Assembly: GCA_947632385.1 (NCBI GenBank)
Contig: CANRPD010000017.1
Location: forward strand, 1 to 40,564
Origin: an uncultured Clostridia bacterium
GTDB taxonomy: Bacteria > Bacillota > Clostridia > Oscillospirales > Acutalibacteraceae
DNA length: 40,564 bases
Reading direction: 5' to 3'
Part shown: piece by piece, positions 1 to 40,564 of the stretch
How the letters are laid out: each line of letters starts with the position of its first letter
Position numbering within the stretch: position 1 is the first letter of the stretch
Made by a program: the position numbers and the translations under genes
The notes under the pieces: generated by a model
Database searches by the model: none
Seen by the model: the letters and a program-made list of their open reading frames with translations, nothing else
What the model was told of the DNA's origin: nothing

Positions 1-672
1 GATTAGCGCGGTGATGCGGGGGGTCTTGCCGGCGCCCAGCACGGCGGTGATCTCCCCGGGGATGTCCTCCTCCCGCAGCAGCCCCGCCCGGATGGCGTCG
101 TCGATGTCGTGGTTGAAATAGGCGATCTTGTCCGCCCAGCGGATGATCCGGCCCTCGGCGGTGGCGGCCTCCTCCCCCTCGGTGTGGCAGCGGATGCCGT
201 TGCGCACCTCCCAGGTCAGGTTGAGCCCGGCCCCGTCCTTCTCCAGCTTTTCCACCACCCGCACGCTCTGCTCGTAGTGGCGGAAGCCCCCGGGCACCAC
301 GGCGTCCAGGGCCCGCTCTCCCGCGTGGCCGAAGGGCGTGTGGCCCAGGTCGTGGGCCAGGGCCACGGCCTCGGTGAGGTCCTCGTTGAGCTTCAGCGCC
401 CGGGCAATGGTCCGGGCGATCTGGGCCACCTCCAGGGTGTGGGTCAGCCGGGTGCGGTAGTGGTCCCCCTCCGGGGCCAAAAAGACCTGGGTCTTGTGCT
501 TCAGCCGCCGGAAGGATTTGCAGTGCACCACCCGGTCCCGGTCCCGCTGGAAATCGGTGCGCAGGTCGCAGGGGGTCTCCGGGACCGCCCGCCCCCGAGA
601 TGCCGCGGAAAATGCCGCCCAGGGCGCCAGCGTGGCCCGCTCCCGCTGCTCCAGTTCCTCCCGGATCGTCAT
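1..672 (-). CDS. dgt: dGTPase-like HD-domain triphosphohydrolase (C-terminus beyond window)
   Basis: The 224 residues seen match the N-terminal part of deoxyguanosine-triphosphate triphosphohydrolase-like proteins, which cleave dNTPs to deoxynucleoside and triphosphate in the cytoplasm. The HD metal site is visible: His78 in RLTHT, the pair His107-Asp108 inside [11 protein letters not shown], and Asp181 in WADKIAY. The arginine-rich stretch before it ([20 protein letters not shown]) is typical of the family. The ATG at 672 is preceded by a GAAGGGGG ribosome site. The gene continues past base 1, so about a third of the expected protein is missing here. Substrate specificity (dGTP or other dNTPs) cannot be told from this fragment. 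Family assignment is secure. Confidence 0.93.
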
Positions 673-689
673 CCCAGATCCGCCCCCTT

Positions 690-780
690 CATTCCAGTTT
701 CCGCTTATATATACGGTTTTTCCCCGAAAAATACTTTTTCATTCGGTACATTTTTTCAATTTCCGGGCAGCGAAGGGCAG
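690..780 (-). promoter_or_regulatory. AT-rich leader of the dGTPase gene, probable promoter
   Basis: This is the only AT-rich stretch in the 550-bp gap upstream of the dGTPase gene. It holds TATATATA (706-713) about 34 bp before the start codon and several A/T runs. No convincing -35 box lies at the right distance, so only the general location of the promoter is proposed. Confidence 0.3.
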
Positions 781-792
781 ACCGTTTTTTCC

Positions 793-1180
793 GTCAAAAA
801 CCGAAAGCGTTTGGGTCTGGGGCCCAACTGGACGGGAACCCCCAAAAAGCCCCTGGAACCTGACCGGAACCGGGCAAAAACGGGCCCGAACCCGTCCGCA
901 GCGGGCACAGTGGGGTTTGCGTTTCGACTCGTCAAAAACCGTCCGCATTCGGGTTTGGGGGGTCAACTTGACGGCAACGGCCCAAAAAGCCCCTGGAACC
1001 TGACCGGAACCGGGCAAAAACGGGCCGCAACCGGTCCGCAAGGCGCACGGTGGGTTTTGCGTTTCGACTTGTCAAAAACTGCCCGGGTCGGGGTTTTGGG
1101 GGCCAAAATGACACGAACCCCCCAAAAAGCCCCTTGAACCTGACCGGAACCGGGCAAAAACGGGCCTCAACCGGTCCGCA
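793..1180. repeat. Tandem repeat, about 140 bp x 2.8 copies, intergenic
   Basis: Three imperfect copies start at 793, 931 and 1071 (periods 138 and 140) with GTCAAAAAC. Each carries CCCAAAAAGCCCCT, then GGAACCTGACCGGAACCGGG, then CAAAAACGGGCC and GTTTCGACT. The third copy stops near 1180, just before a terminator hairpin. Within each copy GGAACC is itself repeated 11 bp apart. Reading frames crossing this block are repeat artefacts with no ribosome site. Function unknown. Confidence 0.9.
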
Positions 1181-1185
1181 AAAGA

Positions 1186-1208
1186 CCCCCTGTCCATGGG
1201 ACAGGGGG
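1186..1208 (-). terminator. Terminator of the YigZ-family gene
   Basis: Perfect 10-bp inverted repeat CCCCCTGTCC / GGACAGGGGG with a 3-nt loop, 16 bp after the stop codon. On the minus strand it is followed by TCTTTT, a short U-tract. Confidence 0.7.
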
Positions 1209-1223
1209 CGGCGGGAGACGGGC

Positions 1224-1856
1224 TCAACCGTCGGCGGGGTCGTCGAAGGGGAAAAAGTCCCGGCCCTCCTCCGTCAGGGTGCAGCGGCCGCCGGTGGCGT
1301 CCGCCAGGCGGGCCGTGAGGCCGGGCAGGGCCTCCGGGGGGATGTGCAGCTGCAGGGTGACCCGGTCGGTGAAGTCGCTGGCGTCCACTGCGCCCCCCGC
1401 CGCCGGGATCAGCCCCTGGACCCGGCCATAGTCGCCATAGGCACAGGTGAGGCGCAGCAGGGCGCAGTCCACCATGCGAACCACCCCCGCCGCCCGCACC
1501 GCGATGGAGGCGGTGTGGCCATAGGCTCGGACCAGTCCGCCGCCCCCCAGCAGGATGCCCCCAAAGTACCGGGTGGCCACCACCATGACGTCGGTGAGGC
1601 CCCCCTTCCGCAGGACCTCCAGCATGGGCACGCCGCCGGTGCCCTGGGGCTCGCCGTCGTCGGAGAAGCGCTGGACGCCGCTGCGCAGGATGTAGGCGTA
1701 CACGTTGTGGGACGCGTCCCAGTAGCGGGCCCGCAGGTCCTCCAAAAAGCGCTGGGCCTGCTCCTCGGTGGTCACCGGGCGGCAGTGGCCGATGAACCGG
1801 GAGCGCTTTTCGGTGAATTCATCCGTGCCCAGGTCCCGGACGGTGCGGTATTCCAT
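1224..1856 (-). CDS. yigZ: YigZ / IMPACT (UPF0029) family protein
   Basis: This 210-residue protein has the usual length and layout of the family: an N-terminal UPF0029/IMPACT domain (about 15-125) with the signature region FSDDGEPQGTGGVPML and ATRYFGGILLGGGGLVRAYG, then a C-terminal DUF1949 ferredoxin-like domain. Eukaryotic IMPACT regulates the kinase GCN2; bacterial members are cytosolic and their role is not settled. The ATG at 1856 has AAGGAGG seven bases upstream. The gene lies just behind the rpmE terminator and I see no promoter of its own, so it may depend on read-through. Confidence 0.93.
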   Translation of the reverse strand: MEYRTVRDLGTDEFTEKRSRFIGHCRPVTTEEQAQRFLEDLRARYWDASHNVYAYILRSGVQRFSDDGEPQGTGGVPMLEVLRKGGLTDVMVVATRYFGGILLGGGGLVRAYGHTASIAVRAAGVVRMVDCALLRLTCAYGDYGRVQGLIPAAGGAVDASDFTDRVTLQLHIPPEALPGLTARLADATGGRCTLTEEGRDFFPFDDPADG

Positions 1857-1882
1857 GGCTTCGCCTCCTTGGGGTTTGAACG

Positions 1883-1909
1883 GAAAAAACCGACGCCGCA
1901 GCGCCGGTT
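1883..1909 (-). terminator. Terminator of rpmE
   Basis: On the minus strand a 9-bp stem (AACCGGCGC with one mismatch against GCGTCGGTT, loop TGCG) runs directly into six or more T residues. A classic intrinsic terminator 11 bp after the rpmE stop. Confidence 0.85.
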
Positions 1910-1920
1910 TCTTTTCTGCA

Positions 1921-2121
1921 TTACTTGAGCCCGTAGCGTTTCTTAAACATATCCACGCGGCCGCTGGTATCCACCAGCTTCTGCTTGCCCGTAAAGAACG
2001 GGTGGCACTTGGAACATATTTCGACGCGGATATTCTTCTTGGTGGAACGGGTGTGGATCACGTTGCCGCAGGCGCAGGTGATGGTGGTATCCTGATAGTC
2101 GGGATGTATGTCCTTCTTCAT
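1921..2121 (-). CDS. rpmE: 50S ribosomal protein L31, zinc-binding type
   Basis: This 66-residue protein is L31, a bridge protein of the large ribosomal subunit. Cys16, Cys18, Cys36 and Cys39 form the CxC...CxxC zinc site of the C+ form, which serves as a cellular zinc reserve; zinc-free paralogues replace it under zinc limitation in other bacteria. The ATG at 2121 is chosen over a GTG 15 bases upstream because that GTG is part of the ribosome site AGAGGTGAG. It has its own promoter and terminator, as usual for rpmE. No zinc-free paralogue is in the window. Confidence 0.97.
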
Positions 2122-2172
2122 GGTCTTGGGTCTCACCTCTTTACAGGCTTTGATTTTCGCTTACGCCCTGCT

Positions 2173-2201
2173 ATCATACCACAGCACGGCGGAAAATGCA
2201 A
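2173..2201 (-). promoter_or_regulatory. rpmE promoter
   Basis: On the minus strand TTGCAT, 17 bp, TATGAT, with TGTGG directly before the -10 box (TGn extended -10). It sits about 50 bp before the rpmE start codon. Confidence 0.7.
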
Positions 2202-2236
2202 GCACAATCTGCAAAAAGGCAAAATTTTGCAGCCGC

Positions 2237-3121
2237 TCACTGGCTGTCCAGATAGTCCAGGTATTCCTCCAGGCACAGGGAGAGCTGCTGCATGGCCTGG
2301 GCGTGGGTGCGACCCACATAGCGGATGACGGTCCAGTCGGCGGCGAGGCCCGTGGCCTCCTCCTTGTAGGCGGGATAGCGGAACACGAAGCCGTAGGTGC
2401 CCATGTTGGCCTTGAGCCAGGTGTAGGTGCGGGAATCCGCAAAGGTGGCGGGGTCCCCGTAGAGCCGCAGGCACAGCCCGGTCTGGAAATCGCTCTCCCC
2501 GGGCTCGGGCTCGGTGCGGGCGGCCTCGTCCCGGGCCATGACGGTGGTCAGGTCCTGGGTGTCCATCAGCCGCTGGACCACCGCCTCGAACCGCTGCTGC
2601 TGGGCGGCGTAGTCCGTGTAGCCCTGGGTGAAGGTGAGGGCGAAGCCCGCTTCGTTGGCGGCGGCCTGCAGGGCCTCCACCGCGTCGGTGATGTGGGCTT
2701 CCACCCGCACGTCTCCCACCCGGCGGGTGGTGACGGAGAGGTCCTCCGGGGCGGGGGAAAAGGGGCTGACGGTGAAGAGGCACAGGTCGTCTCCCAGCAC
2801 GGGCAGGCCCAGGTCGTCGTAGAGCAGAGCCGGCTCCACCGAGGCGGTCTCCGCTTCCTCCCCGGCGGAGGAGGGGGCCTCCACGGTGAGCTCGTCCCGG
2901 ACCCAAGGCACCACATAGGCCACGGTGAGCACCGCCAGCACGCCGGCGAGCCCCACGCACACCGCCCCCAGCACCACCCGCATCCACAGGCGGATGCGCC
3001 GGGCGGCCTGGCTTTGGGCCTGTTTTTCCTGGGAGACGAAGAAGTTCCGCCCAGGCAGGGAGAGGTCCAGCCGGTGGTCGGTGCGGTCCAGATATTCTCT
3101 TTTTTTCCGCCCAAAGGCCAC
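2237..3121 (-). CDS. Membrane-anchored VanY-like (peptidase M15B) protein lacking the zinc ligands
   Basis: The 294-residue protein has a basic cytoplasmic N-terminus, one membrane segment (about 47-71), a linker, and an extracytoplasmic domain (about 125-290) that follows the D-alanyl-D-alanine carboxypeptidase VanY pattern: GYTDYAAQQQ, then SDFQTGLCLRL, YGFVFRYP and DWTVIRYVG. In active M15B enzymes SxHxxGxAxD supplies a zinc His and Asp, and ExWH supplies the catalytic Glu and the last zinc His. Here these positions are Phe212, Arg219, Ala261 and Thr264, so no metal site remains although the fold motifs are kept. I infer a non-catalytic peptidoglycan-binding or regulatory protein. The start is GTG at 3121 behind AAAGGAGGG. 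The reading frame is intact and the domain is not truncated. Confidence 0.75.
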   Translation of the reverse strand: MAFGRKKREYLDRTDHRLDLSLPGRNFFVSQEKQAQSQAARRIRLWMRVVLGAVCVGLAGVLAVLTVAYVVPWVRDELTVEAPSSAGEEAETASVEPALLYDDLGLPVLGDDLCLFTVSPFSPAPEDLSVTTRRVGDVRVEAHITDAVEALQAAANEAGFALTFTQGYTDYAAQQQRFEAVVQRLMDTQDLTTVMARDEAARTEPEPGESDFQTGLCLRLYGDPATFADSRTYTWLKANMGTYGFVFRYPAYKEEATGLAADWTVIRYVGRTHAQAMQQLSLCLEEYLDYLDSQ

Positions 3122-3231
3122 GGCGCTCCCTCCTTTCCTGCCGGTTTCCCGTCTATTATACACCCGGGGCCCGGGGATTTCCAGTGCTTTTTTTGGGCCG
3201 CTCCCTTCCCTGCCGCCGGCCGAAAAAAGGC

Positions 3232-3260
3232 TGGACAATTCCCGGCGGCAGTGGTAGAAT
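3232..3260 (+). promoter_or_regulatory. Promoter of the uracil/xanthine permease gene
   Basis: TGGACA, 17 bp, TAGAAT, with GTGG before the -10 box. The leader is only about 45 nt and has one small stem (CCGGGG/CCCCGG, near 3273-3289), too short for a purine riboswitch or PyrR attenuator. Confidence 0.65.
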
Positions 3261-3310
3261 AAGTCGAATACTGCCGGGGGGCGACCCCGGGAAAACTGGA
3301 GGCATTGCGA

Positions 3311-4651
3311 ATGAAACTCATCTACAACATCAAGGACAAGCCGAAGTTCGGTCAGCTGATCGTCTTCGCGGTCCAGCAGCTGCTGGCCATCATGGCGGCC
3401 ACCCTGGTGGTGCCGGTCATCGTGGGCAACGGCATGCAGCCCACCGCAGCCCTGTTCGGCGCCGGTGTGGGCACCCTGGTCTATGTGGCCTTCACCCGGG
3501 CCAAGAGCCCGGTGTTCCTGGGCTCCTCCTTTGCGTTCATCGGCTCCATGAGCGCGGCCTTTGCCGGCGCGGTCTCGGTGGAGGCCGGCTATCTGGGCCT
3601 GATCATCGGCGCGGTGTTCGCCGGGCTGGTGTATGTGGTCATCGCCCTGGTGGTGAAGCTGGTGGGCGTGGGCTGGATCGACCGGATCATGCCCAAGCAG
3701 GTCATCGGCCCCACGGTGGCCATCATCGGGCTGTCCCTGGCGGGCAACGCCATCGGCGACCTGCAGAAGGGCAACTACCAGGTGGAGGGCGCCCCCACGG
3801 CCAACGTGCTGCTGTGCATCCTGTGCGGCCTGGTGGCCCTGTTCGTCACCATGCTGTGCTCCGTCTACGGCAAAAAGACCGCCAAGCTGATCCCCTTCAT
3901 CTTCGGCATCCTCACCGGTTACGCCCTGGCGGCGGTGTTCACGCTCATCGGCAATGCCTCCGGCAACGACGCCCTCAAGATCATCGACTTCTCCGTGTTC
4001 TCCGCCGTCCACAGCGTGGTCTCCCTGCCGGAGTTCACCTTCCTCACCGCCATGAAGGGCACCACCGGCATCACCGGGTCCTACCTCAGCACCCTGGCGG
4101 TGGCCTATGTGCCCGTGGCCTTCGTGGTCTTTGCGGAGCATATCGCGGACCACAAGAACATCTCCTCCATCATCGAACAGGACCTGCTCACCGAGCCGGG
4201 CCTCCACCGCACCCTGCTGGGTGACGGCGTGGGCTCCATGGCGGGGGCCCTCTTCGGCGGCTGCCCCAACACCACCTACGGCGAATCCATCGCCTGCGTG
4301 GCCATCACCGGCAACGCCTCCGTGCTCACCATCATCGCGGCGGCCATCGGCGCCATCCTCATCGCCTTCATCACGCCCTTTGTGGCTTTCGTCAATTCCA
4401 TCCCCTCCTGCGTCATGGGCGGCGTGTGCATGGCGCTGTACGGCTTCATCGCGGTCTCCGGCCTGAAGATGGTCCAGAGCGTGGACCTGGAGGACAACCG
4501 CAACCTGTTCACCGTATCCGCGATCCTCATCGCGGGCATCGGCGGCCTGGTGCTCAATTTCGGCGAGATCCAGATCACCGCCGTGGCCACGGCCCTGATC
4601 CTGGGCATCGTGGTGAACGCCATGCTCCACCGGGGCAGCAAAGCCGCCTGA
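3311..4651 (+). CDS. uraA: Uracil/xanthine permease, NCS2 family
   Basis: This 447-residue polytopic membrane protein is a nucleobase:cation symporter-2 member that takes up uracil or xanthine with protons. It has the expected hydrophobic segments and the two substrate-site glutamates in FAEHIADHKN and NTTYGESIA. The QVIGPTVAIIGLSLAGNAI and CPNTTYGE stretches are typical of the UraA/PyrP branch. The ATG at 3311 follows GGAGG by eight bases. It is a single-gene unit with its own promoter and a strong terminator hairpin. Uracil is the likelier substrate, but xanthine cannot be excluded. Confidence 0.92.
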   Translation: MKLIYNIKDKPKFGQLIVFAVQQLLAIMAATLVVPVIVGNGMQPTAALFGAGVGTLVYVAFTRAKSPVFLGSSFAFIGSMSAAFAGAVSVEAGYLGLIIGAVFAGLVYVVIALVVKLVGVGWIDRIMPKQVIGPTVAIIGLSLAGNAIGDLQKGNYQVEGAPTANVLLCILCGLVALFVTMLCSVYGKKTAKLIPFIFGILTGYALAAVFTLIGNASGNDALKIIDFSVFSAVHSVVSLPEFTFLTAMKGTTGITGSYLSTLAVAYVPVAFVVFAEHIADHKNISSIIEQDLLTEPGLHRTLLGDGVGSMAGALFGGCPNTTYGESIACVAITGNASVLTIIAAAIGAILIAFITPFVAFVNSIPSCVMGGVCMALYGFIAVSGLKMVQSVDLEDNRNLFTVSAILIAGIGGLVLNFGEIQITAVATALILGIVVNAMLHRGSKAA

Positions 4652-4680
4652 CAAACCAAAACCGCAACGCTCCGTCGTCC

Positions 4681-4715
4681 ACAAGGCCGATGCCCACCCC
4701 GGGCATCGGCCTTGT
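4681..4715 (+). terminator. Terminator hairpin after the permease gene
   Basis: Perfect 15-bp inverted repeat (ACAAGGCCGATGCCC and its complement, 5-nt loop) 29 bp past the stop codon. The T-tract is weak (TTGTCC), so termination may rest on the very stable stem. Confidence 0.75.
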
Positions 4716-4744
4716 CCGTGGTCCGTAGCCGGACCGGCCGTTGT

Positions 4745-4850
4745 CGCGGGGCGCGCGGTCCCCGCGCTTTACGCCTACGGGACGAAAATGGGTCGTCGCG
4801 CCCACCGGTCCGTGCCCGGACGGGCCAGGTCGCGCCGTGCGCGTCCCGCG
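4745..4850. repeat. Structured intergenic element A (long imperfect palindrome)
   Basis: CGCGGGGCGCGC (4745-4756) pairs with GCGCGTCCCGCG (4839-4850) with one G-T wobble, enclosing about 80 bp. Inside lie GACGA/TCGTC and GTCCG/CGGAC hairpins. The left arm can instead fold locally (CGCGGGG/CCCCGCG). The GTCCCGC motif in the right arm recurs in the outer stem of element C (18226-18327). No gene is seen here. Confidence 0.5.
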
Positions 4851-4924
4851 CTGATAACTGCTGGAAAAAAGCGAGTAGTCACGCCCATCGATTTGCAAAA
4901 CCGGCAGGCCCCCACCCGCCTCCC

Positions 4925-5009
4925 CCGTCTCGCCGCCTGCCTGCGGCAGGCGCTTTTGCTCCGCAAAAGGAAGGGTGGGCCAAGAACAGGCCCACCCTCC
5001 GCGAGACGG
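4925..5009. repeat. Structured intergenic element B (outer stem enclosing three hairpins)
   Basis: The outer stem CCGTCTCGC (4925-4933) / GCGAGACGG (5001-5009) is perfect. It encloses three perfect hairpins back to back: GCCTGCC/GGCAGGC (4935-4951), CTTTTGC/GCAAAAG (4953-4969) and AGGGTGGGCC/GGCCCACCCT (4972-4998). Only about seven bases are left outside stems and loops. Element C at 18226-18327 has the same order of parts. It lies between the convergent permease and ABC exporter genes. Confidence 0.85.
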
Positions 5010-5010
5010 C

Positions 5011-5091
5011 GCCCCTGCCGGGGCAGGCCAAGTCGCAGCCCCTGCCGGGGCAGAGCAAGTCGCGGCCCCTGCCGGGGCAGGGCAAGCCGCG
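5011..5091. repeat. 27-bp tandem repeat, three copies
   Basis: Copies at 5011-5037, 5038-5064 and 5065-5091 differ at only a few bases. Each begins GCCCCTGCCGGGGC, a hairpin (GCCCC/GGGGC), followed by AAGTCGC or AAGCCGC. The block directly follows element B. It is not a CRISPR array: there are no spacers. Confidence 0.9.
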
Positions 5092-5200
5092 CCATGGTTT
5101 CTTCATTCGTCCAGTCAAGTGCCGCGCCGAAAGTGTCTGGAACCCGCCCCAACCCCCGCAAACCCCCCCGGGATCCTGCCGCTGCCCGTCCCCAGGCCGC

Positions 5201-5231
5201 AAAAAGCCCCCCGGCGGTGAGCCGGAGGGCT
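5201..5231 (-). terminator. Terminator of the ABC exporter operon
   Basis: On the minus strand an 11-bp stem (AGCCCTCCGGC against GCCGGGGGGCT, one mismatch, 5-nt loop) is followed by TTTTT. It lies 11 bp after the stop of the second exporter gene. Confidence 0.85.
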
Positions 5232-5241
5232 GGGGCACGGA

Positions 5242-7155
5242 TCAGGACCGCGCGGCTTTGGCGTTCGCGGCCTTCAAGGCCATCTGCTGGGCCTCGAACT
5301 GCAGCGAGTAGAGCTGGTAATACCGGCCCCGGAGCTTCAGCAGCTCCTGGTGGTTGCCCTGCTCCTTGATCTCGCCGTGAGACAGCAGGATGATGTTGTC
5401 CGCGTGCTGGATGGTGGACAGGCGGTGGGCCACGATGAGCATGGTGCCCACGCTCTTCATCTTCTCCAGGGATTCCTGGATGAGGATCTCGGTCTCGGTG
5501 TCGATGTTGGCGGTGGCCTCGTCCAGGATCATCACGGCGGGGGAGTGGATGATGGTCCGGGCAAAGCTCAGCAGCTGGCGCTGGCCGGCGGAGAAGTTGT
5601 TGCCCCGCTCCCGCACCACCTCGTCCAGGCCGCCCTCCAGGCGGTTGATGAAGTGGTCCGCGTTGACATACTTGCAGGCCTCCCAGATCTGCTCGTCGGT
5701 GAAGCTCTCCTCCCGCAGGACGATGTTGCTGCGGATGGTGCCGGAGAACAGGAACACGTCCTGGAGCATCTGGCCGAAGAACCGCCGCAGGCACGAGATC
5801 TTGATGTGCTTGATGTCGATGCCGTCGATGAGGATCTGCCCCTTCTGGATGTCGTAGTTGCGGCAGATCAGGGACAGGATGGTGGTCTTGCCGGAGCCGG
5901 TGGCGCCCACGAAGGCCACGGTCTGCTTGGGATAGACGTGGAAGGAGACGCCCTTGAGCACCCATTCCCCGGGGTTGTAGGCGAACCACACGTCCTTGAA
6001 CTCGATCTCGCCCTTCAGCTCGGTGAGCTCGATGGCGTCGGGCTCATCGGTGAGCTCGGGCACCATGTCCAGGATGGAGAAGATCTTCTCCGCCGAGGCA
6101 AAGGCCGACTGCAGCATGTTGAACTGCTCCGCCAGGGTCTGGATGGGGTTGAAGAACTTGGAGATGTAGCTGTAGAAGGAGACCAGCACGGCGCTGGTGA
6201 TCACCTGGCCCATGAACTCCACGTTGCGGATGACGCCCCGGCCCGCCAGATACAGCAGGCACATCACGGAGGAGATGTAGATCATGTACACCATGGGCCG
6301 GAAGATGCCGAAGACGAAGGTCTGCTCCTGCTTGGCCTTGCGAAGCTTGTCGCTGCGCTGGAGGAAGTCCTGCATCTTCACCTGCTCCCGGTTGAAGATC
6401 TGGGTGATCTTGATGCCGGAGAGGTTCTCGGACAGGTAGGTGTTGATGTCCGTGGTGGCATCCTTCACCCGGCGGAAGATGCGGCGGGTGAACTTGCGGA
6501 AGATCACGGTGAACAGCACCAGGAAGGGGATGAAGCAGATGACCATCAGGGTCAGGATGTAGTTGAGCAGCAGCATGGCCACCAGCACGCCCATGATCAT
6601 GAAGACGTTGCGCACCATGTTCACGAAAATGTTGGTGAACATCATGGAGATGGCGTTGGTGTCGTTGGTGACACGGGTCACCAGCTTGCCCACGGGGATC
6701 TGGTTGAGCTGGTTGTGGGACAGGGACTGGATGTGGGTGTACACGTCCAGGCGCAGGTTGGAGAGGATCCGCTGGCCCACCTTCTGCAGGGTGATGGACT
6801 GGAAGTAGGTGCACAGCACCGAGACCACCAGCAGGGCGGCGTAAATGGCCACCCGGACGAACAGGGCGGACAGGGGGAAGTCCCCGGCCACCAGCTCCAC
6901 GATGTTGCCCATGATCAGGGGGCTCACCAGGTCATAGCCGATGGAGACCGCCATGATGGCGAACACCAGCAGGAAGGACTTCCAGTGGGGGACGGCGTAG
7001 GGCAGCATCCGGCGGAGGATCTCGCCGTCGGGAACGTTGCGGTCGAAGCCGATGGCCTCTTTCTTGTTCTTGATGCCCGCATAGGCGATGATGAAGGCCA
7101 CAGCGAAGATGCTGATGATGGCCCCCACGATCAGGATGGGAAGATACTCACGCAT
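5242..7155 (-). CDS. ABC exporter half-transporter, subunit 2 (catalytic-Glu subunit)
   Basis: This 637-residue protein has a six-helix exporter membrane domain (about 55-350) and an ATPase domain (about 385-620). An extra membrane segment near residues 5-27 precedes the core. Walker A GATGSGKT is at 417-424, the signature is the non-canonical FSAGQ (521-525), Walker B ends LDEAT with catalytic Glu546, and the H-loop is AHRLST. It overlaps the partner gene by 8 bp (ATGCGTGA), so the two are probably translationally coupled and form a heterodimer. The ATG follows AAGGAGG. Such MdlAB/BmrCD/TM287-288-like pairs export drugs, lipids or peptides; the substrate here is unknown. Confidence 0.93.
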   Translation of the reverse strand: MREYLPILIVGAIISIFAVAFIIAYAGIKNKKEAIGFDRNVPDGEILRRMLPYAVPHWKSFLLVFAIMAVSIGYDLVSPLIMGNIVELVAGDFPLSALFVRVAIYAALLVVSVLCTYFQSITLQKVGQRILSNLRLDVYTHIQSLSHNQLNQIPVGKLVTRVTNDTNAISMMFTNIFVNMVRNVFMIMGVLVAMLLLNYILTLMVICFIPFLVLFTVIFRKFTRRIFRRVKDATTDINTYLSENLSGIKITQIFNREQVKMQDFLQRSDKLRKAKQEQTFVFGIFRPMVYMIYISSVMCLLYLAGRGVIRNVEFMGQVITSAVLVSFYSYISKFFNPIQTLAEQFNMLQSAFASAEKIFSILDMVPELTDEPDAIELTELKGEIEFKDVWFAYNPGEWVLKGVSFHVYPKQTVAFVGATGSGKTTILSLICRNYDIQKGQILIDGIDIKHIKISCLRRFFGQMLQDVFLFSGTIRSNIVLREESFTDEQIWEACKYVNADHFINRLEGGLDEVVRERGNNFSAGQRQLLSFARTIIHSPAVMILDEATANIDTETEILIQESLEKMKSVGTMLIVAHRLSTIQHADNIILLSHGEIKEQGNHQELLKLRGRYYQLYSLQFEAQQMALKAANAKAARS

Positions 7156-8929
7156 TGAGGGCGCCTCCTTCCTCTTCCAGGCGCTGGAGGTCCACCATGT
7201 GGTGGTACTCCTCGCAGGTGTCGTACAGCACGTTGTGGGGACCCACGGCCTTGAGGGCGCCGTCCTCGATGAAGACGATCTTGTCCATCCGCTCGATGGT
7301 GGAGATGCGGTGGGCGATGAGGATGGTGGTCTTGCCCTGGCGGGTGTCCCGCAGGTTTTGGAGGATGACCTTTTCGGTCTCGGTATCCACGGCGGAGACC
7401 GAGTCGTCCAGGATCAGGATGGGCGCGTCCTTCATCAGGGCGCGGGCGATGGAGATGCGCTGCTTCTGCCCGCCGGAGACGGTGACGCCCCGCTCGCCCA
7501 AAACGGTCTCATAGCCCTCGGAGAACTCCTGGATGTTGTCGTCCACGTCCGCCAGGGTGGCGGCTGCCACCACGGCCTTTTTGGAGAACTTGTCCACGGC
7601 GAAGGCGATGTTGTTCTCGATGGTGTCGGAGAACAGGAAGTTGTCCTGGGGGACGTAGGCGCAGGCCGCCCGGACGTCCCGGATGGCCACGTCGTTGACG
7701 TCATTGTCGTCGATGAACACGGTGCCGTCGGGCACGTTGTAGGTGCGCAGGATCAGGTCCACCAGCGAGGTCTTGCCGGAGCCGGTCTTGCCCACCAGGC
7801 CCACGTTCTCGCCGGGCTCGATGGTGAAGGAGATGTCCTTGAGGGCATCGTACTCGCCGTCGGGATAGCGGAAGGTGAGGTCTCTAAATTCGATCTTGCC
7901 CCGGACGTTCTGGAGGGACCGCACGCCGGGACGGTCGATGACGTCCTGCTTGGCGTCCAGCAGCTCGCTGATGCGGTCCAGAGAGGCGCGGCCGCGGCTG
8001 TGCATGTCGATGAGCTCGCTGACTGCCATGATGGGCCACACCGCCGCCTGGAAGTAGCCGATGTACTCCACCAGCTGGCCGGCGTTGAACTCATGGCGAT
8101 AGACCAGGTAGCCGCCGTAGCCCAGGACCACGCAGATGACCGACTCCACGAAGAGGGTCACCAGGATGCGCAGGAGCACGGAGGCCCGGGTGTAGTCCAC
8201 GTTGGCCACTTCGTTCTCCCGGTTGAGCTTTTTGAAGGCCATGAGCTCCTTGGCCTCCTTGACGAAGGCCTTCACCACGGCGATGCCGGAGAAGCTCTCC
8301 TGGGAGAAGTCGGACAGATTGGAGAACGCCGCCTGGCGGATGTCCCACTTTTTCGTCATGTACTTGCCGATGATCGTGCTGGCCCCCAGCAGGAGGAACA
8401 TGGGGATCAGGGACAGGGTGGTGAGGAACGGATCCATGAACCACATGCGCACGATGGACATGCCGCCCAAAAACAGGGCGTCGCACAGCATCATGAAGCC
8501 GGAGCCGAAGCACTCCTGCACGGTCTCCAGGTCGTTGGTGAACAGGCTCATCAGGTTGCCCACCTTGTTCACCTGGTAGTACTCCCGGGAGAGATCCTTG
8601 GCGTGGTCGAACATGGCGTTGCGCAGGTCGGTCTCCACCTTGATGGCGGAGCCGAAGATGCAGATCCGCCACAGGAACCGGCCCACCACCATGGAGAGGA
8701 TGACCCCCACCATGGGCATGCAGATCCGGTCCAGCAGGAAATCCATATCGAAGGGGTAGGTCACGCCGTCCACGACCACCTGACCGTCGTTGATGCCGTT
8801 GACCACCATCTGGTACAGATTGGGGATGACCAGCTGCATGTAGTCCACTACCACCAGGGCGGTGACGCCCACGATCAGCCACAGGCCGTACTTGCGGTAG
8901 TATCGGTTGATGTGCTTGCCGAAAATCAT
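7148..8929 (-). CDS. ABC exporter half-transporter, subunit 1 (degenerate-site subunit)
   Basis: This 593-residue half-transporter has membrane helices (about 13-305) and an ATPase domain (about 345-580). Walker A GKTGSGKT is at 380-387, the signature is canonical VSGGQ (484-488), and Walker B reads LDDS with Asp509 where the catalytic Glu is expected. Paired with the downstream subunit (canonical Glu, altered signature), this gives one active and one degenerate ATP site, as in characterised heterodimeric exporters. The ATG at 8929 is behind AGGGAAGGAG at a rather long 11-bp distance; in-frame sequence upstream reaches into the promoter and is not coding. It is the first gene of the operon. 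Confidence 0.93.
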   Translation of the reverse strand: MIFGKHINRYYRKYGLWLIVGVTALVVVDYMQLVIPNLYQMVVNGINDGQVVVDGVTYPFDMDFLLDRICMPMVGVILSMVVGRFLWRICIFGSAIKVETDLRNAMFDHAKDLSREYYQVNKVGNLMSLFTNDLETVQECFGSGFMMLCDALFLGGMSIVRMWFMDPFLTTLSLIPMFLLLGASTIIGKYMTKKWDIRQAAFSNLSDFSQESFSGIAVVKAFVKEAKELMAFKKLNRENEVANVDYTRASVLLRILVTLFVESVICVVLGYGGYLVYRHEFNAGQLVEYIGYFQAAVWPIMAVSELIDMHSRGRASLDRISELLDAKQDVIDRPGVRSLQNVRGKIEFRDLTFRYPDGEYDALKDISFTIEPGENVGLVGKTGSGKTSLVDLILRTYNVPDGTVFIDDNDVNDVAIRDVRAACAYVPQDNFLFSDTIENNIAFAVDKFSKKAVVAAATLADVDDNIQEFSEGYETVLGERGVTVSGGQKQRISIARALMKDAPILILDDSVSAVDTETEKVILQNLRDTRQGKTTILIAHRISTIERMDKIVFIEDGALKAVGPHNVLYDTCEEYHHMVDLQRLEEEGGALNA

Positions 8930-8991
8930 TCGCTGAAAAACTCCTTCCCTCTTTTTTGCAATTCTGGGGATAAAAACCGTCACGAGTGTTA

Positions 8992-9020
8992 ATTGTACCA
9001 CAGTTGACCGGGGAATACAA
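8992..9020 (-). promoter_or_regulatory. ABC exporter operon promoter
   Basis: On the minus strand TTGTAT, 17 bp, TACAAT, with CTGTGG before the -10 box. It lies about 60 bp upstream of the first exporter gene. Confidence 0.65.
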
Positions 9021-9071
9021 GACAAAAAAACAGGAAATTTCCCATGAGACCGGCCCTCGGCCCGAGGGGGC

Positions 9072-9103
9072 AAAAGGCTCCCCGAAAAAACGGGAAGCCT
9101 TTT
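9072..9103 (-). terminator. Terminator of the M18 aminopeptidase gene
   Basis: On the minus strand AAAAGGCTTCCCG pairs with CGGGGAGCCTTTT (one mismatch, 6-nt T loop). The TTTT of the descending arm serves as the U-tract. Confidence 0.8.
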
Positions 9104-9140
9104 GGAAAGATCCGTGAAAGAAACCGAAAACGGGGGGCTG

Positions 9141-10559
9141 TTACTCGGCCTCGTAGTAGGCGCGGATGGCCTTGTAGGTCATGTACAGGTCCAGCTTGGA
9201 GACCACCTCGAAGGGGGCGTGCATGGAGAGCACCGGCACGCCGATGTCGATGACGTCGGCATTCAGGCGGGAGATGTCCAGGGCCACGGTGCCGCCGCCG
9301 CCCTGGTCCACCTTGCCGATCTCGCCGATCTGCCAGAGGACGTCCTCGCTGTCGAAGAGCTGCCGGACCCAGGCCACGAACTCGGCGGAGGCGTCGTTGG
9401 AGCCGGACTTGCCGCCGTGGCCGGTGTACTTCATGACCCCCACGCCCCGGTTGAGGTAGCAGGAGTTCTTGGGCTCATAGGCGTGGGCGAAGGTGGGATC
9501 GTAGGCTGCGGTGACATCGGCGGAGAGGCAGCTGGACAGGCTCCACACCCGGCGGGGCTCCAGGCCCTCGGCCTGGGCCAGGTCGGCCACGAAGTAGTTC
9601 AGGAACTCGGAGGCCAGGCCGGTGTTGCCCACCGAGCCGATCTCCTCCTTGTCGGCAAAGCAGGTGACCACGGTGTGCTCGGGGGTCTTGCACTGGAGGA
9701 TGGCCTCCAGGGCGGGATAGGCGCAGACCCGGTCGTCGTGGCCGTAGGCGCCGATCATGCTGCGGTCAAAGCCGATGTCCACGGCCTTGAAGGCGGGGGT
9801 GAAGCTGATCTCGGCGGAGATGAGGTCGCTTTCCACCACGCCGTACTGGTCGTTGAGGATCTTCATGACGTTGAGCTTGAAGAGCTGGTCGCCGCTCTCG
9901 GCCCCGGGCAGAGGCAGGCTGCCGGCCAGGATGTTCAGGTCCTCCCCGGTGAAGGCCTGGCCCAGGGTCTTCTGCATCTGGTCCCGGCCCAGGTGGGGCA
10001 GGATGTCGGTGATGGTGAACTGGGGATCGCCCTCCTTCTCCCCCACGCAGACGGTGATCTCGCTGCCGTCCCGCTTGACGATGGTGCCGTGCATGGACAG
10101 GGGGATGGCGGTCCACTGGTACTTTTTGATGCCGCCGTAGTAGTGGGTCTTCAGCAGGGCCAGCTCGCCGGCCTCATACAGGGGGATGGGCTTGAGGTCC
10201 ACCCGGGGATTGTCCACGTGGGCGGCGGCGATGCGCACGCCCTGGGACGCGCCCTGCTTGCCGATGACGGCGAGACAGATGGACTTGCCCCGGTTGTTGT
10301 AGTAGACCTTCTCCCCCGCGGCATAGCGGTGGCCGGGCTGGAAGGGCACGAAGCCGGCTTCCTCCGCGGCGCGGACGGCGTAGGCGACGCTCTCCCGCTC
10401 GGTCTTGGCCTGGTTGAGGAAGTCCTTATAGCCCTCGGCGAACTTGCTCGCCCGGGTCATCTCCCGGGCGCTGGTCTTCTGCGCGCCGTGGGTGCGGTCG
10501 TTGAGCAGCTGCTTGGACAGGGCTTTCACGTCCACTTTGTCGTTGGTCTTCTTTGGCAT
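9141..10559 (-). CDS. M18 family (aspartyl) aminopeptidase
   Basis: This 472-residue cytoplasmic metallo-aminopeptidase removes N-terminal residues, typically Asp or Glu, from peptides. The co-catalytic zinc site can be followed: His114 in AAAHVDNPR, Asp275 in GHDDR, the Glu305-Glu306 pair in ADKEEIGS, and His447 in SMHAPFE. Length and order fit the bacterial M18 group of Clostridia. The ATG at 10559 follows AAGGAGG by seven bases, behind a 5' leader with a stable GGCCCGG/CCGGGCC stem (about 10583-10602). It has its own TTGACA/TATAAA promoter but also lies downstream of the cdaA operon with no clear terminator between, so read-through is possible. Confidence 0.93.
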   Translation of the reverse strand: MPKKTNDKVDVKALSKQLLNDRTHGAQKTSAREMTRASKFAEGYKDFLNQAKTERESVAYAVRAAEEAGFVPFQPGHRYAAGEKVYYNNRGKSICLAVIGKQGASQGVRIAAAHVDNPRVDLKPIPLYEAGELALLKTHYYGGIKKYQWTAIPLSMHGTIVKRDGSEITVCVGEKEGDPQFTITDILPHLGRDQMQKTLGQAFTGEDLNILAGSLPLPGAESGDQLFKLNVMKILNDQYGVVESDLISAEISFTPAFKAVDIGFDRSMIGAYGHDDRVCAYPALEAILQCKTPEHTVVTCFADKEEIGSVGNTGLASEFLNYFVADLAQAEGLEPRRVWSLSSCLSADVTAAYDPTFAHAYEPKNSCYLNRGVGVMKYTGHGGKSGSNDASAEFVAWVRQLFDSEDVLWQIGEIGKVDQGGGGTVALDISRLNADVIDIGVPVLSMHAPFEVVSKLDLYMTYKAIRAYYEAE

Positions 10560-10618
10560 ACGGTTTCCTCCTTGTATTTGACGGGCCCGGGGACGCCGGG
10601 CCGGAATGGCACGGTTCT

Positions 10619-10647
10619 TTTATACCGCCGGACGGGAAAAATGTCAA
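10619..10647 (-). promoter_or_regulatory. M18 aminopeptidase promoter
   Basis: On the minus strand TTGACA, 17 bp, TATAAA: the best -35 consensus in this half of the window. It sits 20 bp after the stop codon of the lytic transglycosylase gene. Confidence 0.8.
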
Positions 10648-10666
10648 GTGTTTTGTGGGGCGGGGG

Positions 10667-11257
10667 TCAGGGGCGGTCCGGCTGGGAAAAGTAGAGCCTG
10701 TTGTACTGCGCCGCGCTGCGCTGGACCCGGAGGACATACGCCCGGGTCTCGGGAAAGGGGATCTCCGCCAGCACGGCGCCGTCGGCGGAGCAGGCGGGGT
10801 CCTGGAGCCACAGGGCCACGTTGCCCATGCCGGCGTTGTAGGCGGCCAGGGCCTCCCGCTCCCCGCCGAATTCATCCAGCAGCAGGCGCAGCAGGGCACA
10901 GCCGCAGTGGATGTTGTCCCGGACGTCCAGGGGGTCGGCGCCGCCGTTTTCCGGGGGCGACAGGGACACCATCCACTCGAAGGTGCGGTCGGTGAGCTGC
11001 ATGAGGCCCCGGGCCCCGGCATGGGACACCGCAGCGGCATCGAAGCCGCTCTCGCAGCGGATCACCCCGTAGACCAGGGCGGGATCCAGGGAGAACTCGG
11101 CGGCCTCTGCCTCCACGATCTCCCCGTACCGGCGGGGATAGAGGAGCTCCATCCCCCGGCGCAGGAGAAAGGGCGCGGCCAGGGCGATGAGGAGGAGCAG
11201 GGCCGCCAGCACCCACCAGCCGGTGCGGCGTCTGGAGGCGGCAGCGCGGGGGGTCAT
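10667..11257 (-). CDS. Membrane-anchored lytic transglycosylase (SLT domain)
   Basis: The 196-residue protein has an N-terminal membrane segment (about 14-33) and an SLT domain (about 45-190) that cleaves the MurNAc-GlcNAc bond of peptidoglycan outside the membrane. The catalytic Glu69 is in RCESGFD, followed by GARGLMQL and AAYNAG, the standard family motifs. Its ATG overlaps the stop of the TsaC-CoaE gene (ATGA), so it is the last gene of the cdaA operon and probably translationally coupled. It resembles the short SLT proteins often found beside coaE in Clostridia. Confidence 0.93.
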   Translation of the reverse strand: MTPRAAASRRRTGWWVLAALLLLIALAAPFLLRRGMELLYPRRYGEIVEAEAAEFSLDPALVYGVIRCESGFDAAAVSHAGARGLMQLTDRTFEWMVSLSPPENGGADPLDVRDNIHCGCALLRLLLDEFGGEREALAAYNAGMGNVALWLQDPACSADGAVLAEIPFPETRAYVLRVQRSAAQYNRLYFSQPDRP

Positions 11258-12876
11258 CGGCGGGCCTCCAGTTCCCGGCGGAGGACGGCGGCGAAGGCCA
11301 GCCCCTGGGCGGCCAGGTCGTCTCCGGGGCCGTTTTCCAGCACCGCGTCCGCCCGGTCCCGGTAGAAGGACTCAGGCGGCTGGGCGGCCAGCCGGCGGCG
11401 GGCTTCCGCCTCCGAAAGGCCGTCCCGGGCGCAGATGCGGGCCAGGCGGTCCGCCTCCGGAGCGGTGACCACCACCACCCGGGCGCAGCGGGCATCCAGG
11501 CCGGACTCGAACAGGGTGGGGGCGTCTAGGGCCACCAGGTCCGCCCCGGCGGCAAAGGCCCGCTCCAGCTCCCGGTCCAGGGCAGCAAGGATCTTGGGGA
11601 AGACGATGGATTCCAGGAGGCGCTTGGGCTCCGGCGCGGCAAAGGCCCGCTGGGCCAGCAGCCGGCGGTCCAGCACGCCATTCGGGGCAATGTCCGCCCC
11701 GAAGGCCGCCATGAGCCGTGCAACGCAGTCCGCGTCGTAGACCTCCGGGCGGCGGGTCAGGGCGTCGCAGTCCACCACCTGCCAGCCGGAACGGGCCCAG
11801 GCGGCGGCCAGGGTGGATTTTCCCGCCCCGGAGGGACCGGTGAGCCCCACCAGCAGCCGCCCGGTGGGATTTTTCACCGAGAAGCCTGCGGTGCGCAGGA
11901 TGCGGTTGAACACCGCCAGCCCCACTCCCCGCTTGGCGGGCAGATGGGCCAGGATCGGGGCTTCCCCTGCTTCGTCCAGGCGGTAGAGGGCGGCAAACAG
12001 GCCCCGGGCCTGCTCCTCCGGGCGGTAGCGGCCGCCGTAGGATACGGCAGGCACCGTGAGCAGGGGCAGGTCCTCCGTGAAGCAGAGGGCCCGGACGCCA
12101 GGCTGACGGTTGACATACGCGGCATAGTCCGCCGGGGAGGCGTCCACCAGGGTCACCGGGGCCCGGGGGGCGTAGTGGCGGTACTTCATGCCCGGAGAGG
12201 CCGGGGCAGTGCCGGGGGCCAGCGGGGCCTCCACGGCGGGGTCCAGCTCCACGTCACCTAGGACGGCCCGCAGCTGCTCCAGGGTGACGCCGCCGGGGCG
12301 CAGCACCCGGGGCACGGGACCCACCAGGGACAGCACGGTGGACTCCACCCCCACGCCGCAGTCGCCGCCGTCCAACAGGGCGTCCACCTTGCCGGTGAGA
12401 TCCGCCCGGACGTGGGCAAAACGGGTGGGGCTGGGGCGGCCGGAGGGGTTGGCGGAGGGGGCGGCCAGGGGGGTGCCGGCGGCGCGGATCACCGCCTGGG
12501 CGGCGGGATGGGCCGGGAACCGCACGGACACCGTGGGCAGGCCGGCGCTGGTGGCGGCGGGGACCCGCTCTGACCGGGGGAGGATGACGGTGAGGGGGCC
12601 GGGCCAGAAGGCCTCGGCCAGGCGCAGGGCGGCGGGGGGCAGTTGGGTGACCAGGGGGGCCCACTGCTCCAGCGCGCAGATGTGGACGATCAGGGGGTTG
12701 TCGTGGGGGCGGCCCTTGGCGGCGAAGATCTTCTCCACGGCGGCGGGGTCCAGGGCGTTGGCCGCCAGGCCGTAGACCGTCTCGGTGGGGATGGCGACCA
12801 GACCGCCGGAGGACAGGATCGCCCCGGCGGTCTGGATATCTTCCGGACGGGATGCGTCTAGGAACAGGGTCTGCAT
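11254..12876 (-). CDS. tsaC-coaE: Fusion: threonylcarbamoyl-AMP synthase (TsaC/Sua5) + dephospho-CoA kinase (CoaE)
   Basis: A single 540-residue frame joins two housekeeping enzymes. Residues 1-330 are a Sua5-type synthase: YrdC domain (about 10-200, with PTETVYGLAAN, KGRPHDNPL, SANPSG and GVESTV) plus the C-terminal Sua5 domain. It makes the threonylcarbamoyl-AMP used for t6A in tRNA. Residues 340-540 are dephospho-CoA kinase, the last step of CoA synthesis: P-loop GPSGAGKS (347-354), CDALTRR, GVLDRRLLAQ and DAPTLFESGLD. No stop or frameshift separates the halves. A GTG near codon 334 could allow separate CoaE translation, but its ribosome site is poor. It starts 4 bp after prfA. Confidence 0.93.
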   Translation of the reverse strand: MQTLFLDASRPEDIQTAGAILSSGGLVAIPTETVYGLAANALDPAAVEKIFAAKGRPHDNPLIVHICALEQWAPLVTQLPPAALRLAEAFWPGPLTVILPRSERVPAATSAGLPTVSVRFPAHPAAQAVIRAAGTPLAAPSANPSGRPSPTRFAHVRADLTGKVDALLDGGDCGVGVESTVLSLVGPVPRVLRPGGVTLEQLRAVLGDVELDPAVEAPLAPGTAPASPGMKYRHYAPRAPVTLVDASPADYAAYVNRQPGVRALCFTEDLPLLTVPAVSYGGRYRPEEQARGLFAALYRLDEAGEAPILAHLPAKRGVGLAVFNRILRTAGFSVKNPTGRLLVGLTGPSGAGKSTLAAAWARSGWQVVDCDALTRRPEVYDADCVARLMAAFGADIAPNGVLDRRLLAQRAFAAPEPKRLLESIVFPKILAALDRELERAFAAGADLVALDAPTLFESGLDARCARVVVVTAPEADRLARICARDGLSEAEARRRLAAQPPESFYRDRADAVLENGPGDDLAAQGLAFAAVLRRELEARR

Positions 12877-12880
12877 GGCT

Positions 12881-13948
12881 TCACTCCTGACTTTCCAGCT
12901 GCGCGGCCCGGTCCGCCGCGATGAGCGGATCGATGAGCTGGTCCAGCGCGCCGGAGAGGATCTCTTCCAGCTTGTAGAGGGTCAGTCCGATGCGGTGATC
13001 CGTCACCCGGGACTGGGGGAAATTGTAGGTGCGGATGCGCTGGGACCGGTCGCCGCTGCCCACCTGGCTGCGGCGGTCCTGGGCTTCCTTTTCGTGGGCC
13101 TTTTCCTGCTCAGCGGCCAGCAGCCGGGCCCGCAGGACCTTCATGGCCTTGTCCTTGTTCTTGTACTGGCTGCGCTCGTCCTGGCATTCCACCACGGTGC
13201 CCGTGGGCAGGTGGGTGATGCGGATGGCGGAGGAGGTCTTGTTGATGTGCTGGCCCCCGGCGCCGGAGGAACGGAAGGTGTCGATCTGCAGGTCCTTGGG
13301 GTCGATGTCCACCTCCACGTCCTCCGCCTCGGGCAGAACAGCCACGGTGGCGGCGGAGGTGTGGATGCGGCCCTGGGTCTCGGTCTCCGGCACGCGCTGC
13401 ACCCGGTGGACGCCGCTTTCGTACTTGAGGCGGGAATAGGCCCCCGCGCCGTCCACCAGGAAGCTGACCTCCTTGAAGCCACCCAGCTCGGTCTCATTGA
13501 GGTTGACGATCTCCGTCCGCCAGCCCCGGGACTCGGCATATGCCTGGTACATGCGGTAGAGGTCATAGGCGAAGAGGGCGGCCTCCTCCCCGCCGGTGCC
13601 GCCGCGGATCTCCACCACCACGTTCTTTTCGTCGTTGGGGTCCTTGGGCAGCAGCAGGAGCTTGAGCTCCTCCGCCCCGGCGGCCAGGCGTTCCTCCTGG
13701 ATGCGGATCTCCTCCTGGGCCATCTCCCGGAAGGCCCGGTCCTGGGACTCGGTGAGGAGCTCCCGGGCGTCCTGCAGCTCCGCCTCGGCCCGGCGGTAGG
13801 CCCGATAGGCCGCCACGATAGGCTCCAGCTCGCTGCGCTCCTTCATCAGGGCGGCAAAAAGCTCCCGATCCCCCGCAGTGGCGGGATCGTAGAGCTTTTG
13901 ATCCAGTTCTTCCAATCGCTTGACAAAAACGTCCAAATGTTCAAACAT
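12881..13948 (-). CDS. prfA: Peptide chain release factor 1
   Basis: This 355-residue class I release factor ends translation at UAA and UAG. The peptidyl-hydrolase motif GGQ is at 231-233 and the stop-codon-reading PxT tripeptide is Pro187-Glu-Thr ([10 protein letters not shown]), which separates it from RF2 (SPF). Length is normal. It follows DUF951 in the cdaA operon, with the TsaC-CoaE fusion four bases after its stop; prfA is often near tsaC in Firmicutes. The ribosome site GGAGGG lies about 12 bases before the ATG, a little far. Confidence 0.97.
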
Positions 13949-13971
13949 AGCGGCTGCACGCCCTCCTGCCT

Positions 13972-14205
13972 TCAGTCACTCCGGGGCAAAGGGCGTGGGA
14001 CCTCGCCGCTTTCCGCCGGGGGGTCCTCCTGCCGGAGGATCTTCCGGATATTGCGCTCACACTTGAGCCGGGGGAGCATGATCTCCCGGCCGCATTTGAG
14101 GCAGCGGATCTTAAAATCCATGCCCACCCGCAGCACGGCGAATTCCACGCACCCGCAGGGATGGGGCTTCTTCATGCGCAGCACGTCGCCTACGCGCACA
14201 TCCAT
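13972..14205 (-). CDS. DUF951 family small zinc-ribbon-like protein
   Basis: The 77-residue protein opens with [19 protein letters not shown], the hallmark of DUF951, a small Firmicutes family of unknown function. Cys17, Cys19, Cys35 and Cys38 (CxC and CxxC) probably bind zinc. The acidic, proline-rich tail after about residue 60 is variable. It has a consensus AGGAGG eight bases before the ATG and lies 12 bp after cdaR. The family commonly travels with translation genes; no function is proposed. Confidence 0.9.
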
Positions 14206-14217
14206 GGGGAAGACCTC

Positions 14218-15639
14218 CTATTCGGTGGGGGAGGCGCCGTCCCCGCCGGCCGAGCCGGACAGGGTGCTCTCCGCAGGCGCCGCCTGCATGGTGAGGGTCA
14301 CGGCGTAGCTGCCCACCACCCAGCAGGAATCCTCCACGCCGGGCAGCAGCTGCACTGTGGCGGGCACCCGCAGCAGGCCCGTCTGGCCAACGTAGCTGGC
14401 AAGATCCACCCGCACGGAAATGGCGCTCTCCGCGGTGAAGCGGGTCATCACCGCCTGGGGCCCGATGACCATGACCGGCAGGCCCTCGCTCTCAGCCACA
14501 GCGCTCATCCCCGCAGGGACGTTCACGATGCCAATCTGGTCGGCGGACAGGGTGACCTTCTGCTGGGTGTAGCCGTTGAGGTTGATCTTCACGGTGGCCT
14601 GGCTGACGGTGTTCTCCCCCGCCGCGCCGATGTTCCGCACGCCCAGCGGCAGGGGGATGTCCACGGTGTATTCGGTGGGATTGTTCACGTCCAGCTGGGC
14701 AAAGTCGATGGGGGTGTCCAGCTCGATGGCATCCAGGGTGTCCAGCACGTCCTGAGCACCGGCCACGGTGATGGAGGCAGGGGTGACCTCCACCCGGTTG
14801 TCCGGGAAGGCGGCGGGCCGGTGGAGCAGGTTGCCGGGCAGGAGGTTCACGGTCTTGGTGGGCAGCACCGGCACGGTGACTTCTACATGGGAGACGCTGA
14901 CCTCCAGATACAGGCTGGAAGCGGTCTTCGTCAGGTCGATGGGCTGGTTGTCCTGGTCATAGAGCACCACGTTCCCCAGGAAGGTGGTGTCCTCCTGCAG
15001 GGGATCGCCCAAAGTGGCCTGGACCGCCGCACGGCTGACCTTGCCCACAGAGGAGGCCGGGCCGGACACGGTGACGGTGGTCTCCGACAGGGCGGCGGTG
15101 TCCGCGAAGAAGCCGCTTTTGACGCTGTAATTGATCTCCGAGGGATCCAAGGGCAGGATGACCTCCCGATAGCGGTCGTAGACCAGGGTGACCTCCTGGG
15201 GATTGACGGAGACGATGGAATAGTCGGAGATGGAGGAATTCTTTCGGGCGTTCACCGGCACGGTGGCCCGCTGGACGGTGTTCTCCGTGAGCTTGGTGGA
15301 GACGGGGTCCAGGGTGGCGGAGACGTAGAAGTCGTCGCCCTTGAGGCGGTTGGTGATCAGGGGGCTGCCGGACACCTCCAGGTCGGCGGTGGTAAAGGCC
15401 TGGTCAAAGACCCGGAGCCCCTCGCCCTCCGCCGCGGCGGAGAACTGGATGTTGATGGGGACGTCGGCGATGAGCCGGGTGCCCTCGCTGTTGCTGGAGG
15501 CCATCACGAACCAGGCGATCAGCGCCGCCAGGAAGGAGAGGATGAACACGAAGGAATTGTGGTACAGCAGGCCGCTGAGGCCGCCGGGCCTGCGCTGCTG
15601 CTCGCCGACGGAAGGATCGTTGCGTTTTTCGCCGTTCAC
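14218..15639 (-). CDS. cdaR: YbbR-domain protein CdaR, regulator of CdaA
   Basis: The 473-residue protein has one membrane anchor (about 29-48) and an extracytoplasmic region of tandem YbbR domains (about 55-445). CdaR proteins bind and modulate the diadenylate cyclase CdaA. It begins two bases after the cdaA stop, with a GTG start and AAAGGAGGG inside the end of cdaA, so the pair should be made together. No catalytic residues are expected. The low-complexity acidic tail is not part of the YbbR fold. Confidence 0.93.
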   Translation of the reverse strand: MNGEKRNDPSVGEQQRRPGGLSGLLYHNSFVFILSFLAALIAWFVMASSNSEGTRLIADVPINIQFSAAAEGEGLRVFDQAFTTADLEVSGSPLITNRLKGDDFYVSATLDPVSTKLTENTVQRATVPVNARKNSSISDYSIVSVNPQEVTLVYDRYREVILPLDPSEINYSVKSGFFADTAALSETTVTVSGPASSVGKVSRAAVQATLGDPLQEDTTFLGNVVLYDQDNQPIDLTKTASSLYLEVSVSHVEVTVPVLPTKTVNLLPGNLLHRPAAFPDNRVEVTPASITVAGAQDVLDTLDAIELDTPIDFAQLDVNNPTEYTVDIPLPLGVRNIGAAGENTVSQATVKINLNGYTQQKVTLSADQIGIVNVPAGMSAVAESEGLPVMVIGPQAVMTRFTAESAISVRVDLASYVGQTGLLRVPATVQLLPGVEDSCWVVGSYAVTLTMQAAPAESTLSGSAGGDGASPTE

Positions 15640-15641
15640 GG

Positions 15642-16529
15642 TCAGCCCTCCTTTCGCCTGCCCCAGTTTTTGAACAGGCCCTTGCCCCGCTCGACGGGCT
15701 CTCCGATGAGCAGCCGTTCCAGCTCCGTCTGCAGGGAGACGCGGTTGTAATCCCGGGTCAGATGCCCGGCCAGAGCGATGGACACCTGGGCGGTCTCCTC
15801 GCTGACCACCACCACCACCGCGTCGGAATTTTCACTCATGCCCAGGGCGGCCCGGTGGCGGGTGCCCAGCTCGGCATCCACGAAAGTGTTGGAGGTCAGG
15901 GGCAAAATGCACCCGGCCGCCCAGACCCGGCCGTCCCGGATGATCATGGCGCCGTCGTGCAGGGGCGCCTTGTTGAAGAAGATGTTGGCGATGAGCTGGG
16001 CGGCGGGGTCGGACTCCACCACGGTGCCGGTGTCGGCAATCTCCCCCAGCTTGGTCTCCCGCTCGAAGACGATCAGCGCACCCATGCGCAGCTGCTGCAG
16101 CAGGGTCACCGCCTCCACCACGCCGTCGATGGCCCGGTGCAGCTCGGCGGTGCGGCCGGAATCCCGGTCCTTGAGGCCGGCCAGGCTGGCCACGGAGGAA
16201 CCCACTTTGTTGCGGCCGATCTGCTCCAGGGCCTTGCGGATCTCCGGCTGGAACAGGATCACCACCACGATCAGGGCGAACTGGAAGAACGAACGCAGGA
16301 TGCCGCCCAGCATGATCAGGTCGAGATTGTAGGAGACCAGGAACAGGACCGCGAGCAGGAGAATGCCCTTGACCAGCTGCACCGCCCGGGTCTCCCGGAT
16401 CAGCTTGATGACGCCGTAGAGCAGGAAGGTGACGATGAGCACGTCCACGGCGTCCTTCAGAGAGAAGGTGCGAGCCACATTGAGGAAATTCTGCCAGAGC
16501 TGTCCCAGATTGTTGATCACAGAATTCAC
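15642..16529 (-). CDS. cdaA: Diadenylate cyclase CdaA
   Basis: This 295-residue membrane enzyme condenses two ATP to cyclic di-AMP, a second messenger controlling potassium and osmotic balance and wall homeostasis. Three N-terminal membrane segments (about 28-43, 52-68, 80-95) precede the DisA_N catalytic domain (about 105-270), with the DGA motif at 192-194 and RHR at 224-226. It starts with GTG behind AAAGGAG. It heads a six-gene minus-strand run: cdaR, DUF951, prfA, tsaC-coaE and the lytic transglycosylase. In many Firmicutes glmM follows cdaR; here it does not. Confidence 0.96.
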   Translation of the reverse strand: MNSVINNLGQLWQNFLNVARTFSLKDAVDVLIVTFLLYGVIKLIRETRAVQLVKGILLLAVLFLVSYNLDLIMLGGILRSFFQFALIVVVILFQPEIRKALEQIGRNKVGSSVASLAGLKDRDSGRTAELHRAIDGVVEAVTLLQQLRMGALIVFERETKLGEIADTGTVVESDPAAQLIANIFFNKAPLHDGAMIIRDGRVWAAGCILPLTSNTFVDAELGTRHRAALGMSENSDAVVVVVSEETAQVSIALAGHLTRDYNRVSLQTELERLLIGEPVERGKGLFKNWGRRKEG

Positions 16530-16583
16530 GTCCGGCGCTCCTTTCTGACTTCCAAGGGTAGATTTCTGGCCATTACTACGTTT

Positions 16584-16592
16584 ATTTTACCA
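16584..16592 (-). promoter_or_regulatory. cdaA operon promoter (extended -10)
   Basis: On the minus strand TAAAAT preceded by TGTGG (TGn extended -10), 55 bp before the cdaA start. A -35 box at 17 bp is weak (TTTCCT), as is common for extended -10 promoters. Confidence 0.55.
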
Positions 16593-16690
16593 CACTCTTT
16601 CGGCAAAGGAAAGAGAAAATCGCAGGGAAATCCAATTTTTCCGGGAAAAAAGTTCCCGCAGTGGGCCGAAAAGGGTCCCTCTGGGCGCAA

Positions 16691-16730
16691 AAAGAGGGCC
16701 CGGTGGGACGTTGGGTCCCGCCCGAGCCCT
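16691..16730 (-). terminator. Terminator after the cysteine desulfurase gene
   Basis: On the minus strand an imperfect GC-rich stem (GGGC...GGGAC against GTCCC...GCCC, loop CCAAC) is followed by TCTTTTT. It lies 16 bp past the stop codon. Confidence 0.7.
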
Positions 16731-16745
16731 TCCTGAGGCAGTCGT

Positions 16746-17897
16746 TCAGCGGCGATGCTGGGCGGACAGTTCCCGCACCCACCGGGCAAAGGTATCCAGC
16801 TGCTCCCGGGTGGTGAACGGCCCCGGAGAGACCCGTACTGCGCCGTGTTCGGTGCCCAGCTTGCGGTGGGCCATGGGCGCGCAGTGCAGGCCGCAGCGCA
16901 CCGCCGCGCCCCGGGCGGCCAGGGCAGCGCCCACGGCCTCGCTCTCCAGGCCCTGGAGGTTGAAAGCCAGCACGGGGACGAAATCCGGCGGGACAGGACT
17001 GGCCGTGCAGAGCTTCACCCCGGGGATCTGTTCCAGCTGCCGGTAGAGCCGGTCGGCCTTGCGGGCTTCCTCCTGCCAGAGCGTCTCCGGGCCCCGCCGG
17101 GCGACGAACCGCAGCCCTTCCCGCAAGGCCAGGATGCCGGGGACGTTCAGGGTGCCGCTCTCGTAGCGCTCGGGGGGATCCTCCGGCTGGGTGAGGCGGG
17201 CGGACTGGGTGCCCGTTCCGCCCTCGATGAGCGTGTCCAGGGGGGCCTCAGGGTCCCGGAGAAGCAGCAGGCCGGTGCCCATGAGGCCGAACAGGGCCTT
17301 GTGTCCCGGGCAGCAGAGATAGTCGATGCCGCTTTCCGTGAGGTCGATGGGGATGAGGCCGGCGCTTTGGGCAGCGTCCACGCAGAGCTTGACCCCATAG
17401 GCGTGGCACAAAGCGGCGATCCGCTCCACCGGCACCCGGATGCCGCACACATTGGAGGCCTGGGTGCACACAACCAGCCGGGTGTTGGGGCCCAGGGCCC
17501 GGCGAAAGGCCTCCAGGGTGGCGTCGCTGTCCCCCGGAGTGACGGCCGCCACGGAGACCGTGACGCCTCGGGCCCGCAGGGCCTCCAGGGGGCGCATGAC
17601 GGCGTTGTGCTCCAGGTCCGTCACCACCACGTGATCGCCGGGGCGGAGCACGCCCTTGAGCACCATGTTGAGGGACTGGGTGCAGCTGGGGGTGAACACC
17701 ACGCACTGGGGGCCCTTTGCGCCGAAAAATTCCGCCGCTGCCCGGCGGCAGTCGTACACAGCACGGGCCGTGTCCATGCTCATCGCGTAGCCGCTGCGGC
17801 CCGGATTGGCCCCGTATCGGGTCATGGCCCGGACCACGGCGGCCCGGACGGCCGGGGGCTTGGGGTACGTGGTGGCACTGTTGTCCAGATAGATCAC
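16746..17897 (-). CDS. Class V aminotransferase, cysteine desulfurase family
   Basis: This 383-residue PLP enzyme fits the cysteine desulfurase-like branch often found beside DUF3343. It begins IYLDNSATTYPKP; the PLP lysine is Lys200 in CCPGHKALFG, and the probable persulfide cysteine is Cys339 in RCGLHCAPMAH. The reaction would be cysteine to alanine plus protein-bound sulfur (or selenocysteine to selenium). The start is GTG at 17897, overlapping the DUF3343 stop (GTGA), behind AGGAGGGGGAG. The frame stays open far upstream, but that stretch is the DUF3343 gene read in another frame. Sulfur acceptor unknown. Confidence 0.9.
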   Translation of the reverse strand: MIYLDNSATTYPKPPAVRAAVVRAMTRYGANPGRSGYAMSMDTARAVYDCRRAAAEFFGAKGPQCVVFTPSCTQSLNMVLKGVLRPGDHVVVTDLEHNAVMRPLEALRARGVTVSVAAVTPGDSDATLEAFRRALGPNTRLVVCTQASNVCGIRVPVERIAALCHAYGVKLCVDAAQSAGLIPIDLTESGIDYLCCPGHKALFGLMGTGLLLLRDPEAPLDTLIEGGTGTQSARLTQPEDPPERYESGTLNVPGILALREGLRFVARRGPETLWQEEARKADRLYRQLEQIPGVKLCTASPVPPDFVPVLAFNLQGLESEAVGAALAARGAAVRCGLHCAPMAHRKLGTEHGAVRVSPGPFTTREQLDTFARWVRELSAQHRR

Positions 17898-18121
17898 GGC
17901 CGCTCCCCCTCCTCCTCGATCCCCAGCACGCGGATCCCGCCTTCCTCCAGGACCTGGGCGGCAGCCGCCCCGGGAGGCGGCACCGTCAGGGCATAGCCGC
18001 ACCCGGTCCGGGAGGTTCTGGGCACGCGGAGCACCGAACCGGCAATGCCCCGCTGGGACAGAAGCTCCCGGCCCGCCAAGGCGTGGGTCACCGAACCCAC
18101 CAAAAGCAAGGATTTCTCCAT
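17894..18121 (-). CDS. DUF3343 protein, putative Se/S carrier-like
   Basis: The 75-residue protein has the DUF3343 pattern: an N-terminal strand and helix (LLLVGSVTHALAGRELLSQ), then RVPRTSRTGCGYALTV with a conserved Gly-Cys-Gly turn. Members are annotated as putative selenium/sulfur carriers and commonly pair with cysteine desulfurase-like enzymes; the biochemistry is not established. Gene order and a 4-bp overlap support a working pair with the next gene. ATG at 18121 is chosen over a GTG nine bases upstream because GAGAGGTGA, the ribosome site, covers that GTG. Confidence 0.82.
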   Translation of the reverse strand: MEKSLLLVGSVTHALAGRELLSQRGIAGSVLRVPRTSRTGCGYALTVPPPGAAAAQVLEEGGIRVLGIEEEGERP

Positions 18122-18225
18122 TTCGATCACCTCTCATGACAGGTCGAGCGGATCGGCAGGATCCGCCCGTTCCCTCCATGATATGCGCAAAATCGTCATG
18201 GGACACTGGGGCAGCGGAGAGCCCG

Positions 18226-18327
18226 GGCTCCGCCGTCCCGCAGCCCGGCCCCGGGCCGGGCGCTTTTTGCCCCAGGCAAAAAGCCAGGCGATGCGCTTGG
18301 CGCATCGCCTGGCGGGACGGCGGGGCC
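18226..18327. repeat. Structured intergenic element C (outer stem enclosing three hairpins)
   Basis: A 16-bp outer stem (18226-18241 with 18312-18327, one mismatch; core CCGTCCCGC/GCGGGACGG) encloses three perfect hairpins end to end: GCCCGGC/GCCGGGC (18243-18261), GCTTTTTGCC/GGCAAAAAGC (18262-18284) and CAGGCGATGCG/CGCATCGCCTG (18285-18311). Only A18242 is unpaired at the junction. It lies in the 258-bp gap between ispDF and the DUF3343 gene, both on the minus strand. There is no U-tract on either side, so it is not a plain terminator. Confidence 0.9.
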
Positions 18328-18379
18328 GGAAGACCCCGCACCGTTTCTGAAAAGCAAACAGGAGGCCCCAGGGACCGGC

Positions 18380-19540
18380 TCACACCGGCACCATCAGGCA
18401 CACCGCCGTGGCGGAGATGCCCTCTCCGGCGCCGGTAAAGCCCAGGCCCTCCTCCGTAGTGGCCTTGACACTGACCTGCTCCGGCGGGACCGCACAGACC
18501 TGGGCGATCTTCTGCCGCATGGCCCCGATGTAGGGCGCCAGCTTGGGCCGCTGGGCCACCACGGTGACGTCCAGGTTGCCCACCCGCCAGCCGTTTTGGG
18601 CCGCCAGCTCAATGACCCTGCCGAACAGAACGAGACTGTCCGCGCCCTCGTACTGGGGATCGGTATCCGGGAACAGGTGCCCGATGTCTCCCAGGGCCAG
18701 CGCCCCCAGCACGGCGTCCGCAGCGGCGTGGAGCAGCACATCTGCGTCAGAATGGCCCAAAAGGCCCTTGTCCCAGGGGATCTCCACCCCGCCCAGGATC
18801 AACTTGCGGCCCGGCACCAGCCGGTGCACGTCATAGCCGTGTCCGATGCGCATGGCTCGCTGCCCCCCTTCCCCCGCCAGAGCCCGGATCATCGCTAAGT
18901 CCTCCGGCGTGGTCAATTTCAGATTGCGGTACTCCCCGGCGGTGAGCTTGACCTTCCCCCCCGCCGCCTCGATGAGGCCGCAGTCGTCGGTGTAGGTCCT
19001 GCCCTCCTGCCGGGCCTTTTCCAGGGCATAGAGGTACAGGTCCCGCTTAAAGGCCTGGGGCGTCTGCACGTTAAAAAGCCGGCTGCGGTCCAGGGGCGCC
19101 TCCGCGAAAGCGCCCCCCAGCTTACAGGTGTCCTTGGCAGGGACCGCCGCCGTGGCAGCCCCGTGCTCCAGGGCATCCCGGCAGACCCGGTCGAAGAGCG
19201 CCGGACTGGCCAGGGGCCGGGCGCCGTCGTGGACCAGCACATAGGAGACTCGGTCCGAAAGCGCCGCAGCGCCCTTTTCCACGGATTCCTGCCGGGTGGC
19301 GCCGCCGGTGACCACCCGGACCGGGACCGGGCAGTCTGCGGTCACAGCGGCCGCAGCAGGGAGATCTTCTGCACGGACCACCAGGACGATCTCACACACA
19401 TAGCCGCAGGCGGCCATCGCCTCCAAACTCCACCACAGCACCGGCTTGCCGGCCAGGGGCAGCAGCACCTTGGGGCCTGTCCCGCCCATACGGGTGGAGC
19501 TCCCCGCCGCCACCAGGATCCCGCCAAAGTTTTTTTCCAT
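18380..19540 (-). CDS. ispDF: Bifunctional IspD-IspF, isoprenoid (MEP) pathway
   Basis: This 386-residue fusion carries out two non-consecutive MEP-pathway steps. Residues 1-228 are IspD, 2-C-methyl-D-erythritol 4-phosphate cytidylyltransferase: [12 protein letters not shown] nucleotide loop, VHDGARP and QTPQAF. Residues 230-386 are IspF, the 2,4-cyclodiphosphate synthase: GHGYDVHR (Asp237 and His239 metal ligands), [13 protein letters not shown] and [10 protein letters not shown]. IspE, which acts between them, is not in the window. Fusions of this kind are known in several bacterial groups. ATG at 19540 is preferred; the 18 codons upstream lie in the promoter. Confidence 0.96.
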
Positions 19541-19564
19541 GTCTCCACGCCCTTTCCTCTTCCA

Positions 19565-19593
19565 AGGATAGCACAAATTCCCCCATTTTTCCA
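19565..19593 (-). promoter_or_regulatory. ispDF promoter (probable)
   Basis: On the minus strand TGGAAA, 17 bp, TATCCT with TGC before the -10 box. Moderate match; it lies about 25 bp before the ATG, giving a very short leader. Confidence 0.45.
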
Positions 19594-19618
19594 CCCCGGG
19601 TTTGTAAGTTTTTTTGCG

Positions 19619-19647
19619 TTGCGCTTTTGCAGGACATGTGGTATTAT
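19619..19647 (+). promoter_or_regulatory. Na/Pi cotransporter promoter
   Basis: TTGCGC, 17 bp, TATTAT with ATGTGG directly before the -10 box. Divergent from the ispDF promoter, about 60 bp before the start codon. Confidence 0.6.
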
Positions 19648-19709
19648 ATTTATGCTGTCATGCAAAAATTTTTATTTAATCGACGTTGAGATGGGAGAAA
19701 GAACACACT

Positions 19710-21494
19710 ATGGATATCTTCTCGGTGTTCACGCTGGTTGGCGGCCTGGCCTTTTTCCTCTATGGCATGAACGTCATGTCCTCTGGATTGGAAAAAATGG
19801 TGGGCGGCAAGCTGGAGCGGGTGCTGGGCGCCATGACCTCCAATATCTTCAAGAGCATGGCCCTGGGGGCGGCGGTGACGGTGGCCATCCAGTCGTCCTC
19901 CGCCATGACGGTCATGCTGGTGGGCCTGGTCAACTCCGGCGTGATGGAATTCAGCCAGACCATCGGGGTGATCATGGGCTCCAACATCGGCACCACGCTG
20001 ACCCCGTGGATCCTGTCCGCCGCAGGGATCCAAAGTGACAACTTCTTCCTGCGCCTGCTCAAGCCGGAGTCCTTCTCCCCGCTGATGGCCATGGTGGGCG
20101 TCGTGTTGGTGATGAGCTCCAAGACCGGCAAAAAGCGGGATGCCGGGACGATCCTGGTGGGCTTTTCCGTGCTGATGACCGGCATGACGCTGATGAGCGG
20201 GGCCGTGGAGCCCCTGGCGGACATGCCCGCCTTCCGGGATGTGCTGCTGCTGTTCAAAAATCCCCTGCTGGGCGTGCTGCTGGGCGCGGTAGTCACCGGC
20301 GTGATCCAAAGCTCGGCGGCCTCGGTGGGCATTTTGCAGTCCCTGTCCATGACCGGCTCCATCACCTACGGGATGGCGGCCCCCATCATCATGGGCCAGA
20401 ACATCGGTACCTGCGTCACCGCCCTCATCGCCAGCTTCGGGACCAACAAAAACGCCAAACGGGTGGCGGTGGTGCACATCTACACCAAGGTCATCGGCAC
20501 GGTGGTCTGCCTGTCCCTGTTCTACGCCCTGGACGGCATCTTCCAGTTCACCTTTACCGATGCGCCCATCAATGCGGTGGGGATCGCCGCCGTGCACAGC
20601 CTGTTCAACATCTTCAACACCTTCCTGCTGCTGCCCTTCACCAAACAGCTGGAAAAGCTGGCCAAGATCACAGTTCGGGAAAAGAGCACCGAACAGGTGC
20701 TGCTGGACGAGCGCCTGCTGTTCTCCCCCGGGCTGGCCATTTCGGAGAGCCGGAAGCTGGCCAACCGCATGGCCCGGCTGGCCCAGCAGTCTGTGGCCAC
20801 GGCTACGGAGATCCTGGTAGACTACGACGAGAAAAAAGCCCGGCAGATCGAAGAGAACGAGGAAGAGATTGACCTGTTCGAGGACAAGCTGGGCACCTAT
20901 CTGGTGAAGGTCGCCAGCCGCAGCCTGTCTCCGGGGGATTCCAACCAGCTCTCGGAGCTGCTCCACGCCATCGGGGACTTTGAACGCATCGGCGACCACG
21001 GCGTCAACCTGCTGCGGGTGGCCCAGGAGATCCACGACAAGGAGCTGAGCTTTTCCGCCGAGGCCCAGGCCGAGGTCCAGGTCATCACCCGGGCCGTGCT
21101 GGACATTCTCGACCGCACGGTGCGGTCCTTCTCGGACAGCGACGTGTCCGCCGCCAAGCACGTGGAGCCCCTGGAGCAGGTGATCGACGAGCTGTACAAC
21201 GACATGAAATCCCGGCATGTGGTCCGCCTGCGGGAGGGCCGGTGCACCATCGAGCTGGGCTTCATCCTCTCGGACCTGCTCACCAACTACGCCCGCATCT
21301 CGGACCACTGCTCCAACATCGCGGTGGCGGTGATCCAGAACAAGGGCAGCGACAAGCAGACCCACGGCTACTTAAACGAGGTGAAGACCGGCGGCAGCGA
21401 CGAGTTCAATCTGGCGTTCCAGCTGTTTGAGGAGCAGTACGCCCTGCCCTCTGCGGCATCGGAAGATCAGCTTTCCCTGTTCGACACCCCGTAA
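19710..21494 (+). CDS. Na+/phosphate cotransporter family protein with PhoU-like domain
   Basis: The 594-residue protein has the two inverted PNaS repeats with the QSSSA-type motifs AIQSSSAMTVMLVG and VIQSSAASVGIL, giving a sodium-dependent phosphate symporter in the membrane. The region from about residue 330 to 550 is a cytoplasmic PhoU-like helical domain (ELLHAIGDFERIGDHGVN and ARISDHCSNI). Length is normal for the NptA/YjbB type. ATG at 19710 is chosen; GGGAGAAAG lies upstream, and in-frame sequence before it begins with a TTG inside the leader. No pho box or phoU gene is visible nearby. Confidence 0.93.
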   Translation: MDIFSVFTLVGGLAFFLYGMNVMSSGLEKMVGGKLERVLGAMTSNIFKSMALGAAVTVAIQSSSAMTVMLVGLVNSGVMEFSQTIGVIMGSNIGTTLTPWILSAAGIQSDNFFLRLLKPESFSPLMAMVGVVLVMSSKTGKKRDAGTILVGFSVLMTGMTLMSGAVEPLADMPAFRDVLLLFKNPLLGVLLGAVVTGVIQSSAASVGILQSLSMTGSITYGMAAPIIMGQNIGTCVTALIASFGTNKNAKRVAVVHIYTKVIGTVVCLSLFYALDGIFQFTFTDAPINAVGIAAVHSLFNIFNTFLLLPFTKQLEKLAKITVREKSTEQVLLDERLLFSPGLAISESRKLANRMARLAQQSVATATEILVDYDEKKARQIEENEEEIDLFEDKLGTYLVKVASRSLSPGDSNQLSELLHAIGDFERIGDHGVNLLRVAQEIHDKELSFSAEAQAEVQVITRAVLDILDRTVRSFSDSDVSAAKHVEPLEQVIDELYNDMKSRHVVRLREGRCTIELGFILSDLLTNYARISDHCSNIAVAVIQNKGSDKQTHGYLNEVKTGGSDEFNLAFQLFEEQYALPSAASEDQLSLFDTP

Positions 21495-21552
21495 CGCTGC
21501 GACCGGCAAAACCCATCGGCCGGCGGATTCCCGCCGTTTGAAAGAAACAACT

Positions 21553-21598
21553 GCCGCCCGGACAGGTGGTCGAGAGACCCGCTGCCCGGGCGGCTTTT
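21553..21598 (+). terminator. Terminator after the Na/Pi cotransporter gene
   Basis: GCCGCCCGG/CCGGGCGGC stem followed by TTTT. The 24-nt loop contains a second hairpin, GGTC-GAGA-GACC, closed by a GNRA tetraloop. Confidence 0.8.
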
Positions 21599-21620
21599 CG
21601 TTCACTTGTGGTTTCCGATG

Positions 21621-21659
21621 CAAAAACGCTCTGGCGAGGCTGACCCCGTCCAGAGCGTT
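21621..21659 (-). terminator. Terminator of the metal-efflux operon
   Basis: On the minus strand AACGCTCTGG pairs with CCAGAGCGTT over 10 bp, then TTTTTG. It faces the cotransporter terminator between the convergent genes. Confidence 0.85.
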
Positions 21660-21682
21660 TGAATGATCCGGCATTCACCCGG

Positions 21683-23554
21683 TCAGGTCCGCCCCCGCCC
21701 CAGCCACAGGGCTCGGGAGGCATTGAGCACGGCCAGGATCAACACACCCACGTCGGCGAAGACAGCCGCCCACATGGTGGAATAGCCCAGCGCGCTGAGG
21801 AGCAGCACCGCAGCCTTCACCCCCAGGGCAAAGCCGATGTTCTCCCGGACGATGCGCAGCGTCCCTTTCGAGATCTCCATGGCCAGCGCCAGCTTAGAGG
21901 GCTTGTCGTCCATGAGCACCACGTCCGCCGCCTCGATGGCCGCATCGGAGCCCAGGGCCCCCATGGCGATGCCCACATCCGCCCGGGAGAGCACCGGCGC
22001 GTCGTTGATGCCGTCCCCCACAAAGGCCAGCCGGGCCTTCGGACCGCAGCTGCGCAGCAGGTCCTCCACTCGGTCCACCTTGTCGCCGGGCAGCAGGCCG
22101 GCATACACGGTATCCAATCCCAGCTCCCGGCCTACGGCCTGGGCCGCCTGGGGCGTATCGCCGGTGAGCATCACCGTCTGCCGCACGCCCTGGGCCTTCA
22201 GCGCGGCCAGGGCTTCTCGGGCGTCGGGCTTCACCCGGTCGGAGATCACCGCATACCCCAGATACCGTCCCGCCAGGGCCGCATGGACCACGGTGCCCGC
22301 CGCTTCCACGGGGGCACAGGGCACCCCCGCTTTCTCCAGCAGGCGGCGGCTGCCCACCAGGACCGTCTTTCCGTCGATCCGTGCCCGCACCCCCTTGCCG
22401 GAGATCTCCTCCACTCCGCTCAAGCGGGCAGGGTCCCCGGCGCTGCCCCAGGCCTCTTGCAGAGACCGGGCGATGGGGTGGTCGCTGAAGTGCTCCGCCA
22501 GGGCCGCCGTCTCCAGCAGCTCTTCCCGGGTCACGCCGGATGCCGGGCACACCTGGGTCACAGAGAAATCCCCCTGGGTCAGGGTGCCGGTCTTATCGAA
22601 CACCACCGTGCGGGTCTGGGCAAGCATCTCCAAAAAGCTGCCGCCCTTCACCAGGATCCCCGCCCGGGAGGCCCCGCCGATGCCGCCGAAAAAGCTCAGG
22701 GGCACCGACACCACCAGCGCACAGGGACAGGAGACCACCAGGAACATCAGCGCCCGGTGGATCCAGCCCGCCCAGCCGCCCCACACCAGCGACGGCACCA
22801 CTGCGATCAGCACCGCCCCCAGCACCACGGCGGGGGTGTACACCCGGGCGAACCGGGTGATGAAGTTTTCCAGCCGCGCCTTTTTCGCGCCGGAGTTCTC
22901 CACCAGCTCCAGGATCTTGGCTACGGTGGACTGGCCGAATTCCTTTTCCACCCGCACCGTCAGCAGCCCGGAAAGATTCAGGCACCCGCTGGAGATCCCG
23001 TCGCCCGCCGCCACCCGCCGGGGCATGGATTCCCCTGTGAGAGCGGAGGTGTCCAGCGTGGAGCTCCCCTCGACCACCGTGCCGTCCAGAGGGACCTTTT
23101 CCCCCGGTTTCACCACGATCTCCTCCCCGATGGCCACTTCTTCCGGGTCGACCTGTACCAGCGCGCCCTCCCGGATCACACGGGCGTAGTCGGGCCGGAT
23201 GTCCATCAGCTGGGTGATGGACCGCCGGGACTTGCCCACCGCATAGCCCTGGAAAAACTCGCCCACCTGGTAGAACAGCATGACGAACACCGCCTCCGGG
23301 TATTCGCCCTGGCCGAAAAACCCCGTTCCAAAAGCACCCACCGTGGCCAGCGCCATGAGGAAATTCTCATCGAAGATCTGTCCGTGGGCGATATTCCGCA
23401 CCGCCTTCCACAGCACATCCCAGCCGATCACGCCATAGGCCGGCAGGAACAGCAGAAACTGCCACGGCCCGTCATAGGGGATCAGCACCGCTGCCACCAG
23501 CAGTCCTGCACTGATCCCAATGCGCCAAAGCATCTTGCGCTGCCGCTTCGTCAT
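21683..23554 (-). CDS. Heavy-metal P1B-type ATPase (Zn/Cd/Pb exporter type)
   Basis: This 623-residue pump hydrolyses ATP to export soft divalent metals. It shows the actuator motif TGES (173-176), the membrane metal site CPC (276-278) within SCPCALVVSVPLSFFGGIGG, the phosphorylation site Asp320 in DKTGT, an HP motif (SDHPIA), GDGINDAP, and MGALGSDAAIEAADVVLM, which favours the Zn/Cd group over copper pumps. It has no N-terminal HMA domain; a free-standing HMA protein is encoded next to it. ATG at 23554 is preferred because it sits nine bases after AAAAGGGGG, while the ATG at 23563 abuts that site. Exact metal unproven. Confidence 0.93.
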   Translation of the reverse strand: MTKRQRKMLWRIGISAGLLVAAVLIPYDGPWQFLLFLPAYGVIGWDVLWKAVRNIAHGQIFDENFLMALATVGAFGTGFFGQGEYPEAVFVMLFYQVGEFFQGYAVGKSRRSITQLMDIRPDYARVIREGALVQVDPEEVAIGEEIVVKPGEKVPLDGTVVEGSSTLDTSALTGESMPRRVAAGDGISSGCLNLSGLLTVRVEKEFGQSTVAKILELVENSGAKKARLENFITRFARVYTPAVVLGAVLIAVVPSLVWGGWAGWIHRALMFLVVSCPCALVVSVPLSFFGGIGGASRAGILVKGGSFLEMLAQTRTVVFDKTGTLTQGDFSVTQVCPASGVTREELLETAALAEHFSDHPIARSLQEAWGSAGDPARLSGVEEISGKGVRARIDGKTVLVGSRRLLEKAGVPCAPVEAAGTVVHAALAGRYLGYAVISDRVKPDAREALAALKAQGVRQTVMLTGDTPQAAQAVGRELGLDTVYAGLLPGDKVDRVEDLLRSCGPKARLAFVGDGINDAPVLSRADVGIAMGALGSDAAIEAADVVLMDDKPSKLALAMEISKGTLRIVRENIGFALGVKAAVLLLSALGYSTMWAAVFADVGVLILAVLNASRALWLGRGRT

Positions 23555-23584
23555 GCACCCCATCCCCCTTTTGCGCCCGTCTCG

Positions 23585-23803
23585 TTACAGCACCACCTGG
23601 CAGTCGGGCTCCACCCGACGGATGGTCTTCACCACCTGCTTCATCACATCGTCGAACCGGCCGTCTTCCGCGTCGATGGTCATCCGCTGTGCAATGAAGC
23701 TGACCGTCACATCGTTGACGCCCTCCAGCTTGCGGATGGCGTCCTCCATCTTCCGTGCGCAGTTTGCGCAGTCCAGATCCACCAGATCAAACCGTTTTTT
23801 CAT
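23585..23803 (-). CDS. Free-standing heavy-metal-associated (HMA) domain protein
   Basis: The 72-residue protein is a single ferredoxin-like HMA domain with the metal-binding pair Cys12 and Cys15 in LDCANCARKME. It lies between the sensor and the pump, 30 bp before the ATPase start, and probably replaces the HMA domain normally fused to such pumps, acting as metallochaperone or regulatory domain. The aspartate just before Cys12 is typical of zinc/cadmium HMA domains rather than copper ones. The ATG follows AGGAGGG by eight bases. Confidence 0.9.
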   Translation of the reverse strand: MKKRFDLVDLDCANCARKMEDAIRKLEGVNDVTVSFIAQRMTIDAEDGRFDDVMKQVVKTIRRVEPDCQVVL

Positions 23804-23826
23804 GATCAAAACCCTCCTGAAGTTGT

Positions 23827-24189
23827 TTATTCGTTCACGTGGTCCATGCCCTGGCCCAGGATCATCCGCACATGGTCGTCTGCCAGAGAATAGAACACGG
23901 TCTTGCCGTCCCGCCGGTACTTCACCAGCTTGCTTTTTTTCAGCACCTGCAGCTGGTGCGAAATGGCCGACTGGGTCATCCCCAGCAGCTGGGCGATATC
24001 GCACACGCACATTTCCGCCTCGAACAGCACGTACAGGATCTTGATCCGGGTGGAGTCGCCGAAGATCTTGAACAGCTCCGCCAGGTCGAACAGCTGCTCC
24101 TCCGGGGGCATCACGCCATGGACCCGCTCCACGATGTCCTGATGCACGAACAGGTACGCGCAGTGGGGGGCTTCCTTGGAGACCGGCAT
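23827..24189 (-). CDS. ArsR/SmtB family metal-sensing repressor (CadC/CzrA-like)
   Basis: The 120-residue winged-helix repressor is expected to leave its operator when it binds Zn, Cd or Pb. Two metal sites can be read. The CadC-type alpha3N site is Cys61-x-Cys63-Asp64 (EMCVCDIA), with Cys10 near the N-terminus. The CzrA-type alpha5 site is Asp104-x-His106 followed by His117-x-x-Glu120, with the exact family spacing. It is the first gene of the operon and a fitting operator lies in its leader, so autoregulation is likely. The DNA-recognition helix is SAISHQLQVLKK. Ribosome site AAAGGATGA. Confidence 0.94.
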   Translation of the reverse strand: MPVSKEAPHCAYLFVHQDIVERVHGVMPPEEQLFDLAELFKIFGDSTRIKILYVLFEAEMCVCDIAQLLGMTQSAISHQLQVLKKSKLVKYRRDGKTVFYSLADDHVRMILGQGMDHVNE

Positions 24190-24207
24190 GAAACATCATC
24201 CTTTCAT

Positions 24208-24223
24208 ATGAATTATCGTTCAT
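24208..24223. promoter_or_regulatory. ArsR/SmtB-type operator
   Basis: Inverted repeat ATGAA-N6-TTCAT between the -10 box and the ribosome site of the sensor gene. Half-sites and 6-bp spacing match operators known for CzrA/SmtB repressors, so the encoded sensor probably binds here. Confidence 0.75.
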
Positions 24224-24235
24224 TCGTTCACCTCT

Positions 24236-24264
24236 AGTATATGCCGGCTCTTTCCCTTTGTCAA
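24236..24264 (-). promoter_or_regulatory. Metal-efflux operon promoter
   Basis: On the minus strand TTGACA, 17 bp, TATACT: near-consensus, as expected for a promoter kept off by a repressor. It lacks the TGTGG seen before most other -10 boxes in the window. Confidence 0.85.
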
Positions 24265-24297
24265 CCCCTTATTTCAAATTTTTTGACCATTTCTGTA

Positions 24298-24337
24298 AAA
24301 AAACAAAAAACAGGGGCGAAGCCGCCTGGCTTCGCCC
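24298..24337 (-). terminator. Terminator of the SLH transglutaminase-like gene
   Basis: On the minus strand an 11-bp perfect stem (GGGGCGAAGCC/GGCTTCGCCCC, loop AGGC) followed by TGTTTTTTG and further T residues. It lies 14 bp past the stop. Confidence 0.92.
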
Positions 24338-24350
24338 CCGCAGTTCGAGC

Positions 24351-27300
24351 TTATTCCGCTTCCACGATCTGTTGGATGAAATTCCGCAGCAGGGTCGCCA
24401 CTTCGCTGCGTTTGGCCTGTCCGGTGGGATTCAGCAACCCCTTGTCCGTGCCCTTCAGGATCTCCTCCCCCACGATCCACCGCATGGCCTCTCCGTGGTA
24501 TTTAGAGACAGACGCATGGTCGGGGAAGGCGCTCAGGTCGCCCTGGGCGGTCTGCTCGCCCTTGCAGTATTTTGCGTAGTTATAGAGGATCTGCGCCAGC
24601 TGCTCCCGGGTGACGGGATCATCCGGCCCAAACCTGCCGTTGCCGTATCCCTGGACGATATCGTGCTCCGCCGCCCATTCGATGCCGCCCTCCCGGGTGT
24701 ACCACTTGTCGGCGGCCAGGTCGGTGAATACGCTGTCCTGGGTCCGCTGGGGGCTGCCCTCCAGCCGGTAGAGGATGCTCACGATCTCCGCCCGGGTGGT
24801 GGTCTTGTCCGGCGCGAACAGGTCGTTCCCAACGCCGGCCATCAGCTCCCGCTCATAGACGAACTCCACCGCGTTCCGATACCAGCTGTCCTCCGCCACG
24901 TCGGTAAAGGGCAGCGGCTCAGTCCCGCCGGAGATCACCGGCACCACGGGGGTGAGCTGCTGTTCGGCCTCCCAGTCCTTCACGGCCTGGGGCACAAAGC
25001 TCACGTTCACCACGGCCCCGCTGTCGCCCACCTGGTCATACGCCACGGTAAAGCGCCCGTCCTCAGTGGCCACCGGGCTGCCGTTGATGGACACCATATC
25101 CAGGGCAAAGCCCTCGTCCGGCTTCACGGTAAAGGTCTCCCGGCCGCCCTTCTGCAGCTGGAAAATCCCCCGCTCGCCCACGGCGGGCGTGTGCCCCAAC
25201 AGCACCATGCCGTTGCCGTCGGTATGGATCACCAACGAACGGGCGTTGCCCGAACCGGCCGCCGGGCTGTCGGGGTCCAGTGCCACGATCTCAAAGGGCG
25301 AGAAGCTGTTGCACAGCACCACCAGACCGTAGGGCGTCACCGCCACGGGGATCTCCTCCACGCTGATGATGTCCCCGTTGTCGTTGCGGGTAAAGTGATA
25401 CGCCTTGAACACCACGTTGCTGTCGGCGGTATATCCCCCGGGGAAGCCCACCTGCAGCCGCAGGGATTGCCCGTCGTTGATGACCACCTTGCAGCACAGC
25501 CGGGTGAAGTTGATCTCATACAGGGACCGGCCGCCCTCCGCGATGTCGCTGGGATCGATGCCGTACCGGTCCTCCAGGGTGTCGGTGATCTCCTGGCTGC
25601 GCAGGCGGTCGTCGCTGAGGTCCTCCACCACCAGCGCCAGCCGGCCGTTGTACCGGTGGCCGTTGAGCTCCTGCTGCAGGTCCTCCAGGCTCTGTCGGCT
25701 GCCGTCCACGCCTTCCACCGAGAGCCGGCTCAGATCCAGGTCGTCCGGGTTATCCAGCAGGTTGGGCTGTCCCCACAGGTTCCAGTCGATGCCCTGGGAC
25801 CGGTAGCAGCACACGCAGCTGGGGGTGGTGGCCACAAAGCTGATGCTGTTGGCCACCTTGCCGGACTGTTTGCCCACCAGGCCCTGCACGTCAAAGACAT
25901 ACTGGATCATGTCGTCCGCCCAGGCCTCGCTGGCCTTAAAGGTGAACTCCACCCCGTTGATGGGGCAGGTCTCCGGCGAGTGCTGGTGCAGCTCGGGACA
26001 GTCATACAGCCACGTCACCTGGCTGAAGGTGTGGTCGCCCCGCAGCACATGGGGCACCGCGCTCTTGTAGTCGTCAAAGTCCATCTCGTACCAGCTCTCC
26101 GCCAGAGAAGGCTCCGCCGCCGCCATCTTTTTGTAGATGGCCAGCAGCTCCTCCGGGGTCTGCTCGTCCTCCGGCGGGTAGTTGAGCCGCTCCAGCAGCT
26201 GGGCGTCTCCTTCGTCCTCGCCCACCTTGGCCCGCACCAGGTCGTCGGTGAACTCCACCCGGGCGCGATACTCCGTGGTGGTGCTGATGTTCCCCGTGGC
26301 CGCCGGGTACTGGGTCTTCACATAGGGCGCCGGCTCATAGTCGGTCTTGTGGGGGTTGTAAATGGCCCCCGTCTCGGCGATGATATCGCTGCCGTCCCCG
26401 TGGTAGTAGAAGGCTCCGTCCAACACCTCCCACCGGTCGGTGTAATCCCGGGGCGGCAGGGTGGTGATGGCGAACTCCACATAGTCGTCGTCCAGGGTCA
26501 TCACAGTCTCCGTGTCGGTGTCGTGGAAGATCCCCGCCTCCACCGGCTTGCCCTGGGCGTACAGGCCCGCCTCCACATAGTTCCAGTCGGCAAAGTGGAT
26601 CACCCCGTTGGCGCCGTAGTTGCAGATACGGTCCAGCAGGTAATAGCCCTGCTCCGCCGCCTTATGGGTGCCCATGCCCAGATAGCTCACCCGGAACTTG
26701 CCCTGGGTCAGCCCTTCCATCTCCGTTTCCTCCACGGTGACGTTCAGCCCGTCGATGCTGCTGAGCTGCTGCCCCCAGGCAAAGGACTTGGGGCTGATGA
26801 CCGGATAGGTGAACTCCATGCCGTCGCTGGAGACCTGCCCGGAGGGCTCCCAGTGCTGCCCGGTGACGTCCCGGCCCACCAGCAGATACGTCTGGTTCTC
26901 GCCGCCGTCCCGGCCGTTGACGCCGCTGGTCTTGATGTTCCCGTTCTTGTCCAGGCCCACCGGGTCGTCCCAGGTGGGGTCCACCTCATACCACACGCCG
27001 CCGATCTGCACCGCGTTCCACATGTGGGCCTCCGGCTGCCCGCCGGAGGACTGGATCCCGTGGATCAGCACGCAGGGCACGTCCAGCTCATTCAGCAGGT
27101 ACTGCAGCGTCCGGGCATAGCCCTCGCACACGCCCTCATGGGTGTGCACGGCGTACAGCGTGCGGATAAATCCCATGTTCCCGGCCTGGCACTGGTCCTC
27201 GAACCGATAGCTGATGGCCCGGGTCACGGCGTCGTGTGCCTTGCGCACCAGATACGCCGTCCGCTGCTCCCCGTTGTAGGCAGCCAGCGCCCCGTCGTTC

Positions 27301-27824
27301 CGAATGTTCTCCAGCATTCCAGCCAGCGTCTCGTTCAGGGCCTGCTCCTTGGCCCGCACATCCGCTTCCCCGGTCAGGCCCTCCACATAATAAGTCGTCC
27401 CCCGGCCCGGCCCCAACGAGGCCGTATAGCCGCCTGCGGCCCGCCGGCTGACCCGCAGGCAGAGATACGAGGAATCCAGATAGAACGCCTCGGGGTGCTC
27501 CAGGTCAAAGGCGTCCTTGGCTGCGGAGAAATTCCGGGAGAGCTCCCCCGTCCCCTTCACATAATTCACCAGGTCGCCCTGGGTCACCGCTCCGTGCTCC
27601 AGCAGATCGTAGCTGCCGGTCCCGGTGCGCAGCAGCCCGCTGGAAAACATCTCCCAGATGGCGTTGTAGATCTTTTTCCCGCCCTCGGTGAGCTGGTCAT
27701 AGAAATAGTGTGCCCCCGGGTTGGCGCTGCCCACATTGGGGGCGGTCTCCAGCGCCGCAGCCCCCAGCGGCAGTGCGGCCGCCAGCAGGCAGACGCTCAA
27801 CAGGACACAGATCCATTTTTTCAT
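24351..27824 (-). CDS. SLH-anchored surface protein with transglutaminase-like domain
   Basis: This 1157-residue secreted protein has a signal peptide (1-24, ending near GAAALE). A transglutaminase-like domain (about 190-290) carries the catalytic triad Cys233 (GVCEGYA), His267 (HMWN) and Asp282 (VDPTWDD). A long unassigned region follows (about 300-965), with a Bacterial-repeat-like stretch near 880-950. Three C-terminal SLH domains (about 970-1157; TRAE-type motifs TTRAE, VTREQ and AKRSE) should bind the pyruvylated wall polymer. Domains like this act as cysteine proteases or crosslinkers of surface proteins; which applies is unknown. The ATG at 27824 (GAGG upstream) starts the signal peptide; the 34 codons before it cover the promoter. 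Confidence 0.88.
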   Translation of the reverse strand: MKKWICVLLSVCLLAAALPLGAAALETAPNVGSANPGAHYFYDQLTEGGKKIYNAIWEMFSSGLLRTGTGSYDLLEHGAVTQGDLVNYVKGTGELSRNFSAAKDAFDLEHPEAFYLDSSYLCLRVSRRAAGGYTASLGPGRGTTYYVEGLTGEADVRAKEQALNETLAGMLENIRNDGALAAYNGEQRTAYLVRKAHDAVTRAISYRFEDQCQAGNMGFIRTLYAVHTHEGVCEGYARTLQYLLNELDVPCVLIHGIQSSGGQPEAHMWNAVQIGGVWYEVDPTWDDPVGLDKNGNIKTSGVNGRDGGENQTYLLVGRDVTGQHWEPSGQVSSDGMEFTYPVISPKSFAWGQQLSSIDGLNVTVEETEMEGLTQGKFRVSYLGMGTHKAAEQGYYLLDRICNYGANGVIHFADWNYVEAGLYAQGKPVEAGIFHDTDTETVMTLDDDYVEFAITTLPPRDYTDRWEVLDGAFYYHGDGSDIIAETGAIYNPHKTDYEPAPYVKTQYPAATGNISTTTEYRARVEFTDDLVRAKVGEDEGDAQLLERLNYPPEDEQTPEELLAIYKKMAAAEPSLAESWYEMDFDDYKSAVPHVLRGDHTFSQVTWLYDCPELHQHSPETCPINGVEFTFKASEAWADDMIQYVFDVQGLVGKQSGKVANSISFVATTPSCVCCYRSQGIDWNLWGQPNLLDNPDDLDLSRLSVEGVDGSRQSLEDLQQELNGHRYNGRLALVVEDLSDDRLRSQEITDTLEDRYGIDPSDIAEGGRSLYEINFTRLCCKVVINDGQSLRLQVGFPGGYTADSNVVFKAYHFTRNDNGDIISVEEIPVAVTPYGLVVLCNSFSPFEIVALDPDSPAAGSGNARSLVIHTDGNGMVLLGHTPAVGERGIFQLQKGGRETFTVKPDEGFALDMVSINGSPVATEDGRFTVAYDQVGDSGAVVNVSFVPQAVKDWEAEQQLTPVVPVISGGTEPLPFTDVAEDSWYRNAVEFVYERELMAGVGNDLFAPDKTTTRAEIVSILYRLEGSPQRTQDSVFTDLAADKWYTREGGIEWAAEHDIVQGYGNGRFGPDDPVTREQLAQILYNYAKYCKGEQTAQGDLSAFPDHASVSKYHGEAMRWIVGEEILKGTDKGLLNPTGQAKRSEVATLLRNFIQQIVEAE

Positions 27825-27894
27825 GTTCCTCACATCCGTCTTCAAAATTCCCACCCGAAACGCCCCGTTCGGCGGCTGCTTCCAGGCACACCCC

Positions 27895-27923
27895 ATTGTA
27901 GCATACGTTCCCGGCCCAGTCAA
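27895..27923 (-). promoter_or_regulatory. Promoter of the SLH transglutaminase-like gene
   Basis: On the minus strand TTGACT, 17 bp, TACAAT with TGC before the -10 box. Strong match 70 bp upstream of the start codon, giving a leader of about 65 nt. Confidence 0.75.
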
Positions 27924-28007
27924 CATAATTTTATTTGCTCCCCGCCATATTCTGTGTTTATTTTTTCGGCTTTCCCCATTCTTCCCCCATCGGTTGCGGG
28001 CACAGCA

Positions 28008-28035
28008 AACGGCCGCCCCCGCAGGGACGGCCGTT
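28008..28035 (-). terminator. Terminator after the SLH NlpC/CHAP-like gene
   Basis: AACGGCCG/CGGCCGTT stem with an inner CCC/GGG. On the minus strand it is followed by only TTTGC, so the U-tract is weak. It lies 18 bp after the stop. Confidence 0.6.
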
Positions 28036-28053
28036 CCGGTATACAGAAATCAG

Positions 28054-29136
28054 TTACCGCAGCACGTTTCCGTCAGAATACACGATCAGGTTGCTCAGCA
28101 CCGTGGCCACCTGCGCCCGGGTGATGGGATCCCGCGGGGACAAATTCAAATACTCGTCGCCCTGGAAGACTGCCCTTCCTACAGCCCAGGTCATGGCATT
28201 CTTCGCCCAGGAGGACACCGACCCCCCGTCCTTGAACCAGCCCAGGTCGCCCAGCAGCGTGTCGTCCCAGCCCCGGTACTGCACAAAGTGGTACAGCATC
28301 ACGCCGAACTCTTCCCGGGTCACGTTCCCGTTGGGATCAAAGATCGTGTCGCTCTTGCCCGCGATGATCCCCACCTTCTTGGCCCAGGTCACGGCCTTGG
28401 CATACCACTGGCTCCGCAGCACGTCCTGGAACCCGGAAGTCGCCCCGTACCCGTCGGGGGTCCCGTCCAGGTTGTAGAGGATCTGGGCCGCCATGGCCCG
28501 GGAGGTATACCCTCCCGGGGCAAAGGTCCCGTTGCCGTTGCCCTTCATCAGGTCGTGCTTCAGCACGAAGTCCACCCCTTTGTGGTACCACGCACTGGGG
28601 TCCTGCAGGCCCCGGAAGGCCTGGGAGGGGCATCCCTCCTCAAAGCCCGTCTGCCCGGGGTCGGTGTCCCCGTCGGGATAGCGGGTCAGCAGATAGTCCG
28701 AGGCCTCTACCTCGGCCCGGGTCATCAGCCGGCCCCAGTGGATGGAGCTGTTGTAGTTGCCCTCGGCCAGCACCACCGTCTCGGACCGCTTTTCCAGCAC
28801 GATCACCGAGTGGGTATCATTGTTGACGCGCAGGATGTCCCCCACCCGCACCTCGTCAAAGCGCACGGGCGTCACCATCCGGGCGGGCAGATACCCAAAG
28901 ACCTTGTCGCTCAGCAGGAACGCAAACCCCGCGCAGCCGAAGCCGCCGTTGAAAATGCCCCCATGCCACCCGTAATAATCGTCATTGGTCCAGTGTCTTC
29001 CTTCGTAGTATTCCCCTTGCATGCTCTTCATGATCTGCGTGGCCTCGGCCTCGCTGGGCAAACCGGCCGCCAGCGCCGCCGGGCAGCAGCCCAGCACCAG
29101 CGCCAGCACCAGCAGTACGCTCAAAACTCGTTTCAT
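28054..29136 (-). CDS. SLH-anchored NlpC/P60- or CHAP-like cysteine peptidase
   Basis: The 360-residue protein has a lipoprotein-like signal peptide (1-24; LGCCPAALAA). A cysteine-peptidase-like domain (about 28-150) shows a candidate nucleophile Cys68 (GFGCAGFAF), His109 (DTHSVIVLE) and AEGN (124-127), the order seen in CHAP/NlpC-P60 folds. Three SLH domains follow (about 175-360). It may trim wall peptides at the surface. The match to NlpC/CHAP is by motif order only and the catalytic triad is unproven. ATG at 29136 lies eight bases after GGAGGAGG; an ATG six bases earlier is too close. It begins two bases after the phosphorylase stop, so they share an mRNA. Confidence 0.75.
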   Translation of the reverse strand: MKRVLSVLLVLALVLGCCPAALAAGLPSEAEATQIMKSMQGEYYEGRHWTNDDYYGWHGGIFNGGFGCAGFAFLLSDKVFGYLPARMVTPVRFDEVRVGDILRVNNDTHSVIVLEKRSETVVLAEGNYNSSIHWGRLMTRAEVEASDYLLTRYPDGDTDPGQTGFEEGCPSQAFRGLQDPSAWYHKGVDFVLKHDLMKGNGNGTFAPGGYTSRAMAAQILYNLDGTPDGYGATSGFQDVLRSQWYAKAVTWAKKVGIIAGKSDTIFDPNGNVTREEFGVMLYHFVQYRGWDDTLLGDLGWFKDGGSVSSWAKNAMTWAVGRAVFQGDEYLNLSPRDPITRAQVATVLSNLIVYSDGNVLR

Positions 29137-29138
29137 GT

Positions 29139-32100
29139 TCATTCCTCCTCCCGTGCGCAAAACCGCACCGTGATCTGTTCCGCCTCGCCTGCGCGGATCC
29201 GCAGGGCTTCCGCCCCCCGCACCGCGTCGCCGTCAAAGCGCTGGGCCGTGCCGTCTTTCCAAAGGACCTCCATCTCCCGGACCCGGTCCTTCCCGGGGAT
29301 CACCGCCTCCCGGGCGTCATAGTGCACCCGGGTGCTCCCCAGCAGCGTGCAGTCCACGCCGTTTTCGTCCACCAGATACCCCGGCAGGGCGGGCTGGGGC
29401 GCAAACGCCAGCGTCCCCTGCTCCTCCACAAAGGGCTTTCTGCCGAACATCATCACCTGCCACATCTCCATGAATTCCGCCGTGGAGCCCGACAGCCGGG
29501 CCACAAAGCCCTTCCCCCGCAGGCTGGGGTTGGGGTTGGCGGAGGACGCGATGAAACTGGAATTCTCCAGGGGGCTGCGCCCATAGGCCTCCGGCGCCAG
29601 GAACGGCACCCCCGCCTCCCGGAACGCCTGGAAGAACGCCTCGTACAGCCCCGCCTTCAGCAGTCCCAGCAGGTATTTGTATTCCATGTGCAGCCAGATG
29701 GACTCGTTCTCCAGCCACCCGGGGGTAAAGGCCCGGCAGCGCCCCAGCTCATAGCTGCTCTCCGCCAGAGAGGCGTTGACCTTGAACATGTGCAGCGCCC
29801 GGTCATACAGGGGCCCCGCCTCCACCATCCGGTGGAGCTCCTGGGCGGGCAGCGCGCCGCCCGGCATCTTCATGTACCGCACCGCCCCTTCCAGGAACAG
29901 CGGCAGCGGGTGTTCCGTCATGGCCTTGGGGGTCACCGTGCACCCTTCTTCCGTGAATTCCGTCACGTCATAGGTGAAATAGCACCCCGGCATCCCGCCG
30001 GCATAGGTCCGGGCCCGCTCCACGCCATCAAGCACCAGCGCCTTCCACCGGGCCAGCAGGTCCGCGGCCTCCTGGGCGCCATAGGCCGTCTGTGCCCCCT
30101 GGATCCCGCTGTTGATCTGCTCCCGATACGCCTCCTTGGCGGTGCACACCCGGTCCCAATAGGCGAACCGGCTGCACTGCCCGGCCTCCAGGTCGTCCTG
30201 GGCCGCCGTCATCCGGGCGATGAGCTCCCCGCACTCGGCGGGCACCCGCACCCCCCGGCCGTACCGCCGCAGGGCTCCCTCCGCGTAGTCCAGCAGCCGC
30301 ACCAGCTCGCAGCTCTCCGCCACGGAGGACCCCAGCAGTCCCGGCAGGCCGTTCAGGGCGTCGTACCAGCCGGGCTTCCCGGCCTCCATCTCCAGCCCCA
30401 TGCCCATGGGGTCCAGAGAGGCCGTCTTGTTCATGCACAGCACCACCAGCTTGCTCATCAGGCTGGTGCAGTATTCCGTTCCCTGCCCGTGCTCCGTGGC
30501 CACCCAGGTGCGCTGGGTCTCCCGGGGCGTCACCCCGCCGTACTGGCGGATGCCCTTGGCCGTCCGGGTATACCGCTTGCTCCGGGGGTCCGCCGCCGCG
30601 TGGGATTCATAATACGTATACGTCTCGTCGTCGAAGAGCAGCGCCTCCTCCCGCTCGGGGAACACCGCCAGATAGCTCTCGATGAGGTCCAGGTTGTAGG
30701 TCCAGTGGTCGATCCAGTACCCCTCGCCAAAGGTCACGTTGATGTCGCTCTCCGCCAGCCCCACGGCCTTTTCCAGCACCGCGTCGGCCTGGGGGCAGCC
30801 GGTCTCCTCCAGCACCGTGCTCAGCCGCCCGGGGGTAAAGGGCTTTTCCAGCACCGCCCGCACGGCCCCGTTGCCGGGCACCAGCGCGCACACCTCCTCC
30901 AGCGCCCCCGGCGCCAGAGAGAACGTGGCCCGCTCGATCACCAGGGGGTTGAACCCGTCCAGCTGGATCAGATCCATGAACAGCTTGATGTTGTGGTCCC
31001 CCACAAAGGGAGAGAACAGCGGGTCGCTGCGCCGGTTCTGGTTGATGTCCCGGAAGTTGGCGTTGCCCTGGGAATAGTATTCCGGCAGCATGGTGAAGAA
31101 ATTGTAGTCCCGCTCGATGTCCCCGTGCTTCCTGGAGTAGACATAGAACACCTGTCCCCCGATGCGGATGGGCGACCCGCCCCGCAGCACGTTGTCCAGG
31201 AACGTGGACCGGCAGTAGGCGTCGAACACCGGGTCGGCGGTCCGGGTGGCGATGGGATCGGTGAGGGCCTGGGTCAGCTCCACCGCCCGCCGGTGCTTCT
31301 CCTCAAACACCCCGTCCCCGGTGAGCTTCTGGGCGATCTCCCCCACCAGGCCCTTGTTGGCCGCCATGCCATAGGCCTCCCGCAGGATGAGCTTCTCCCC
31401 GGGGGCCAGGGTCTGCTTCGCCGCAAAAAACGCCGTGGGCACGTTGTTGGAGGTCATCTGGGGGCTCTCCAGCAGGGCGTCCAGCCCCTTCTCCAAAAAG
31501 CCCGTGGCCTCGCTGAGGGACAGGTTGTAGTCGAAGGTCAGCGCCGGGTCCACCAGCACGGGCAGCAGCGCCCCGTCCGGGGTAAAGCCAAAGGCAAAGT
31601 TCCCCTCTTCGATCTCATGGATCTCCGCGGTATCCTCGCTGGAGGCCCGCAGCCGGTAATAGGGCAGCCGGGTCTCAGCGTCCTCCACCTGCATCCAGGC
31701 CTTGTGGGTCTGGGTCATCACCTTCATGATGTTGGAGCTGGTGCCATAGGTGAGCATGGCCGGCATGCCGTCCAGCACCTCCACCGCCGCGTCTCGGTCC
31801 CCCACGTTCTCCAGGGTGACCTCCCGCAGCAGGGCCCCCACCTTTTCCTCCGGCAGGATGAAATACCGCACGGTCGCCCGCAGCCCCGCCGGCAGGGTCT
31901 CGGTGAGCTCCAGCTCGTTCATGCCGATGTGCATCTCGGCGTTCTCCGGGTCCGTGGGGCCAAAGAGCTCCGCATAGGCCCCATTGATCCGCAAAAAGGT
32001 CCGAAAGCCCTTGACGCTCACCTCGTGATAGGCCACGTGGGCGGGGCTGAACTCCATGATGGGGTGCTCCTTGTCCCCGGAACCGAAGGAACAGACCCCC

Positions 32101-32228
32101 TGTCCCCGGTTTACATAAAAACACCAAAGGGGGATGCCCTTCTCTCCCGCCACGCCGGGCAGGAAGCTGGAAAAGGCGTTTTGCTTGTGGAAATTCTCGA
32201 TGACGAACCTGCCTTGCCTGTCGAACAT
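29139..32228 (-). CDS. GH94-like (clan GH-Q) glycoside phosphorylase, possibly 1,2-beta-oligoglucan type
   Basis: The 1029-residue cytoplasmic protein belongs with the inverting glycoside phosphorylases related to cellobiose phosphorylase. It has an N-terminal beta-sandwich (about 1-330; GIPLWCFYVNRGQGVCSFG) and an (alpha/alpha)6 barrel (about 340-950). Conserved stretches include SRKHGDIERDYNFF, PEYYSQGNANFRDINQNRR, EGYWIDHWTYNLDLIESY and HMEYKYLLGLL. The size and these stretches recall 1,2-beta-oligoglucan phosphorylases rather than cellobiose phosphorylase (about 800 residues), but this is my recollection, not a search. The product would be a sugar 1-phosphate, ready for glycolysis or glycogen. 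AAAGGTGG precedes the ATG by eight bases. A cytoplasmic GH9 enzyme is encoded nearby on the other strand. Confidence 0.8.
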   Translation of the reverse strand: MFDRQGRFVIENFHKQNAFSSFLPGVAGEKGIPLWCFYVNRGQGVCSFGSGDKEHPIMEFSPAHVAYHEVSVKGFRTFLRINGAYAELFGPTDPENAEMHIGMNELELTETLPAGLRATVRYFILPEEKVGALLREVTLENVGDRDAAVEVLDGMPAMLTYGTSSNIMKVMTQTHKAWMQVEDAETRLPYYRLRASSEDTAEIHEIEEGNFAFGFTPDGALLPVLVDPALTFDYNLSLSEATGFLEKGLDALLESPQMTSNNVPTAFFAAKQTLAPGEKLILREAYGMAANKGLVGEIAQKLTGDGVFEEKHRRAVELTQALTDPIATRTADPVFDAYCRSTFLDNVLRGGSPIRIGGQVFYVYSRKHGDIERDYNFFTMLPEYYSQGNANFRDINQNRRSDPLFSPFVGDHNIKLFMDLIQLDGFNPLVIERATFSLAPGALEEVCALVPGNGAVRAVLEKPFTPGRLSTVLEETGCPQADAVLEKAVGLAESDINVTFGEGYWIDHWTYNLDLIESYLAVFPEREEALLFDDETYTYYESHAAADPRSKRYTRTAKGIRQYGGVTPRETQRTWVATEHGQGTEYCTSLMSKLVVLCMNKTASLDPMGMGLEMEAGKPGWYDALNGLPGLLGSSVAESCELVRLLDYAEGALRRYGRGVRVPAECGELIARMTAAQDDLEAGQCSRFAYWDRVCTAKEAYREQINSGIQGAQTAYGAQEAADLLARWKALVLDGVERARTYAGGMPGCYFTYDVTEFTEEGCTVTPKAMTEHPLPLFLEGAVRYMKMPGGALPAQELHRMVEAGPLYDRALHMFKVNASLAESSYELGRCRAFTPGWLENESIWLHMEYKYLLGLLKAGLYEAFFQAFREAGVPFLAPEAYGRSPLENSSFIASSANPNPSLRGKGFVARLSGSTAEFMEMWQVMMFGRKPFVEEQGTLAFAPQPALPGYLVDENGVDCTLLGSTRVHYDAREAVIPGKDRVREMEVLWKDGTAQRFDGDAVRGAEALRIRAGEAEQITVRFCAREEE

Positions 32229-32287
32229 GATGATCCACCTTTCTCACGGGCAGTCTGGGCCGCAGCGCTCCGCCCCGTTTTCCAAAA

Positions 32288-32317
32288 AGTATACCATATC
32301 CCCCGCCCCCCTGTCAA
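32288..32317 (-). promoter_or_regulatory. GH94-like phosphorylase promoter
   Basis: On the minus strand TTGACA, 18 bp, TATACT, with ATATGG before the -10 box. About 60 bp upstream of the start codon. Confidence 0.75.
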
Positions 32318-32370
32318 TTTGACCGACCCCCTTTCCGCAAATTCTTCTCCCGTCCCTCTGTCCCCTGGTG

Positions 32371-33250
32371 GATCCCCTTCCCGCCCCTCAAACCGGCCTT
32401 TTTGTCCCTTTCCCGCACCCAAAACCCCAATTTCGGCCCCTTCCGTGCACGTTCCCGCCTTTTCCCACCACTTCCCCACCATTCGCTCCACTTCCCTCTC
32501 CGCCGCTCCACTTCCCTCTCAAAATACTTCCTGCCCGCCTCCCCGCGCCCCTTTCCCAAAACACTTCTCCAGGTTGTCCTCAAAAAAGAATTGATTCCCC
32601 TCTCAGAAAATTATTTCCGCCCGCTCCCCACCCCCCAAAGTCCCCTTCCCGCACCTTCCACCCCCTTTTTGGCCCCTTTCCCGCACCCAAATCCCCCCTT
32701 TCGGCCCGTTCCGCGCAGGTTGCCCCGCTCCCTCGCCCCGGCCTCCGGCCCCTCTCCGCCCCCTTTCTCTCTTTTCGCCAAACTTTTCTCCAAAATCCCG
32801 CCCTTCCTTTCACGCCCTGCACAAAAAATTTGTTTTCCCCTCGAACCGTTTCTCCGCCGAACCATTTCGTCCCTCCCTTTTCCCCTCCCCCAAAAATCTT
32901 TCCCGCCTCGCCCTTGCCCCCAAAAAAACCGACCTCCCCACTCCCCTTCACCCTCCTTTTCCCATCCCCCCAAAAGTCCCCTTCCCGCAACTCCCACCCC
33001 CTTTTTGGCCCCTTTCCCGCACCCAAATCCCCTTTTTTGCCCGTTCCGTGCAAGTTGCCCCTCCCACGCGCCTCGGTCCCTGGCCCGTTTCCGCTCTATT
33101 TCTCTCTTTTCACCAAACTTTCCCATCAAGTCCCACTCATCCTTTCACGCCCTGCACAAAAAAGTTTGTTTTTCCCCCGAACGGTTTCCTCCCCGTTCCC
33201 ATTCCGTCCCCTTGCACAAACCCGCCCCCGAAAGCTTGGAACAAATGTTC
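32371..33250. repeat. Gene-free pyrimidine-rich region with three imperfect direct repeats
   Basis: About 900 bp with a plus strand very poor in G and rich in C and T. Three diverged units begin with TCCCCTTCCCGC at 32373, 32641 and 32977 (spacings 268 and 336). Shared blocks are CCCTTTCCCGCACCCAAA, a GCCCGTTCC-like box, and, in units 2 and 3, CCTTTCACGCCCTGCACAAA. Two overlapping plus-strand frames stay open only because the sequence lacks stops; their products are Pro/Ser/Phe-rich low-complexity chains without ribosome sites. I see no gene here. Confidence 0.8.
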
Positions 33251-33251
33251 A

Positions 33252-33280
33252 TTGACTTTTTCGAACTTTTGTGCTATACT
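33252..33280 (+). promoter_or_regulatory. Orphan plus-strand promoter, antisense to the small peptide gene
   Basis: TTGACT, 17 bp, TATACT with TGTGC before the -10 box: one of the best promoter matches in the window. The next plus-strand gene begins about 400 bp downstream, so its transcript would first run antisense through 33336-33548. Confidence 0.6.
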
Positions 33281-33300
33281 AAGACATAGAAAAAGAGCGC

Positions 33301-33326
33301 AAAAAAAGACCCGGCCATCGGCCGGG
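33301..33326 (-). terminator. Terminator of the 70-residue peptide gene
   Basis: On the minus strand CCCGGCC-GAT-GGCCGGG is followed by TCTTTTTTT. Near-ideal intrinsic terminator 10 bp past the stop. Confidence 0.92.
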
Positions 33327-33335
33327 CCCTTCCCG

Positions 33336-33548
33336 CTACTTTTTTCCCAGCAGCCCGCTGAGCTTTTCCCCCAGCCCGTCCAGGTTGAGCTTGCCCTGCA
33401 CCCCCCGGAGGACGGCCTGCAGCTGCTCGTCGGGCAGGTCCACCCCCAGCAGGGTCTCCAGGGCCTGCACCGGGTTTTTCTGGAACGCGGCCCGGATCTT
33501 TTCGTCGGAGCGGATGCGCTCCACCAGCTCGGTCACCTTGGCTTGCAT
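33336..33548 (-). CDS. Small leader-peptide-like protein (70 residues, unknown function)
   Basis: A complete small gene with promoter, ribosome site (GGGAGGG, spaced about 12 bases) and strong terminator. The product is helical and amphipathic: ELVERIRSDEKIRAAF, then QKNPVQALETLLGVDLPDEQ and a Lys/Leu-rich tail ending GLLGKK. The F-x-x-[ND]P-x-x-A-L-x-x-L-G-[VI]-x-LP pattern resembles NHLP/Nif11-type RiPP leader peptides, and similar free-standing proteins of about 70 residues occur in Clostridia. There is no Gly-Gly cleavage site followed by a core, and no modification enzyme or exporter beside it. Treat the similarity as a clue, not a function. Confidence 0.78.
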   Translation of the reverse strand: MQAKVTELVERIRSDEKIRAAFQKNPVQALETLLGVDLPDEQLQAVLRGVQGKLNLDGLGEKLSGLLGKK

Positions 33549-33587
33549 GTCCGTTTTGGGTCCCTCCCTTGCGTTTTTTTGGAAAAA

Positions 33588-33616
33588 ATTCTACCACATT
33601 TTGTGGATTTGTGCAA
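33588..33616 (-). promoter_or_regulatory. Promoter of the 70-residue peptide gene
   Basis: On the minus strand TTGCAC, 17 bp, TAGAAT with ATGTGG before the -10 box. It is back to back with the GH9 promoter. Confidence 0.65.
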
Positions 33617-33646
33617 GGTCCCTTGCCTTTTTCCGCAAATGTGGTA
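33592..33646. promoter_or_regulatory. Symmetrical divergent promoter region with central palindrome
   Basis: TACCACATTT (33592-33601) and AAATGTGGTA (33637-33646) are perfect inverted copies that carry the two divergent -10 regions. Midway lies GCAAGG-TC-CCTTGC (33613-33626), overlapping both -35 boxes, a candidate operator for one dimeric regulator controlling both directions. Confidence 0.55.
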
Positions 33647-33650
33647 TCAT
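33623..33650 (+). promoter_or_regulatory. GH9 gene promoter
   Basis: TTGCCT, 16 bp, TATCAT with ATGTGG before the -10 box, 26 bp before the start codon. Confidence 0.6.
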
Positions 33651-33676
33651 GGTCACAAACGGAAGGAGCGAGTGCG

Positions 33677-36175
33677 ATGTCAACGAATGCGGAGAACGGG
33701 TTCCGGCTGCTGCCGGAAAAGGACTATTTTCGCCTGTTTGGCGCCGATGTCATGGCTTTTTCAGACTTTTACCCCGCCGGGCACCAGTCCGGCGTGACCC
33801 TGGTGCTCCACGACGAGCGCCTGGCGGCGGGCGGCGACCTGCGCCTGGAGCCCACCCCCGGCCAGTGGCAGCCGGTCCCCCGGCAAGTCAAACGCGTGGT
33901 GGACCCGGAGCAGCAGCAGATCGTCACCCGGCTGCGCTACCCCGACCCGGAGGGCCATCTCCAGGGCTTCAACCCCATGCTCTACCCCGACATTTCCATG
34001 GGCTACTCGGTGACGGTGCGGGCGGCGGGCCCCTCGGTGGAGATCGTGGTGGACCTGGAAAAGACCCTGCCCAAAAAGTGGGACGAAAAGCTCTGGTTCA
34101 ACCTGGAGCTGTTCCCCGGGGCCATGGAGGGCAAAAGCTGGCTGATGGACGGCGCCGGGGGCATTTTCCCCACCCAGCCCAACGGCCCGGTGATGACCCG
34201 GCCCTCCCAGTTCCCGGCCACGGCGACGCTGCCGGCCCCCCCGGCCGGCGCCGACCGGATGCGGCTGGCGGGGGGCGGAGCCGGCTACAGCCCCATCGTG
34301 GCGGACGACCTCATTGCCCAGCCCTACGCCCGGGGCCGGGTCTTCACCGCCTGCCCGGAGGAGCCCCTGAGCTGCTTCACCGTGGAGAGCCGCACGGAGC
34401 CGATGCAGCTCTTCGACGGGCGGCTGAACCACAACAACGGCTGGTTCGTGCTGTCCGCGCCGGTGCGGGCCGGGGCCAAGGAGCACGCGGTGCACTGGGT
34501 GCTGACCCCCCGGGTGGACCCGGAGTGGATGCGGGAGCCGGTGGTGCAGGTCTCCCAGGTGGGGTACCACCCCGCCATGCCCAAATTTGCCGTGGTGGAG
34601 CTGGACGGCCGGGAGAAGATCATGTACCCCTCGGTGCTGGAGCGGGTGACCCCGGAGGGGATCAAACCGGTGGTGGAGCTGCGGCCCCGGGCCTGGGGGG
34701 ATTTTCTGCGGCACCGGTACCTCACCGTGGACTTTTCCAAGATCCGGGAGCCGGGGATCTACCGGGTGCGGTACGGCGTGGTGTTCTCCTCCCTGTTCCG
34801 CATCGCCCCGGACGTGTTCGACCGGGGGGTGTGGCAGCCGGTGCTGGAGTATTTCCTGCCGGTGCAGATGTGCCACATGCGGGTCAACGAGAAGTACCGG
34901 GTCTGGCACGACGCCTGCCACCTGGACGACGCCCGGATGGCCCCGGTGAACTACAACCACATCGACGGCTACGTGCAGGGGCCCAGCACCCTGACCCGGT
35001 ACGAGAGCGGCCAGCACGTGCCCGGCCTGAACGTGGGCGGCTGGCACGACGCCGGGGACTTCGACCTGCGCATCGAATCCCAGGCGGGAGAATGCGGCAT
35101 TTTGGCGGCGGCCTATGAGGAATTCGGCGTGGAGTGGGACGCCACCACCGTGGACCAGGAGCGCCGGGTGGTGGAGATCCACCAGCCCGACGGGAAAAAC
35201 GACCTGCTCCAGCAGATCGAGCACGGGCTGCTGTCCATCGTGGGGGGCTATCGGGCCCTGGGGCGGCTGTACCGGGGGATCATCTGCGCCGACCTGCGGC
35301 AGTACGTGCTGCTGGGGGACAGCGCCGCCATGACCGACGGGGCGGTGAGCGCCGACGACCGGTGGGTGTTCACCGAGGACAACCCCCGCCGGGAGCTCAC
35401 CGCCGCCGGAGACCTGGCCGCGGCGGCTCGGGCCATCATGGGCTATAACCCGGAGCTGGGCGAGGAGGCGCTGGAGATCGCCGAGACGCTGTTCCGGGAG
35501 ACCCGGGACGGGGACGCCCTGCTGGACAAATACGCCTGCGCGGCGGAGCTGTTCCTGGCCACGGGGAAGGCAGAGTACCGGAGCTATCTGCAGGACCACC
35601 TGGACCGGGTGGAGGACCAGCCCCAGCGGCTGGGCTGGGTGGCCTGCCGGGCCGAGCAGCGCATGAAGGACCCCGCCTTCACCGAGGCCCTGGGCAAGGC
35701 CCTGGCCTCCCACTCCCGGAAGCTGCGGAAGCTGGGCCGGAAGACCCCCTACGGCATCCCCTACGAACCCCACATCTGGGGGGCGGGCTGGGACATCCAG
35801 CGCCAGGGCTTCGCCCACTATTTCCTCCACCGGTCGTACCCCAAGGCCTTCCCCCGGGAGGGGGTGTTCAACGCGCTGAACTTTGTGCTGGGGTGCCACC
35901 CGGGGCGCAACACGGCGTCCTTTGCCTCCGGTGTGGGGACGCGGTCGGCCACGGTGGCCTATGGGCTCAACCGGGCGGACCGGTCGTTCATCCCCGGCGG
36001 GGTGATCTCCGGCACGGCGCTGATCCGGCCGGACCTGCCGGAGCTCAAGGAATTCCCGTATCTGTGGCAGCAGACGGAGTACGTGCTGGGCGGGGGGTCT
36101 TCGCACTTCCTGTTCCTGGTGCTGGCCGCCCGGCGGCTGGCGGAAGAAGCGGCGGCGGAAATGCAGGGCGCGTAA
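33677..36175 (+). CDS. Glycoside hydrolase family 9 enzyme, no signal peptide (cytoplasmic)
   Basis: The 832-residue protein has an unassigned N-terminal beta-rich region (about 1-280), a CelD_N Ig-like domain (about 287-378; VVQVSQVGYHP) and a GH9 (alpha/alpha)6 catalytic domain (about 385-820). The GH9 base motif is GGWHDAGD with Asp458 and Asp461, and the catalytic acid is probably Glu801 in WQQTEYVLGGG. Most GH9 cellulases are secreted; this one starts MSTNAENGF with no signal, so it should act on imported oligosaccharides, as intracellular GH9 cellobiases or glucosaminidases do. AAGGAG lies nine bases before the ATG. It is followed after 116 bp by the glycerate kinase gene. Substrate unknown. 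Confidence 0.88.
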   Translation: MSTNAENGFRLLPEKDYFRLFGADVMAFSDFYPAGHQSGVTLVLHDERLAAGGDLRLEPTPGQWQPVPRQVKRVVDPEQQQIVTRLRYPDPEGHLQGFNPMLYPDISMGYSVTVRAAGPSVEIVVDLEKTLPKKWDEKLWFNLELFPGAMEGKSWLMDGAGGIFPTQPNGPVMTRPSQFPATATLPAPPAGADRMRLAGGGAGYSPIVADDLIAQPYARGRVFTACPEEPLSCFTVESRTEPMQLFDGRLNHNNGWFVLSAPVRAGAKEHAVHWVLTPRVDPEWMREPVVQVSQVGYHPAMPKFAVVELDGREKIMYPSVLERVTPEGIKPVVELRPRAWGDFLRHRYLTVDFSKIREPGIYRVRYGVVFSSLFRIAPDVFDRGVWQPVLEYFLPVQMCHMRVNEKYRVWHDACHLDDARMAPVNYNHIDGYVQGPSTLTRYESGQHVPGLNVGGWHDAGDFDLRIESQAGECGILAAAYEEFGVEWDATTVDQERRVVEIHQPDGKNDLLQQIEHGLLSIVGGYRALGRLYRGIICADLRQYVLLGDSAAMTDGAVSADDRWVFTEDNPRRELTAAGDLAAAARAIMGYNPELGEEALEIAETLFRETRDGDALLDKYACAAELFLATGKAEYRSYLQDHLDRVEDQPQRLGWVACRAEQRMKDPAFTEALGKALASHSRKLRKLGRKTPYGIPYEPHIWGAGWDIQRQGFAHYFLHRSYPKAFPREGVFNALNFVLGCHPGRNTASFASGVGTRSATVAYGLNRADRSFIPGGVISGTALIRPDLPELKEFPYLWQQTEYVLGGGSSHFLFLVLAARRLAEEAAAEMQGA

Positions 36176-36179
36176 CGGG

Positions 36180-36269
36180 GTCCCGACCGCCGCGCCCCCG
36201 CCGGGCCCCGCAGGGGTGCGGCAGCGAACGCCCCGCAGGGGCGTTCGGGGGCGCGGGGGCCGGCGGGAC
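36180..36269. repeat. Structured intergenic element D (outer stem with two hairpins)
   Basis: The outer stem joins GTCCCG (36180-36185) to CGGGAC (36264-36269) and CCGCGCCCCC (36190-36199) to GGGGGCGCGG (36247-36256), with a few bulged bases. It encloses CCCC-GCA-GGGG, extended by GCCG/CGGC (36200-36222), and the perfect CGAACGCCCC-GCA-GGGGCGTTCG (36225-36247). It fills most of the gap between the GH9 and glycerate kinase genes and would be part of their mRNA. Confidence 0.8.
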
Positions 36270-36291
36270 GCAGACACCCAAGGAGGAGAAC

Positions 36292-37539
36292 ATGGACGAG
36301 CGGCTGCGGCGGGATGCAGAAGACATCCTGCGGGAGAGCATTCGGGCGGTGGCGCCCGACGAGGCGGTGCGCCGGGCGCTGGGGGACTTCACCCCCGGGG
36401 CCGGGCAGGTGGTGCTGGTGGCGGCGGGCAAGGCCGCCTGGCCCATGGCCCGCACGGCGGTGGAGCTGCTGGGCCGGGTGGACCGGGGGATCGTCATCAC
36501 GAAATACGGCCACGTGCCCGGGGAGATCCCCGGGGTGGTGTGCCGGGAGGCGGGGCACCCGGTGCCGGACGAGAACGGTTTTGCCGCTACCCGGGAGGCC
36601 CTGGACCTCACCGGGGACCTGGGGCCGGAGGACCGGGTGGTGTTTTTGCTCTCCGGTGGGGGGAGCGCGCTGTTCGAGGCGTCGCTGCTGCCCGGGGCCG
36701 AGCTGCAGGACGTGACCCGGCAGCTGCTGGCCAGCGGGGCGAACATCGTGGAGATGAACACGGTGCGCAAACGGCTCTCGGGGGTGAAAGGCGGGCGGTT
36801 TGCCCGGCACTGCGCCCCGGCAGGGGTCTTTGCGGTGGTGCTCAGCGACGTGCTGGGGGACCCGCTGGACATGATCGCCAGCGGGCCGGCCTGCCCGGAC
36901 CCCACCACCTGCGCCCAGGCGGCGGCTGTGGCGGAAAAGTACGGGCTGCGGCTGTCGGCCCGAGGACAGGCGCTGCTGGCACAGGAGACGCCCAAAGTCC
37001 TGGACAACGTGGAGGTGCGGATCACCGGCAGCGTGCGGGAGCTGTGTGCGGCGGCCGCGGCGGTGTGCGCCCGAAAGGGATACCGGCCCCTGGTGCTCAC
37101 CGACCGGCTGGACTGCGAGGCCCGGGAGGCGGGGCGGTTCCTTGCGGCCATGGCCCGCAGCCGGGAGCACGACCCGGAGCCGGCGGCCCTGCTGGCCGGG
37201 GGCGAGACGGTGGTCCACGTGGCGGGGACGGGGCTGGGCGGCCGGTGCCAGGAGCTGGTGCTGGGGGCTGCGGAGGGCATCCGGGGCATGGCCCGCTGTG
37301 TGATCTCAGCCTTTGGCAGCGACGGCACCGACGGCCCCACCGACGCCGCCGGCGGCTGGGTGGACGGCACCACGGCAGAGCGGCTGGAGGCCCGGGGGAT
37401 CTCGGTGCACGAGGCGCTGCGGAACAACGACGCCTACCACGCGCTGGATGCGGTGGGCGGGCTGTGGTTCACGGGGCCCACGGGTACCAACGTGAACGAC
37501 CTGGCCATGGTGCTGCTGGGCGGGGACCGGGAGGGATGA
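36292..37539 (+). CDS. Glycerate 2-kinase (GckA / MOFRL family)
   Basis: This 415-residue cytoplasmic kinase makes 2-phosphoglycerate from D-glycerate and ATP, feeding lower glycolysis. It shows the DUF4147 N-terminal domain (AAGKAAWPMA, KYGHVPGEIPGV, EAGHPVPDENG, LLSGGGSALFE, NTVRKRLSGVKGG, VVLSDVLGDPLDMIASGP) and the C-terminal MOFRL domain (GGRCQELVL, GSDGTDGPTDAAGGWVDGTT, then TGTNVNDL). Length is typical. AGGAGGAG lies five bases before the ATG. It probably shares an mRNA with the GH9 gene. Its last 35 or so codons are duplicated, in decayed form, 217 bp downstream. Confidence 0.94.
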   Translation: MDERLRRDAEDILRESIRAVAPDEAVRRALGDFTPGAGQVVLVAAGKAAWPMARTAVELLGRVDRGIVITKYGHVPGEIPGVVCREAGHPVPDENGFAATREALDLTGDLGPEDRVVFLLSGGGSALFEASLLPGAELQDVTRQLLASGANIVEMNTVRKRLSGVKGGRFARHCAPAGVFAVVLSDVLGDPLDMIASGPACPDPTTCAQAAAVAEKYGLRLSARGQALLAQETPKVLDNVEVRITGSVRELCAAAAAVCARKGYRPLVLTDRLDCEAREAGRFLAAMARSREHDPEPAALLAGGETVVHVAGTGLGGRCQELVLGAAEGIRGMARCVISAFGSDGTDGPTDAAGGWVDGTTAERLEARGISVHEALRNNDAYHALDAVGGLWFTGPTGTNVNDLAMVLLGGDREG

Positions 37540-37548
37540 GCGGCGAGC

Positions 37549-37619
37549 CGCCTGCCGCCGCGGGGCCGCCTGCCTCCGGCAGGCGGGCGGGCCGGACTGC
37601 CGCAGGCCGGCGGGAGGCG
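37549..37619. repeat. Structured intergenic element E1
   Basis: CGCCTGCCGCCG (37549-37560) pairs with CGGCGGGAGGCG (37608-37619) with one mismatch. Inside are CCGCCTGCC-TCC-GGCAGGCGG (37566-37586) and a smaller GCCGG/CCGGC hairpin that competes with the outer stem. The first hairpin resembles the first hairpin of element B. Confidence 0.65.
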
Positions 37620-37639
37620 CGGGAGAGCTCAAGCCGGGT

Positions 37640-37756
37640 GCGCTGGAAAGCTGAAACGCCTACTCTGCGCTGCAGGCGGTGGGCGAGTTACGGTTCACGG
37701 ACACCCATGGGAACGATCGGACCGTGGTGCTGCTGGGCGGGGACCGGCAGGGATGA
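37640..37756 (+). pseudogene. Decayed duplicate of the 3' end of the glycerate kinase gene
   Basis: From about 37640 the DNA aligns with the last 35 codons of the kinase gene, 217 bp upstream. It can be read as NAYSALQAVGELRFTD, then VVLLGGDRQG and a stop, against DAYHALDAVGGLWFTG and MVLLGGDREG in the intact gene. Similarity continues past the stop (GATGAGCRGCGAGCCGCC). There is no start codon, ribosome site or N-terminal part, and bases are lost in the middle, so this is a non-functional partial duplication. Confidence 0.85.
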
Positions 37757-37764
37757 GCAGCGAG

Positions 37765-37851
37765 CCGCCCGCCGCCGCGGGCCCCGCAGGGGCACGGGCA
37801 GCGCGGCGGGCCCCGCAGGGGCACGGGCAGCGCGGCGGGGGAGGCGGGCGG
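37765..37851. repeat. Structured intergenic element E2 with perfect 29-bp direct repeat
   Basis: CCGCCCG and CCGCCGCG (37765-37779) pair with CGCGGCGG (37831-37838) and CGGGCGG (37845-37851). Inside lie two identical 29-bp copies (37781-37809 and 37810-37838), each with a CCCC-GCA-GGGG hairpin followed by CACGGGCAGCG. Element D carries a near-identical segment (GGGCCCCGCAGGGG then CAGCG). Confidence 0.75.
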
Positions 37852-37861
37852 GCCAAAAAGG

Positions 37862-37893
37862 AGAGCTCCCCGACCCAGCGGGGAGCTCTTTTT
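37862..37893. terminator. Bidirectional terminator between glycerate kinase and glgA
   Basis: Perfect 10-bp stem AGAGCTCCCC/GGGGAGCTCT followed by TTTT on the plus strand. On the minus strand the stem is followed by CCTTTTTGG, so it can stop transcription from both convergent genes. Confidence 0.9.
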
Positions 37894-37922
37894 CCGGTCA
37901 ACAGCGTTATCCAATTTGTGCG

Positions 37923-39350
37923 TCAACCTTGCAGGATCTGCTTGTACAGGCGGATGTACTCGCCTGCAGAACGGGCCCAGCTGTTGTCGCAGCCCATGGC
38001 CCGGTCCACCAGGGTGGCCCAGAATTCCTTGTCGCCGTTGTAGGCGCCCAGGGCCCGGTGGAGGGAAGCCAGCATGTCGCCGGCGTTGTAGGTCTTGAAG
38101 GTGTAGCCGTTGCCCTGGCCGTCACCGCAGTCGGTGATGGAGTCCTTGAGGCCACCGGTCTCGCGGATCACCGGGATAGTGCCGTACCGCAGGGCGATCA
38201 TCTGGGAGAGGCCGCAGGGCTCGCTCTTGCTGGGCATGAGGAAGATGTCCGCGCCGGCGTAGATCTTGCGGGACAGCTCCGGCACGAAGCCCAGGCACAG
38301 CACGAAGCGGCCGGGATACTTCTCCTGCATCCACTTGAAGTAGTTCTCATATTCCAGGTCGCCGCTGCCCAGAATGACGAACTGGGCGTTGGAGTGCATC
38401 ATGATGTCGTCCACGGCGTCCTTCACCAGGTCCAGGCCCTTGTGGGAGACCAGACGGGTGACCATGCCGATGATGGGCAGGTCGGGGTTCACCTCGATGC
38501 ACAGCCGCTCCTGGAGCTTCTCCTTGTTCACGGCCTTGTTGGCCTTGTCCTCCCGGGAATAGTTGGCGTAGAGGGCCGGGTCGGTCTCGGGGTCGTAGTT
38601 CACGGTGTCGATGCCGTTGAGGATGCCGGACAGCTTCCAGGAACGCTCCCGGAGGATGCCGTCCAGCCGGTGGGCGAACCAGGGGTCCAGGATCTCCTGG
38701 GCGTAGGTGGGGCTCACGGTGGAGACCCAGTTGGAGCACTCGATGGCGCCCTTCATCAGGTTGACGCAGCCGTCGTACTCCAGCAGCTGGGCTTCATAGC
38801 CCGGGATGCCGAACACGTCCTCCAGGATGTCCATGCCGTACTGGCCCTGATACTGGATGTTGTGGATGGTGAACAGGGTCTTCATGCCGGCGTACCACTC
38901 GTTGTTGGCGTAGAACAGGCGGTAGTAGATGTTCACCAGGGCGGTCTCCCAGTCGTTGGCGTGGAGGATGTCGGGCTTGTAGTCCACATAGGGGAGCATC
39001 TCCAGGATGGCCCGGGAGAAGAACGCGAAGCGCTCGGCATCGTCGAAGTGGCCGTAGAGGCCGCTGCGCTTGAAGTAATACTGGTTGTCGATGAGGTAGT
39101 AGGTGACGGAGCCCACCTTGGCCTCGAAAATGCCGCAGTACTGCCGGCGCCAGGCCACGGGCACGCTGATGCTGGTGACGAAGTGCATCTGATCCCGGAG
39201 CTCCTGGGGGGTGCTCTCATACAGCGGCACCACCACACGGCAGCCCACCAGGCGGTTGCGCAGCGCCTGGGGCAGGGAACCGGCCACATCGGCCAGGCCG
39301 CCGGAGGCGGAGAAGGGCAATGCCTCGCTGGAACAGAACAAAACTTTCAT
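37923..39350 (-). CDS. glgA: Glycogen synthase (ADP-glucose), GT5
   Basis: This 475-residue GT-B enzyme adds glucose from ADP-glucose to the glycogen chain. Normal family features are HANDW, the TIHNIQYQG stretch, NGIDTVNYDP, VTRLVSHKGLDL and the C-terminal SEPCGLSQMIALRYGTIPV with ETGGL. The N-terminal KTGGL motif is altered to SASGGLADV, so Ala15 stands where the ADP-glucose-contacting Lys15 of E. coli GlgA would be. It lies 21 bp after glgD, with AAAGGAAGG before its ATG, and is the last gene of the glgC-glgD-glgA operon. Confidence 0.96.
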   Translation of the reverse strand: MKVLFCSSEALPFSASGGLADVAGSLPQALRNRLVGCRVVVPLYESTPQELRDQMHFVTSISVPVAWRRQYCGIFEAKVGSVTYYLIDNQYYFKRSGLYGHFDDAERFAFFSRAILEMLPYVDYKPDILHANDWETALVNIYYRLFYANNEWYAGMKTLFTIHNIQYQGQYGMDILEDVFGIPGYEAQLLEYDGCVNLMKGAIECSNWVSTVSPTYAQEILDPWFAHRLDGILRERSWKLSGILNGIDTVNYDPETDPALYANYSREDKANKAVNKEKLQERLCIEVNPDLPIIGMVTRLVSHKGLDLVKDAVDDIMMHSNAQFVILGSGDLEYENYFKWMQEKYPGRFVLCLGFVPELSRKIYAGADIFLMPSKSEPCGLSQMIALRYGTIPVIRETGGLKDSITDCGDGQGNGYTFKTYNAGDMLASLHRALGAYNGDKEFWATLVDRAMGCDNSWARSAGEYIRLYKQILQG

Positions 39351-39371
39351 GAAAGACCTTCCTTTCTGCCG

Positions 39372-40487
39372 TTAGACCCTGCTTCCCTTGGAGATGTACA
39401 CGGGATAGGTCTGGTAGCCCATGACGGTCCGGTTGTCCTCGAAGACAACCTCCTTGTCCGCCACCACGTAGTCCAGGCGGGTGTTCTCCCCCACCTCGGT
39501 ATCCTGCATGATGACGCAGTTGTGCAGCTTGGCGCCCTTTTTCACCTTGACGCCCCGGAAGAGCACGCAGTTCTCCACCTCGCCCTCGATGAGGCAGCCG
39601 TCCGCCACCAGGGAATTGACCACGTCGCTGCCCAGGCCGTAGCGGGCCGGGAAGTCGTCCCGGACCTTGGTGTAGATGGGATGCTCGTAATCGAACAGGT
39701 CCTCCCGGACGGCGGGGTCCATCAGGGCCAGGTTGGCGTTGAAATAGCTGCCCAGGGAATCCACGGTGAAGTGGACGCCGGTGAACTGGTAGCCGTAGAC
39801 CTTGAGGCTGGACAGGTTGCGCATGATCAGGTCGCGGTCGAAGTCGTGGAGGTTGCGGTTCATGCAGTCGTGGACCAGCTCCAGCAGCTTCTGGCGGGAC
39901 ATGAGGTACATGCCCAGGCCGTAGTTGCAGTCGGTATCGCCGCCGCGCTTGACCAGCATATCGGTGACCCGGCCGGTCTCGTCGAAGGTGTACAGCACGT
40001 TCTTGTCGGTATTGGGGGACTGGCCGTGGACGTAGACCACGGTGACGTCCGCGCCGCTCTCCTCATGGACCCGGAACACGTCCCGGTAGTCGATGTTGAT
40101 GGCGGTGTCGCAGTCGGACAGGAGGACGTACTCCTCCTTGGAAGCGTTGAGGAAGACCAGGATGGACGCCAGGGAAGAGATCTTGCCCTCGGTACGGGCG
40201 GTCTCGGCCCCAAAGGGGGGCAGCAGGTAGAGGCCCTCCCGCTTGCGGGAGAGGTCCCAGGCCTTGCCGGAGCCCAGGTGATCCATCAGGGACTGATAGT
40301 TCTGCTCGGTGATCACGCCCACCTTGTTGATGCCGGCGTTGACCATGTTGGAAAGGGGGAAGTCCACCAGGCGGTACCGTCCCGCGAAGGGGATGGACGC
40401 CATGACCCGCTCTCGGGTCAGTTCTCTCACGCGCTCCTCATGCACATAGGCAAAGAGGATGCCCATTACATCGTTTCCGCGCATCAT
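39372..40487 (-). CDS. glgD: GlgD, non-catalytic subunit of glucose-1-phosphate adenylyltransferase
   Basis: The 371-residue protein is the GlgD partner that, with GlgC, forms the ADP-glucose pyrophosphorylase of Firmicutes. It has the nucleotidyltransferase-like domain (RVMASIPFAGRYRLVDFPLSN) and a left-handed beta-helix C-terminus (LIEGEVENCVLFRGVKVKKGA). The catalytic-type GGxGTRL glucose-pyrophosphorylase signature near the N-terminus is absent, as normal for GlgD. The start overlaps the upstream stop (ATGA), so translation is coupled to glgC. GGAGG lies ten bases before the first of two adjacent ATGs. Confidence 0.94.
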   Translation of the reverse strand: MMRGNDVMGILFAYVHEERVRELTRERVMASIPFAGRYRLVDFPLSNMVNAGINKVGVITEQNYQSLMDHLGSGKAWDLSRKREGLYLLPPFGAETARTEGKISSLASILVFLNASKEEYVLLSDCDTAINIDYRDVFRVHEESGADVTVVYVHGQSPNTDKNVLYTFDETGRVTDMLVKRGGDTDCNYGLGMYLMSRQKLLELVHDCMNRNLHDFDRDLIMRNLSSLKVYGYQFTGVHFTVDSLGSYFNANLALMDPAVREDLFDYEHPIYTKVRDDFPARYGLGSDVVNSLVADGCLIEGEVENCVLFRGVKVKKGAKLHNCVIMQDTEVGENTRLDYVVADKEVVFEDNRTVMGYQTYPVYISKGSRV

Positions 40488-40564
40488 GCTTTTGCCACCT
40501 CCTCGGCACTGACCATGGCTTTGGGGGAGACCATGGTGCCCGCAGGCAGCTTGGCCCCGGGGCC
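40484..40564 (-). CDS. glgC: C-terminal end of probable GlgC (gene mostly beyond window)
   Basis: A frame open from the window edge to TGA at 40484-40486 encodes 26 residues ending VSAEEVAKA, with GAKLPAGTMVSPKAMV resembling the last turns of a beta-helix. It overlaps the glgD ATG by four bases. Position before glgD and glgA makes glgC, the catalytic ADP-glucose pyrophosphorylase subunit, the likely identity. The short piece alone cannot prove it. Confidence 0.6.
   Translation of the reverse strand, partial: GPGAKLPAGTMVSPKAMVSAEEVAKA

What the first reader, a model, noticed from the sequence alone, without database searches (positions are those of the whole stretch)
4925..5009. Element B: a compact outer-stem-plus-three-hairpin structure in a convergent gap
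Seen directly: a perfect 9-bp outer stem encloses three perfect hairpins with almost no unpaired bases. It has the same order of parts as the element at 18226-18327: GC-rich hairpin 1, A/T-tract hairpin 2, variable hairpin 3. Outer stems are CCGTCTCGC and CCGTCCCGC, differing at one T-A to C-G pair. Hairpin 1 arms GCCTGCC and GCCCGGC differ at two positions, both compensated on the other arm. Pairing-preserving change between two copies suggests selection on the fold, as RNA or as single-stranded DNA. I recognise no known RNA family or REP element.
Basis: partly seen in the sequence, partly recalled or inferred. Interest (0 to 1): 0.75.

Follow-up and report, generated by a model that had tools for sequence, protein, structure and literature searches.

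The report
Cloverleaf elements after gene ends
The 85-base folded element is one of dozens of three-armed cloverleaf structures in this bacterium, with others in two related species; many sit just after genes, and most of those here look like two transcription stop signals facing each other, clamped by an extra stem whose purpose is unknown.

Summary
B (4925-5009) and A (18233-18320) are two of at least 71 three-armed cloverleaves in the stretches of this genome that I fetched: 32 near-identical relatives of B and 39 sequence-diverse ones. A sequence-blind scan of 400 kb found 25 three-armed structures; three shuffles gave none. A congener, G016, has 15 in 794 kb; G025 has 5 in 41 kb. Helices covary. 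Diverse copies lie within 50 nt of a stop codon in 28 of 39, B-like copies in 0 of 32. The middle arm has a T-run on its 5' side in 63 of 71 and an A-run in none, so each strand reads "GC hairpin + CTTTTTGC". At 14 orthologous gene ends the partner species has a cloverleaf in 2 and, by eye, an ordinary terminator hairpin in 7 (3 by a strict rule). Most likely: head-to-head bidirectional terminators closed by an outer stem; B itself is a copy in a probably mobile mosaic repeat. Termination is inferred. T-less copies (9 of 15 in G016) and the outer stem's role are unexplained. No Rfam match; no RAYT gene found.

The parts
4925..4933 (+). outer stem, 5' arm CCGTCTCGC
4934..4952 (+). arm 1, GC hairpin CGCCTGCC-TGC-GGCAGGCG; followed by CTTTTGC it is a terminator-like site on the + strand
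4953..4969 (+). arm 2, T-first/A-second hairpin CTTTTGC-TCC-GCAAAAG (T-runs of both strands paired with each other)
4972..4998 (+). arm 3, GC hairpin AGGGTGGGCC-AAGAACA-GGCCCACCCT; the hairpin that precedes the T-run on the - strand (one search did not list it as a terminator-like site); the arm that varies most among copies
5001..5009 (+). outer stem, 3' arm GCGAGACGG
4890..4924 (+). upstream module GATTTGCAAAACCGGC..CCCACCCGCCTCCC; variants of it, or of a second module ending in the same C-rich stretch, precede the main-family copies but not the four other copies
5010..5091 (+). three tandem CCCCTGCCGGGGCAGG-type hairpin units, part of the mosaic array
18233..18320 (+). element A, diverse-subfamily cloverleaf (outer stem extends to 18230-18323); terminator-like sites on both strands (18243-18261 +, 18313-18283 -)
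3311..4651 (+). gene upstream of B, Xan_ur_permease
5242..7155 (-). convergent gene downstream of B, ABC transporter
18380..19540 (-). ispD-ispF fusion gene whose 3' end is 56-59 nt from element A

Best explanation
Element B is one copy of a class of three-armed cloverleaf elements, most of whose sequence-diverse members punctuate gene 3' ends. SHOWN: the fold, its copy number, pairing-preserving change, the preference of the diverse copies for the first tens of bases after a stop codon, and the ordered middle arm (T-run first, A-run second). INFERRED: arms 1 and 3 are two intrinsic-terminator hairpins facing each other, one per strand, and the middle arm is their two T-runs paired together, so RNA polymerase arriving from either side meets 'GC hairpin + CTTTTTGC' and stops. 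INFERRED and weakest: the outer stem, present in nearly all cases here and not part of ordinary terminators, makes read-through RNA (or extruded DNA) close into a compact four-way junction that backs up termination or protects the RNA end. Element B itself is probably not the native terminator of its neighbours: it lies in a mosaic repeat array and belongs to the near-identical main subfamily.
For: Sequence-blind scan of 400 kb of G000: 25 three-armed, 4 two-armed, 4 four-armed; three shuffles gave 0 three-armed and 2 two-armed. G-U-tolerant scan of intergenic DNA, both strands: three-armed 70 vs 7 shuffled in G000 and 63 vs 18 in G016; two-armed not enriched (45 vs 59; 111 vs 104). Middle arm T-first in 32 of 32 main, 31 of 39 diverse and 6 of 15 G016 elements, A-first in none; a T-run (>=3) in the 5' side of arm 1 or 3 in 1 of 54 diverse and G016 elements. 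Hairpin-T/A hairpin-hairpin triples sought without an outer stem: 22 in G000 (at most 11 of them main family), all T-first, 20 of 22 with an outer stem of 8-12 bp, none in one shuffle. Distance to the nearest stop codon: within 50 nt for 28 of 39 diverse and 11 of 15 G016 elements, 0 of 32 main copies. In the two-strand set 3 of 35 lie in divergent gaps, against 111 of 500 background gaps. Of 42 gene ends within 60 nt of a diverse or G016 cloverleaf, a terminator-like site lies inside the element in 26, only elsewhere nearby in 2, nowhere in 14. At 14 distinct orthologous gene ends the partner genome has a cloverleaf in 2, an ordinary hairpin + T-run in 7 by eye, neither clearly in 5; a strict rule accepts 3 of the 12 non-cloverleaf ends.
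Against: No transcript data. 9 of 15 elements in G016 and 8 of 39 diverse ones in G000 lack a T-run of three or more in the middle arm. In G025 none of the five has a T-run in the middle arm; one has it in arm 1 and one in arm 3. T-runs are only 3-6 long. A transcript ending at the first T-run would not contain the 3' outer arm, so termination alone does not explain the covarying outer stem. Only 26 of 71 G000 elements lie in convergent gaps, where a two-sided stop is most useful; 34 lie between co-directional genes, 6 between divergent ones and 5 have one side unassigned. The main family, to which B belongs, is not tied to gene ends (0 of 32 within 50 nt). The exchange with ordinary terminators rests largely on reading folds by eye: a strict rule finds a terminator at 3 of 12 orthologous ends. 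B lies 273 and 232 nt from its neighbours' stops, and the - gene has its own hairpin + CTTTTTGC near 5199-5230 (seen directly; not listed).
Confidence: 0.5

Rival explanations
1. A structure-dependent mobile or amplifying repeat (REP/MITE-like). The cloverleaf is needed by a DNA-processing enzyme acting on single-stranded or cruciform DNA; it accumulates after stop codons because it is harmless there, and terminator activity is a by-product.
For: 36 of the 40 pattern copies are near-identical and share flanking modules. Main-family arrays look inserted: a 774-nt gap in G000 against 42 nt between the orthologous genes in G016, and 625 against 52. Outer arms tend to differ between species. Near-identical diverse pairs exist (C1:7782/8279; C10:54663/C32:9014). 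The CM search hits only G000 and G016 of 36 genomes.
Against: Two orthologous sites carry a cloverleaf in both species, so some are probably inherited. No Y1/RAYT transposase found in G000, G016 or G025; other transposase families were not searched. The T-first middle arm is not explained by mobility. Target duplications were not tested. Of four main-family gaps with both flanks on one G016 stretch, two are longer in G016.
Confidence: 0.3
2. A DNA-level element: a cruciform or four-way junction at gene ends that absorbs supercoils or binds a junction-binding protein such as HU or gyrase.
For: Tight four-way junction (0-1 unpaired nt in 23 of 35 two-strand elements). Those elements fold on both strands with G-U pairs of only 1.7% and 0.8%. 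Stable as DNA. The outer stem is conserved, which a terminated RNA would not need.
Against: Two-strand elements are by selection poor in G-U pairs, so that figure is biased. The T-first rule of the middle arm is not predicted. No protein or topology data.
Confidence: 0.12
3. A structured RNA proper: a 3'-UTR stabiliser or a small RNA processed from transcripts that read through the element.
For: Cloverleaf of fairly constant size (median 86-88 nt) next to stop codons; T-less copies in G016 and G025 would fit an exonuclease barrier.
Against: No loop sequence shared across the diverse set that I could see; no promoter-like site around A or B; no Rfam match.
Confidence: 0.07
4. Chance folding of GC-rich DNA.
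For: The genome is 64-66% GC and such DNA folds easily; the looser first scan gave similar numbers in shuffled DNA (57 against 45 three-armed); one shuffle of a G025 stretch gave a three-armed structure.
Against: With stricter pairing rules 25 against 0 in three shuffles; 40 outer-stem pairs against 0 for the control pattern; covariation; congeners of similar GC (G026 0.62-0.64, G023 0.615, G011 0.608) had none in 18-40 kb each.
Confidence: 0.01

Closest known systems
Intrinsic (Rho-independent) terminators, including bidirectional ones (PMC1852404, PMC5381666 and PMC8269248; passages seen)
   Same: GC hairpin followed by a T-run just after stop codons; could work on both strands; compensatory change, as described for Bacillus cereus terminators
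   Different: The bidirectional type described in PMC1852404 is one hairpin with an A-run on one side and a T-run on the other. Here two hairpins flank a T-run/A-run that pair with each other, and the whole is closed by an outer stem into three arms
REP elements, GTAG- and CGTC-tagged (PMC3733652; passages seen)
   Same: Palindromic, intergenic, many copies; proposed roles in termination and RNA stability
   Different: REPs are 20-40 bp palindromes with an unpaired tag at one end; these are about 85-nt three-armed cloverleaves without such a tag, and no RAYT gene was found
Paired DNA-uptake signals that act as terminators in Neisseria (PMC1852404; passages seen)
   Same: Inverted copies of a short word at gene ends form a stem
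   Different: The outer-arm word CCGTCTCGC is not over-represented as single copies (11 outside cloverleaves in 441 kb; median 9 for 200 words of the same composition), and outer arms differ between copies
bcr1 of Bacillus cereus (recalled; seen here only in a search listing)
   Same: Dispersed repeat with conserved multi-hairpin structure (recalled)
   Different: No sequence relation tested; bcr1 is longer and is a sequence family (recalled)

Membership tests
Intrinsic terminator | GC-rich hairpin directly followed by a T-run on the transcribed strand | tested here: met
   Middle arm T-first in 63 of 71 G000 elements, but only 6 of 15 in G016 and 0 of 5 in G025; terminator-like calls for arm 1 of B and for arms 1 and 3 of A. 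Met for most elements of this genome, not for the whole class
Intrinsic terminator | RNA 3' ends map to the T-run | not testable with these tools
   no transcript data
Single-hairpin bidirectional terminator | A-run before and T-run after one shared hairpin | tested here: not met
   in the middle arm the T-run precedes the A-run in every T-type element; A-first 0 of 86 and 0 of 27 triples. One G016 element (L320:8349) has an A-run/T-run around arm 1 instead
REP element | 20-40 bp palindrome | tested here: not met
   median 86-88 nt, three arms plus outer stem
REP element | unpaired GTAG or CGTC tag at one end | tested here: not met
   CGTC occurs inside the paired outer arm of the CCGTCTCGC subfamily; many diverse outer arms lack it (read by eye)
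REP element | RAYT (Y1_Tnp, PF01797) in the genome | tested here: not met
   0 in G000 (98% complete), G016 (81%) and G025 (85%); 9 of 29 genomes of the genus have it
MITE-like mobile element | terminal inverted repeats with target duplication and empty sites | tested here: inconclusive
   outer stem could serve as inverted repeats; two empty-like sites for main-family arrays, two other gaps longer in G016; target duplications not tested
Known RNA family (Rfam 15) | covariance-model match | tested here: not met
   0 in window, 0 at E<=1 in 4650-5250; in 9 further loci one match, a T-box away from the cloverleaves
DNA-uptake signal pairs | word over-represented as single copies | tested here: not met
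   (441 kb of this genome)

The most novel reading that the evidence does not exclude
A new class of bacterial gene-end element defined by shape alone: a tight four-way junction with exactly three hairpin arms, kept after stop codons while its sequence turns over. It is found so far in three species of one genus. The outer clamp acts on read-through RNA or on DNA, and termination by internal T-runs is one variant of it rather than its core function.
Probability: 0.33. Interest if true: 0.8.

Novelty: new variant of a known kind. Interest (0 to 1): 0.62.

Why it matters
If the terminator reading holds, this is a new architecture for stopping transcription from both sides with one 85-nt module, possibly a useful genetic part, and a case where a lineage rebuilt a fair share of its gene ends with it. 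If the outer clamp has a role of its own, then a shape conserved without sequence marks gene ends, which sequence-based searches miss: R2 found only G000 and G016 of 36 genomes and R1 only the same two of 60 (that set held G025), while the shape scan also found G025. It would make testable why three arms are kept.

Tried and rejected
Chance: rejected by strict-scan shuffles. A first, looser scan did not separate real from shuffled (57 vs 45 three-armed in G000; its G016 tally was cut from the output) and was replaced by stricter rules. Rfam families: none. REP/RAYT: rejected. Uptake-signal pairs: rejected. Naming the organism and finding other taxa with the outer-stem pattern in genome contigs: 114 stretches matched and 80 were listed; the 80 listed were folded, and of the 12 most stable, which I looked at, none had three hairpins in an outer stem. 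A pattern for the T/A hairpin alone in the genus gave 23 loci, of which 21 were folded; they were mostly other hairpins, but L146 proved to be a further G000 cloverleaf. A G-U-tolerant fold of all fetched census stretches timed out and was repeated on intergenic DNA only. Alignments A1, A3, A4 and A5 were not used for counts; A5 had a wrong coordinate for L146 and was replaced by A6. Literature searches (open-licence library only, listings) showed no paper that I recognised as describing a three-armed cloverleaf terminator.

Full report
WHAT IS THERE. Window 4925-5009 holds a 9-bp outer stem around three hairpins, as reported, stable as RNA (z -5.67) and as single-stranded DNA (z -7.95). Element A at 18233-18320 has the same plan and its outer stem extends to 12 bp. 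My own simple gene finder places B in a convergent gap 273 and 232 nt from the two stop codons (permease gene 3311-4651 +, ABC transporter gene 5242-7155 -), and A 56-59 nt after the stop of an ispD-ispF gene.

COPIES. The outer-stem pattern alone occurs 40 times in the window's genome (G000, 1.96 Mb), with 0 for the reversed control. 36 of these 40 are near-identical to B and share upstream modules; four differ in sequence. A covariance model from the 40 copies (R1) gave 52 rows in G000 and 2 in G016, none in the other 58 of 60 genomes. A model from 10 diverse copies (R2) gave 108 rows in G000 (many elements match on both strands) and 6 rows at 3 places in G016, none in the other 34 of 36 genomes. 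In the stretches that I fetched, a structure scan finds 71 non-redundant three-armed elements in G000, 32 main-family and 39 diverse, and 15 in 794 kb of G016.

SEQUENCE-BLIND TEST. Requiring only a perfect outer stem of at least 7 bp around well-paired hairpins, 400 kb of G000 gave 25 three-armed, 4 two-armed and 4 four-armed structures; three shuffles together gave 0 three-armed and 2 two-armed. The first 394 kb of G016 gave 10 three-armed and 4 two-armed; three shuffles gave one two-armed. All 794 kb of G016 gave 15 three-armed and 5 two-armed; two shuffles gave 3 two-armed. Allowing G-U pairs, intergenic DNA on both strands gave 70 vs 7 shuffled three-armed in G000 and 63 vs 18 in G016, with no excess of two-armed ones. 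So the preference for three arms is real. Samples of 18-40 kb from 22 other genomes gave three-armed elements only in G025: 2 in 20 kb, although three shuffles of that stretch also gave one. A further 21 kb of G025 gave 3 more and a further 20 kb of G026 none, with none in five shuffles. GC content does not explain the distribution: G000 is 0.64, G016 0.61 and G025 0.64-0.66, while G026 (0.62-0.64), G023 (0.615) and G011 (0.608) gave none.

COVARIATION. In alignment A6 (10 diverse copies, aligned by MAFFT) 85.6% of cells pair and 19 of 36 pairs have changes on both sides (shuffled mean 8.7, 0 of 500 as high). The two outer-stem helices are 100% and 92.6% paired, with 5 of their 10 pairs changed on both sides; arm 3 aligns worst (69.7%). 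Across 49 distinct outer arms each of ten positions shows at least three pair types; those arms were found by requiring pairing, so this illustrates rather than proves covariation. Elements seen on both strands have 1.7% (G000) and 0.8% (G016) G-U pairs, again partly because two-strand folding excludes G-U. The orthologous pair L302:8313-8407 (G000) and L329:12917-12998 (G016) keeps the cloverleaf with changed arms; at L061 / L328 the arms are wholly different but both are three-armed.

WHERE THEY SIT. Distance to the nearest stop codon is 50 nt or less for 28 of 39 diverse G000 elements and 11 of 15 in G016, but for 0 of 32 main-family copies. In the strand-symmetric set from the census stretches (22 G000, 13 G016, main copies included) 25 of 35 lie within 48 nt of a stop codon and 3 lie in divergent gaps, whereas 111 of 500 gaps of at least 60 nt are divergent. 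The five G025 elements have a gene end within 83 nt. In G000, 18 of 152 gene ends with a gap of at least 60 nt have a cloverleaf within 100 nt, 37 others have a simple hairpin + T-run and 97 have neither by my strict rule; in G016 13, 37 and 279 of 329.

THE MIDDLE ARM. Its 5' side carries a T-run of at least 3 in 32 of 32 main, 31 of 39 diverse and 6 of 15 G016 elements, and an A-run in none. A T-run occurs in the 5' side of arm 1 or 3 in 1 of 54 diverse and G016 elements, and an A-run in 1. A search for three adjacent hairpins with a T- or A-rich middle one, not asking for an outer stem, found 22 in the window plus 400 kb of G000 (all T-first; 20 with an outer stem of 8-12 bp; the other two were found with outer stems of 10 and 7 bp) and none in one shuffle; in G016 5, all T-first, 2 with the outer stem. 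Those G000 stretches hold 11 main-family copies, so at least half of the 22 are diverse. A plain hairpin would be A-first as often as T-first, so this order points to termination on both strands, and the outer stem is part of the same module in this genome. The tool's own terminator scan lists arm 1 of B on the + strand and arms 1 and 3 of A on + and -; it does not list arm 3 of B.

EXCHANGE WITH TERMINATORS. For 14 distinct orthologous gene ends at which one species has a cloverleaf, the other has a cloverleaf in 2, an ordinary hairpin + T-run in 7 and neither clearly in 5. The 7 were judged by eye from the printed folds; my strict rule accepts 3 of the 12, because in others the T-run is short or lies inside the stem. 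Of 42 gene ends within 60 nt of a diverse or G016 cloverleaf, 26 have a terminator-like site inside it, 2 only beside it and 14 none.

ELEMENT B AND THE MOSAIC. Main-family copies lie in arrays of other hairpin units. An AT-rich module has 13 copies in G000 and no full-length match in the other 59 genomes searched; by coordinates 8 of the 13 lie between two main-type copies, two of these being partial or chimeric. Two arrays sit between genes that are 774 and 625 nt apart in G000 but 42 and 52 nt apart in G016, so they were gained in G000 or lost in G016. Two other arrays with both flanks on one G016 stretch face longer gaps there. B is therefore best seen as a copy carried by a probably mobile mosaic, while element A and the other diverse copies are the better guide to function.

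MECHANISM. I think the T-type elements are pairs of intrinsic terminators set head to head, sharing their T/A stretch (confidence 0.5). Shown: anatomy, position of the diverse copies, T-first rule. Suggestive: exchange with ordinary terminators. Inferred: termination itself. Not explained: why the outer stem is kept, since an RNA ended at the first T-run lacks its 3' arm; the T-less elements of G016 and G025; and why 34 of 71 G000 elements lie between co-directional genes. A structure-selected mobile repeat, or a DNA junction at gene ends, would explain the stem but not the T-first rule.

KNOWN RELATIVES. Bidirectional terminators are well known, in the form of one hairpin between an A-run and a T-run (PMC1852404, passages); compensatory change in terminators is known (PMC5381666, passages); bidirectional transcript ends in a GC-rich genus are described in PMC8269248 (passages; it cites Ju et al. 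2019, which is not held). REPs (PMC3733652, passages) fail on length, tag and transposase. PMC2267715 (passages) surveys stem-loop families; its main text does not contain the word cloverleaf. I recognised no described three-armed terminator in nine listings from the open-licence library.

VERDICT. Real, abundant, structurally constrained and not found described in these searches; most likely a new variant of bidirectional terminators, with a real chance that the conserved shape has a role of its own.

Noticed in passing
L047:3180-3360 (G000:C2:33679-33859) and 12 further places in G000: AT-rich module of about 165 nt with a TTTGTTCAAATATGAACAAA-type palindrome and two hairpins (by eye); 13 copies at 89-100% identity in G000, 8 of them between two main-type cloverleaves by coordinates, no full-length match in the 59 other genomes searched. 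It looks like an operator or promoter region without a gene.
   Followed up: partly
window 5010-5091; L047 near 2713; L065 (gene end near 1078): Mosaic hairpin units (CCCCTGCCGGGGCAGGGCAAGTCGCG, GTCCGTAGCCGGAC) form arrays around main-family cloverleaves; at the two gene ends looked at, the unit GTCCGTAG appears to supply the stop codon.
   Followed up: partly
G000:C48:12521-12584 and G000:C10:8146-8207 (L057, L056): Chimeric copies in which arm 3 and the 3' outer arm are replaced by another repeat hairpin (GTCCGTGCCCGGAC), suggesting exchange between repeat units.
   Followed up: no
L311:10918-11026, L300:5967-6080, L316:7637-7783: Extreme cloverleaves with outer stems of 17-22 bp and -105 to -125 kcal/mol; the 22-bp one has no T-run in its middle arm of the usual kind.
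   Followed up: no
G020, 24 places (for example L133): Another congener has 24 matches to GCTTTTTN{3,14}AAAAAGC, many with nearly the same loop (GCAAGAAT, GCAAGAG); the one folded is a long single hairpin: possibly a different amplified terminator-like hairpin.
   Followed up: no
outer stems of diverse and G016 elements: The 5' outer arm is pyrimidine-rich: C or T in 33-44 of 44-49 arms at positions 1, 2, 4, 5, 6, 7 and 9 from the junction, so both strands read a C-rich stretch before the hairpin; a Rho-related role could be tested.
   Followed up: no
window 4681-4715: A 15-bp perfect hairpin about 30 nt after the stop of the permease gene, followed by no T-run.
   Followed up: no
L374:5030-5259 (G025): T-box leader above the gathering score.
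   Followed up: no
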